DNA from: Polytrichum commune
Lineage: Eukaryota; Streptophyta; Polytrichopsida; Polytrichales; Polytrichaceae
Direction of reading: 5' to 3'
Length of the DNA: 64,000 bases
Assembly (NCBI GenBank): GCA_950295325.1
Contig: OX485809.1
Coordinates: 2,728,001-2,792,000, forward strand
The position numbers were made by a program, and so were the translations under genes. Positions within the stretch are counted from its first letter, which is position 1, and each line of letters starts with the position of its first letter. Shown here piece after piece: positions 1 to 64,000 of this stretch. Under the pieces are notes generated by a model. The model made no database searches. It saw nothing but the letters and a program-made list of their open reading frames with translations, and was not told the DNA's origin.

Positions 1-3000
1 TATACCAAGGACTAGCCAAATATATATCGGCCAAGTACGGTGGTTCACTACACCTACCTAAACTAAAACAACAAGCATGCACAAGATCACCAATAGCGAG
101 AACATTATTTCTCCTAGAACGAGAATACGAAATACACGTCACCACCGCAATCCGTGCATTTCCCATCAAAAACACCCCCCTTGAAGAAATATGGAAAAAC
201 AACCCAACCTATACTAGCCTTACGGACGACTCAAAAAGGAAAACCCAAACATACCTAGACAAACTATATACATACGGCATCACCACAATAACACAAATTC
301 AAAACAAAGACACTAGGGCCATATTAACTCCCGACGAATTCAAGACCATATATAGACACACACCAAGAACCATCAAAGAGGCACTCCAACAAGCCAAAAT
401 ATTATTTCCAAACCCACCACCACCCCCCACACCCCAAAGAACCCACCTCGCACTAGAACAACCAATACCCCCTAGCAACACCCAACACCCAAATATACAC
501 ACACAACACAACCTTGGGAGAGCAATACATACCATAACCCAAGTAAAAACCACTACCAGGAAAGATAAATGGGGGGCCCAAGCTATCCGAAGAACATATC
601 TATGCCAATGGCAATACACACAAGGATCCACACAACAATGGCGCACAGAAGAAGACCTACTACACCCCGACAACATATTGCTCGATCACAACCTACTTCT
701 CATCACACAATACCAACGTAAAATATTAGAACAAAAAGCCACCCAACAATACGCCGACCTCCTAAAATCCTCCCAATCAAAAGACAAACGATTTATACAC
801 CCCCCTCTCAAAATAACTAACCTCACAACATCCACACAAGAGTGCAACCCGGACAAAGATATAATTACCAACAAACCAACCATCCAAATACAAGCCACAA
901 TATCCAACATCTACGATCAAAAAGGGAATTATATAACCTCCCTAAACACTGAAAGACTACAATGGCTATGGAGCCGCTTCTGTGACAACCACCTCCCACA
1001 CCTCGCCAACTTTCTAAAACCCCCACCACAAGACTTTGAAACCGAAATACTATGGCTTATCCAACGATATATAACCATACTCCCCAAGAAAAACCCCAAA
1101 AACATACTACCAAATAACCTACACCACACCCTACACCCAGACATCACCAAACTACTAATAGAATCATATAAAATTACGCACTCATACTACTCTTCCCCCC
1201 TCACATGCCCTATGCAACTTACACAGTACAATTCACCACATAACCGAGACATACTATTTGGCTCCATGGGACACGCGCAGTCCTCCCGCTGGAGAGGAAT
1301 AGGCCTAGCATTCCCCACGGACCACAACACAACCTTAGAAGCTATTCATTGGGCAAGAATGGCAGCCAAAGAAGACACACATACGCTCACCATTCTAATA
1401 GTTAACCACAAAGACTGGACAACACAACCACTACCACTTAATATTAATGAAGACATCCACATGATTGCAACTATACCACCACACACCATACAATATGCTC
1501 CTACACCGGAATGGCCAAAATACTACCAATACATAGAACCATCGCTCACATCCATAATTTGCGTATCCAACCCCGCACACCTATCGATGAATATACAACC
1601 CCCACAAGAACTACAAAATGTCCTAAAGAAAACATTTAACATACACATAGACACCCATCCCATCAAACTCAACACAAAACCCTATAAAGTCAAATTCTCC
1701 AATTCATGGAACAATGCACCTAAAGCAATCCCCCCGCCAATGCATTCAAACCTCAACACACCACCTCTTCCTATTGAATTTAATCACACCCACCCCCTTA
1801 AATTCCAACCACAAAAATGTACATACACGGACGGATCATTTATCCCACCCACCAAAAATTCCGAAGGACAAATAGAAGGTAACACAGCAGGATCAGGAGT
1901 ATATAGTCCCAACAACAACACCCACATAGCAGAAAGACTACCCGGATACCAAAACATCCTAAGAGCAGAACTCAATGCAATACTCATAGCCATCGAAAAC
2001 ATACAAAATACCCAAACAGAAACACATATATTTACAGACAGCCTTAACAGCATATTCCTAATCAACAACCATATACAACACCCCACATCACAACATCACC
2101 ACCCAGATAAATTACTCATAGCGGCCATCATCCGACAAATATATTGGACACCTCACAAAGTACACATACATAAGGTACGAGCACACACAGGCATCATTGG
2201 AAACGAAATAGCCGACGCACTAGCCAATGAAGGGAACCTCAAGGAAAAACCATCCCCCACACCCCACATACACATAGCACACTCAACTCCTTATTGGTTA
2301 GCAAGCTGCCCGACGGCCACGCATGACGGAGCCATACGCAACCTAAACACATTCATAACAAAAGAACACGAATCTCGAGAGACGCAAATAGCCAAACATA
2401 AATTCCCATATGTCGACAAATGGCTCTCAAATGAGCAAATAAACCAAAAACTCTCTAACCATTTTTGGACAAACGACAAAGTAAGCGACGCACAAATTAC
2501 CCAAACACTAAAATTCAGATACGCCCAATACATGGGCAACCATAGGAAAAACATTTTTTGGCCTCTCACACACCAAAACCCCAACTGTACATTGTGCCAC
2601 AAAAATGACAGAGATACGTGGCCCCACCTACTATCCACATGTGAACACCCATACCTAAAAGGATTAAGAATTGCACGACACAACAACGCGGTACACCTCA
2701 TCACCCAAACACTCCAAGCCAACAAAAACACCCGATATTTCACACTAACCAATGCAGGAAAAATTAACAACACAATACCAGAACAAACAATCCCGGACTG
2801 GCTCATTAAATGCTCATGTCAACAAATGCCATGCAATTGCCAAGCTAAACTAAGACCGGACATCCTATGCATAATAGGTGCTCCTAACCAAGCACAAACA
2901 CCCATACTACCCTCCCCAACACACACAATCCAATTTATTGAATTTACATACTGCCATGACAGATTCCCAGAACAAGCAATCACCCGAAAACACACGAAAT

Positions 3001-3248
3001 ATGACCCACTAATCAATACCATACAAAACAATGGATGGAAGACCAACCCTATCATTACCATCACAGCTGGAGTTAGAGGTGCCATCCATGAACACTCCAT
3101 TGAAAAACTAACCGAATTAAAAATCCCTAAATCAAACATCAAACTTCTTATGAAACATTTACACCAAAATGCCATCAAATATCTCACATACTTGGTCCTA
3201 AATAAAAGGAAACTAGATAACAAACAAGCACCCATCCCCCCGCCTTAA
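1..3248 (+). mobile_element. Non-LTR retrotransposon ORF, C-terminal part: RNase H, zinc finger, restriction-like endonuclease (5' end outside window)
   Basis: An uninterrupted frame runs from the window edge (first full codon at 3) to the stop at 3246-3248, over 1,080 codons, with no internal stop, so the copy is not visibly decayed. The first part (3-650) looks like the end of a reverse transcriptase or thumb region, but the catalytic RT motifs lie outside the window. A type I RNase H domain spans about 1818-2240: Asp codon 1830 (TDGS), Glu 1968 (RAELNAI), Asp 2037 (FTDS), His 2184 and Asp 2214 (NEIADAL). A C-x2-C-x9-H-x4-C finger follows (Cys 2586, 2595, His 2625, Cys 2640) and then an R-x2-RHN motif. 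A second cluster, CSC-x4-CNC, begins at 2811. The end resembles a restriction-like endonuclease: RPD (Asp 2859), EFTY (Glu 2940) and K-x2-KY (about 2988-3002). The finger plus RPD arrangement is that of R2-like elements, while RNase H plus this nuclease recalls the Dualen clade of green algae. Clade assignment is inference. Confidence 0.85.
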
Positions 3249-3390
3249 AATTATTATATATACCTATTAGTACACCAGAGCCCACCTCCCCACGGAGGCA
3301 TAACACCTTGTATTGCATCATGGTGCGCTATGATCAATACAAGGTTAACGGGCTCGCATTCATGCCGGTATTAAAATACGGGCGTTATTT
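3249..3390 (+). mobile_element. 3' untranslated end of the retrotransposon with three hairpins
   Basis: Directly after the stop codon there are three inverted repeats. At 3285-3298, CCTCC pairs with GGAGG around a 4-base loop. At 3306-3344, two 10-base arms (CCTTGTATTG and CAATACAAGG) pair, with a bulged C, five more pairs and an 8-base loop. At 3364-3383, GCC-G-GTATT pairs with AATAC-G-GGC with one G-G mismatch. Structured 3' ends are used by some non-LTR reverse transcriptases to recognise their own RNA; that role here is inference. The exact 3' boundary is not visible: a short T run follows at about 3386, and no target-site duplication can be tested because the 5' end is missing. Confidence 0.6.
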
Positions 3391-4330
3391 TTTCTTTCAT
3401 ATCCAGAGGCTCATCCAAGTGGAGGGCACTTCTAACTCTCTTGTATTTTTCTATCCATGTAGAGGACATTCCATCCATAATCTATATTTTACATTCATGA
3501 GCAAACCATTGAAATGCCACAACAGGTGGGAGTTGATGGATGTCTTGCTGCTATCACAACTCATCATCCATTCTCTCGTCACTCATTATGTAGTCCAAAT
3601 TCGATCAACTCATGAACATCATATGAGAATTTTGGATGATATTACATGTCCATGGATGAAAATTATGACAAATTTTGAAACCCTTATGCTCTTGGACGAG
3701 CGACCGTTTATGAACTACACCGTTTATGCTATTTAGTGTCACGTATTATTTGGAATCATGCAACGCAATAATTAAGGACAAACGTTGAGTCATCCACAGA
3801 CTCAAGCTTGTGGACCAAATCTTGGAATTATGGATGATATATCATAGCTTCATGGACAAAAAAATGTGACAAGTTTTCATTAACCCTCTCCTGCTCTTGG
3901 ACAAGTATTTGGTTATGAACTAGATAAGCATCGAGAGGAGAGTGGAGGACGAGCATTGAGTCATCCACCAACCCAAGCTCGTGGATTGTATCTTGGAATT
4001 AGGGATGATATCACGCCTTCATGGACGATAAAATATGACAAGTTTTCATTAACCCTCCTGCTCTTAGACAAGTAATTGGTTATGAACTAGATAAGCAACA
4101 AGAGGAGAGTGGAGGACAAGCGTTGAGTCATCCACCAACCCAAGCTCATGGACTGAATCTTGGATGGAATTTATGGATGATATCACGCCTTCATGGACGA
4201 TAAAATATGATAAGTTTTCATGAATTATGGATGATATCACGCCTTCGTGGACAAAGCTTGTGACGAGTTCGAGTTCTCATAAGCCTCGTGCTCTTGGATG
4301 AGCGATCTGTGAGGATGCTGGGTGACGATG
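3390..4330. repeat. Degenerate tandem repeat, unit about 168 bp
   Basis: The marker TTGAGTCATCCAC occurs at about 3785, 3956 and 4123 (spacing 171 and 167). Each unit continues with GGATGATATCACGCCTTCAT, then a CTCTTGGACAAG-type block and a GAGGAGAGTGGAGGAC block. A more diverged unit lies at about 3600-3740, and a partial unit with an internal duplication of the GATATCACGCCTTC block ends the array (4160-4320). A further diverged copy is recognisable at about 10590-10710 inside a glycosyltransferase intron, so this is a dispersed repeat that is tandem here. No coding potential is apparent. The segment 3717-3742 also matches the terminus of a TIR element found at 34021. Confidence 0.75.
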
Positions 4331-4624
4331 ACAAGCAGGTTCGCCCACCTCACTTTTAGATTGGCGTGGAATTCAAATCATCCCCAAGACACTTCACCTC
4401 GCTCAGTAATCTCTTCGTCATGCATGTACAGTAGTGTGCTGGCATCTCTTTAAGCACCTTGGAGTTGTAAGCACCTCTGTACATGTGGCGCGGCTGCAAT
4501 TCCTTGTCTCGTCAATTCCCTACTTACCTGCCACCACCAGCACCCAAAATCTGTATCCTTTCCTTCACAGTTTGGTGTTTGATTTGAGTGTCTCAATTTG
4601 GTTTGGTCTAATTTGTGTGTGTTT

Positions 4625-4644
4625 GAGAGAGAGAGAGAGAGAGA
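4625..4644. repeat. (GA)n microsatellite in the probable 5' UTR
   Basis: About ten GA dinucleotides lie some 60 bases before the ATG at 4704. GA/CT tracts are common in plant 5' UTRs and core promoters; a regulatory role is not shown by the sequence. Confidence 0.85.
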
Positions 4645-4703
4645 TTTTGTGGTCAGTTGATGGCAGTGTGAATTGAAGAGCGAGGGTTTAGGAAGTGTCG
4701 GCT

Positions 4704-7449
4704 ATGGCAGGAGGACAGACGGACATAGGACCTCTGGAGAAATTGAAGCTGGAAGGGATATGCACAGGAAAGGGCGCAGTAGAATGGATCAACAACCGCG
4801 TGAAGGATTTGGTGAATGTAACGTCTCTCCTACTCTACTCTGAGAAATTTGGGGCCTGAAACGAGAATGTTTGGGTTATGTTGCACAATTTGGTCCAGCT
4901 ACGGAAGTTGTAGTTTCCTTTCTCAGAAAACGATATTGGGTCATGAGCCAAATTTGAATTGGCATATTCGACCTAACTCACCATCCTTGCAGTATCCTGT
5001 CCCCATGTATTGTTGAAGAAGATTAAACTTCTGAGAGATGTGCATGGGGGATCCTTGTGTGTTGCTCTCCAGGATTTTGAGCTTGATTTGAGATAGCGTT
5101 AGAAAGCAAAACTTTGATTGATTGGTAAATTGCAGTTCTGTTCTATCGATTGCTCCATCCATTGAGCAAGAATCTTGCTAATAGTAAATATGGTGATGGA
5201 ACCTTAGGGTTAAAACTTTTGAGTCAGATTGAAAGGTTGAATATGATACAGCATGCCAACACCCTAGTTTTTTATCATGATGAGAATATCTTCTATATCC
5301 TTTGTCTTCTTAAAAACCAAAAAGTGCCTCTATTGCAGCATGAATGCAGATACTTCTCTTTGACAGTCTTGGGCACAAAAAAATTTCATTTGTGTTGTGG
5401 GGTTCAACGTTGGGACAGGCTTCTCAACAATCAGTTTCCACGTGGAAGAATGGTCTTCAGCAGCAAATGCATTTGAAGAATGGTAATGCTAGGGTTACAC
5501 CTCAGCTTGAAGTGAAAGCGAAAGAGGTTCCGCTCACAATTGCGCAAACCTTAGAGAAGGAGATGAAGGCATGGAGACAAAACAGCGCATGGATTGATGA
5601 GAAACCTGTCATAGAGGTACATCTTTGAATTTTCTGTACACCTTTATATTTCACCAACTTACAACATCCTAGATTTTTTTACAGACTTGCCAAGGTATGA
5701 ATTATGTGTTTCTTTCATGTGTCAAGATATCTTTGGAATGTGTAGGAGAACCTTTATTGAAAGATTGTAGTGATAGCCTGCTGTTGTGTGTTTTTTTGTC
5801 TTGTGTTGAATTTTAGCCATGGGGTGCTGTCTACAGGTGACAGTGCCGAAAGGAACTCTCTGCCAAGTCAACTCACAGTTTAAGATTGGCATTCCACCTG
5901 ATACAGTGTACAACATTCTCATCGATCCTGCAAACAAACGGGTCTTCAAGAACATTGAGGTATTCTCAATCACGAGATTCAATTTTTTGGTTGATATTTT
6001 TCAAATTCTTCTGATTGTAGTGTTGGATTGAGGATGCCAGACGGACTTACAGAAGGGCAAAAAATATAAAGTATCATACCAATTCTAGGTTTGAAGGTGG
6101 AGTACTTTTAACCTGTGAACTTGCAGAAAGGCAACAGATTTGAGTTGCCATACCATGGTCAAGTGAAAATTCTAGGAATCTTCTTATTTAGTAACTCGGA
6201 GCACCCTATGTTCCAGCAAACTCATGTTGCAAAATCCTTCGCTTACATAGATTGACATAATGATTTTTCTCTTCCCTTAGAGTGTACAATAATTGGAGTA
6301 GAAGTCAATGTGTAAACTGACAGTGTCTTGGGGTAATGTGTGGATTTTTGGTTTTTAGGAGGTGATCTCTCGCAAAGTTATAGAAGATGATGGAGATAGG
6401 CAATTAGTTGAGCTAGAAGAAGCAGCAAGTTGGAGGTTTTTGTGGTTCTCTGGGACTTTGAAAGTCTGTGTTGAAGTGGATCAGAACCGACGAACACGAA
6501 CAGTAAGTCCGTGACCAAACGTTTCTTCCAGCTGATTGCATATACTTATCCTTCTGTGGATGTGCTTTGAAATGTGTAATGCAAGCTTGCAAAGTCACCT
6601 CTGCTTTGGTATAAAGAATTGAGCAAGTTTTTGTGGATATCCAGATGAACTACAGGCTTGCAAGGGAGGGATTCATGAAGAAGTTTGAGGGATCATGGAA
6701 CGTAAGACCTCATTATATTGATGCCATGGGAAATCCTGTTTCAGAGAGTGGTGCAGATCGAGTGGCATCTATTGTCCTTTTGCAGCAGGTGGGTTAATAC
6801 TAACCCGTAAAAGGACCAAGGGAGTGTTTATATGGGATAAGTGATGATTTGTATGAACTCCCAACAAGTATTGAATTAAAATTTTATCTGGTCAATGATA
6901 TTGAATCCATAATTAGCACAATCTCTTAAAAAGAGGACATTTCATACCACTTGGGAGTTTCTGCGATTAATCCCAGCTTTCCAACGTTTGTGGACGCACA
7001 GAAATTTCGACCTTATGAACCTGAGTTATATAAAGTAGGAAACCGAAAAATGTAAACAAATAAGGCTCACCTACCTTAGAGGTCAAACTGAGCTCGCATT
7101 TTGTTCAGAATCTACTTCTGCATACAGGTCAGAAAGTGTTTGTAAACGTTGCTTATTGCAATGGCAGGTGGTGCAACCAGCACTGGTGCCCCCGCCTCCT
7201 TTTAAAGGTTACATACGTGGTATCACAACAAAGACAACAGAGATGTTGCTGCATGACCTTCAAGCAGAGGGTAAACGGTTGAGGGATAATCTGCTCAACA
7301 ACTCTGGAGAACAGCCCGAGCCAGTGAAAGAGGACACACATAAGGAGGATATGTTTAATAACCATTTGAAGCATTGCAGGAAATTTTCAGTTAATCGTCG
7401 CAAGCCAAGGAAGAGTAGGTGGAGACAGAAAGAGGAGGATTGTCCATAA
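4704..7449 (+). CDS. START/polyketide cyclase-like (SRPBCC fold) protein, 357 aa, six exons
   Basis: Exons: 4704-4817, 5350-5616, 5837-5959, 6359-6502, 6645-6788, 7168-7449. Every junction is GT-AG and every internal exon is a multiple of three, giving 357 residues from ATG 4704 to TAA 7447. The first 127 residues contain a basic, Gln-rich stretch. Residues about 128-290 look like a coenzyme Q-binding/START-type lipid-pocket domain: [20 protein letters not shown] at its start, the strand-like [12 protein letters not shown] and [18 protein letters not shown], then [10 protein letters not shown] and a C-terminal helix [20 protein letters not shown]. The tail (about 300-357) is charged and basic. 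Plants have a family of this type often labelled DUF220; I think this is a member, but that is recognition, not a search. The ligand and location are unknown. The exon 2 acceptor at 5349 is chosen because it keeps the frame; other AGs lie nearby. Confidence 0.8.
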
Positions 7450-8171
7450 GAAATGCACCTCTTCTTCCCTCTCCTGACAATTAGACATGGAGTAACGCCC
7501 AAGTGGTATGAAATGTCCTGTAATAGTAATTTGGTGAAAACTTGGTTCAGCCCTCTGACCCATCAGTTATTGCTGATGTAATTGTGGCAGCTCAGTAATT
7601 GAGTGCTACACCATCACCTGTAGTTTGTTGGTACATAGATGAAGAGCGCTGCAGAGTCATGAACTGCTACCAGTGTACATTTTAGCTGGTCTAACGGCCA
7701 AGCAGAATTCAGAAGGCTAGATTTCAGTCACTCGGTCAAGCATCTAGGTGTAATAGTAGAATTTGTGGCAATGGCTGCTAAGCTCCCGTTGTTGTACAGG
7801 GAATGAGAATCTATTGTAATTTGTGACATACATGACATGTTTGTTCATTTGAAAATATTACGCAGTCCTCCCCAAGAAGAGATCTCTGTGAGTAGTGTTC
7901 CCTGTGATGGTTTTCCAAGAAAATCACTCATCAACTAAAATGCAACTTCGATCATGGCACTAAAATTTTGTTCTTAAATGTCTGCAACATTGGTCATGTG
8001 TTGAGTGTACAGTTCATAATCTACAGCAACTTATTGTGTTGACTCAAAGTGTCTGTGTGTGCCTGTGTGTGTGTGTCTCTGTCAGTCTATTATATAGTAC
8101 AACCCTAATGTTGGGTGCCAAACTTCAATGTTTGGTTGCCCATCTTCAATGCAATGTTCTTCAATGCAATG
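7450..8171. other. Space between convergent genes (3' UTRs)
   Basis: The upstream gene reads rightward and the glycosyltransferase reads leftward, so this stretch should hold both 3' UTRs. It contains a TG-rich simple repeat at about 8050-8085 and two nearly repeated TTCAATGCAATG motifs near 8145-8170. No further coding frame is convincing. Confidence 0.6.
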
Positions 8172-11100
8172 CTACTGCGTGTTTGGAACTTGTTCTTCGA
8201 ACCGATTAAGGCGGCTTGTCCAGACTGAATGTAGTATCATATTGAAGATATCATACTTTTCCGGCTTCTCATGCCACACAAAGTGTTGGCGAACGTGCCT
8301 GAGCTGTGATTGCAGGCTCCTGTACTTTGAATCAGGAATGCCCAACAAAATGGATTTCAAGTTAGGGATATCCTTTTCAGGCACTGTGACGGAGAAAGAA
8401 TCCCAGTTAAGTACATCACTGAAAGGGAGAACAAAGTTGTCGGCAATCAGGACGGGAACACAGTCGTAATAGATTGATTCAACTATGCGGGGGCTGTTGA
8501 CCTCAAAGCCCATGGCACATATACAGTACTTGCTGGATTTCATGTGCTGCATGTATGACATCTTTCTTGCAATAGGCTTTGGGATGACCTCAAAAATCTT
8601 CATGTCAGGGTCTTTGTCTTTCCAGTATGCCAGAAGAGTAGGTCTCACCCGGCCGTGCATTTGGCCAGCAAAGAAGGCCAGGATTGGACGTTTATTGTAT
8701 CCTGGTCCTCCTAGCCGCAGAGGCAACTTCTGAGAGTGGAGGTAAACTTCAGGGAGGGATGCATCTTTGCCCAGAATAAACTCTTCACTTACGTCTGCGT
8801 TGCACACCACTTTTACTGCATTCCTTCGCAAAGTGGGATGATCTCGAGCAGTGGCTGGCCCCTGCAGATGAGATGCACTGTAAGATTCCTCCATACATGC
8901 AACTATTGTAAATAACATACCCAACTCTGGACTTGGACCATATGCAATGAAGTCTTGGACAATTACAACATTCTGTGGGGAGCTAACAAACCTCTTTATC
9001 ATAGAACAAATACAAGGAAGATGTATGGGAATTACTGAGGTGCCTAATGTGGGCTTTGTTGATCAGTCTTAGGACCCCTACCATTCTTGGAGTTGTGTGT
9101 TTGCATCGCATGCACCCTGGAGAGTTTTCCTACTCTCTTTTTTGGGTCTTAGGTCTTGACTTTGTATGTTTTTTGAGAGTGTAATAAATTTCATTTATTT
9201 GTCCAAAAAGAATAAAGAAAAGAAAAGGAAAAAGAAAAGAAGATAGGGGATTGCTAAATCAACCACACATTGGTTTAAAAAATCGCAAAGATGTGCTGCA
9301 CGATCACATGACCTACCAAAGTTTGAATAATATTAGTTGTAAGCTGAAATGTAAAGAAAGGAGTAGAGATGATACCTTGCTCCTCTTTGTGTGTGAGATG
9401 AAAAATCAAGTTTGGATAGGTCATGTGACTATGCGACGTGTCGTTGTGGTTGTTTTAAAAAATTATTGGTCGATTTAACAATCCCCAAAAGATAAGGTCA
9501 TCTCAAAATATACTAAGTATTGGTGTTCAAAGTTGAGGTAGTATTGAGACCTATGTGTCATGGTATAACATCTCTCCATTGTGAAGCCAACATATAGCTA
9601 TTGATCCGTTCAACATTGATTCGATTCAAAATTAAACCTTTGAGGTCTTCCAACTATAAATTGTAGGAACAAATTATCAAAAATTGCAACCCTCTAATTT
9701 GTTATAGGTTTCACGAAAGGTGAACATGAAGTGAGCCACCTTTCGTTTTGTGGGCTCACCGAATGTAATAGTCGGATGCTCGAAAAGCTGTGCAGGGAGA
9801 GACAGATTCAGACTAAGCTCCTAGCATCCCACGATTATATTTTGAGGTTACTTACCCAGTCATGGCAGGAGACAAAGAAGTGGTCTGCTCCTTGTGTGCG
9901 GTTCCAGAAAGAATATCGTGAAGCTATAGAATTGACATAGTTCTTGATGAAGCTGGCGAGTGGCAGCATGGTGTGTGAGTTGGGCACATAGAGATGAGAT
10001 ACCATATGCTGCACACTGTAGGGCAAGAAGAACATGTGCGCTTTCCACGGATCCCTCACCAGGTAATTGTTGGGCCTTCGGATGCGCTCCAGGAACTGAC
10101 CCTCCGATGCGTAGATCCCCGTTTTCGGGCCCGAGTGGACCAGTGGCTTCGACCCATCTCTGTATACGTATACCTTGAACACCTTTTCCATCAACTCATA
10201 GCTCCTGTACAGGAACCACCAATCAAACACCTCACTGATGAAATACATATGATATAACAAACTCCCAATCAGTGGTCAATTGAACCCCAAACCAAAGACA
10301 ACGTTCCAGATCCGAGTGCCGAAACAATCAATTATCTAGATATGCGATGGAGACGTAGTTGACGAAGAAAGAAATTCTGCAAGCTTTGCCACATGGTGGA
10401 CTTGGTCATGTCAAGCGATTTTGCTGCCATTTCTTATTCGTAATTGGATGTCAGGAGGCACGATTATTTCTTCTAATTGATGACCTGCCATGGCCTTGAC
10501 CACTATGCACTAGAGAACCAACGAGAGGAGAGTTATCAATTGAGTTGATTATCAATCATGGCCACCTACTCTAACTGGTTATCAGTATTAACCGATTCGT
10601 TCATGAACAAAATTTGGGAATTACGGATGAAATCGCAATTCCATGGGTGAACGATTGTGAAGCGTATTGATAACCCTTTTGTTCTTGGATGGAGAGATCG
10701 ATTATGTCAAGTAATGGGGACAAACATAACATTACGCAGTTGCTATCAATCGTTCCATTCTAGTAATATTGAGTGTTAGTGCTTCACCTGAATCTCACTC
10801 TTTTTTCAAGCTGAATCTACTTATTGACAAACATCTGTAAGATACAATTCTAGCACCTTACATGACATATTCCCGGCCCCACCCACCTTGGTCACTCAGC
10901 TGAACAATCTATGAATCTAACCCTGCCATCAGCTATCGTAAGCACCCAATACCTACTGTTGTGGCAAGGCTCCTTGCATCCATTACCTAGCTCATAGTAA
11001 ATCAATAGTGGCAAGGAGTGACCTACTTGGAGAAGGCTGTGACATTCTTGTAGAGGTTGGTATGCAAATTAGGGTCAGCACAATCTGGAGTTGCTTGGGC

Positions 11101-12197
11101 GATCGCCTCTTTGGCTGCACGGAGCTCCTCTAGTGTTGGATCCTCATCACCTCTCTGTTCATGCAATTTACACGATCACATTTCTTCCTCATCCAACACT
11201 TTGTGCACCATGTTGGTACCAATTTCATCAAAGAAGAAAGATAATGTAGGTCACCTTTGGAGCAAGGCTCTTCCTTGGTGTTCCGGTGCCCCGGTTGTAA
11301 CCTACTTGATTAAAAAATGAGCAATAATTGGAGAAGAAAGATGCTGCTGCATCATCCATAGCCACTATTAAAAAAATTGTATTTTCAGTACCTTCGGCTG
11401 GTCTTGCACCGTTGTTTCTAAGGCAGGCTGCGAGTTGCTCATCACCGAGTGCTTACTGTTGCGGCCACTCTCTGTTCGATTCTCAACCTGCCAGTTCACC
11501 GTGCGAATTCGGAATAGTTATTAACTCCACTTCATCACAGTATCAAATCATTACAAAAAAATTATCTGGCTATATGTAGCTCGTGTGATGATTTCAGTAA
11601 AATCTTCATCTTTGATGGGAAGAAAAGGTCACCAGCTCCACAATACAAATATGGGAAGCTGATGGTCACCCATTCACTCACCAGGTCATCCGGGATTGCG
11701 GACGACTTCAATTCTGGAACAGCCAAATTCTCATGTTGCGACCCGTGGTTCACTCTCGAGCGCTCAGTAGCATCCGGACCTTTGTGAGTAATCTTCGAGC
11801 CATTTGTAGATGTTGTTGAGATTGCAAGCCTTGCAGCAGTTCCGGTGCCACCCTCCAATTGCGTAGGAGGATTAGCGGCCACGTTCATCAAAGCTTGCTG
11901 AGAAGGGTTTATTACTTCGCCAGATATGCTTGGGGCTGGGCTGAATCTTGCGAGAGGAGGCTGGGTCGAGGAGGGCAATTCTTTACGGGGCGCCATAACT
12001 TTTTCCAAGGAAAGGGATGACGATGGGTGCGTGGTGAAGGAGAATCTTAGCAACAAGGAGGATGTGAAAGGATCGTTGTCGCTCCTGTAGCTCTGATGGA
12101 GGAGCACCATCAGCGCCATGAACATCGTTGCTCCGACGACATGCGCCGAACGTTGATGGTTCCTGCAACACATGCATATCCTTGTTGTGCCTGCCAT
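8172..12197 (-). CDS. GT47 exostosin-family glycosyltransferase, 560 aa, four exons
   Basis: Exons on the minus strand: 12197-11682, 11154-11027, 10204-9856, 8861-8172. Splice phases agree throughout and the sum is 560 codons plus stop. The N-terminus is that of a type II Golgi membrane protein: a short basic tail, a hydrophobic segment at about residues 19-33 (VVGATMFMALMVLL), then a Ser/Pro/Thr-rich stem to about 172. The motif SYELMEK-x3-KVYVYRDG begins at 216 and opens the exostosin domain. CHDWGPA spans 328-334 across the last splice junction, followed by RDHPTLRRN. FFAGQMHGRVR and GFEVNSPRIVESIYYDCVPV (about 450-470) are the sugar-nucleotide-binding-side motifs of the family. Family members build wall polysaccharides such as xylan, xyloglucan or pectin side chains; donor and acceptor cannot be told here. 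The start at 12197 is preceded by a TATA element about 100 bases upstream. Confidence 0.9.
9246..9486. mobile_element. Short TIR element (MITE) in intron 3 of the GT47 gene
   Basis: The ends are inverted copies: GGGGATTGCTAAATCAACCA on the left and, reverse-complemented, GGGGATTGTTAAATCGACCA on the right, with weaker pairing continuing to a shared TCACATGACCTA block. Flanking 8-mers are AGAAGATA and AAAAGATA (7 of 8), which fits an 8-bp target duplication such as hAT elements make. It has no transposase frame. Length is 241 bp. Confidence 0.7.
10590..10710. repeat. Diverged single copy of the 3.4-4.3 kb repeat
   Basis: The order of motifs (GAATTACGGATGA, CCATGGGTGAACGA, ATAACCCTTTTGTTCTTGGATG) follows the unit seen tandemly repeated at 3785-4320. 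It lies within intron 2 of the GT47 gene. Confidence 0.5.
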
Positions 12198-12294
12198 TTC
12201 TAAAGAATTGGCTTATTTCCTGTCTTGATGATTCTTGCCAGAAGTGAGGAGAAGAACAACAACGGAAATGATACAATTTGAGGGATCCCTGCCT

Positions 12295-12303
12295 CTTTTT
12301 ATA
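12295..12303 (-). promoter_or_regulatory. Probable TATA box of the GT47 gene
   Basis: On the minus strand this reads TATAAAAAG, about 98 bases before the ATG at 12197. Transcription would be expected to start near 12265-12270, giving a short 5' UTR. The corresponding position in the two upstream copies of this region reads CATAAAAGG (near 12596) and GATAAAAGG (near 13100). Confidence 0.6.
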
Positions 12304-12912
12304 AATCCTCACGGCCCAAATACTCCATGGTCGGCCCAAGAGCTGGTTTCGGTGATGAACTTGATTCTTTCTTTGTAACGCCACCAAACATGACGATGAT
12401 TCACATAAGCGTCGTAATGAAGTGAACCTGGTAGCTTTCGAACCTCTGTACAAACTGCGAAGTGATATTCTTGATGTCCGCCAATTTTGATCAAAGAAAT
12501 TCGGCAGCTGGTCCTCTTCCTGTTCTGAATTCCAGCACTCACTGAAGAGAAGACGAACAGCGGGAGATGATGTAATTTGAGTGTGCCCTCCTGCCTTTTA
12601 TGGATCCCTCACGTCCCAATTACTCCATTTCCTGCCTAAGCGCTGGTTCCGGTGATGAATGTGATTCTTCGTAACGCCACATAAGCGAAGTGAACTGGAC
12701 CTGGTAGCTCCCAAATTTCTGTATAAACGAGAATCCGGAACGTCTGGTTTCAAGTCCCCGCACTCAATTTCGAAGCTCATGCCCTGCTCTACCGATACCA
12801 AAAGCTTGGTCACTTGAGAGAATCCAAGAATTTGCATCAAAACGTGCAATTTTGGGACAAAACCAAGACCCCAGAATTCGCAAACATCCAGCTCTCTCAA
12901 AATCTCTTCACC

Positions 12913-13011
12913 TCAACATACGACATCCAGCGCCGAGAACACTAAGCAACTCACATGCGCCAAAAGCTGATGACTCCTGCACCACATCCGTATCCTTGTT
13001 GTGTCTGCCAT
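12913..13011 (-). pseudogene. Fossil copy of the GT47 start codon and first codons
   Basis: On the minus strand an ATG at 13011 opens 32 codons and ends in TGA at 12913. The first residues, MADTTRIRMWCRSHQ, match the GT47 N-terminus MAGTTRICMCCRNHQ. The match then fades before the membrane segment. It is the truncated start of exon 1 carried along in copy 3 of the duplicated promoter region. If this copy's promoter were active it would produce a short upstream reading frame. Confidence 0.75.
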
Positions 13012-13639
13012 TTCTCTAATTCCTGTCTTTGATCATTGCTGCCAGAACTGAAGAGAAGAAGAGGAACGGAGATGATGCACTTTGAGAATTCCCTGCTGCC
13101 CTTTTATCAATTCCTCACGCCCCAATTACTGCATGCTCGACCCATAATTTGATTTTTTGTAACGCCGCCAAACATTACGTGGTTCGCATAAGCACCGGAG
13201 TGAAGTGGAGCTGGTAGCTCTCGAATTTCTGTGCAAACCGCGATGTGAAAGTCGTAACGTCTGCTTTCAAATCCCGCACTCAATTCCGAAGTGCACAGCC
13301 AAGTCCAAGCCCTCCGAATGTTCACCACCGATACCAGAAGCTCGGTCTTTGGCGGTTATTCATTCGCACATGAGAGAGTCCAAGAGATTGCAACACGTGC
13401 ACTTTTGGGACAAATTCAAGACTCCAGAGATTGCGAAGCTTTTAGCTCTCTTGAAAACTCCTGAACTCATCACACGACAGCCAGCGCCAAGAACACTAAT
13501 CAACCCATCGAAGCTCATCTACAGCCTAAGCATCATCATCGCCTCCTCCCTGTCAACCGTTTGACACCCGAAATTGAAACCAAACACCGAGCGCCTAACA
13601 GATCACCCCCAAAACCTAATCTTCACCAACCAGCGGAAC

Positions 13640-14600
13640 TTCAACTGGACCTTGGCATCCACAATCGAAGCATTCAACCCTTCACCCTTCCACCAAGTTC
13701 CAAGATTGTGTCTACAGATGAGGTCCAGTAATTCCAGACTAATTAATCACCAACGATCAGACACACATTATAAATTTTTCCATAAATTGCAAATTAATTA
13801 TCAGGATGCAACCTAACTCCTACCTTGGCATCCCCAATTGCAGCATTCAACCCTTCACCCTTGCAACAGCTTCCAAAATATTCCTGTCTACACAACTTGG
13901 GTTATTCCAGATAATAAATTACCAATGATCATCAGACACACTTGAATGTTTTCATCGATTGCACAGCAATTAATGGAGACAGAAACCCCTACCAAGGTCA
14001 TGTCTACACAGGTCCGGTAGTTCCAGTCAAATTAATCACCAATGATCAGACACACAACAAATTTTTCCATCGATTGCATAGCAATTTTCAGGGTGCAAAT
14101 TACTCCAACCTTGGCATCCACAATTGAAGCATTATTCAAACCCTTCACCCTTGCAACAGGTTCCAAGATATTCCTGTCTACACAGATCGGGTTATTAATC
14201 CAGACGAAAATTTACCAATGATCCGGAACACACACACTACTTTCTTTCTTTTTCCCATAGATTGCACAGCAACTAGGAGGCAAACTCCTACCTTGACATC
14301 CACAATCGAAGCACTGAACTCTTCACCTTTTGCAACAGGTTTCAAGATCAGGTCCACACAGGTTCAGTAATTACAGACTAATCAATTACCAATGATCAGA
14401 CACACACACTAATTTTTCCATCGATTTCACAGCAGTTATGAGGATGCAAACTCCCACGTTGGCATCCACGATCGAAACATTCAACCCTTCACCCTGGCAA
14501 CAGGTCCCGAGGTCATGTCTACTACGTACACAGGTCCGGTAATTGTTCCAAACTACTTAACTGCCAATGACCACACACTGAACTAATTAACCCGACTTTC
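13640..14600. repeat. Tandem repeat, units about 118-178 bp, roughly six copies
   Basis: The marker CCAATGATCAGACACAC or a close variant recurs at about 13750, 13921, 14039, 14214, 14388 and 14567. Between markers each unit carries TTTTTCCATCGATTGCACAGCAA, CCTACCTTGGCATCCACAAT, GAAGCATTCAACCCTTCACC and CAACAGGTTCCAAGAT blocks. One unit is shortened to about 118 bp. No open frame crosses the array. It begins directly behind the duplicated GT47 promoter block. Confidence 0.85.
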
Positions 14601-14949
14601 ATCAGATTGCCGCTTGCACAAGAATTCCTCAGGATGCAGATCTTTCCCAAAAGCATGGCGCTCCTTTCTAGAGATCCATGATGAGAACCACCACGTGGAA
14701 GTTGGAAGAAGAAGGTGAAGGAGAATCGAACACCGCAGATTCCTATCCAAGCTGCATGCAGCATGTGTTGCAATTTCCAAGGTATTGCTCCGAAATCAAG
14801 GAGAGGGATCCAGGTCTTGCTTAATTCATGGTCCCTCCTTATGATCACAGTAACTGCAATGTACAGACTTACCTGAGTGCAGCTCGAACGTGAAAATCTG
14901 CACACTCGTCGGCGAAGATTCAGGTGTTTTCCTTTCTTATTACCTCGAG

Positions 14950-15900
14950 ATAAACCTCGCCTACGTGCACAGTTAGATTATTAGTAGGCTTCATGGGCTT
15001 CTCGTGGAATACTATGAAGTAGGTACACGTGTATTAAGGTAGGATGGGTCTTAAATGGATAGTTTTTTTCCAACTAGTCCACTTCTCCTAGGACATGAAA
15101 CACGCTATTAGTACCAGATGGTTAGCAAATCCAACATAACATTACTAAGGAGTTGCACTCTGTGGGCTCTGAGAATCTCTGGGGTGGACTCTTCATACCA
15201 CATGCGCACTAACGTCAGTGTAAGAAAGCCTAGGTATTATTTGAGGTATTAGTGTACATGTTGCACGTAAGGGAGAGGTATTAATTTTCTATAATGTGCA
15301 TGTTAAAAACTACTATAATATTTTTTTGAAGTAAAGGTAGATGTCATTGAACAAAAGGGTGCTCTAAGATTCAGAGAAAACATTGACACTAGATGTGTTA
15401 GTTTCATCCAATTCACATTCATCCATTCTTTTTATATGGTAAAAGTTGTTAATGACTCCTTTGTCCATTATTATTAGGGTTTGCATTTGGGTTCTAGGAC
15501 AAGCTAGAGACTCTAGGAGTGCTCATGGGCTCCCTTGGGTTTTGCTCTCCATATTGTGACCAAGTTATTATGCTCTTATCTTTGTTTGTTTGATGAAATC
15601 ATTGAGTTCATCCTATGAATGAAAAAAAAGATCAATGACTTTCTCATTAGGAAGTGAACATACATTTTACATGTAATAAAGGTATAATTAAATCATGATT
15701 TGCATTTGTATATGTAGTGGAGGCATTTATCACATTAAATTGTAAAGGTCAATATAATTACATGAGCACATTTTCGAGCATGTCGTTAATACATGTACAT
15801 TTGTTTTTCTCTATAAACTACTTGCATATAAGAGGTTTAATCTCAAAGTGACTCATACATGTCATTTAGGTTTCCAATGAAGAGTGTCCCCCCCCCCCCC
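14950..15900. other. AT-rich spacer without a visible gene
   Basis: I see no gene, RNA or clear element. It contains a GAGGTATTA motif repeated at about 15241 and 15273 and ends in a run of 13 C at 15888-15900 next to a TIR element. Confidence 0.5.
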
Positions 15901-15902
15901 TC

Positions 15903-16441
15903 CCCGAGTACGCAACTCATGTATTATATGGCCTTGTTTATAATAACTTATAATGCATTTTAGTCCAATCTTGAGTGATATGATTTGTTTTAATGTACAA
16001 AACTCTTGTAGCCCTTCTAACTCGACAAGCAATCCAACATGTAATAAATAAAGGAAATGAATTTCCTTGAAGCCTATAATTCTATTAAAAACCTAATTAT
16101 ATGATTTTTAATACAAATTTTATTTTTTATTATAAATAAAAAAATTCCAATGATTTTTATTTTTAATTGGAGGCAACTACTCGTGTGGATCTTTAAAAAT
16201 TAGATGCTCTACAAGGTTAAAAAAAAGGTGTTTCAATTCTTTATATACTTTGTGGAGATTGTTTTTTTAATAAATATGCAACCCAACATTTTCTACATCT
16301 CATTTTATTTAATTTGGTCTTCACCCAACTTTTTGGTTCTTTTATTTTTGTATAATTTGATATGATTTTCACACAAGTCGTCTTCTAAGCTGTTTTAATG
16401 CCAATGCCCCCTGCATATAATAAAGGAGTTGCGTACTTGGA
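15903..16441. mobile_element. TIR element copy 1 of a 540-560 bp family
   Basis: The left end is CCCGAGTACGCAACTCATG and the right end, reverse-complemented, is TCCAAGTACGCAACTCC. It is homologous over its whole length to the copy at 16494-17050, sharing TTTTAGTCCAAT-TTGAGTGATA, TGTAGCCCTTCTAAC, AAAAACCTAATTATATGATT and TAAATATGCAACCCAAC blocks. The ends have diverged and no target duplication is visible. No transposase frame is present. Confidence 0.7.
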
Positions 16442-16493
16442 CCATACTCTAGGTTGAGCATGTAATCATGAGATACACAAACCTTGAACTAGG

Positions 16494-17050
16494 CCCGGGT
16501 ACGCAACTCCCGTATTATATGGTCCTAATTATAATCACTTATAATGCGTTTTAGTCCAATATTGAGTGATACAATTTGTTTTAATGTAGGAAACCCTTGT
16601 AGCCCTTCTAACAAGGAATCCAAAGATGTAATTATATATAGGAAATGAATATATTTTGAAGCATATAATTGCATTAAAAACCTAATTATATGATTTTTTT
16701 TAATACATGTACCATAGGTCAAACTACCCAACTTTTTGGACTTTTTAATAAAATTTTAACATTGTGAATGAATTATAATTTTAATGGGAGGCTTAATAAA
16801 TATGCAACCCAACTTTTTTTTTCATCTCATTTATTTAATTTGGTCTTCACCCAACTTTTTTTCATCTCATTTTATTTAATTTGGTCTTTACCCAACTTTT
16901 TTTTCATCTCATTTTATTTAATTTGGTCTTCACCCAACTTTTTGATCATTTTAATTTGATATAATTTGATATAATTTTTACAAAAGCCGTCCTCTAAGCC
17001 GTTTTAAGTACGATGCCCCCTGCGTATAATATGGGAGTTGCGTACCCGGG
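16494..17050. mobile_element. TIR element copy 2 with perfect ends and 8-bp target duplication
   Basis: Perfect 18-bp inverted ends, CCCGGGTACGCAACTCCC and its complement, enclose 557 bp. The flanks are GAACTAGG at 16486-16493 and GAACTAGG at 17051-17058, an exact 8-bp duplication. An 8-bp duplication is typical of hAT and P superfamilies; the CCCGGG terminus is not the usual hAT end, so the class is open. It lacks coding sequence and so is a non-autonomous element. It contains a threefold repeat of about 42 bp at 16808-16945. Confidence 0.9.
16808..16945. repeat. Three-copy 42-bp repeat inside TIR element copy 2
   Basis: CCCAACTTTTTTTCATCTC and the following TTTATTTAATTTGGTCTTCA recur at about 16808, 16850, 16891 and (partial) 16933. 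Copy 1 of the element has the block once, so the expansion happened after the copies separated. Confidence 0.85.
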
Positions 17051-17932
17051 GAACTAGGAGACTCAAATTCACGCTAAGCTCCTTACATCCCATGGTTTTG
17101 TTCTTAGGGCCCATATGCTATGAAATCGAGATTGTATCCGCTTTTCTCATAATTGTTGGAGCTCAAATGAAGATCTTATCTATAATCCAAGTGAAGGAAT
17201 TCATGCTCATTATGCGGCCATATAGGTCTCTTAGTTATGGATATGAATGATGATCTCAAAATGGTTATCATATTCTAAGCATGTAGTCAAATCTCTTTTG
17301 AAATCATACTCTTTTTAGTATCCGTTCTTCGAGCCACATTTCATTACACACCACTCACATATAGGCATACAATTAAAATAAGTAACCAAATTAAGTATGT
17401 CTACCCTAATCACAATAGCCTAAGTACTTACAAACCCTTCTAACTTTGTATGTGGTCCTACTGGGTGCTTCCAATTCCACATGGAATTTTTTCGACCGTT
17501 GCATTAAATCAGAATTTATAAGTATAATATGATTAAATTAGCAAATTATGAAAATTGTATGCACATTGCCATGTCAACTTTCAAAATTGAACTTGAGATG
17601 CAAAATATATGAGTTTAGTTGAGTTTTTATCTTTTTAAATAATCACATAGGAAAGTGCACCATTTGTCTTCAGTATTGCACCTCAAATAATGATTATCGT
17701 ATTTTGACTACGTAACCAATTCATTCTCATCATAACACACTAGTTTGATATGTATTATCCCAACCCATTCATGGCCCCCATGTGGTCCTCTCATCATTCA
17801 TAGTGAGTGGGAATGGTGTAACAACAATCACCACTGCCATGACAACGTCCCATTCAATAACACCTATGTATATGAAATATGAATCTTAATTGAAACATAG
17901 TTGATGTTGCTTACAAATAAATAAATAAACAA

Positions 17933-17940
17933 ATATATAT

Positions 17941-17985
<45 letters not shown>

Positions 17986-17993
17986 GAGAGAGA
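17933..17993. repeat. (ATAG)n microsatellite
   Basis: About twelve GATA tetranucleotides preceded by a short TA run and followed by a GA run. Confidence 0.95.
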
Positions 17994-18491
17994 TTCATGG
18001 TCTAAATGCATATTTTTTGTATAATTTTTCCAATTTGTGTAAAAATAAAAATAAATACTACCCTACCATATTGATTTAGAATGAAAAACAAATTATCAAA
18101 CACAAGACATTTTACTTTTTATTAGATCTTTATAAATAAAAATTATTATTATTCAATGAGTAAAGAAGGTTACTAGATATACATGCCATTATATTTCACA
18201 TTTCATATTTCATATTTTATTTCTTGATAATGTAAAAAAAATGAAACATGTATGGAACACATGTCATTTTGTTTCAAACTATTTATTTGAATAGTTTAAA
18301 ATGATATTTGTTTGATAGATGTTTTAGTTTTGTCAAACTATTTATTTCAAACACATGCCACATAATAAAAAAATTGCTCACAAAACAAGTAATAAAAGAT
18401 GATACGGTATTAAAGTAAATTACGATTCAACACACAAAGTGTTGAACTTGCCACAATACTAATATGAACTCAACCAATGAGATGTTAGCCT

Positions 18492-19208
18492 GGGGGGGGG
18501 GCACTCATAGTAAAATTTTGGAGACACATGTGACAACCACTTATTTTCAAGGGGAATATTATCTTTAAGAATTAGAATATTATGAGTCCGTAAAGTAGAA
18601 AAAATCTACTGAGCTTAAAATTTTAATACCCTGTTGGTAATTAGACTTCTAGAACACATTCAACATTAAATACCCTTTTATATTACAAATTTTTGATAGC
18701 CTTTAATTTTTAGCGAAGGTACGGGGTGCATTGTGAATTGGCATTTCAACAACATGATTGCATTGTTGTGGTATGGCAAGAAGAAAACACAATAGAGCTT
18801 AATTACACCAACAAGATTGTAATGGAGAATGCAAGTAGAGTGTAACCTTAAAATTTAATGGTTTAAGAAACACAATTGTCCAACATTTGCAAAAGAATTT
18901 CAAACATCAAATATTGTTTTAAATAAACCCCTTCGTGTCAATGTTTAAATATAATGAAGTTCAAAGTATTATTAATGAAGAGGATCCTTCATGAAACAAA
19001 ATTGAGCCCTCCATCTTCTTTGATGAAGCAAAATGTGGTCCCTTACACATGTTATATTGCATAGTATTTTTTTATAATTGTTTTCTAACATTAGTTCACC
19101 CCCTATATTTGATATAGAATTCTTCTAAATTTTACCTTGAATGAATATTAAATACCTTATATTTATCACATGTCGTTTCTAAAATATTGCTAGTGCCCCC
19201 CTCCCCCC
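18492..19208. mobile_element. Possible TIR element with G/C-run termini
   Basis: The left end has a run of G then GCACTCATAGTAAAATTTTGG. The right end, reverse-complemented, is a G-rich run then GCACTAGCAATATTTTAG. Allowing a 3-base indel, about 14 of 17 positions after the G run agree. The interior is AT-rich with no open frame. No target duplication is clear, so this is tentative. Confidence 0.4.
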
Positions 19209-19470
19209 GGGGGTGCTAGGCAATGCCTATAGGTAAAGTGATCAAGTGACGGGTCCAACAATCATGTACATCTTTTAAATATCAATTAAAATTTCAATTT
19301 TCCTCCAAATGTTTTAACAAAAATGAAATTGTCATTTGTTTGAAACATATATATCTCTTTCTATTCACCATATGGCTCCACTACTTCAGAATTGGTCACT
19401 AGTTTGACTATCTTGGAAAAATGGTTTTAAGATATTTTAATACTATATGGCTTTCTTAATTCATATAAGT

Positions 19471-19490
19471 GTTGTTGTTGTTGTTGTTGT
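19471..19490. repeat. (TTG)n microsatellite
   Basis: Seven GTT/TTG units in a non-coding region. Confidence 0.9.
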
Positions 19491-19615
19491 GTAACTTTGG
19501 TATTTGAACCTCAATGTTAAGATTATGGATGAGTTTGTATAATTTTTATTCAATTTCTAATAATCTTGGATATGTTGTCGAGGTTAAGCCACTTGAAGTT
19601 CCCCTACACGTTTGG

Positions 19616-19640
19616 AAACAACAAACAAACAAACAAACAA
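19616..19640. repeat. (CAAA)n microsatellite
   Basis: Six CAAA units, non-coding. Confidence 0.9.
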
Positions 19641-19699
19641 TTTCATAAGTACACCCATCATTTGAAACACAGACGCGTGCACGACGCCCTCTTACTCCC

Positions 19700-20950
19700 T
19701 CCATCTCCAACAATTTGCATCTACAAACATAGGCCATAAGACATTGTAACCCAAGTTGGCTTCAGTTATGCTTTTCAAACTTGAATTTACCTTTTGTAAT
19801 ATATCACAACTTTGGTGGAAATAGCATTGACAAACTTCGTCTTGAGTCAACCCTCTTATGTGTAGTGTTGGAGACAAGAACCTTTGGTGAAATATTATTG
19901 TATGTTGGTCAACCAAGGTTCACAAGGGTTGGAGTAAATATGGGCATGTTTGTCTCTAAGTTAGATATATGGGCTCACTTTAGACTCATCTGCCTTAAAA
20001 AAGAGCAAGTGGATATAAAAGACATATGTGATTTACTTTGTACACACACATCTTGGAATTTGTTGGTTCATACATGTTTGAGTAAAACAATTATAGGGCG
20101 TTTCTCATTGTTTGCAGTTGTGGAGGTGCTTACATTGAGTTTCACTTGCTTATATGAGAGTGCCCAACAATCAAAAGATTGATTTTTCTCTTTGAAGGAC
20201 TTAGGATCCTCCTTCATATCGTTAAGGATTTTACAACGTTCTCAACTTACTTGGATTTGCATTGATGTTACAATCTTCGTCCCAGTCCACACAACCCAAG
20301 TTTTAGGTATGTTTACCATCTTCATCCTCATTAGTTTGCTTGACTATGCACAACTCTTTGTGAGATTTGTATTATAAATCAAAGCACTATTAAAGTGAAA
20401 AGGTGGTTGTTTTACTTAGATTTTTTTATACATGGTTTTGGATAATATATCATGTAAACAATACATAGATTGGTCTAATTTTATATGTGTAATGTTAATT
20501 TGAAGTAAATATATAGTTGAGCATAACCTCATATAGTTTTATTTTTAATTTTATGTCCAATGCAATTGATTTTTGGGGTATATGGACCTTAAAAATAAGA
20601 ATGTATAATAAAGAAGAGACATTCAATCATTCATAATGTAGATTATTTGAGGTATTCAATGACATGTAAATATAGTGATTTAAAAATGTTCAGGTATGTG
20701 TAAAATAACTTGTATTCAAATCGGGTAGTCAAAATATGATTAATTTTGACCTTCAATTTTGTATTCTCCCTTTAATAAGTGTACCCACGTGTGGATACTT
20801 CCTAGATATTGATGTTCAAGGTATTTTATTTTTATAGACAATGTGAGTGGTATCTTTATCACGATTGCATAGTGGTTCCATGGGACCTCGTCTTTTGTCA
20901 TAGGATTAATTTGTATCTAGAGTAATTACGATTTTCAACTTATAAGATTA
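19700..20950. other. Spacer without a supported gene
   Basis: Short open frames occur (for example 19781-20182 on the plus strand) but their translations have no recognisable domain, odd composition and no splice context, so I do not call a gene. Confidence 0.4.
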
Positions 20951-20951
20951 T

Positions 20952-21434
20952 GTGTTATGCGCAGGGCCACACTCCAAATTAAGATCCAATTATCTCTCCA
21001 TCTCCACTCTTGTAAACAAGAGTCTGACTATTGGGGTAAAAGACAATTACATTTGCGTACACAAACAACAAGAGTTTGAGCTTCAAAACATGACCATGTC
21101 TCATTTGCACAATTCACACACTTACACATCGTTGAAAGATATTCTAGACACTTCCTCCCCTATTGGAAGCAAACAACACCTCAAAGCTTTCCACTCTCTT
21201 CCCGATATCCATAATGTTCGCATGAAAAATCCTTTGGTGGAAAAAGCTGCAAAGGTTTACTTGGCTGTGGGTAACAACATTCAACAAGAACAACACCCTG
21301 TTGTACAACCTTCTAGCTTGTTCTCCTCTTTTTTGAAGACCATGCGATCTCCATTTGGAATAACACACAAGAGCTTTCACAAAGTTTGGGGAGGTGCATT
21401 CGTTTGGTTGTGGCAAATGTGCATTAAGTGTTGA
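20952..21434 (+). pseudogene. Possible exon or fragment of an uncharacterised plant protein
   Basis: An open stretch ends in TGA at 21432-21434. The first ATG in frame is at about 21091, and an AG that could be a splice acceptor lies at about 20963. The translated part contains SLKDILDTSSP, then a spacer, then VRMKNPLVEKAAKVYL. I recall a plant family of unknown function with the same order (a Ser-x-x-Asp-Ile/Leu-Leu motif followed by an IKNPLVK-AA-AYL motif), but cannot confirm it. There is no clear promoter, further exons were not found, and the surroundings are repeats. It may be a small gene, a last exon or a decayed copy. Confidence 0.35.
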
Positions 21435-22149
21435 AGGAGGCAAATTATTCTACATTGTGGATATGGTTGAAGGAGCTACACAATGTGACATCATAATGGA
21501 TATAGACTTATGATGAAGGTGGCTTGGAGTAAGCCTCTAAAATGATGTAGTTTTTTTAATCTTTTAATTGATTAATCATTTAATCATTTATTTTTTGTTT
21601 TATGATGAGGACAACGCGTATGGTTGGTGTCTCTTTTAAGGAAGAATGTGATATTTCATATTTAGCTTGAGACTAGATGAGGAAGAAGTGAGTTGTGTTT
21701 TGGAGAAACTTGTGATATGAGCAAATCCTCATCGATGGTCTTTACGACATGGTTGCAATCGCTTATTAAGGAAACATGTTTTTGTTTTTTTTTTGTTTTT
21801 CTTGGTATGAACTTCTTGACTACCAGTATTGAAGAATCAACCTCACTTTGGATTTGAAATTAAACAAGGTTAGATACCTTTGAAGGACCCTAAATCCTAG
21901 AATTTAGAATTAGAGATTTTTGTGTTCTTTATCTTCATATAAGAACCAAATTATGTATCACTCACTTTTGTTTGCGATTGTTCATCATTAATTTTTGTTC
22001 ACCTATAGCCTTGAGAATTCCACATCATTTTCAACAAATGACATGAAAAAATCTAATACCACAATTAACATGTAGTTGTTGAAGTGAACCTCATGCATGT
22101 GTTGCCAAAAGACTACTTCTAAATTCTAACTTAAGGTGTTGAAAGCTTT

Positions 22150-22420
22150 TGTTAATTAGACCCTTACATTTAGTTGGTGTTTGGTTTGATGAGGATCAAA
22201 GAACAAACACCATAAGACATATGTTTAAAAAATATTGAACCATGTCATTAAATTCTTTACCACTACTCCATACTCAATTGGGAGGATTTATGTGTTCAAT
22301 TAAGGTATCAACAAACATGCACTCCCGATAACCATAACTAAATCACAAGAGGTATGGTTGCGCAAATATAATCTAATTGCTAGAAGTTGGAGAACATGCA
22401 AATAAAAAATCCAAACAACA
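22150..22420. repeat. Dispersed repeat, copy A
   Basis: It shares motif order with 22495-22860: TGATGAGGATCAAAGA-CAAAC, AAGACA-ATGTTT, CTCAATTGGGAGGA, CAACAAACATGCACT, ATAACCATAACTA and TAATTGCTAGAA-TTGGAGAACATG. No coding capacity and no clear ends. Confidence 0.7.
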
Positions 22421-22494
22421 CCCACAATAACCTTAACAAGTTTAAGGCGCAATCAACTCAACTCAACTTAGATTAAGGTAGATGGGTCCTTAAG

Positions 22495-22860
22495 TGGCTT
22501 GTTTTCTTCATCGGACCCTTATATTTGATTGGCATGTATTTTGGTGATGATCAAAGAGCAAACATCATAAAGACACATGTTTTAGAGAGATTGGACTATG
22601 TCTTCAAATATCAATAATAACTCTTCACTCAACAATGCACACAATTGGGAGGAACCTATGTATTCTGTCAAGAAATTAGCAAACATGTACTTGCAATAAC
22701 CATAACTGGATGACACGAGGTCCGATTTCCAAACCGGTTTTTGCGGATGTTTCATCGAAGCTTTGCTAATGCAACACAAGTTTTTTTTTGGTGTAAATCT
22801 AATTGGTAGAATTTGGAGAACATGAACAAGGAACCAAAGAACACCTACATACCTTAAGTT
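22495..22860. repeat. Dispersed repeat, copy B
   Basis: Direct copy of the 22150 repeat, with ATGATCAAAGAGCAAACATCAT, ACACAATTGGGAGGA, AACATGTACTTGCAATAACC and TTTGGAGAACATGAACA blocks. It carries an extra block at about 22725-22790. A third relative lies at 61425-61640. Confidence 0.7.
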
Positions 22861-22950
22861 AGGTTGTCAAATGTTGTGGTCATGAGCCCTCACGAGAGAA
22901 AGAAGGGAAAGAAAGCAAAGAGAGAGTGACACTCCATGCATTCCTTGCGA

Positions 22951-22952
<2 letters not shown>

Positions 22953-22987
<35 letters not shown>
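22953..22987. repeat. (CT)n microsatellite in the probable 5' UTR
   Basis: About seventeen CT units end roughly 55 bases before the ATG at 23041. Pyrimidine tracts of this kind are frequent in plant leaders. Confidence 0.95.
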
Positions 22988-22990
<3 letters not shown>

Positions 22991-23040
22991 GCTTAGCTTA
23001 GCTTTCCTTCTCTTGAATCATCGCAGCCATCGCCATAGCA

Positions 23041-26000
23041 ATGGTAGGGTTTCTGAAGCTGGCGGGACTTCGCGCTTCCGTTCTCGCTCACACTTCCCCG
23101 TTGCGTGCAATGGCGGCATCTCGCTCCTTCGCCGCCGCCATCTCCTCCAAGGCTGCCACTCCCTCGCAGGAAGAGGTACCATTTTTCTTTTTCTTTTCTT
23201 TTTTCTTGTTGATTTGATCTTGGTAAGGGCTTGTAAGGATTTTGAACGGGGATCTCGGCGATGAGATTTTTTCTTGTGACGATCGCCGCCCTTACATGCG
23301 AAGAATTACTCTGTTTTAAACACATCAGGAAATGGTGCACGAGAAGACTTTTATGTGGAAAAAAGTGAACATATTACTGATAGAAAGGCAGGGGTCAATC
23401 GGAGCATTTTTACTGAGGAAGTGCTCAATATGTTTCAATGCACAGTACTTTAAGTGTTTGGAATTGTGAAAGTTTTGCGACGTCGAGAGAATGTTCACTA
23501 GGTGTATCCAGAGTTTGTGGTTTGAGTCAGAAGTCGTTCTATGAATTTTGTGTGGAGGTGGATCCGTGGAAGTGCAATTTTCTATGGAAGAAGCATACTC
23601 TGTGTTCGCCACTTCCATGTGCGAAGAATTGCTCTGTTCTCGCATCAGTAAATGGTGCACGGGAGGATTTTATGTGGAAAGGGTGAACTTGTAACTTGTT
23701 GAAAGGCATGGGTCAATCAGAGAATTTTACTGAATAGGTGGTTTAAATGCTTTATTGCACAATGTCTGAGGTTTTAGAATTGTGAAAGTTTTGCTACGTT
23801 GAGAGGATGTTGATGGATCACCAGGTGTATTCAGAGTCTGTGGTTTGAATCTAAAGCCGTTCTATAAATTTTATGTCAAGGTGGATCCGAGGAAGAGCAA
23901 ATTTTCCACTGAAGATGAAAATGAATTCATGCTACTTTTATACTCTTTTGCGAAGTCTCAGGTGCATTTCACACTGAATAAAGTGCAAGCCACTGAAAAT
24001 TGGAGTTTTTGTTGCAGGTTCTTGTTGAAGATGGCTTTGCAGCAAAGGTTGCCATTTTAAATAGGCCTAAGAAGCTGAATGCTGTCAATGAAAACATGGT
24101 AAGTTTTATATTGTGATATCACCTTAAATTATGAGGTGCAAGGTGGATGCATTTGCATTTGCTAATTCTGATGAAATTGTGAATTTGAGTAATTTGATGA
24201 AGTGTAATTTGACAAGACCTTTATTGCTCTTTACAATTTAAGATGTGAAGAGCTGAGGAAATTCTGTTCTTTGTAAGTTCTTTGATTGGCTGATGATTGA
24301 GTGGAATGGATGAAAAATCTCCATAACTATTCTATAGCAAGAAAAGATCATATTTGCAATGTTCTTGTGCAAGAAACCTGTGAGCTTAGGCTGGTACTTC
24401 GGAAGGCTTTACAAGAAAAGTCATTATAATGGATGCATTTCCAGATTGATCGGTTACTCGAACTGTACGAGAAGTGGGAGAAGGACAAGAGTGTGCGCAT
24501 GGTGATTATTGCGGTAAGCTCTCCTTAATCTTTGGAAAGTACTTATTTGTTCACTGATTAAGGATCTGTACATTCCTAGTCATATACCAAAATGAGGGTC
24601 TTTGGTTGATTTGGCAATGTGTGTTACTTTTGCAAGGGCGTTGGTCGTGGATTTTGTGCTGGTGGTGATGTGGCAGCAGTTTATCATATGGTGAAGGCAG
24701 GTTAGCATGCATGGCTACCTACAATATGTGAATTCATCCTGGCAGACTCAATCTGCTACTTTAATATTGACATTATTGTGTTTAGGATGCTGTCCTGTAA
24801 TTTGCCTCTCTTTGTTGTGTACATGAATATTTAATCACTCTGACTGGAAAATCCCTTCTCACGGAGCGTGTATATGTTGTGCACAGGAGAAGGCCACCGA
24901 GGGAATTCTTTTTTCGCTAAGGAATATCATCTGAATTATATTCTGGGAACATTCAGGAAAATCCATGTACGTCTACATTGTAACTTGCAAATTCTGTGAG
25001 TGAATTGTGGTAGTGGCTTCACATGTTATTAGGTGGTGTAACATGAATGATTGAAATGGGATTGACGTTTGCCATCCCTTCAATCAAGGTATATATGATG
25101 TTGTTCAAGAAATTGGTGGTTCTTCCTTGACATGTTTTGGGCTAATGCTCTTAAGATAAATTTGGCAGGTGGCCCTTCTAGATGGAGTAGTAATGGGTGG
25201 GGGTAATGGGATCTCAATTCATGGAAAGTTCCGAGTTGCAACAGAAAACACTGTAAGTAGAAATGTTTGACTGGCTATTCTATCTTGTCATACCTCTGAG
25301 ATTCTGATTTTTGGCCAAGGTTATGATGCTAAGTGCAAGGGAAAACGTGTAAAGGTGTTACATTGGGGTAGGTTGTCCAACTTGAAGCTAGAAGCTAGGA
25401 AATAAGGGATAAGGCCTCAAATAAATGAATATAATGGGTACAGTGAAGTATCAGTAATGTGCCTGCTCTTACATACAAACTGATTGTGGTTTGATTATGA
25501 TGTATAAATTTGAAATGTTTGTTTCAGGTGTGGGCTATGCCTGAGACTGCTATAGGGCTTCACCCTGATGTTGGGGCCTCCTATTTCCTCCCACGGTTAC
25601 CAGGCCACTTAGGTCTGTTTATAAACCTATGATTTACACCCTTTATATGTGAGACTCAATGTCGCTCAACATATGTATTGTGAGTTTTAGAACTAGTTGC
25701 TAGTGATCCTTGTACGTAGCGATGTTCTCTTTATATCCTGCAAGTGTTGTACTGGTTTTGTGGTGATTAAACATGATCATTATAGTTGTCCGTTTTCTGA
25801 TTGAATTTCATTTACTTTTTTGAAATTTGTATATTATTTCAGGGTTGAAATGTGGGAGGATGTTCTAATCAGTTGTGGGAGATTGGCAGGTGAATACTTG
25901 GGCCTCACAGGGGCACGTCTTGATGGAGCAGACATGCTCTCTTGTGGACTTGCCACACATTTTGTACCCTCTCAGGTGATCCTGTTTACCAAGTAGAGTT

Positions 26001-28411
26001 TCTTGATGATGTTATTGACTTTTGGACACACGAAAAGTCAGTGTCAGTTGAATGCCCATTACAGGCGCCCTGTATGTTGTTTACATGGATTTTGTAGAAA
26101 GGCATTGAGTCACACTTGCCAGGCAGATCTGCACCTGTTAGCATTGGATGTGTTCATTTGAGGAGCAGGTAACAAAAAAGTTGTCACATTAAGCAGCACT
26201 TGAGTGAGTTGTGCCTTTTGCACCATCGCACTCAACCCATTCTTTAGGTATTCATAGTACAATTGATGGCTTTGCAAAAAAAGTGGCAAACCTTAATCCC
26301 TACACTAGCTCTACAAGACACATGGGAACAGCCACCTCCTCTTAAGCTGAACTGCACAAAATGAATCTGTGAAATTCAAGATCCTTTCTATGGAAATGTA
26401 CTAGGCTTGCTAATGTGTCATATGTTTGTTGTTTCTGCACCCATCATTTGAGTGGTTCTGAAATACTTGTGTAATGTGCAGAGACTGGCTGACCTTGAAG
26501 AACGTCTTGGTGGGCTTAATACTGGAGATGCCGAGGTCGTAGGGATAGCCATTGATGAGTTTTGTGATGTTGTTTACCCTGGGGAAAAGAGCCCTTTGCA
26601 TCGGTATGGGGCATGCATCTCTTTATTTTCCGTTTTGTGGCTCCTTCCCCATCTAAGTTCCAACATTTTCATGGGTTTTTTTTGTTTTGTATTTCATATT
26701 TTGAAACTGATTTCATCTTCCTATGCTCTTTCTCATCTGTAATAATGTTATCAGTTTTAGAGTTTGACTTGTGATTTAAATACCCTTGCATTCTACTCTT
26801 CTTAAAGGCTATTGAAGTTTTTTTTTGCAATTTTTGAAAAAGGGTTAAGGTTTCTTTTACTATAAAAAGATGCGTGAAACTAAATTTTATGTTTGTGTGG
26901 ATGTATAGGAGGGAGGTTATTGATCACTGTTTTGAGAAGGATACAGTTGAGGAGATTTTTGAGGAACTTGTAAGTTGATTATGTCCTGGGATCCCTTGTA
27001 ACTTAGTCAGAGGATGCTGTTGATGAGGTTGATGCTCATTAGTTATGTGAATTGCGGAATTTTAATGTTTTTGTTACAATAAACTATGTCCATCTCTCCC
27101 GGTGACAAAGATTAACAGTGCATAATTTGATGAATTTTCGATTTGCAATTGATGAATCATACCAAATATGTCTGACAAGTTTTTTCCTGACATTGCACAT
27201 CATGCAGGAGACCTCAGCTGTAAGCTCTGAAGATGAGTGGTACAAGAATACACTAGATACGATGAAGAAATTTTCTCCCACAAGTCTCAAAGTGACGTTG
27301 AGATCTGTGAGCTCATACTTCTACACCTGCTCCAAGTTGTTCTTGAAAGTAACAAATTTGGTGTAGCAAAAGCCAAAGATGGATTTTCTTATGTATTGCA
27401 CATGTTTTATTGTACTAAAATGTGACCAAAATTGATTTCTTTTATACAGTTGTTTGCTTACTTATTTGTTTCTGATTTCAGATTCGTGAAGGTAGGCAGC
27501 AGTCTCTTGCTCAGTGCTTAGAGCGTGAGTACCGGCTAAGTGTGCGTGCAGTCAATGCAACGTATACTACTGACTTTTACGAGGTAGGCTTCATAAATTC
27601 TGATTTTAGAAATTCCATTTGTGTGCTTTCTTTGACTTCAATTCGTCAGAAATGTTCCAGACAACAACGGAAGCTGTTGACTTGCATTGTCCATATACTT
27701 CCGGATGTGCACCATATCACTTTAAGGAGTAAGACTTCTGTAGAGTTTGCAGTTAATGGTTTTTTTGTTTTTTCTTCCCCTCAGCTCATATTTCTCCTCT
27801 GCAATTTTTTTGACAGGGCTGTCGCGCTCTTCTGGTAGAGAAGGACAACAACCCCAAGGTATCCTTTTTTCCCTGAAAATTACTGAAATCTGCCAGGATG
27901 GTTTTGATCTATATGTTTTTTTTGTTTTTCAAAATTTTAGAGCACTCTGTTACTAAACCAAATTTAGTTAGACTGAGACATACATCTCAATATGCAAGTG
28001 GCCAGCGTTAAATGTATAGTCACTGTTATTACATGCCCTTCAGGGTTCAATACCTTTTCAGAGCTAATTCAACATTCAGCTAATAATTTGTTTAACATCG
28101 ATTCAATTCGTATATTTTGCAACTATAAATCATAGACAGGAGATCAAAACCCTATGTTTGATAGGTATTGATTCCATGGTGTAGTTTGATGTGATTGAAT
28201 CAATTTGAAGTCCATGATATGTGGATCTGGAGATTTTTGATGTTTAATTAGACTTCCATGTATGCAGTGGGTTCCCCCAACGTTGCCAGAGGTAACATCG
28301 GAGATGGTGGATCGCATTTTCGCTCCATTTGAAGCAGAGGAGAAAGAGTCAGAGTTAAATCTACCTGTCCAAGAGCGCGAAGGTAGGCCACGAGGCCGTG
28401 CAAGGTTGTGA
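23041..28411 (+). CDS. 3-hydroxyisobutyryl-CoA hydrolase-like, mitochondrial, 417 aa, 14 exons
   Basis: Exons: 23041-23175, 24018-24098, 24445-24513, 24637-24700, 24887-24966, 25169-25252, 25528-25612, 25890-25975, 26482-26603, 26909-26969, 27208-27306, 27482-27583, 27817-27858, 28268-28411. All junctions are GT-AG and phases close without a stop, ending at TGA 28409. Exon 1 encodes an Arg/Ser/Ala-rich, acid-free leader typical of mitochondrial import. The body is the crotonase fold: FCAGGDVAA at about 101-109, the oxyanion-hole region [20 protein letters not shown] from about 150, and [20 protein letters not shown] from about 175 with the Glu (177) and Asp (185) expected of hydrolases. The late [14 protein letters not shown] and [19 protein letters not shown] motifs separate this group from enoyl-CoA hydratases. 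It would hydrolyse 3-hydroxyisobutyryl-CoA in valine breakdown. The C-terminal tail is Arg/Gly-rich. Confidence 0.93.
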
Positions 28412-28599
28412 CAAGGTTAGTATAGTTAGCTGGGAAATGGTACAGGAACTAGTCCTACGTGATGGAATTATTCCATCACAGCAATAGCTCTTTCTTTATT
28501 CCGAGTATTGAGGGGTGATAGGTCCCAGAAGAAATTTACAACCAACATACCACAATGATGGTCAACACAGAAAATTCAAGATTAACCAATATGCAATAT

Positions 28600-29250
28600 G
28601 CTTCAGAGACCTCGTACTGCATTTTTCTTAAGGTATGTGGCCCTATCGTGAGCACTATTAAGTTCCAACTCCAGACATTTCTGGCAGTCAGACTGGCTCA
28701 GGAATCGACTCATCCTAGTAGCAATTACAGATCACAAAGTTTGTTATTTCAAGTTTCAGAATCAGAGTTGAGATGGTGTCTATATCTTGAGCACATATCT
28801 TATGTGCATGTTGTCAGTTTCGTACATAATTAAGTCTACCCATGAATGCTGAGGATTGGGATCCTTTTGCATACAATAATTTCTTGTGGCTCAATTCCTT
28901 ACCTCTTTGGAACATTTCAAGAGGTTTTAGGATTTCTCCATGGGTGTCTTGGTGAGATTCATTGAGTTGTCCAAATTCTCATGCTTTGGGATGGTGTGCA
29001 GTTTCATGTATATTCATCAAGACATTTACATAAATTAGCGTTATAGGAGACTTAACCATGCAGGTTTATTATGAGTAAGGTCTGTGGCCCTATTGTGGGC
29101 ACTTCAACTCCACGGACAATTTTGGCTGTTGGATTGAATGGGCAAGTGTCTCATCTGGTAGCAAGTAGCAATTAGGAATGACACAGATATTCTTCTCAAG
29201 CTTCACAATCAGTAATCTCTCTTGATTGTGTTTATTATTGAACCAGGAAT
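28600..29250. repeat. Imperfect direct duplication (about 170 bp, two copies)
   Basis: GTATGTGGCCCTATCGTGAG at about 28632 and GTCTGTGGCCCTATTGTGGG at about 29080 are followed by the same order of motifs (GCACTT-AACTCC, ATTT-TGGC, CATC-TAGTAGCAA, TTCAAG-TTCA-AATCAG). Homology is moderate, so age or origin is unclear. Confidence 0.45.
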
Positions 29251-29425
29251 GGTTCATTCATTTTGAGAACATAGTCCAATCTCTATGTGACACATGTCTT
29301 CTTGGTGTTTGTTCTTGCTAACAAGCCTGGACTTATACCAGTCAAATTGTAGGAGTTCGATTCAGAAGAGAGATCACATAAGGCCCGCATTCCATAGAGA
29401 CAAATTACCACCAGGAGCATGTTCT

Positions 29426-29539
29426 TAGGGTGGGTTTGCATGTAAGCCACTCGTCCACCAGATTCTACTCAAAGTGTAGATGCCACCAGGTGAAATCTAC
29501 AGTTCCACTAGATTCTGGTTACATGGAAACTAACCCTTA
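29426..29539. mobile_element. Miniature TIR element of about 114 bp
   Basis: The left end is TAGGGTGGGTTTGCATGTAA. The right end, reverse-complemented, is TAAGGGTTAGTTTCCATGTAA. The TAGGG-T-GGTTT start is like that of plant hAT miniature elements. No clean target duplication is visible. Confidence 0.5.
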
Positions 29540-31545
29540 ATGACAGTCTTCACTCCAATTGAAGTAACAAATACGTCAAAATGTAACATACGGAAAGGTG
29601 AGAGTAGTAGGAAGTGGAAGCCCATTTGTGGGAGTATTCCTTTCCTGTCACGAACCGTTTTGTGATGTGGGGGTCATTACTGTGATTTATATGTATTTTG
29701 ATGTTGTGAGTTTCTCAAATTCTCAATTTTAGTTGAATGGATGGTAATTATTTACACAAGATGATCCAGATTAGATTAATTTACTCTCAACTCAACAAGA
29801 ACTTCATGTTGAGTTGTTTCAGTTAATGACTTTGATTGTGATTAAAAGTCTACCCAAGGTGTGCATGTTACAAAAGGACTTTGACTTGATATGTACAGGT
29901 AGAAGATAGTACAAGTATATATGAACAAACAGGGGATGTTATGCCTCACTCATCCCACTGCTTGCAAAAAAATCATTTGGCTTCTGCAAACTTGCTCATC
30001 ATGTGTTGCTTGCCGCGAGAGAAGTCTCTGAAATCCATCTGTAGGCATTCTTATTTCTGAGCTGGTCTGCAACTCTGCACAGGCTAAACCATGAGGTTGA
30101 TCTTACCCTGCAATTCCAAGGCTACCAGAGTTAGTAGGGTTTCCACTTCAGATGTGAACATTGACTAGAATTGGGACTGGAAAAGGATTAGACACAAAAT
30201 ATCCATCAGAATGTAGATTGCGTCTGAAAGAATGGCAGGGTAGTAACTTTTTAGAATTGGGCTATGCAAATTTGGAGTTCCAGCTGTGTAAGGGTGCCAC
30301 ACAGGTGTTTTGCAGCTTCTTGAAGAAGCTCCACAAACCAATCCCAGTGCTTTGAGAGGACCTTGTTGGGTTCTGTGGTTGTGGACATGTTTATATTTAC
30401 TATTCCACATTAATTTCCCACCCAGTTGCAACAAAAGGCAGTGAGGAAGAATTTCCTGACCTTGCATGTTGAAACATTTGATGAGCTCTTGCATTGTCAA
30501 ATCATCAGCACAGTTGGAGTCTGTGCATGCACAATACATCCTGATTCAGGCCCGTTGTTCATGCTAGCCCACCTGGCTTTTTAGTGCACCTGAATGGCTT
30601 GACATCCTATACCAAATTAACGTGATATTTAATACCAAGTGAAAGCAACAAAAGCCATATTTTGGTATGGTCCTGAAGTCCATTCATTAAGCATGCATAT
30701 GTTATGTAGAGGGTATTGCATCTATAAGGTTAATCAGAGAGGTTGGATTTTCAAACTGAATGAGGGGGAGAACTTGAAATACTTTTGAGATCAGCTTGTT
30801 CCTCTTGATGACTTCCAGATGAAGCATGTGCATGTTCTTGATGATTTGCCAGGACGAATGGAGAATGCTTCAAAGTTAGCGCTCTACCTAATTCAGTTGG
30901 AATTGGCTTGTTAGTGCAATCCATAACTAGAAATAATATCGCCACAGTTAAATCAGTGGAGCGTGAACAGTTTGTTTACAATACATACCAAGTACATTTT
31001 GATGAACATCCTTTGATGTATAGCACTTTAGACAAGTAAAGGTTGACACTCCTTACAATAACTTCTACTAGGGTATTAATAATTGATGTGTCAAGAAAAG
31101 AGAGTTACTTGTATATGCAAGGCAAATTCAACTTTAAAACACAATGAAGTGGTTCCCTCTGACCACCTTTGCAGCAAAGCCCTTCCCACCCACAAAGCCT
31201 AAATTTCATCCAGAACTTTATTGCCCACAATATTGAGAGAGGCAACTACCCAACCTCACAAATCGAGTGACTGTGGACTTTAGAGGATCTTCTCTCTCAA
31301 TGATGAACATTTACGATGTATATAGTGTACATGGACTTTTGGGTGGGATGAGCATGCGGCATTGGTCCAAAAGAAAACAACTTATTGAGAGAATCATTTA
31401 GCATTGACCATAGGAGTCGCTCTTAAGATGAGAAAAATACCTGTCTTCGCAAGGGAACTTGGGCATTGCTTGAACCCCACGTACTTCCATGGTGGTTGCA
31501 AGCAGTTTTGGTGATTTCCTGTGCTGATGGATTTAGTAGAATTCT

Positions 31546-34500
31546 TCAGCCGTAATGCATCTGTGTGGGAGACAACTGGAGCTTTCGCCGTGTATTCCTC
31601 TCATGGCTATCTATCTCATGGGCTCCAAACTCCAAAGGATGATTGTTGTGTGGGCTGTTGACGTAATTGTTATACTCAACAAGGGGGGAGTATAAGAGCC
31701 CTTTGGAATCCACACCTTGAAGTGGCTCAAATGTCGAGGTCCAGTTTGGCGAGGCATATTGATTTGGAGGCCTTGAACCCCCAGCTGATCTGCTGTTCAG
31801 ATCTGTCTCCACCACATTGACACCACTCCTCCCAGACATCTCATAAGAAATATGTCCCTTTCCTCCACCTTGCCATTGATCAGTACCAAGAGGAGCACCT
31901 TGATTTGATAGCTTCATGGGTGTATTGTAAGTGGACGAGTTTCTGGATGATGCCTGTAGCATACTTATGGTTTCCAGCTGCCTTTGCATGTCCTCTTCCC
32001 ACTCAGATCTCAAGCTTTGTTGTTCTTCCATGCGGCACAAAAGCTGGACTTTATCAATTATCACGCCTTCAGGATCTTGTGACTCATTCTCATAAGCATT
32101 TTGCAGGTGGCTAGCTAGTCCTTCTTCTATTTGTTCCATTAAGCTCAACCGAGCAGAAAGAGCATTAAGAGCTTGCTGCACTTGTGATGTAAACCCAGCT
32201 GAGGGTGGGAATGATAGAAGAGCATGCTCAGTCCGCTGCAATCTGCTGCGGCTAGCTTCTCTAGCATGCATCAGACTTGTCATCACATTCTCCAATCTCT
32301 TCCTGCTTGGGGCTCCATTCCCTTCATGAATGTGGGCACAGCTATCACCTACCAACTTTCCTGGTGTAATTTGGGTGGATGCTTCCAGGCTTGAAGTTGG
32401 TGATGATATTAACATCGTGGAGCCGAATGGTTCATCCCAATTTTCATTCGTAACTGTGTTGTGGTCTGCATGCCAATGATGATACCCTTTCGGGGTTTTG
32501 CTTGATCCCTTATCATGGCCCCCGCCATGGCTACTACTTTCTAATCCACCTTTAAGTGCCGAGAATGAGAAGTCCTGCTCATTGGCGTTGCTTCTTTCAT
32601 TTGGAGCCACCTCGAATTTTGGACGCCAGCCATGAACTTCCCCAATTACCCGTGCCTTTTCTCTTCTCTTTTTAATCTCCTCCCAAGCCATTCGGTTCTC
32701 TGCATCCTTAAGCATGTTGTCAGCTTTTGCAGCATGCTTCATACTGGCATGAGAATGTTCTATTTGCTCTCTCTGGAGTGCATCATGCAGCATCTTCAAT
32801 TGTGCCCTCTCTTTTGTCAGGTCTGTTTTCTGCCTCCTGATGGCCTCTGTAGTCGAAGTGATCTCCCTCTCCCTCTCTTTGAGATTTGTATCACGTTGAA
32901 TCTCCTTGTTCATCATGTTTGATTCCCACTGGCCACTGCTGGTCCCTGCTTTGGCACGTTCAGCATCCACTGCTCTCTTGGCAGCCTGTTGTATCATTTC
33001 CATGGCTTGAGCCTTTTCCTGGTCTAACATATTTTTCATGGTTTCCAGCTGCTTGGCTTCTTCAGCTAATTTTGCTTCTTTAGCAGCAACAGAGGCTTCT
33101 GCATCCTTCTGGGCTGCAATAAGCCGCTTCCGCTCCTCCTCCAAGGCCTCTCTCTCTCTATATCAGACAGTTCGCATCACCCCAGTAAAATTCAGGTTGA
33201 AAATAGAAGTTGCACTTTATGTTGGATAAGTTGATTCTTATTAAGGGGTTAAATAAGCAAGATTCAAAGATTTCCAGCCAGGAAACAGTATCAAACTTTC
33301 AAGCGGGGGACAGCTATTAACCTGGATGCATTTTGAGCAGTAAGAGAAGCATCTGAAACCATCAACTTTGTGGCCTTCAGCTGTGCTGTGAGAGTCATCT
33401 TCACCTCCTGAACCGCTTTCCTCGTCTCTTCCTAAAAGTTGAACATAAAGAATTGAGCACATTTAAAATTGTGCACCATGAAATCGTGCCTCGGTTATCT
33501 TCATTACATGGAGATGGGGAGGATTAGAACAGAAACGTGTTAAGGACCTTGATGGACCCAATTTAAAAAAAAATCTAGGTACTATCCAAAGTCTCAAGAC
33601 TTATCTTAGCCTTGAATTGGAAACTTCCTACCAGGTCTTCCTGCTGTAGTTTCAAATTAGCTCTCTCTTGAGAAATCTTCGCAGCCTCTTTTTGAATCGT
33701 GTCTTCCATCTGTTTCAGGCGTTCTTCCATAGCATTATCACTTTGTTTGTGTACCAGTGTAGATTGAGCTCGTAGCTCCTGGGACCCATTTTCAAAGCCT
33801 GCAAGTCGATCTATTCCTTTGGCTGATTTGCTTACCCACTGCAACATCTCAGTCTGCACCTGGCCATAGCATTATCCTCTTTGTAAGGAAGCATACTACA
33901 TCTGGAAAGGAATTCTAAATACAAAGAAACTTAGATATGTAATTTGTAAATACTTAGGAAGACAAATTAAAAACCATAAGCCAATCTCTATTACATCAAA
34001 AGTTCGAACTTTGTATTTTTACACTGTTTATGGTATTTAGGGTCACAGGCCTGATAGTGTCACCTACCCTATCATGAGGCCTATGTGTAGGTTAACCTGA
34101 TAATCAACACCTTGACCATTAATATAACCATGTGACACTTGGCATTGGTGTGCTCAATAATATACTGGCATTAGTATGTTCATGAATATTATGAAGCCTA
34201 TGCCTAGGTTAAACAATGGTCAACAAGTTGATCACAAGTGTAAACACATTACCTCGGGGAGTGCACTTAAAGTTAAGACTAGGAATCACGTGAGTGCGTA
34301 CTTTTGACCCCCCTATGTATGTACTAAAAAATCATCTAAAAATTGTAAAAAAAATATGAAGTTGTTAAACACAATCTAAAGTTCTTGTTGTATAAATTTC
34401 AAAAAATAATAAATTTTAAATATTTTTAAATAGATTTTTGAAGCAAAAAACAATGCATTTTAGTTCAAACTTCTATCATTTTTTTTAATAATTTTTAAAA

Positions 34501-37500
34501 ACTTGTCGTCCTGAAATTTATACCAAGTGATAGATATATACGTAATGATTTGACACTTAAAAAGTCTTAATTTAAAAAATATTTTAAGGCCAAGTATTGT
34601 AGGGGGTATGCCATTAAAACACACTCACGTGTATTCCGGGCACATGACATTTGGTATTAGTATGCTCAATAATTTATTCCACTTGCATACTAAATGTAAA
34701 ACTATCATCTCAAGTACTCCAATGTGCTATGCTAAATGTTGTAATGCCTTGAATTATTCTTCAAGAAGTTATTCAGTTGGCAAATAGTGTCATGTTGAAA
34801 ATTAGTGGACGTGACATTTCTAGGCCTCTAGGCAACTAATATAGACCCTTTGCAAATAGTGTGTGTGACAGTAAATACCATAAATAGTGTAGTGGACTCA
34901 TTTTAAAAGTAATTATTGGTAATTTTCGAAACCAGCACGAAGTTCGTTCTGAAATTAGTTTAAGAAACCGGCAAGAAGTTATGAAATAAGCTACTCTGGT
35001 CACCAATCATTTCAATGCAGCCATTATGAAATAAAGATTTTGATGTTACTATTGGACGGCATTAATCACATATTCTTCACATATACATCACATAATCACA
35101 TATACAGAGCACAAATATAGAATGGCTTACAGAATCTTCAAGGTCAGAGACACGCAAACCCAGAACTTGGGTGCGTAACCTATAGTCAGCAGCATCTCCT
35201 ATTTCATGACGATGGACATTCTCAAGGGGTTTTGTTTGATTTTGCTGTTGTGTTTCCAATGGGAATGATCCTCTCTTCTCCACCTCTCTTTCTTTCAACG
35301 TAAGTCTTGCCTCCCTTTCTTCTATAGTTGATGCAATGGCTTCAGCTGCTTTCCGCTTCTCCTCAACATTTCGTCTTTGTTCCTCCAGCTCGGCACGTGC
35401 TCCTTGCAGTTGCTGTCGAAGGTCCTGTGCATCTTTCTCAACTTGGTCTTTGTACTCTTTGGTTTGTCGTTCCAGTTTGAGCACCGTCAACTCACGGTCA
35501 CTTACATTTGTTTCACGAGCGTCGATGCTAGCTTCTCTAGCACGCAAGATGTCCATCATCTCTGTCCGTTGCTTCTCCATCTCCTCCTTCAGGAATACCT
35601 TACACGGCATTAAATTCAATTAGTCCCTTGCGTAACAGCTCTAATATGTCTTGACAAAGATCAATCGATTCCAAGTTCTCGTGTTCAAAGTTTTTTGCAC
35701 ACTAGAGCTCTTCTTGAACAGACTCCTTCTACCATACGACTCTAAACTACATATAGCACAAGAAATCACAAGAAACAAGTAGAAATACGGTCATATGTGG
35801 CAACGGTGACCATGAGTACTACCTATGTCAAGGAAACTATATACATCATTTGCACATATTTGAGTTTTGGACACTTGTTCTCGTTTAAGACATGTGTATT
35901 CTCGGCTCCTTGGGAGTTTAATAACTTCTATGGAAGACAGTGGGCTCGTCTACCAATGAGCAAATGAAAAAAATTCACCTTTTTTTCGTTGTCATCCTTC
36001 TCTTGCTGCGCTTGAGTCGCTTGCATCTGGATACACTCAATTCTTTGATTGGCAGCTACTCTTTGGATCTCAGTTTTTGCTATTTTTAACGACTCCTTCT
36101 CAAAAGCAAGGTTTGCTTGCCCTTCCTTCAGCTGTTCCCACTCTGTTTATTATCATGACAATTAAGCCCACACTTGAGCCTGGAACCTACTTAAATAAAA
36201 CATAAAGGAGGAAAGATATTGGGAGGCGAAAAAGCGTGGACAAAATATACCATTCGAAAACAATATAGCAGTATCCAACTATAGCTACCTTCGACCCATC
36301 TTCGTTGACATTACTTGGATTCCCAGGTAATAGCTAGGATATAACCCAAAAATTCAAAGATATACATTGGTCGATTTTCAATAACAATTCTACGAACTAT
36401 AGCTGGCGGCGGTTAGGAAAGCAAGAATTTATCCCTTCAAAAAAGAATAGTATTTATAAAGAATAGTTATTGTTGGAAGGTGCAGCGAGCCTTCCATACC
36501 TTTCTCTAGTTCTGAAGACTTTGTTTCAAGGTCTGCAGCTCGTTGCAACCGCTCCTTCACCTGCGTTTCCAGCTTGAAAATGGTCTGACCGTGCTCTTCT
36601 AAACTTTTAGCTTTGTTTTTGAGGTCAGCTTCAAAGCTTTCCAGCTCCCTCTCCTTCGCCTCCAATTGTTCCCGTTTCTCTTCCATCAAAAGCTCGTCAT
36701 GTGTTCGATTTCGGTTACTTTCCTCTACTACAGCTGTTTCTTCTTTGAGTGTCGCAGCATGCTGTTCCACTTCTGCAATCATCTTGTCCAGATCTTTCTT
36801 TTCACTAGCCAATCTAGACTCTAACTCCTGCACGATAGAGATACCAATAAACTGTTAGCTCAGCTTTATCCACTGTGCCAAATCAATCAGAAGATTTCAA
36901 GCTAGTCAATAACAAGGGAAATCGGGCCAAGACTCTGAATTCTTGCATGTAGACTGCTTACAGGTGTGTTTTAAAAGTCAACGGATTGAACCTCTTGATC
37001 TTAAATACTTACACACTGCACCTTCTGGAAGTTACGTTGTTGATCACAACCTTAAAAGACTCTTTTTAAAAATGCATTCGTCCTCAGCAACGTGAGTTGT
37101 GTATTTCACAACGTATTAACCCAGGCCAGAATACGAAACAGCACAATATTCAGAAACGACTGAAGCTATGAAAATTCAAGTATGCGGTTTAAAGTGGCAA
37201 GAGAATTACTTGCAAGTCTTTCTCGCTGTGAATAACTGCATGCTCTCGGAATCTAAGATTCTTCTCTTTACTTGCTGCTTCAGCAGCCATTCGCTTTAGT
37301 CCACTTTGAACTGCAACTAGTTTTGTTTCCTGCTCCAAAATAGAACAAAGACATTCATAATTAGTGTAACCGAAACAATCCACACAACATGTCAGCAGTT
37401 CTTCATCCAGTTGAAATAGAGATGTCATATTTGAGTGTACAAACTTTGGGAGATAGAGATATAGTATAGCATAGACATATTACAGATCAGTTGTATGTGC

Positions 37501-40500
37501 CACCTTTCAATATGTGTCTACTTTGTTCCCATGCTGAATAAACAAACTCTAGAGAGTTTGTGTTAAAATGAGGGCCAATCGTTAGAAGGGATTCTATATT
37601 CGTCCAATCTTTGACGAAGCTCACTGCACTTTCCACAGTAGTTTGAATCCACAATTCTTTGCAAACTTAGTTGGTGCAGTGTTGCTTAATGTTACTTTTT
37701 TCCTTTTTTGAATTTATTAATATTAATATTATTTTCTGTTGTTGGACATTTGAATACAACTAAAACATGGAGAGATTCTCCAGCACTTGAGATAGCACCT
37801 GTGCCAAAAATTCATTTTCACGCCGCTTCAGGACTTCTTGGTGAGAGGACAGCTTGTCGGCCAACACTTCAAGCTTGCCTTTAGATGTTTCAACCTTATG
37901 GCGCTGGCGCTCAAGTCTGGTTGAAGCCTGATCTAGTTCTGCGACGCGGTCGATTATTTGGGAGCCAGCTTGTTCAATGTCAACTTGGAGCTTTCTCTGG
38001 CCATGAGAACAATCACGAAGAATATGAAGAACTAAGAATAATGTAGACAAGTAGCTAGCTTCAGTTGCATATGCTTCTTCTACACAACATTGTCAACAAC
38101 ATTCCTTCAATAAGAAATGAAGTTTGACGATTGGAGGTCTGTTCTATCACGTATTTATTCGTCTTGCCAGGGAAAAGAAATGTTTATTGGTTGGAACAAG
38201 ATCTCAGGAACAGTTTTGAGGAGTGATTACTTGCTAATACAAATTTCTTACCCAATTTCTCCCATGCGCATTAATATATTCCATCTATGCCCACAAAACA
38301 CTTGGCTTAAACTCATACCACCACCTGTCCATATCTAACCATTGAACCTTAACATCTGTGTGAGTTATCAAGGATTTGAATGCAACTTATTTGGCTGAGT
38401 GCTGAATTTCCCAGGCATTCATTTTTCCGGAGAATGAGAATAGAACTTTGACCAGGTTATAAGAGAGGAATACCAGCTCTTGTATTTGAGCCGTCAACTC
38501 CTCCTTCCCCTTTACGAAGCTATCAATTCGATTCTGCAAAGTCTCTTCTGCTTCTCGTTGCCATATCTGAAGCTCCATCTTTTTCGCATGTACTTCATGC
38601 AATTCTTTGTCAACTTCTCGCTTTGCTATCTCCAGGTCCCCCATTTGAGCATGGTACTCCTTGGCATGATTTCGGACCTATAAGTAATGATCATCAGTTT
38701 AGTGCAGTGTGAAATATAGAATATTGAGCATATTTGAAAGCTCTTAGTTATTAAAATTGGCCAGTTTCTGCCAGGCAGATTTGTAATACAAGATTCCCTT
38801 CCACATCCAGGAGAGAACTGTGCTTGGCAAGGTCAACGCAAGCGGGAATCTCAAAATGGGCACATGCTGTGAGCAGTTAGTCAGGATAAATCTCTGTGCA
38901 TGACAACGGCCTTAATTTAACCACAATCACAACACTTACTTCTTTAATGTGCGCATCATGTTTGACCTGCAAGTCCCTCTCCGTTGCCCAGGCTCGAGCC
39001 TCCATTTCTGCAAGTCTATTGATCTCCTCGTGTGCAACTCTCCTTTCCTCTGCTAGCTTCTCTAGGTCAGCTTTAATTTCCTCTTCTTTAGCTTCTAATT
39101 TTTTATACCGGCTTGTAAGGCTCTCCTGCTTGACCTTCAGTTCTTGGGACCAGGTTTCCTGTTCCTGCACCAGCTTTGCATGCAAGGCCTGCAACAGATA
39201 CGACCGGTTCCAAGCATATGTAAACTAGGAAGTGCGACCTATTGACCTGTCGAGATACATGAACTATACTCCGCTCCAACTGAAACTGCAAAGATGAAAT
39301 ATCTTTTGCAGCAGCAATACTTACAATTGATATGAAGGAGGGCTGTGGTAGTTTTTCTGAGGAGTAAAACAATTTACAACAATTTTCAGAATTTAGAGCC
39401 CTACCTCAGATTGCTCCTTCTCTTCTCTTGCAAGATCTTCAATCTGTTGGAGATTTTTCTGCTGCATTTGCAACTCTTTCTCTTTATCACGAAGTCTGTC
39501 CTCCCACTTCCTTACACGCTCCTCAACCGATTTAAGATATTCAGCAGATTCCCGACGCTCCTTAGCTGTTCGAGCCCATGCATCCTCTGCACTTTTCTTG
39601 GCAATACGGGCATCAGAAATGGCTTCCTCTGCGTCTTTCATACGCAACCTATCCCTTTCCAGACCAGCAAACAATTCTCTTATTTTGGACCTCTCTTGTT
39701 CCAATTGCCTTTGTAATCCAGTGATTCGTTTTTCCCTCTCATCAAGGTTGTTCGTCTTCTCATCTACAGCAGCACCCTGCCGCTTTAACTCTTTCTCAAG
39801 TTCTTGAAGTGAAACTTCTTTAGCGCTTATTTTTGCCTCTGTTTCTTTGAGGGTCGACAGAAGCTTCGCCTTTTTTTTCTCCTCTATCGACCTATTCTTT
39901 TCTAGCTGATCTGATTTTGATTTAAGTTCCTCTTGCAACTTTTTTAAGGCAGAATTTTTGGAATCTATCTCCCTCTCCCTTGCTGCTACCTGCCTCAATC
40001 GATCTTGGACCTTCTGCTTCTCTCTATTCATCTGTTCCTGGTCATCATGCAATCTCTGTGATGTGAGCCTCAATTCTTCTTGTAGAGCAGAAATCTCAAG
40101 TGCTCTACCATCTATATTTGACTCGTGCACAAAAAGATCCGCTGCTTTTTTCTGCACTTCTGCCATGGATGCGGCTGCTTCCCTTTCACATTCTGCCACA
40201 GCCTGTTGATCAGGTCATCAATCAAGATTTTAGAAATTATGCTCTACTAACTCATAGCAGATATTTCTCTCGACACCAAGATACTCTGTCCAGAGCCTTG
40301 CGGTGTTCTAGCAATTAAATGCAGTGCTATCTTTCTGATACATACTGAACTAGTAAGCCAAATCAATGAAGCTAAGTTCAGTAAAGAGTTAATAAAAATG
40401 TTACTCTCGAGACCTTATCAAACAGTCTGGAATGAAGATGCCGCTGAACAACCTTAGTTAACAATTATTTTCCATGCTTGTATTTTGAATGGAACAACAT

Positions 40501-43500
40501 TAGTGAGCACTGGAGATCCTTTTTTTCCTACTTATCTTTATTAAACAAATGATCACCAAAAGCGTGAATTCTAGGTTTTATGTCTGGCATGATCAAAGCA
40601 CCTTCCGACGTTCTTGGAGGTGAGTGACCCAAAGAATAAGGTTGTCACGTTCCTTTGCAAGCTTTACTCTTTCATCTTCCATACTCGAGGCTTGTTCTTC
40701 AGCACATTTCATCATAGCTTCAGCTTTGGAGCACTGCTCACTTGCAGCTTCCTTTTGCTTAGCCATCTCCTCCTGCATTTTAGACATTCGAGTCCCTTCT
40801 TTTTCCAGCACTGTGCCCCACTTTTGAAGGTGAGTCTCACGGCTCATATAGGTAACCAGGCGTTCACAGATTCCAATAACTGTGGAGCACCATTCCTCAC
40901 ATTTTCCTTCCGCTGCTAGGAAAGCCATTCCATCAAAAGTAGCACTTTTCCTATCCTTCTGTGAGATTTCCGGTTCAAAACCAAAAGAGTGATCACCAGA
41001 ATAGGATCCTAAGTCAACTGATTCTCTTAGCTCTAGCCAGGCATTTTGGAGAACTTTGTCCTTCTTTTCGAGTTGCCAAAGGACGTCCTTCAATGCTGCA
41101 CAGAGTTTCCTCATCACCGTCTTTCCGGTTTCTATTGACTTTAGTTTCTCTGCCATGTCACTATTCTGCCGCTGTAAACATCAATTTCCATGAATGTTAG
41201 TCGAAGATTTCATGTCTGTAAATAGAACAACTGAAGCTTAGCAATGTCGTTGGGGGGGGGGGGGAGGAGAAGATTTCAGAAAAAGAATCCACAGTGCTTC
41301 AAATCGATTACATATCCAATGTGAATCAGGGTTAATGTCGTATTTCAGTTGAATCAGCACAAGAATTGTTATACTGAAGTAGTACTGAAAATGCAACTTC
41401 GTCTACTACAGAAGTGATCGACTAATATCTGTCACATTTCCCTACACTTCGATTGTGATGGGAAGGTGTCCACCTCCTTTTCTCGCTGCCCATCATGTTC
41501 CCGGTGACTCAAAGCATCCTCACACCTATTAATGGCAAGCCTTTCCTGAGAAAGTTTCTGCTGTTCCTCAAATAATTTCTCTTCAGCAATCCTTAGGGCT
41601 GCCTCCCTTTTGGACAACCTTAACTCCCAATTTACCTGCAAAGTGGACGGATTCTTCTGACTATTAATGTGGTTTCACAATAATCGTTTAATTTCATTCA
41701 GGCCTGACGGTGTCCACTGTAGAATCTCTAGCAAATTTTTGATTGATTGAACAAAAAAGTAACTCAGTATGTATCTATCAAAATCCAGAAGAGGCATCCG
41801 ATGCCTGACCATCTCTTTGCTTGAGATATCAATGAATCAAACTTGAGGTAGAAGTGGAAGCAAAATAGGGTCTCTTGTAGTAATCTTGGCTCACTGCTTG
41901 TACAGATCTACAAGGAAGATCCCCGAAAGCATTGAGATTTGCCACTTTGACCTCTCAGCTAATCGAACTGAACACAAATCCCAGTTTACCCTTGTAGGGT
42001 AGAAAATTAGGGAACGTCTTAAAAATGTAGGAACTAACCCTGCAAAGTCTGTCCCCCAGCTTCATGTTATCTGCTTCTAGATTGTCATTCTTGTCAATTT
42101 GAACTTCCAGCTTCAACACGTTGCCTTTCATTGACGTCAGCTCATTGGCATTGTACGTTGACATTTCATTTGCAAAAAACTGATTGGCTTCTGAGAAATT
42201 CTGCATTGGGATGCAATAAACATCAGCCAAAAGTTATTCTTTCATGATCTATCTGAAGACATAATTCTTGTCAAAAATTCACTGAAGACATTGATGCAGG
42301 ATGAAGGATATATCAAACAATTATCTGACACTCAGTGTAATGGTCAAATTATTTTGTATGAAGCTACAAATGCTGCCCAACATGTACTAGATTTTCCCAA
42401 ATCGAGCAAATAATAAAATGAAAAAAAAAAAAAAAAAAAAACTTCTAACCTCAGATGGATGAGATTTCGGCTTGAGCACTCCCTCCGTCAAAATGCTCCG
42501 ATCCGCAAGAACTCGCCAAGCTACATTTCTGTGTGACAGGAAAGGCGGGTGCTTCAAATTTCAAATTGCACGAACACAAACAGAGTAAACGGAATTTTTT
42601 AAATAAGTTGACACCGTTGCAACATGTATCCCTCATCATTTCCGTCCCCTATCCCCAAATCTAAACACATTTTGCGTTTCTTACTTGCGCTACGGCACTT
42701 AAGTTTTAAAGGCTCTTGATTCGACATACATATGCCAAATCCCTCCCTTCCACTCCCTCTAGAATTAAAGACCATTGTGTGTGGACCACGGGACCATAGA
42801 GGTCTTGGCTCTTGATTTCAATACCCTTGAGAAACTAGATGAAAACCGTATGCAAGGAGCTTAAGACTAGAATTTGTCCCAGAAAAGAGCTAGGACTACA
42901 GCTTCAAACAATGGAAATCCACCGAGAAGGCAGTTTCAACGAAATGCCAGGTTTTGGATTCTCGAAGAGATAGATGGATATCAAAGTGTCCTGTAAAGAA
43001 AAGAGATTAAGTCAGAAATGTACCTCGGCGGGGATGCTTTATAGGATGATGTGTTCAATTGCACCTCCTCTTTCGCTGTGAATGTTGGTGCAGCACTTGG
43101 GGGAGATCTGGACTGATCATAGTGTGCAGCACCCAACATATTTGTGGCCTCCAGAGAGGGTAATGGTGACTCTGGAGGCCCCTTTCCAGATGAATAGGTT
43201 GCAGGGTCTGAAGATGTAGGATTGCAGCTTTCCACCACTTCAACAGAGTTAGTTGAATACTCTCGTGATGATATATTTGGATTTGAGGAGGGTGTTGGAC
43301 AAACCTCCCCAAAAATATCTTGAAGGTTGAGATTGTTGTCAAATTCCATTACAGGCTCAGATTTTCTATATGGAGGCAGTCGGGTTAAGGATGCACAGCT
43401 AACATGCTTCTCATGCCCTGAAGAAGGAGATTTTGAGTTCGTTGAAGTTGCTGGATTCAGAGGAGGTTTGTCTCGATAGACAGTAGGTACCGTGGCCCTT

Positions 43501-44648
43501 GTGTACATCGCATCACTTGACGGTGATATGTGTCCATCTTTGGAAGTTCTGCCTGAAGACTCCAAAGGGGAGATCGGCATGGACAATGAGCTTGTGGTCA
43601 CTTGGGCGACAGATGGATACACTAGAGATGACGAGTGGTCATCCTTCAGAACATTCACATCTTTCCCAGAGGTGGCTATTGCTGCCGGTCTTCTGTGTCG
43701 TGACGAGAAAGGGGTCCTACCAGAATTCAATGCCGAGGGACTGCCAGTTCGGCTGGAAGCTGATGAAGCTCTATCACTAATTTGTGCAGACCTTACTGAT
43801 GATGTATGATTGGCAAACAAGGGGTTGGAGTAGGATGATGCCGCAGATGACACAGGATGTTCCTGAGAACGGTTTGGGGGGAAGTTTGTTGTTCCCTTCT
43901 GTGGTACATCCTTCTCAACTTCCCATTTGGCGGACTTTTTCTGGAAGCTCAGCCACTGTAGAATAGCAAAGATGAATCAATGAGAGATGAATACTATACT
44001 ACATTTCAGTCCATGCATTTAGAATCTACTATCCAAGGCTTATGGCCGTATCCACCCTATAACACCCATGTCAATCTTTACCAACAAATTGCAAGAGACC
44101 ATTGCCCACGATGTTGACCTTAAGATCCACTTAATATTTCATGCATACTGTTCTAAGAGTTAGGAAAATCATATATAAATCATGAGTCAATCTAGAAAGC
44201 CTTATGTTATCTCTGGGCCTCAAGCTTCTCAGAGTCTAATATATTTACCTGTGTCACAAGCTGTAGAATAGCAAACATGAATTAATGATAGATCAATACT
44301 GCAATTCAGTCCACGAATTTAGTTTCCATTATTCGAGGTTTATAGCCGTATACACCCCATAACACCCATGTTACTAATTACCGACATAGTGCAAGTAAAC
44401 ATTGTCCCACGATGTTGATCTTAAGTTCCAATCCATGTTTCATGCATAATGGTCTAAGAGTTGATAAATCATGAGTCAATATACAAACTCTTTTGTTATG
44501 TCTGGGTCTCAAGCGTCTTGGAATCTAAAATATTTACCTGTGTCTCAAGCTGCTCAAAACGCCTTGCAATATCACGGGCCACAGACATATCATCTGCAAC
44601 TGATGTTCCACAGCGTTCAATTTGCATGCCTCTGCCACATTCTCCCAT
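31546..44648 (-). CDS. Very long coiled-coil protein, about 2,162 aa, at least 17 exons
   Basis: Minus-strand exons: 44648-44538, 43955-43024, 42528-42450, 42200-42039, 41635-41474, 41171-40602, 40202-39405, 39188-38940, 38677-38474, 37996-37799, 37329-37210, 36827-36500, 36142-35979, 35598-35131, 33859-33632, 33431-33322, 33151-31546. All splice phases agree. Residues 1-60 hold a short conserved-looking block (VARDIARRFEQLETQWLSFQ). Residues about 60-350 are Ser/Pro-rich and probably disordered, with MEFDNNLNLQDIFGEVCP within. Residues about 375-1800 are almost continuous Glu/Lys/Arg/Gln-rich heptad sequence, interrupted near 510-560 by a small non-coil segment (SFGFEPEISQKDRK). The end has a Leu-rich helical block (QVQQALNALSARLSLMEQIE) and a disordered tail. 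I do not recognise the family; a cytoskeletal, centrosomal/basal-body or nuclear-scaffold role would suit the shape but is guesswork. The true N-terminus is uncertain. Confidence 0.8.
34021..34890. mobile_element. TIR element in an intron of the coiled-coil gene
   Basis: The left end ACACTGTTTATGGTATTTAG followed by GGTCAC is the inverse of the right end, which reverse-complemented reads ACACTATTTATGGTATTTAC followed by TGTCAC (about 22 of 26 positions). It is 870 bp, non-coding, and interrupted by a second TIR element. A related terminus is found at 3717-3742. Confidence 0.6.
34282..34637. mobile_element. Nested TIR element, about 356 bp
   Basis: Left end GGAATCACGTGAGTGCGT; right end reverse-complemented GGAATACACGTGAGTGTGT. 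Both ends then carry a C-rich CCCCCTA motif. The interior is extremely AT-rich. It lies inside the element at 34021-34890, between two related blocks ending GCTCAATAAT, so it is the younger insertion or part of a composite. Confidence 0.6.
41252..41264. repeat. Run of 13 G in an intron
   Basis: Homopolymer within an intron of the coiled-coil gene; length is likely to be variable or uncertain in assembly. Confidence 0.8.
42421..42441. repeat. Run of 21 A in an intron
   Basis: Lies just downstream of the splice donor at 42449 of the coiled-coil gene. On the gene strand it is a poly-T tract. Confidence 0.9.
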
Positions 44649-45437
44649 GTTCTAAGAAAATACTGGCCAAACCTACAAGCCGACAGAATTTTTTTAGAAA
44701 ATGAGGACTTCCACCAGAACCCTTCAGCAGTGAAGGCCTCACATGTCAAGAGTGCGTCTGAGGAAAGAGGTTTTATTTCTATATTTTGGCTTGAGGAATG
44801 ATAATATAAACGCAAAAAAGAAGACAATTTCTAAACATGAACAAACGACAGTCATAAGGTTATTATGGTTCAAACCAATATTGGAATAATATATAGGTGA
44901 ATGCATGGTATCAATACATAATATCAATAATGGTATTAAGGAAACTTCCCAACGAGTATCAAAAACTGTAATTTCAGTCACATATTGATACTTGATCGGT
45001 ATCACAAGATGAGAGAATCTTTGTATACCCAAGTTATCATTTGAATCAATACCATTGTAAAACCATATTCATACTAGGGCAAGTTTACCTAAATGTTCTT
45101 GGATGGTATATGGACCCAAATGGCTCAAAAAACAAAAATTTCCTCAGCTACCCATACCCTACTGGTATCAAAAACATGTCAAATCCTCATTATATACTTG
45201 CAAGTGGTATCAAAAAAAAGGTGATACCAAACTCAACACTGGTTCAAACTCTCTGGAGACTGTCAAATTTGGGCTATTTACTGGATTTAGAATCATACAT
45301 TTAGGTGAACAGTTCTTCAAGATGTTCAACACTGGCCTCCTCTCCGCATGAAGACGTAATTCTACTCTATATATGATAGAACTAAGTGTCACCTAGTCAA
45401 TAGAAGCCCTCCAAGACAAGCAGAATAGAAATGCTTA

Positions 45438-45503
45438 CCTAAATGATGGTGAATAGAAAGCATCCAATTTAGGGCTGGAATTTGCCTTATTAAGATTGGA
45501 ACC
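45438..45503 (-). other. Possible upstream exon of the coiled-coil gene
   Basis: Bounded by TTTATTCCAG on one side and GTAAGCATTT on the other, both good splice signals on the minus strand. One frame is open: SNLNKANSSPKLDAFYSPSF. Joined at phase 2 to an acceptor near 44665 it would continue as RFGQYFLRTWENVAEACKLN, but that frame differs from the one used later in the same exon. It may instead be a 5' UTR exon. Confidence 0.45.
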
Positions 45504-46149
45504 TGGAATAAAAGAAACAAAACATTCTGGATCAGGACATTGTGCCAAGTATGATACATAATCTGCTTAATTCATTATTTCCTAATTACATTTCAAGTTG
45601 TCATAACTTCCTAACCGACAATAAGTTTCAATGAAATAACAACAAACTAAATTATATTATTCGAGAGAAGAACTTCATCAATGGGAACGAGAAGAAAATC
45701 TGGAGTATCTACAAAACACTTCAAGCATATTGAAACCTGCCTATCTATCTACGACAACAATAATGTACTCCACAACTTGAACCTCTATTACAGGTCCGAA
45801 ATTCTATTCAGAAATGATACACCAACTACATGTAAAGAAAATCAACATGGCGATCAACAGCATTCTGATGTCGTTACCAAGTCGTCTACTCTTGATCGAA
45901 TCCACGTAGTTTAATCGTATTGCCTCTGTCGAAATTCTCTTGGATTTTCACATACATTATCATAAAAAAATAGAAATCCTATGCTGAATTCCACCTATCC
46001 TTAAACTGTCAAACCTTTTCTGGAAATTCAAAAGCAATTGACAATACCTTCACAACGAGATGGTTAAGATATATACTCGGCAAACTGCTTCGATTCTTCA
46101 CCAAATAGCGCTCCGAGAATCGCATTCTCCTCCCCGTCGGTTAATTGAT

Positions 46150-46440
46150 CACCATATAAAGTACAAATTCATTCTTTCTTGGTTAAATTTAGAGAAAATG
46201 CGAGAATAGACACCGAGAGTAGCGCAGAGAGGGGACCATGCGACGCTGAAGAAACCATCGCCATTTCTTGCCCCCGTCCGCCTGGTACATTTTTCTGACC
46301 TGCTTAACCCCCGGTTACGTGGATGAAAAATTGGATCTCTCATCTACAATGATCGTAGATAAAGATCTTCATTCTTGCCAAATACGTAGATTCTGGGCTG
46401 ATTTACTTTAGCCCGAGTTTAATCTGAGGGTTACGGGTGA
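46150..46440 (-). promoter_or_regulatory. Probable promoter/first-exon area of the coiled-coil gene
   Basis: This is the first GC-richer stretch upstream of the gene before AT-rich repeats start at about 46500. It contains a short ATG-initiated minus-strand frame beginning MAMVSSASHGPLSALLS near 46264. I cannot place a TATA box or transcription start. Confidence 0.35.
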
Positions 46441-46503
46441 AGGCCAGGATGTCGGGAACGGTTGCAGTTGGGTCCCCGTTCGCCGTCCTCATGAGATGAC
46501 TAG

Positions 46504-46878
46504 TGAAAAAGGTAAGGTACTACTTACCATAATTGGGTATTAAGTATAGTTTCTAATGTGGTTGAAACTTAACCCTAATTACTATACTAAATGTCATATT
46601 TAGTGGAACTTATTATTTTTAGTCACATAATGCTATATATATATATTGTATATAGATAGATTATATTCTTGATGTGTTTTTCTACCAAGTAAAGTTGTTA
46701 ATGTTGTATATATAATGTCCACACAAACAATTTGACAAATTTTCACAAAAATATGAGATATATATAGTAAATAAATATAGCATTGCATAATATGAAATAG
46801 TAAGTGACACTAAATACAATATTTAGTGTACATATGAGGATATTTCAAAAAAATGGTAACTTACTCTATACCCTTTTC
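46504..46878. mobile_element. TIR element (MITE-like), about 375 bp
   Basis: The left end GAAAAAGGTAAGGTACTACTTACCAT resembles the inverted right end GAAAAGGGTATAGAGTAAGTTACCAT. (Both shown in two parts of the same order: a G-A4/5 block, then GTA, then CTTACCAT or GTTACCAT.) Interior AT-rich, non-coding. Target duplication not clear. Confidence 0.5.
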
Positions 46879-47575
46879 CTTCCTAGAGGTAGGTACATCA
46901 TTGTAATCGTGTACCCTGTGATCATGGTGTCAAATTAGTGTGAATATATGCCAGATTATTTATTATCGTAATATGCTTTTAATTATTTAAGATTTTGAAA
47001 GTTCAAAAACAAAAATGTTAGGAATATTTGTAAAATTTGTATCAAATAAAGGATTTTTAAATACTAACATATTTTGTGTCAAATTGACCATGATTATATG
47101 GTATCATCTTTAAATCTCAATTAGGAAAATGCATGCATGGTTATCCTCTATTTATCTCGTGTGGGTCACTACAATACTTCTCAAGTCAATAAGGAACTAC
47201 ATACATACATTAATGTGTAAAGGGGATTAACAGAGTTCTTTTTTAGCATTTGAATACCCTCATTTAATCACATATTTATTTATTTATATATATTCGTTGC
47301 TACATGTAAGTCTTTTTTTCCCTTAACTAATGTCCACCCAATAGTAATTATAATTTTTTGGGCTTTGCATATGGTACAAAGAAATAAATAATATACAAAC
47401 AACATATCATGCAACTCATATTGAAGTAAATTTGGACAATTTTCCAAAATTTAAACTTTTTGGCTAGTGCAATTCTATGAGGATTTCATTGATACACTTT
47501 TGATATACTTCAATCCATGAAAGATATGTGAATCCTTAGTGACTACCTGAATGTTATGCTCTTAAAACATGATGA

Positions 47576-47833
47576 ATCACTATATTAGTTAATTTGAGAC
47601 TTTCTCTTGTCTCAAAATTAATATATGGATCACAACAACATGGTCTAATGTTTGGGTCGTCCTACCTAAACCATCTTGATATGAGTTCTTAATTGGGTTC
47701 TTGGTATGAACACCCGCTTCAAAGTATTTGCATCTTACAACATTCCTCAATATCTGTGTGATTTTATCCACGTTCTTATATTTGTAATTGTCTCAAAATG
47801 CTAAAAAAGTCCCAAATTAACGAATATAGTGAT
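47576..47833. mobile_element. 258-bp TIR element, copy A, with 4-bp target duplication
   Basis: Ends ATCACTATATT-GTTAATTTG and its inverse, about 27 bp with two mismatches. Flanked by ATGA at 47572-47575 and ATGA at 47834-47837. It differs from copy B (49592-49849) at one position that I can see, base 12 of the element. Non-coding. Confidence 0.88.
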
Positions 47834-49590
47834 ATGAAAGAAAAACATATTTATTTTTTGATGTTAAATCTATATAACTACATGTTGAAATATGAAAATG
47901 TAATCAAAATAACTGCTACAATACTATCACAAGCAACACTACATATTCTATCAAAGGATCCTACCATAAGATCTTATTGGAGGATCCTATGATAGAATTC
48001 AACATGTTACAATTATGGACTTGGACTTAGTCCAATTATGCGAACACTTACAGGATGCTTACAATGTTAAAGTTTGTCCCTCTGGTTCACTTCGGAACCT
48101 CAAATCTAACATGCTTACATTGTTGGTACTTGCCCTTTTTGTTTACTTGTTGGGCTTCTGTCTCGCGGTCTCCCCCTTCCTACTAGTGTCATCCTACAAA
48201 TGATCCACGTCTTGAACCAGGATGGTTGGGTAAGGAACTGATGACTTGGACCTAGCAACTAGGAACAATCAACCTCTTATTATTTTATTAGTAACCCCTA
48301 ACCAATGACTTGACTGACTTCCCTTGTCTCGTGCCCTCAAGGTTTAAGCGCCGATGGTTAGCTTTGAACCATAATCATATTTGTTACCACCCAAGGTCAT
48401 GTACCTCAACCAATGGTTGCATGTTTTTGACCTGAGCAAGCATCATTTTAGGGGCGGGGGGTTCCGATCCACATGATTACCTTTACCAGGGTGGTAATAT
48501 GGAGTGATCCAAGGACAATTCTAGTCTAGTTCCTAAGACCCCCTTTTGATTGGCCTTTTGCCTACTTCCTTGATTGCCATCCCCTATTTCTTATTACTAA
48601 CCTTACAAATTAGGTAGTCACTGTGGATCCCACTTTTCTTCTTTGCCCCTCTACATTTTATACATTCTATAACACAAAATTGTATCGCATGTTGGTTCTT
48701 ACAACCTGAGTAGGTTCCTCACACTTCTACATCCTTTCATAGAGGTGGATGTCTAGCAACTACTCTTCCTAAGAACCCACTCAACAAGCTGAGGGGTTTG
48801 CCCTATTGTTTTACCCCCCAAAAACAATTTCCCTACTTCCTTTTTCCTCTTATACCCTTAGCTCTGCATCCGCTACTTACTTGACTCGAATCTTAATTTT
48901 TTGTTGTTTGTCCTATGAGTCCTTGATAGTTGTCTTGTCAACATTTTTGACTACTACCCAACTGACCTATCTTTAACTGCATGTTGCCAATTCAACTACT
49001 ATTCCCATATTTGCACTTCCCTTAACATTTATCCTAAATTCAACATTTATGTAAGACATTTAACTATATTCATTACCTACCCCTAATATACAAGTGCAAG
49101 AAAGACCAAGAAAACACTACACACAAGAAAATTAACATACGTAACAATAAGAACAAACCTTGTTCCATCTAGACTAACATCTATTGATGCAAATCAAGTC
49201 TAGCGAGAAAGCGTACGAATCATGAAATTATTTATTCTCAAGATCTCATCCACAACATAAGATGGTACATTTGAACTCATAATTCTTTGTCCAATCCTAG
49301 GCAAAATCCAATGCTAACTCAAACTTTCCAATTTCTCTACCACACCACTTTTCACCCAACCTATATTGATTATACTCATACATTTCATAGTACTTTTTAA
49401 ACCCTTTCTCATGACTAAGAATATTATTGATTTATAGCTTCAAGTAATTAGAGACACCTACCCCATTCTTCTCCACATATATGCACTCTAAACGACCGAG
49501 GTCACCCACTCAACCTACACCTTCAAAAATATCTTGATAATTTGATTACTTCAACTTGATCATATCATGTTTGCAATGACATTTCACTAG
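47834..49590. other. Spacer between the two TIR copies
   Basis: No gene found. From about 48000 to 49000 the plus strand is pyrimidine-rich with many CCC and TTC blocks, possibly the relic of an old element, but no protein motif or terminal repeat identifies it. Confidence 0.4.
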
Positions 49591-49591
49591 T

Positions 49592-49849
49592 ATCACTATA
49601 TTCGTTAATTTGAGACTTTCTCTTGTCTCAAAATTAATATATGGATCACAACAACATGGTCTAATGTTTGGGTCGTCCTACCTAAACCATCTTGATATGA
49701 GTTCTTAATTGGGTTCTTGGTATGAACACCCGCTTCAAAGTATTTGCATCTTACAACATTCCTCAATATCTGTGTGATTTTATCCACGTTCTTATATTTG
49801 TAATTGTCTCAAAATGCTAAAAAAGTCCCAAATTAACGAATATAGTGAT
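49592..49849. mobile_element. 258-bp TIR element, copy B, with 4-bp target duplication
   Basis: Same element as at 47576, same orientation, flanked by TAGT at 49588-49591 and TAGT at 49850-49853. The inverted ends read ATCACTATATTCGTTAATTT with one mismatch over about 27 bp. The near identity of the two copies means recent movement or recent duplication of one source, and the different flanking tetramers mean two separate insertions. Confidence 0.88.
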
Positions 49850-49853
49850 TAGT

Positions 49854-50784
49854 TGAAACATCAAGATCTGTGTTTAAGATGAGTAATCAAAGTTTCCACT
49901 TCTAAACCGACTCCGAACCAAAAGGCAAACAAAAGCATTATTTAAAGAATGACCATTATCTTCTATGTATGTGCTGATGGCACAACAAACAAAATTCATG
50001 ACTAGCAATTTTGCATAGATTTTTATGCCCCTTCTACCTTATAACATGGGTTTTACAAAGAAGAGATTGAATGTTCAACTACAAACTATCTGGACCGGAA
50101 GTTCACCACCCACTTGAAGAAGGTGATATGAAGGTGACATGGACATTTCATTGAATCCGCTTTGTTAAGAAAATACCCTAAATCTACCCAATGAATAAAG
50201 CATTTGCTCCAATGTGCTCAACACAATGAAAGCCATGCCACGATGTCATTATGATGGAGGGGTATAACCTAAGGTTCCGAGCTGCTTTAAATTATCCCAA
50301 GCCGTAGAATGCAATTAGAGGAAGCTTATTGGGCTCAAACCTTCAAGGCTGCAAGGTTCACTGTTGTAATCCAACGGAGAGAGGGAATTATCACATATGA
50401 GCATACATTTCATCTATCCGACATCAAAGCCTAACATCCTGTATGTTTGTGGCTAATTCGTCTCAAATGACTTAGACACAACTAATTTGGGGTCTTTAAA
50501 TCTAATTTTGACTTCAAATCAACGAAGAAAAAGTAATCTTTGAACTCTATGTTGTTGTAGGACTTTCATGTTGGATGAACGAGAGGTATGCTCGTATGCA
50601 ATAATTCCCTGTCTCCTAACCCAATTGGCCATGAGCAGTCATTGGCCTCAGTTCCAAAAGCATTAACCTACTCGGTGAAAACATAACCAATGGGAAGTTC
50701 AAAAGTTGAGAGAAAGAATTTGATTTATTGAAGAGGAGAATCACACTTCAATGATATTACTCCCTAGTATTGCTACCCTATATA
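49854..50784. other. Spacer without a supported gene
   Basis: No open frame of meaningful length and no recognised repeat. It separates TIR copy B from the SINE. Confidence 0.4.
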
Positions 50785-50798
50785 CTAGTCAGCCATGA

Positions 50799-51166
50799 TA
50801 GGCACCACGGGCCTTGGCTTGGTGGTTAGGGCTCATGACCCCCAATGAGGAGGTTGTGGATTCTATTCCCCATGCCGGCGTGGTGCTCACCACCTTAGTC
50901 CACCCAACTATGGTGGGGGGTCCTTGGACCTTGTTGTATGGGTACCTCAAAGCCCTTTGGGGGGATACCATGTCCGGTATCTTCAAGGCACTAGTGGCTA
51001 GCTAGGAACTTGTATAGTGTGTCACTATAGTGTCCATCCTCGAAAGGGGAGAGTAGTATTTGTCCCAATGTCCCCTTGTCCAGTGGGCATTGGGTCATTG
51101 GCATTACAAACGGACACTTTATTCATGCCGGCCCCTTGCTTGAAAAGGGTTGGAGTTTCTATCTAT
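50799..51166 (+). mobile_element. tRNA-derived SINE, about 368 bp, with 14-bp target duplication
   Basis: Flanked by CTAGTCAGCCATGA at 50785-50798 and again at 51167-51180. The head resembles a tRNA gene: TGGCTTGGTGGTTAGGG (A-box-like, about 50815) and GGTTGTGGATTCTATTCCCC (B-box-like, about 50853). The body follows, and the 3' end finishes with TTTCTATCTAT, a short simple tail. This structure (RNA polymerase III promoter head, long direct target repeats, simple tail) is that of a SINE inserted by LINE machinery. No protein is encoded. Confidence 0.85.
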
Positions 51167-51421
51167 CTAGTCAGCCATGACACTTATTTCTCTCACCTTG
51201 CCCAGCCCCAGCTAATTCAATCAAGACATCCTAATCTAAACACACTCGGTACACCGGAATCTGCTAGTAATTAACATACTCCGATCTGGAAATCTCCAAG
51301 AATAATGGTCAGCATCAATGGCAGGCAGCATGATAACTTCCGAATGCAAGCCCAACTGTAATACTCTATAACTAACTTCTAATCATGCTTGAAACAATGA
51401 ACAGGGACAACCCACAATTCG

Positions 51422-51612
51422 TTACAGATGAACCGGTCGAATTTGAGAAATAACCGGTTGAAGTTCAAGACTTCAGGAAAGTTACCGATCGTTTTAGAGG
51501 AATCTATGGAACACACTCAAACTAATCAAGAAAACCTGAAAGATCACGACCTGTTGACTTGGGAACACCAGGATTTGGACCGATTATGCCCAAAATCCTC
51601 CCTGGACATTGG
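51422..51612 (+). repeat. Dispersed repeat, inverse of 63165-63372
   Basis: GATGAACCGGT-GA-TTTGAGAAATAAC, TCGTTTTAGAGGAATCTATGG, GAAAGATCACGAC and GACCGATTATGCCCAAAA blocks reappear in the opposite orientation at 63165-63372. One frame gives a Glu/Ser/His-rich peptide in both, but too short to name. Possibly the remnant of a retrotransposon. Confidence 0.6.
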
Positions 51613-51675
51613 CATGGAATCATCCGTCACTACTTGCTACAGTGTGAGATGATTTGGTTGATAGGTGTTGTTTCA

Positions 51676-54600
51676 TCAAGTTCGGGCGTCCCAGTTGCTG
51701 AAGTCCGGGGAGCAATCGAAGCCTCCATCGGGGCTGATGTGTTTCCCAGTGAGGAAGGCCGTGGCCGCCGCCTTGTTGAGGGTGTTGGAGTGGTGGATGC
51801 CATCCCAGCTGAGGTATTCGAGGGAGTTGTCACATGTTGAGGTAGTTAAATTCACAAATTGGTTGTCAATGGTTCCCACGTGACCACATGTCACTTGTTT
51901 GTTGAAATTGTAGCTTCCTCCGGTTCCACAGCACGCCTTCAATGTCTCCGTCACATCTGAAAGGATAATAATAACGGTTCAAGCAACGATCGATTTGTCA
52001 CACTTACATCAAACTGTCTTAATTCTTAGTGGTATATTGAAGGTGGTGTTTCATTCTGTGAGCACCTTCAATGCACCAGTCAGGTCCCCTGAAGGTTTCT
52101 CTCAAGAAGAGTATATTTTATCCATATACATCGTATACCTCTCCAAAAGTCAATACGTCACAAGGAGATGAGGAGGAGAACAAGCGATGACTCCAATGAT
52201 GACATCGGTTTAAATCATGATGTTCTTTCTTCTTCAAGGTAGTTTGATTCTACTCTGAGAAGGGCATCACAAGAATTGAATGAATTTTCAAGAATAATGC
52301 ATCCTTCGAAAGACATTGATACCTTGAACGGGTGTGGACAAAGTAGTCCGCACCTAATATCCCCCAAGGACAAGTCTTTAGGTTCTCACATGGTTGGAAA
52401 TGCCTTGTTCATCTAGAGTCTCTCAGTGAGTTCTATACTGTTACTAAACTCACCTCACCCATTAGAAAGAGCGGATCACCTTTTAAATGAGGCAACAGTT
52501 ACATCATGGGGATGAATTAGAGGCTCTACCTTTTAGTTCATGCTACTAAGGGCCAGTCCACATGAGATCCCAAGTCCTAAGTCCCACTCATGTTAGCAAG
52601 TCCCAACATGGAGGCAAAGTCCCAACTTTTGAACCTCAAGTCACCATTAATCATCAATAAAGTGAGATCTTGATTATTTTATACAAAACTATTCATGGGA
52701 CTTGTGTTGAGAAATGGATTTAGCTTTTTGCTCAACTCAACCCTCAAGACACATCCCAAGCCTCATGTCCATAAAGTGTTGCCATGTAGACATCCATGTC
52801 ATACTCGGGACTTAAGACTTGGGACAAGTGTGACGTGATAAGTCCCAACTTCCATGCTCTTCACGGCCGAGATTGAGATTGCACAGATCGACCTCAAGTG
52901 AACTGGACTTTAAAGTACTTGGGACGCCATGCGAACCAGCCATAAGTATTCATTTTCCTTTCATTCTTTTTAGATAAGCAACATGACGTGGTAAGAAATA
53001 GAATAGTATAGAGTGTCGAACGCCATACTGTATGCAGTCGGGTTCTTCAGGATGTCGGTGTAGACGCCATGGATGTCGCCATAGTACAAGTTGGCAGTAG
53101 GGTACTTCTTCCGCAAGGCGATCATCTTCTCCCCAAGTATCTGATTGTGGGAGGCAGAGATTTTGTTGATGTCCTTCAAGCAGCCATAGCCATCGTAACT
53201 GGCCGTGGGGCTCTGGAACAAGGTTAGCATCGCCGGAAAGCAGCCGAGAGGTGGCATATTCACCACGAAGATGTCATTGCCTCCAAATGCTAGTACGCCC
53301 TGCCACGCGGATGGATCGGAGAAGGTCATTTAATTATAAGTGAATGAGTGACAATATTTTTCTCATGTACATAAAATCATATCATACCAACCTCAGATTA
53401 ATTAAATTTTTCTGTGTGCTCCAGCTGTGTCTGGAAAATAACCTCACATCAAGCGTTGCTACCTTCACCAACCGAAGTGATGAGACAACCGTGGGGCGAT
53501 TGTTCCGCAAAAGTACACCAGTATCACAATACGGAATCAGAATCACTTCACTCATGCAATTGTTTGGATGGTTGATTGCTGTAGTTGATTGTAGACGATG
53601 GCATGTCATATCATATCATATAGCTAGGTGTCATATCCTAGTAGTGTATCCTACAAGGTGTGAGTGCAGACAGAAATGTTTGATGTCACTGAGTGCCATC
53701 AAAGATTCAACCCAGTCAACTGGACGTTTTAATGTCGCAAAATTGGGTTCAGGTCCTAAAACTAGGAAATTTAGAATGACACCACTTTCACCATATCGCG
53801 GGCATATTGCACTATTACATCGTGTGAATTGATTTTGGGTGACTATTTTACCTATACCTGTAATCCCAGAGGCCTTATGAGGTTTCAGTTGAGCTCACCT
53901 CAACTAAAGCGACGATTGCATCCACCACATCACCGACAATGTCCAAGGCCTGGCGGGGCGTGTAAGTGCCGTCGTATAGACCAAAGAAATAATCTTGGAA
54001 TCCCGAATACACCATATAGAGAGATGTGTTGAGGGATGCGATGGTGGGCAAGCTCTGCACAACAACTGCGACATATACACATATACATATTCCCAACCTC
54101 AGATCCTCAACTTCCACAGATCACGACTATGGGATCACAGTGATTATAAACTTGAGCAATAAACATGTTAATATTTGGCATCTAAGAACATCTCGAACAC
54201 CATATGATTAATTCCTGTTGTGTAACAATTCCTCCATCAATCGTGTACTTCATTCGTATCCGATGTATCCTCGCAGAAAACTAACAAATTTACTTGACAC
54301 ACATGACGAAATGATGCTTCAGAAACATGGATGGGTGTGCAACAAGAAATAATTATACTTACTCACGGGATTCTGGTTGTAGTAATATCCAAGTCGCACT
54401 TTGTAACGAACTAGCCACTGCAGCTGGACCTCCAGAGAGAAGGGGGTGTTAAATCCGGCGTTCTTCACCCACGCGGAGCTGTTCCTGGCACTGGCTCCCG
54501 CGGTCGCAAAGTTGGAACCGTAGGTGAAGTCTGATGCAGTTCCTCTAAGAATTGCGTAGTTCGGCCGCCTCCTGATTCCAAACGCTGCAAAATTCTCAAA

Positions 54601-55381
54601 ACGAAAAAGAAAAAAAATCTGAGATTCAATAGACTTCTCCATACCCGCGCAGGAGGTGTACAGACACACACATATATATATATATATATACAATCCGCAG
54701 ACCAATCCAGTAATCGGCATCAACATGAAAGAATTGATCTGCACTTACACATGTGAGATATTACTAAGGCTAAGATGTTGTGGTTTCCAATGAATCCCTG
54801 TCACTACTTTGAATTGAACCTATTAGTATCATGAGAACGTGAAGAAGAATCTGCAACCTTGATCACAAACACGACACTCCCTCTCAGCGGAAGCTTAGAA
54901 TGTCCCAGAGATGACATTATAAAGGACAGTAAGGTGACATTTGATGTGCTATTAATCAATGTACAATTTCAAGTAGGCAGGATTCTGGCCCAGAAGGAAA
55001 AATTGGCCACTCCCAAGAACATTGTAGAGTTTCGGTTAATTGAGGACAACATCTGGCAGGCCGAAAAGTGGGAGAATCTTATGTGTCGCATTGGAGTCGG
55101 TTGCTTAATTTACCCATGAAGTCGCAGAGGAGTTTGCCATCGCAGTACCGGTCGGCAGCGTGCATCGGGAAGTAGACTCCATTAGGACTAAGCTCAGCAT
55201 TAGCAAACTGTTCTGGGAATGCGGCAATGGCGTTTCCCACATCGGACAGCGAGTCTCCGAAGTTATAGATGGCGGGGTAACTGCAGTTCTTCACCGCCTG
55301 AGCTAGCAGGACACAATTCCATAGCAACAAACACGCTACTGGCAAGCTGTAGATCATTAGGCTCCTCCGAGCTCCGGCCAT
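51676..55381 (-). CDS. GDSL esterase/lipase-like secreted protein, 397 aa, five exons
   Basis: Minus-strand exons: 55381-55114, 54584-54367, 54054-53899, 53299-53029, 51956-51676. Phases agree and the frame ends at TGA 51676. Residues 1-30 are a signal peptide (basic start, hydrophobic PVACLLLWNCVLLA). Block I is YNFGDSLSDVGN, with the nucleophile Ser at 44. Block II is SDFTYGSNFATAGASARN, with Gly about 112. Block V is SWDGIHH, with Asp 356 and His 359. Block III, expected to read G-x-N-D after the SLY strand, is SLYMVYSGFQDYFF, so Asn is replaced by Gln; a GGND string near 220 belongs to the FVVNMPPLGCFPAML strand and is not block III. Cys pairs (ACCG, TCG, TC) near the C-terminus fit an extracellular protein. 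Family members act on acylated wall polymers or lipids; the substrate is unknown. Confidence 0.88.
52551..52941. mobile_element. TIR element (solo copy), in the last intron of the GDSL gene
   Basis: Left end GGCCAGTCCACATGAGATCC; right end reverse-complemented GGCTGGTTCGCATGGCGTCC, then both continue CAAGT. The interior is homologous to 58836-59210, including AACATGGAGGCAAAGTCCCA, CTTGATTATTTTAT, AAAGTGTTG-CATGTAG and CCAACTTCCATGCTCT. It has the terminal unit once. No clean target duplication is visible. Confidence 0.7.
54672..54692. repeat. (AT)n microsatellite in a GDSL intron
   Basis: About nine AT units after an ACAC run. Confidence 0.9.
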
Positions 55382-55713
55382 ATTCGATCCCCCCCGACTG
55401 CAACAAACTGTCCCGGCCACTAATAATGGTCCACAACGAAACCGAAGGGTCGGGAATGATCACTGTCTGCCTCTGCTGTCCTTCCAGGTTCCGGAGTTCA
55501 GTACTGTTGGACAAGGTTTGGTTGTCCCGGCCCTGCGCTCAGTGACCAACAACATGCAAACAATTGCTCAATCTCTGCCTGCACACAGGAGTCGCTCTGG
55601 AGTCTGATGGATTTCCTGCACCGAGCTGGGCGCAGATCGAATCGAAGGGTACAACGATATCAGTGCTCAAGCAGCTGCCTAGGATCCTGTGCTTTGAAGC
55701 CGCGCCTACCGGC

Positions 55714-55722
55714 TATTTTATA
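55714..55722 (-). promoter_or_regulatory. Candidate TATA box for the GDSL gene
   Basis: Minus strand reads TATAAAATA, some 335 bases before the ATG at 55381. It would imply a 5' UTR of about 300 bases unless a closer start is used. Confidence 0.45.
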
Positions 55723-55844
55723 TGTGCACTGTATTAGCTCATGCCTTGTGGTTTCAGCCCGGCCGGCAAATTGACGCAACACTGGCATGGTTGGTCACTT
55801 TGCTAATATTTTCCTTTGCCTTTCTTTCCTTAATTCTTGTTTGT

Positions 55845-56370
55845 GTAAATTCTCCTCTAGATAGAATGCAACCTTCCGATCAACTGTGTGACCAAAGTCG
55901 AATGAAGGGGAATAACATACGTATGCATCTTCAGAGATGTTGTGTGATTTTAGCTCGATGCGACTGTTTCCGCTGATCCGAATGCAAATTTAAGATTAAC
56001 TGTGTGATTTACAAAGCCAAATTACGGAGCCTAACATTCTTGTGGATCTTCAGAGATGGTTGTGTGAATCCTCGACGCTAGTATCTCCCCTGAACCGAAT
56101 TCAAACTTGACATCAACTGTGTGATTTACAAAGTCAAATGAAAACGGAAGGTTCTTATGGATCTCCAAAGGTCGCGGTTGTGGAAATCTATCTCGACGCT
56201 TTAATTAATGTCCCCGAACCCGACTGCAAACTTTAGCAACATAATGAATTACATTGTCAAACGAAGCCAAACATTCGTATAGATCTTCAAAGGTGGTTGT
56301 GTGAATTCTCCCAAAACCAAAGACAAAACTTCACACCAACTCTATGAATTACAAATTTAAGTCAAATTTA
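55845..56370. repeat. Tandem repeat upstream of the GDSL gene, unit about 115-122 bp
   Basis: GATCTTCAGAGATGGTTGTGTGA or a variant recurs at about 55927, 56045, 56160 and 56282. Each unit also carries CAACTGTGTGATTTACAAAG and GCTCGATGC or CTCGACGCT blocks. Four to five diverged copies, non-coding. Confidence 0.75.
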
Positions 56371-57470
56371 GTGGGACCATCTTTCCAAGGGCGGAGTGCT
56401 GGAGAAAGGGACCCCATCTCTCTTTGCCCTTAGTTTCTTTGGACCCATTATGCAAACCCTAGTAGCTGGGGAGCTGCAAGTAGGGTTTGCAAATGGCCAA
56501 ACGGTCATCATGTCATATTTGAAAGGTTTTTGTGTAAATTCTTACTAAGAGTTGAACCCATGTTTAAGTTTTTAGAGCATACTGGAGGTCAGGGTGAAAC
56601 AACCCGTAAATTGATTCCTTGGAGACGAGGTTGTAGTTATCCAACAAGGAACCAATGTATGGGATGGTTCGCCCTCCCCTACATAGAAGGTGAATAGTAA
56701 GAAGATAATGCCAGTCAAAGGTTGCAAGAGCCAACAACACACAAAAATGGGCAAGGGGAGAGGGATGGGATCCCCTCTACAACATTCATTAATGTTTTAA
56801 CACAAGATCAATATCCAAGCAACATATTATATTTGATCGTTTGTTCAAATAAAGTTCACCACTTTCAGCAACTTCCCATGCTATTCCATCCACACAAGGA
56901 TATTCCATTCCATATTCCATATCATTTGCTCATGAATAAACCAGTTATGTCTCATTAACGACTTGAGTAGGTAGATATCTCAATGTAATGGTAGCTCATA
57001 TGTAGTCGTAGAATTCAAGTTGAGATCTGGTGGGAAGATTTGATGAGCAACTGATACATTAGTCAATTGCATTTATTACATATATATATAATCTAGTTTA
57101 TGTTCAAGACTTTGCGTAAATTGTTAGTTGTCTTTGAAAAATACATTAAAATTACTTTAGGATGATGCTTAGAATAATTTAAAAAGAAATCAATTGGTTT
57201 TGGAAACTTTTAGATTTCAATTGGCCCTTCGCCCAATTCCTCCATGTCTACTCTAGAATCAACTAGCAAGACATGCAATATTAGAAAGGACACGAAAGTT
57301 TGAAAGCCTACTGCAGGAGGTTTTGGGGTCGATACGGTTGGGGTCTCGATGCATCCCTTTCACCTTACCCCTACATACATCTTCATCATTCATTGTACTC
57401 CTTCTAGCATGCATACCAAAATTTTAATTCAATTTCTTTGGATATTAAATGGTTGTTATAATGATGATAC
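56371..57470. other. Spacer without a supported gene
   Basis: AT-rich, with no recognised element or coding frame. Confidence 0.4.
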
Positions 57471-57472
57471 AT

Positions 57473-57483
57473 ATGTATGTATG

Positions 57484-57516
<33 letters not shown>

Positions 57517-57537
57517 ATAATTATAATTATAATTATT
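57473..57537. repeat. Compound microsatellite (GTAT)n, (GTATAT)n, (AATTAT)n
   Basis: Consecutive tracts of three related simple motifs. Confidence 0.95.
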
Positions 57538-58186
57538 TTCACCCATTAGGCCATGGTATTAAAATATGCATAAAATGTTCAAAAATATGTAAGTGGCACT
57601 ATAGAATTTCGCAATGGTTTATGTACAAATATCAAGTGCTCTTGTCAACATGTGTAGTGAAGAATGTGATATTGGCATATGGGTTGGGTAATTTATACAC
57701 ACATACATGTATCATTATTGACACATAAATTTAACTTAGAAACCCTCACAACATTGGTGACAACTACTAGGGCCATCCAAAGATCAAACACAAGTTGACA
57801 CACAGAATTCATCCAAAATTTGAATTGCTCTGCTTTTAATGTTTGGTTGGTGTCAATTCTTGTGATCATGATTTGATAATTTTACATAGGATGTGGCTAT
57901 CATAATTCCCGGGGGAGGGAGGGAGGGGGGGCATTCTGCTCAATGTTGCTCATACATTACCACATGGGTGTACAAAAGAGTATATGATTAAGAATAGGCT
58001 TACGAAGTTAACATACATGACAGGTATTGTTCCACCTAATTTTGTACAAATACATAAGGTACAATGATTTTTGAGGGAGAGGCAAGTACACCCCAAGGTT
58101 CCCACAAGGTTCCCACAAGAGATATGGACATCCCTACAGTTGGGGCCCACATGAACATGGCTCTAACTCTCAAAGGAGAGAGCAAT

Positions 58187-58199
58187 CCCCCCCCCCCCC
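58187..58199. repeat. Run of 13 C
   Basis: Homopolymer in non-coding sequence; a G-rich stretch of about 24 bases lies at 57908-57931. Confidence 0.85.
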
Positions 58200-58835
58200 A
58201 AGTTGCCATAATTGATGTCAAGTAAAGCATTGTGAGAACATTAGCTCTCATTAAGCCCTTGTCAAAGTCTTAGGCCACTTTGGCCCCAACGTGCCTAATT
58301 TTGTCATATACCTTGATTGGACACCTATGTTTCACTTGTATGTGGTTAGGTGTGACTTCAAGAACGGATACTAAAAGAACATGTGTTTAACAGAGAGTAG
58401 ATTATGTTCTCAAATTATGGTAACCATGCTAGGCTCTATAGTCAAGACAATTGGAAGGAGGGATGGGGGTCTTATACGAACATTTAATGAGCACAAGAAT
58501 ACTCACTTCAATAATGAATAAGATATTCATATGAACTCCAAAATTTATTAGAAAAGTGGCTATGATCTCAAATTGGATTTGCGAACCATCTCATGCTAAT
58601 AGTGTGTTTCATATCCTAGGAGAAAGCAGGCTAGTTGAAGTAAGTAACCATTTAAGGCCCTTCTAAGTTATGAGACCACCAAGAATATCGGTACCGATGT
58701 TTGAATTTCAAAGCGAGAACTCATAAATAGCGAGGGCAACACAATTACGCTAATTTAACCAAGGGCTTGGGTTCCTTTGGTTGTCCCACCAATGTGAGCT
58801 GCATAGATTGGTGACAATCATTAAGGCAGAAACAC

Positions 58836-59695
58836 CTTAGGCCAGTTCACATGGGGTCCCAACTCCCAAGTCTCACCCATGTCCACAAGTTTCAACATGG
58901 AGGCAAAGTCCCACCTTTGGAGCCTCGGGAACCTATTAAAGTATGGTTTGTGTCACTTCTTGATTATTTTATGCAAAAAAGATTTGGGATTTGTGTTGCG
59001 AGTTGGGTTTAGTTTTTGCTCAACCCAATTCTCAACACAAGCTTCGAGCATCACCTCCCAAAAAGTGTTGACATGTAGGCATCCAAGCCATACTTGAAAA
59101 CTTAAGACTTGGGACCTTGCGTGAAGTGGTACGTCCCAAATTCCATGCTCTCAATGGCAAAGATTGCACGGATTGACCTCAAGTGAATTGGAACTTAGGA
59201 CTTGGGACCCTATGTGAAGTGGTAAGTTCCAACTTTCATGCTCTCCATAGCTAAGATTGCATGGATTGACCTCAAGTGAACTGGAACTTAGGACTTGGGA
59301 TCGTGTGTGAAGTGGTAAGTCCCAACTTCCATGCTCTCAACCACTAAGATTGCACAGATTAACCACAAGTGAGAATTAGAACTTAGGACTTGGGACCCTA
59401 TGTGAAGTGGTGAATGCCCAACTTCCATCCTCTCAACAGCTAAGATTGCAAGGATTGACCTCAAGTGAACTAGAACTTAGGACTTGGAACCCTGTGTGAA
59501 GTGGTAAATCCCCCAACTTCCATGCTCTCAACGGTTGAGATTGAACGGATTAACCACAAGTGAGTTGGGATGTAGGGATTGGGACCCGTGTGAAGTGGTA
59601 AGTCCCAACTTCCATGCTCTCAACAACTAAGATTGCACAAATTGACCTCAAGTGAACTAGAACTTAGAACTTGGGACCCATGTGAAGAGGGTGGG
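58836..59695. mobile_element. TIR element with its 3' end amplified into a tandem array
   Basis: The left part (58836-59104) is homologous to the solo element at 52551. From 59105 a unit of about 95 bp is repeated: GACTTGGGAC or a variant begins at about 59105, 59201, 59292, 59387, 59482, 59577 and 59669. Each unit holds TGTGAAGTGGTAAGTCCCAA, CTTCCATGCTCTCAA, AAGATTGCA-GGATTGACC and TCAAGTGAACTGGAACTTAG. The last unit stops at the right terminus GGGACCCATGTGAA, the inverse of the left TTCACATGGGGTCCC. So the terminal unit, single in the other copy, is present six to seven times here. Confidence 0.8.
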
Positions 59696-61424
59696 TTCAA
59701 ACTTGGAAGAAATGGTGGCCAACATTGATGAGAAGCTCTTGGCAGGTGCCAATTGAGGTGATACAAGGGTGGTATTTGTCCCAATACTCTGAGCATCGTG
59801 TGATGCACGTGGCATACCCAAGCTCCATCATGTAACACATAACTTACCCAATTATTTTCACTTACTTAGACTAGTTTGGATTGTCATAATCATGGTGTTG
59901 TGGAGCCCCAACATAGTTTCCAATACTAATTTTGAGTGCACGAGCTAAGTATGACCATGTCAGAGACAGTAAAGCATATCATCTTGGGGACCACGTAAGG
60001 GCAAATGTTTGCATTCTATCAGTAATTACACACATTTAATGTTTTCATATTTCATTGTTCCAGTGTTTAGAGCGGAGCACAAACTCAAGGCACTTGATTG
60101 TTGTTTTAAGTCGGGATGCTCAAAAATAGAACATTTGTGTGAAAGTAATAATTCAATGTCAGAGATATGCAAGTGCAAGTGGTAAGATTTGAACCTACAA
60201 CTTATTCCTCCCAAAATTCATTCCAACTACACTATCTTGATATTCTTAAGAGAGATGACAAAAATTTCACACTTTTATATAATACCAAAGAGCAAAGGAC
60301 AATGGATTTTGATGTTTCCCTCCACATCTCGTATGTTCACCATGTTGCTCTCAATAGTGGGTTGTTTAGAATCTTTGAACATGCTACTGCATCCCCACCC
60401 ATTTATAGTGTATAATGTGTAAGAAACGTTTGTTATTGATGTTGCTAAATGTGACACATCTACCTTGATCACCCAAAGGTGACTTTAGCAAAATCCGGAG
60501 TTGAGTGCTCATGTCTTATTGGGTCCTACATGGCATCCCAACCTGATGTTTTACCTAGGTTTATTATGGGGGTGATTTCACATTACCACTCCGGAAAGAA
60601 ATCTACTTAAAAGATTAATTACTAACTTGATCCTCTAGGCTCTTTTTGTTGTCCAAATCTAATCCTTTCAATGGCATCACCGTGGGCCTGGAATATGGTA
60701 AAGTGCTTGATTGTGGTACACCATTTTGTCCTTACATAGTCCTCATGATCAATATCTTTTTTTTACATATTTGAAAGAAAATAATTGTTTTTCTTTCTGG
60801 ATAATAAAGCTACCCGTAAAGTGGCAAAAGAGAAAAACCAAAGAATGAGTGGGCCTGCATTTATTAAGTTTGGTATCTAGTTTGGAGGCTTGGGTTTAGG
60901 AGGCCTGATCTTTGATGGGTGAGCCATGCACCAATTTTTACAATCAACTTTGCCTCTTGATCAAACATATTGAAGTTCTTCAGTGGACAATGAAAGCAGA
61001 CCAGTGATGTCATTGAGAATTCACAACACAAACTGTTCTACAAATGAACTAGTTACGACATTTTGCTTTAGTCTTTGACATGTAATACTGCTTTTAGAAA
61101 TCAAAAATTGAAGATATAACAATAAACACCTAAAAATACAACACCCACATGTAGAAGGTGACATTGAGGTAGTATGCATGTTGGTGACAATAATGTTTTT
61201 TTTTTTGTACTTCTCAATGGAAACACACTCATATTATATCGACATGACATAAGGTGTATGGTTTTTATATAGGAGCCCACCTTCCGAGAGGGAGGAAGTA
61301 CCCTTACAGTGACGTTTGGTGAAACATGAACACAATATAGAGGAATGGGCTCCCATTCACGTCAGTGTATAAACCAAACCCCAACGTTACATTTATTTTT
61401 TTATTGTATGGTCCTTAAGTGGCT

Positions 61425-61640
61425 CATTTTCTTAATTAAATCCCTAGATTTGATTGTTATTCAATGAGGATCAAAGAGCAAACATCACGAAGACACATGT
61501 TTAATAAAGATTGGACAACAACTTCAAATGTTTAGTAACTACTCTACACTCAATAGTGGACACAATTGGGCAGACCCACATACGTATCCAATTAAGAAAT
61601 TGACAAACATGCACTTTTGATAACACCCACATACCTCAGT
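61425..61640. repeat. Dispersed repeat, copy C
   Basis: Related to 22150 and 22495: AATGAGGATCAAAGAGCAAAC, AAGACACATGTTTAAT, GGACACAATTGGG and GACAAACATGCACTTTTGATAA blocks in the same order. A more diverged relative may lie at about 58300-58530. Confidence 0.6.
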
Positions 61641-61660
61641 ACACCGATCATCCCAATCAA

Positions 61661-61840
61661 TGTGTGTTACTATTCGGAGTTACGCAATGCTACAACTATT
61701 TAATGAGAATGTAATAATTAACCAAGAAAGGTCACTTCTGTTCTATAATGTCCAGACAACCTGTTGAACTTTCATTAATAGATTTTGAACTCCTGAGTAA
61801 GAAGTTTATTACACTACGTAACTCCAAATAGTAACACACA
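61661..61840. mobile_element. TIR element (MITE-like), about 180 bp
   Basis: Left end TGTGTGTTACTATTCGGAGT followed by TACGCAATG; right end reverse-complemented TGTGTGTTACTATTTGGAGT followed by TACGTAGTG. That is about 26 of 29 matching positions. Non-coding. Flanks share CCAAT but no full duplication. Confidence 0.75.
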
Positions 61841-61861
61841 CCAATTAGGATATTTAGTGTA

Positions 61862-61960
61862 ATGAGTAGGTAAACCCTGAACTATCGGACGATAGTGGAA
61901 AAGTACGCAAACCGAATGGAGTGGTTGGCGGTTCGATTCCCGGCCATGAAATCGTCTCTT
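61862..61960 (+). other. tRNA-like fragment with a perfect B box, possibly a SINE relic
   Basis: GGTTCGATTCC at 61930-61940, followed by CGGCC, is a canonical RNA polymerase III B box or T-arm. About 35-60 bases upstream there is only a poor A-box candidate (TAGTGGAAAAG) and no foldable cloverleaf, so it is not an intact tRNA gene. Confidence 0.4.
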
Positions 61961-62032
61961 TACTTGATGGAAAACTAGCCAGGTGGTCAAGCACCTCTCA
62001 TGGGTCCGAAAACAAAACAAAAAGTAGGTAAA

Positions 62033-62456
62033 CCTAGGTCCACGGGTAGATCACTCCATTGTCAAGTTGAACACCACGTGCGGCCAAAAAAAATCTTCTT
62101 TTGGTAAGTTGCACCACCAAAATGGGTCAAAATTTTATCAAAAAAATTTCATGAGTAGATATACACAATACCTATGACATAGTTAAAAGTGGTAACTAAA
62201 TTTGATGATTTGTTTTTTTCATAAAACATACCATTTCTAACTAGAATGACACAGAATTGAACTAAAACAATTACTAAAAAAAACAAAGATGACTAAAAAT
62301 TTCAAAAAAGTATACAAAAGATACTATCAATGGTTATGTATATGTAGAAAAAATATCATAAATTTTAAAATTATATATGGCATGTAATATAGGGGTAGCA
62401 AACTTTGTCCGCACGTGGTGTCAACTTGACAATGAAGTGACCTCCCCGTGCCTAGG
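62033..62456. mobile_element. Foldback TIR element, about 424 bp, with about 55-bp arms
   Basis: The left arm CCTAGGTCCACGGGTAGATC-ACT-CATTGTCAAGTTGA and onward to CACCACGTGCGG is the inverse of the right arm, ending at CCTAGG 62451-62456. About 45 of 55 positions agree with small indels. The interior is AT-rich and non-coding. Flanking bases continue weakly as inverse copies, so the exact ends are uncertain. Confidence 0.75.
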
Positions 62457-63164
62457 TCTTAACATACTTTACTTGACTCTCCTTTATAGCCATTATCTAT
62501 TTTGTACATGTTTCCACACATTCAATCTGGTAATGGTGACTCAAGTGGAAAGGCACTGTACATGTCAAGCTCCAAGTGATGGGGCCACGCATGTGAAATG
62601 AAAATGGACCACCATGTTTGACCTTCATTGACCCATCCAAATATTTTCCAACCTTTTGATGCTTGCACATCCTTTATTGACTTTGAAAAATGTCTTGTGA
62701 GCTTTAAGCTCACCTTGTGGGTTGGGAGGGAGCCTTTGTTGGTCCGGATGATATATCTACAATCCATCCAATATCTCCACCGGTAATAAGCTTACACCTC
62801 CATATAAGTTATGCGTTGACGGTATGATGAACTAGTCCACGCACCAAAGACTCGAACTCACAAAAGTTGGGTAAGGTATTTGCCTATCGGGCCATCACCG
62901 AGTCATGGCCGAAGTGGCTTTCAATTGAGTGCCCGTGAAGTTGGTGATGAAAAAAATAAAAAAATAAAAACAAAAAAACAAAAACTCTTTAACTTTGGGG
63001 GCTCTTTAAAGCACACCATGCCTTTTGATAATTCTTTCCATAACACGTTGAATGGGCCACAGCTTGGCCTCTTGGCCTAAGTAAGTACGTTGACATTTTG
63101 GATCTAGTACTTTCATAAAGCATAAGAAAACATACATGAAGCCTACAAGTCCACTCAGATTCAG

Positions 63165-63372
63165 TGTCCAGGGAGCTTTTTGGGCATAATCGGTCAAAAT
63201 CCTAGTGCTTTCCAAGCCCAACCGGGTACACTGCATGTCGTGATCTTTCGATTTTTCTTCGTGAATTGAGGTATATTCTATAGATTCCTCCAAAACGATG
63301 AATAATTTTCATGAAGTCTTTGACTTTAATCAGTTATTTCTCAAACTCAACCGGTTCATCTGCAACTAACGG
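63165..63372 (-). repeat. Dispersed repeat, inverse of 51422-51612
   Basis: Read on the minus strand it follows the same motif order as 51422-51612 (GATGAACCGGTTGA, TTTGGAGGAATCTATAG, GAAAGATCACGACATG, TTTGACCGATTATGCCCAAAA). Confidence 0.6.
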
Positions 63373-64000
63373 TCACTTCTCCCTATTCATTGCTCAGATT
63401 GGAAGCTCAAGTTGACATCTCGCTTTTCAAACCCATTTGCAGGTATTGTAGAGGGCTCTCTATTTCATCTTTACATGTGCCAAAATGTAGTTTTCACAAG
63501 GGATACAAGTAGGTCTTGCCAAATGTGAACATGACATGTGACAACTTAAAGTTGAAGAGTCCATTGTGATAGCATTCAAGAAAGAGGAAGAATGCCAATG
63601 AGAATTTTTGGAATTATAATTCTGGTCAAGTGTAAATTTTACGATTCATTAAGTGGTTGTGGAGGGGGGGGGGGATTTCAAGGTTTGCTTGTGCCAGCTC
63701 AGGTTTTAGAGGGTATCCCAAGGGTGTGTACTACGAGAAGAAGAAAAAAATCAAATTCAAACACATGTCATGTCTTGTGTTTGAAATTTTGTCTATGAGA
63801 CAACCTTTGGACATCTATGGAAATAATCTCAAAGTGGTAATAAAAAGAAGACAATTGAAAGTGGTCCCAAAGTGGTTACACCCTAAACTCCCTAATATCA
63901 ACCCCGTAATGTCACTCACTCTCTAATATCTCAAAACCCTAGGGAACAAATGTACGTAGTTCAAATCTCACTCCTTATTGTCATATTTCTCTCCCTTAAA
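63373..64000. other. Right-hand end of the window, no supported gene
   Basis: AT-rich spacer with a run of 11 G at 63664-63674. Short open frames have no recognisable content. Confidence 0.4.

Follow-up and report, generated by a model that had tools for sequence, protein, structure and literature searches.

A non-LTR retrotransposon of the land plant Polytrichum commune, some 12 kb long, is probably a dual-endonuclease element of the Dualen/RandI type that uses target-primed reverse transcription to move. One copy of it reaches from the left into the stretch of DNA analysed here, a window of 64,000 nucleotides at C7:2728001-2792000 in a genome of 407.8 Mb, of which seven large contigs make up about 406 Mb. 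In order, the element encodes an apurinic-type endonuclease (APE), a reverse transcriptase (RT), a chromodomain-like stretch, a PCIF1-like stretch, an RNase H, a CCHC zinc knuckle, a CxC-x4-CxC cluster, and the motifs of an R2-type restriction-like endonuclease (RLE). Signs of a land-plant host are found in the assembly itself: a single Aux/IAA locus, matched twice at a distance of 181 bases, a plastid contig in which, as read, matK adjoins psbA, and L1 elements of the zf-RVT type. Having just one Aux/IAA locus is in keeping with a bryophyte, and a count of seven chromosomes with mosses of the Polytrichales.

Architecture of the frame and its copies

The plus-strand frame at window positions 3-3248 is the C-terminal part of ORF2, the last 1081 residues of a 2305-residue frame whose 5' side runs off the left window edge. 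The left-adjoining stretch (L005) holds the rest, with the APE and the RT core. The upstream, N-terminal APE that the preliminary description had thought worth looking for is present, with matches to Exo_endo_phos (PF03372, 5e-07) and Exo_endo_phos_2 (PF14529, 2.4e-07), both above the cut-off and within residues 216-463, and with the catalytic residues TWN, QETK, GDFN and SDH in place. The RT follows at residues 831-1099 (Pfam RVT_1, 8.1e-32) with its YADD in place. The RNase H domain lies at window 1815-2234 on the plus strand, which corresponds to residues 605-744 of the window frame and 1829-1968 of the 2305-residue frame (PF00075, 1.8e-15); YTDGSF, RAELNA, FTDSLNS and VRAHTG were all found in it. 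NCBIfam gave matches to the window element below the cut-off only, to group II RT (1.8e-12), exonuclease III (3e-05), ribonuclease HI and retron RT. Window 1-3250 also has an extreme strand bias: C and A abound on the coding strand, and the initial 2 kb have a GC skew of -0.48 and an AT skew of +0.40.

The frame had been described from the letters alone as an RNase H followed by a C-x2-C-x9-H-x4-C finger and an RPD...E...K-x2-KY region, and all of these are there, the motifs being kept across seven copies. The knuckle occupies window 2586-2642 (plus strand; residues 862-880 of the window frame). The RLE-like region, with approximate limits of 2670-3092 on the same strand, includes RHN, RPD at 2853-2861 (residues 951-953), E at 2940-2942 (residue 980), the K-x2-KY at 2988-3002 (KHTKY, residues 996-1000), and GW. 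The seven aligned copies come from two groups, six of them sharing 41-82% identity with the window copy in the C-terminal region, and there is no variation among the seven in the four knuckle residues, the D of PD, the E, K-x2-K-Y and G-W. The P of PD has turned to H in one row, which reads RHD, and the other six read [RK]PD. The extra CSC-x4-CNC cluster, reported earlier as standing just ahead of the nuclease, was borne out as well (plus strand, 2811-2840; residues 937-946), and its four cysteines are invariant in the seven copies. A regular expression for the whole motif series had a single match when the window was read in all six frames and none in 20,000 shuffled versions of the final 330 residues, a result that is descriptive only, because the expression was written after the sequence had been inspected.

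In the part of PMC5678591 that deals with it, the RLE of LINEs is given a CX2-3CX7-8HX4C knuckle, an RH at helix one, a KX2KY to which the catalytic K has been displaced, and a GXW; the elements differ from this account in the x9 spacing of the knuckle, against x7-8, and in GW in place of GXW. In the PDB the RLE profile matches R2Bm best, along the knuckle and RHN (E=0.39, not significant); with a narrower profile R2Bm came at E=2.1, with two unrelated chains slightly better, and a single-sequence AlphaFold model of the region (pLDDT 31) was unusable. The C-terminus is assigned by its motifs, as a putative PD-(D/E)xK RLE.

There are many relatives of the window copy in the same genome. A protein search gave 43 matches among the 43 scored of 8,919 candidates, and a second, diverged group (L012-L017), reached through the PCIF1 family search, has the same domain order; its identity to the window copy is 22-57% and varies from domain to domain. 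L014 is open over 2779 residues and L015 over 2724 inside the stretches that were cut; Pfam recognises APE, RT, PCIF1_WW and RNase H in the former and RT, PCIF1_WW and RNase H in the latter, whose APE was recognised by alignment only. The family moved recently, to judge by two more copies that differ from L006 by 22 and 46 mismatches in about 7.7 kb (99.2% and 98.9% identity). A likely sibling of the window copy, its 3' end identical at 151 of 151 bases and its 5' end at 97%, stands at C7:30663461-30675620 and is absent from the 43 protein matches. In three scans of viral contigs no relatives of the element were confirmed. Pairwise dN/dS is well below 1 wherever computable (0.04-0.31 overall, five pairs not being computable), with dS of 0.49-3.1 and therefore largely saturated; by domain it is 0.13-0.18 for the APE, 0.04-0.05 for the RT, 0.04-0.31 for the chromodomain-like stretch, 0.10-0.26 for the PCIF1-like stretch, 0.06-0.20 for the RNase H and 0.06-0.12 for the RLE.

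The window copy is open across all enzyme domains, yet it is not fully intact, because its 2A-like piece, GDVKPNPGP, sits in another frame than the 2305-residue one; the corresponding pieces are continuous in L006. The earlier suggestion of a land-plant relative of Dualen with an intact frame is supported as to the dual-endonuclease architecture and an RT apart from that of plant L1, but not as to intactness. The 2A motif is D-[VI]-E-x-N-P-G-P. It is fitted by GDIELNPGP (L007) and GDIETNPGP (L014), whereas its E is absent from the piece of the window copy and from GDIHPNPGP (L006) and GDIKPNPGP (L015). Such NPGP motifs lie upstream of the APE in L005, L006, L007, L008, L014 and L015, with two in a single frame in L008. 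A long ORF1 is seen upstream of ORF2, as a frame at 642 in L018 (1153 residues within the cut stretch) and one at 279 in L020 (1302 residues), and ORF1 of two copies gave no Pfam match at E<=1.

Insertion sites, ends of the copies and transposition

The window copy spans C7:2719125-2731395, or 12.27 kb, and is bounded by a 14-bp target-site duplication, TTCATATCCAGAGG, whose left copy is at L018:611-624 and whose right copy is at window 3396-3409 (plus strand). Three full-length copies, this one included, have duplications of 14, 12 and 12 bp. A fourth full-length copy is inside a minisatellite, which makes its duplication ambiguous, and the 10-bp duplication of a 5'-truncated copy is weak and could be chance alone. 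The minisatellite, seen in the flanks of L023 and L008 (C1:44779700 and the 3' flank), is made of TTGGTTTAG-like units. To the right of the window insertion there are a tandem repeat just beside it, at 3775-4221 (period 167, 2.6 copies), an exon-like minus-strand frame for an Exostosin GT47 glycosyltransferase at 8175-9062 (PF03016, 4.2e-38), and, at 59099-59687, a tandem array of a 93-bp unit in 6.3 copies that is also visible as a 189-bp period.

A structured 3' UTR (window 3278-3388, plus strand) and a T-rich tail (3385-3395, plus strand), made of TTTTC units in relatives, are common to the 3' ends of the family. The UTR has four helices with compensatory changes in an alignment of 27 copies, 26 of them distinct. 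Paired letters fill 97.5% of 832 cells, against 95.5% in shuffled alignments and at most 39% in slid controls; 7 of 32 pairs are changed on both sides (shuffled mean 3.5; 1 of 500 shuffles as high), as are 22 cells (shuffled mean 6.7; 0 of 500 as high), while further pair types are in no excess over the shuffles (186 of 500 as high). Rfam has no match in the window at the gathering score, the sub-threshold ones in 3200-3500 being the only ones there. For the insertion sites, 40 of 936 candidate 3' ends were scored and the flanks of 20 fetched, one of which (L043) was misanchored and left unread. In the other 19 the T-rich tail is readable and the flanks, compared by eye, are all different: the target-site preference that the preliminary description had suggested looking for was not seen, and the insertions are dispersed.

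At the other end of the window copy, 99 bp lie between the target-site duplication and the first base on which the copies agree. The first 46 of these (L018:625-670) are identical to C6:22198221-22198266, on another chromosome; the remaining 53 bp could be either element or filler. Two other copies have 5' fillers of 59 and 53 bp and the fourth one of about 16 bp. The last ~35 bases of the 59-bp filler match many places in the genome, and the 53-bp filler matches only itself. These fillers look like the product of template switching at the end of an insertion.

A cycle can be proposed from what is directly seen, that is, the order of the domains and their conservation, the duplications, the tails, the dispersed insertion and the conserved 3' structure. 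The protein would bind its own RNA at the folded 3' end, and either the APE or the RLE would nick the first strand, whose 3' end would then prime the RT. The other nuclease would nick the second strand 10-14 bp away, giving rise to the target-site duplication, and the RNase H would clear the template. On reaching the 5' end the RT would tend to run on to a second template and leave a short foreign filler behind. What we infer is which strand each nuclease cuts, how the fillers arise, and what the PCIF1-like stretch and the chromodomain-like one do.

It is also conceivable, although unlikely, that the element works as an APE-only LINE, its C-terminus being a zinc-binding relic of an RLE that has no nuclease activity, so that the APE makes both cuts as in L1. 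The complete set of APE catalytic residues would suit such an element, and so would the dispersed insertions, which are usual for APE elements, and the non-significant profile matches of the RLE region to R2. Against it speaks the invariance of D, E, K-x2-K-Y and GW in seven copies of two groups, with a dN/dS of 0.06-0.12 in the RLE that is unlike that of a relic, an argument somewhat qualified by the loss of the P of PD in one of the seven.

The PCIF1-like and chromodomain-like stretches

Between the RT and the RNase H the frame holds a stretch that resembles the cap methyltransferase PCIF1 (window 936-1715, plus strand; the Pfam match proper, PF12237, at 1026-1283). The window copy by itself falls just below the Pfam cut-off of 31.1 bits, with 27 bits in the window, 30.8 among the aligned copies and 25.5 in the full 2305-residue frame (PCIF1_WW, 1.1e-05, residues 1566-1651). 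All eight aligned copies match PF12237 at E<=1, the best at 7.5e-14. When the genome was scanned with this family, all 150 scored places (of 697 candidates) passed the cut-off, and none of 14 control genomes gave a match. Many of the places are in frames of more than 1000 residues, with at least 17 kinds of motif surroundings, and a PCIF1 gene of the host could not be distinguished among them. In searches of the PDB, a profile of 27 copies found two entries at E<=10, both of them PCIF1 (7.5e-4 and 0.022), and a profile of eight put the PCIF1 entry 6irx first (E=0.037), with 6irv placed after an unrelated chain.

These results oppose the notion, which we regard as very improbable, that the resemblance to PCIF1 is an effect of chance or composition in an unrelated fold; what can be said for it is the marginal score of the window copy alone, a PDB profile of four close copies in which no PCIF1 was found, and a single-sequence AlphaFold model of the stretch too poor to be used (pLDDT 38). 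A chance match was accordingly rejected. As judged from sequence comparison, homology to PCIF1 holds over the PCIF1_WW/Pfam region, with the window copy alone being marginal.

The element differs from the cap-adenosine N6-methyltransferase PCIF1/CAPAM at the catalytic motif. The SPxxC ... FGSxG series and the place of the motif after it can be aligned, but the motif in PCIF1 is NPPF, as given in a passage of PMC8868631, and here the stretch sits inside a retrotransposon and has FPTD, HPPN, HPHN, HPHT or HPYN instead. FPTD is found in the alignments at window 1311-1322 (plus strand) and in all four rows of the window group, HPPN in L014, and HPHN in L013, L015 and L017. A further 20 stretches, chosen for coverage from the 150, have HPHN (8), HPHT (10) or HPYN (2), the motif being caught by a script in 16 and by eye in four. 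NPPF is in none of the copies read. Because the catalytic NPPF is replaced, methylation has probably been lost or altered, and what the stretch probably still does is bind RNA, perhaps at the cap, without N6-methylation.

Another explanation would see the stretch as a methyltransferase that is still active and marks the RNA or DNA of the element by means of a new catalytic motif. It could appeal to how strongly the motif place is kept, with HPHN, HPHT or HPYN in 20 of the 20 sampled stretches, to the retained FGS.G-type loop, and to the dN/dS of 0.10-0.26. We think it rather improbable, as the N and the F of the motif reported for PCIF1 in that passage of PMC8868631 are missing throughout the copies read, FPTD being what the window group has.

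The chromodomain-like stretch (window 510-698, plus strand) is weaker. Pfam Chromo matches six of nine copies at E<=1, with a best E of 0.0018 that is below the cut-off, and a profile of four copies finds CDYL2 chromodomain chains in the PDB at E 0.03-0.054, beside an unrelated protein at 0.035. It may steer the choice of chromatin. Taken together, one could speculate that dual-endonuclease elements of a land-plant lineage took up a chromodomain along with a cap methyltransferase domain of the PCIF1 type, that the former methyltransferase now grips the capped 5' end of the RNA during reverse transcription, and that the 5' fillers are the trace of jumps to other RNAs; this larger picture is doubtful for now.

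Relation to Dualen, R2 and plant L1 elements

The RT phylogeny called for in the preliminary description was run with L1 and R2 as references: five of the elements together with three L1 from this genome, two R2 and two rows that resemble maturases, with no Dualen, NeSL, Utopia or RTE. In it the elements form a clade of their own (96/99) outside that of the plant L1 of the genome (95/93), with R2 as a third (98/99). The deeper joining is less clear, as the outgroup branches are very long: the grouping of the elements with R2 has a support of 77/77, and neither elements with L1 (p-AU 0.144) nor R2 with L1 (p-AU 0.143) is rejected. A profile of five copies scores highest with R2 A-clade chains (148, 131 and 130 bits), then with L1 ORF2p (88-91 bits, about 1e-24) and R2Bm (80-84 bits). 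An earlier and stronger contrast, in which a profile of three close copies found R2 only (E<=0.01), was dropped, because this broader profile matches L1 ORF2p as well. The RT is best described from these alignments as a separate deep lineage outside the plant L1 clade of the genome, whose sister would be R2 or L1.

The least probable alternative by our estimate, an ordinary plant L1 with an odd C-terminal sequence, can draw on the L1 ORF2p match, on the unrejected clade with L1, and on the RNase H that a passage of PMC4640811 reports in plant L1, and it is disfavoured, with its chance look-alike of an RLE, by the conservation of the motifs, by the separate clades of the tree and by the contrast of the profiles, the genome's own L1 RTs scoring 193-198 bits with L1 ORF2p and 51-75 with R2 while the element profile favours the R2 A-clade.

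The elements share an N-terminal APE, an RT and target-site duplications with the plant L1 of the zf-RVT type, which has 141 matches in the genome. They differ from it in having a separate RT clade and no zf-RVT match, and L1 in turn is without the RLE series. With the R2 group (R2Bm, vertebrate R2) they have in common the best RT profile scores, from R2 A-clade chains, and the CCHC-RH-PD-E-KX2KY series as set out in the cited part of PMC5678591. R2 is defined by an RLE without an APE and by site-specific insertion, whereas here APE and RNase H are both present, the 19 readable 3' flanks are all different, and there is no rDNA target.

The assignment to the Dualen/RandI type is supported by the architecture, in a tree-free comparison with Dualen as described in papers, and by the separation from plant L1. 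The source paper of this group is said to be that of Kojima and Fujiwara from 2005. A passage of PMC3636483 gives the group an APE and a PD-(D/E)xK-like endonuclease in one element, a layout that the elements here would share through their APE and putative RLE, and the RNase H that PMC4640811 mentions for the group is found in the window element. The passage on Dualen in PMC8226300 concerns relatives from Chlamydomonas, while the host here is a land plant. The elements also hold a 2A-like motif and the stretches that resemble PCIF1 and a chromodomain; algal Dualen is known to us by description only. No land-plant Dualen was recognised in literature searches, which covered 40 of the 95 papers that match "dualen", most of them German texts, so its absence from print is unproven. 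Nor was a PCIF1-like domain in a retrotransposon recognised in these searches, the one paper that matched PCIF1 together with non-LTR elements being about human L1.

If selection maintains a PCIF1-like domain that lacks its catalytic motif, retrotransposons would have a new kind of accessory domain, and one that offers a lead on how LINEs handle capped RNA. Dualen has been read, in a passage of PMC4640811, as the link through which the APE replaced the RLE in LINEs. In a land-plant genome with many copies, some of them ~99% identical, it could be asked directly which of the two nucleases is responsible for each nick, and for what reason neither has been lost.
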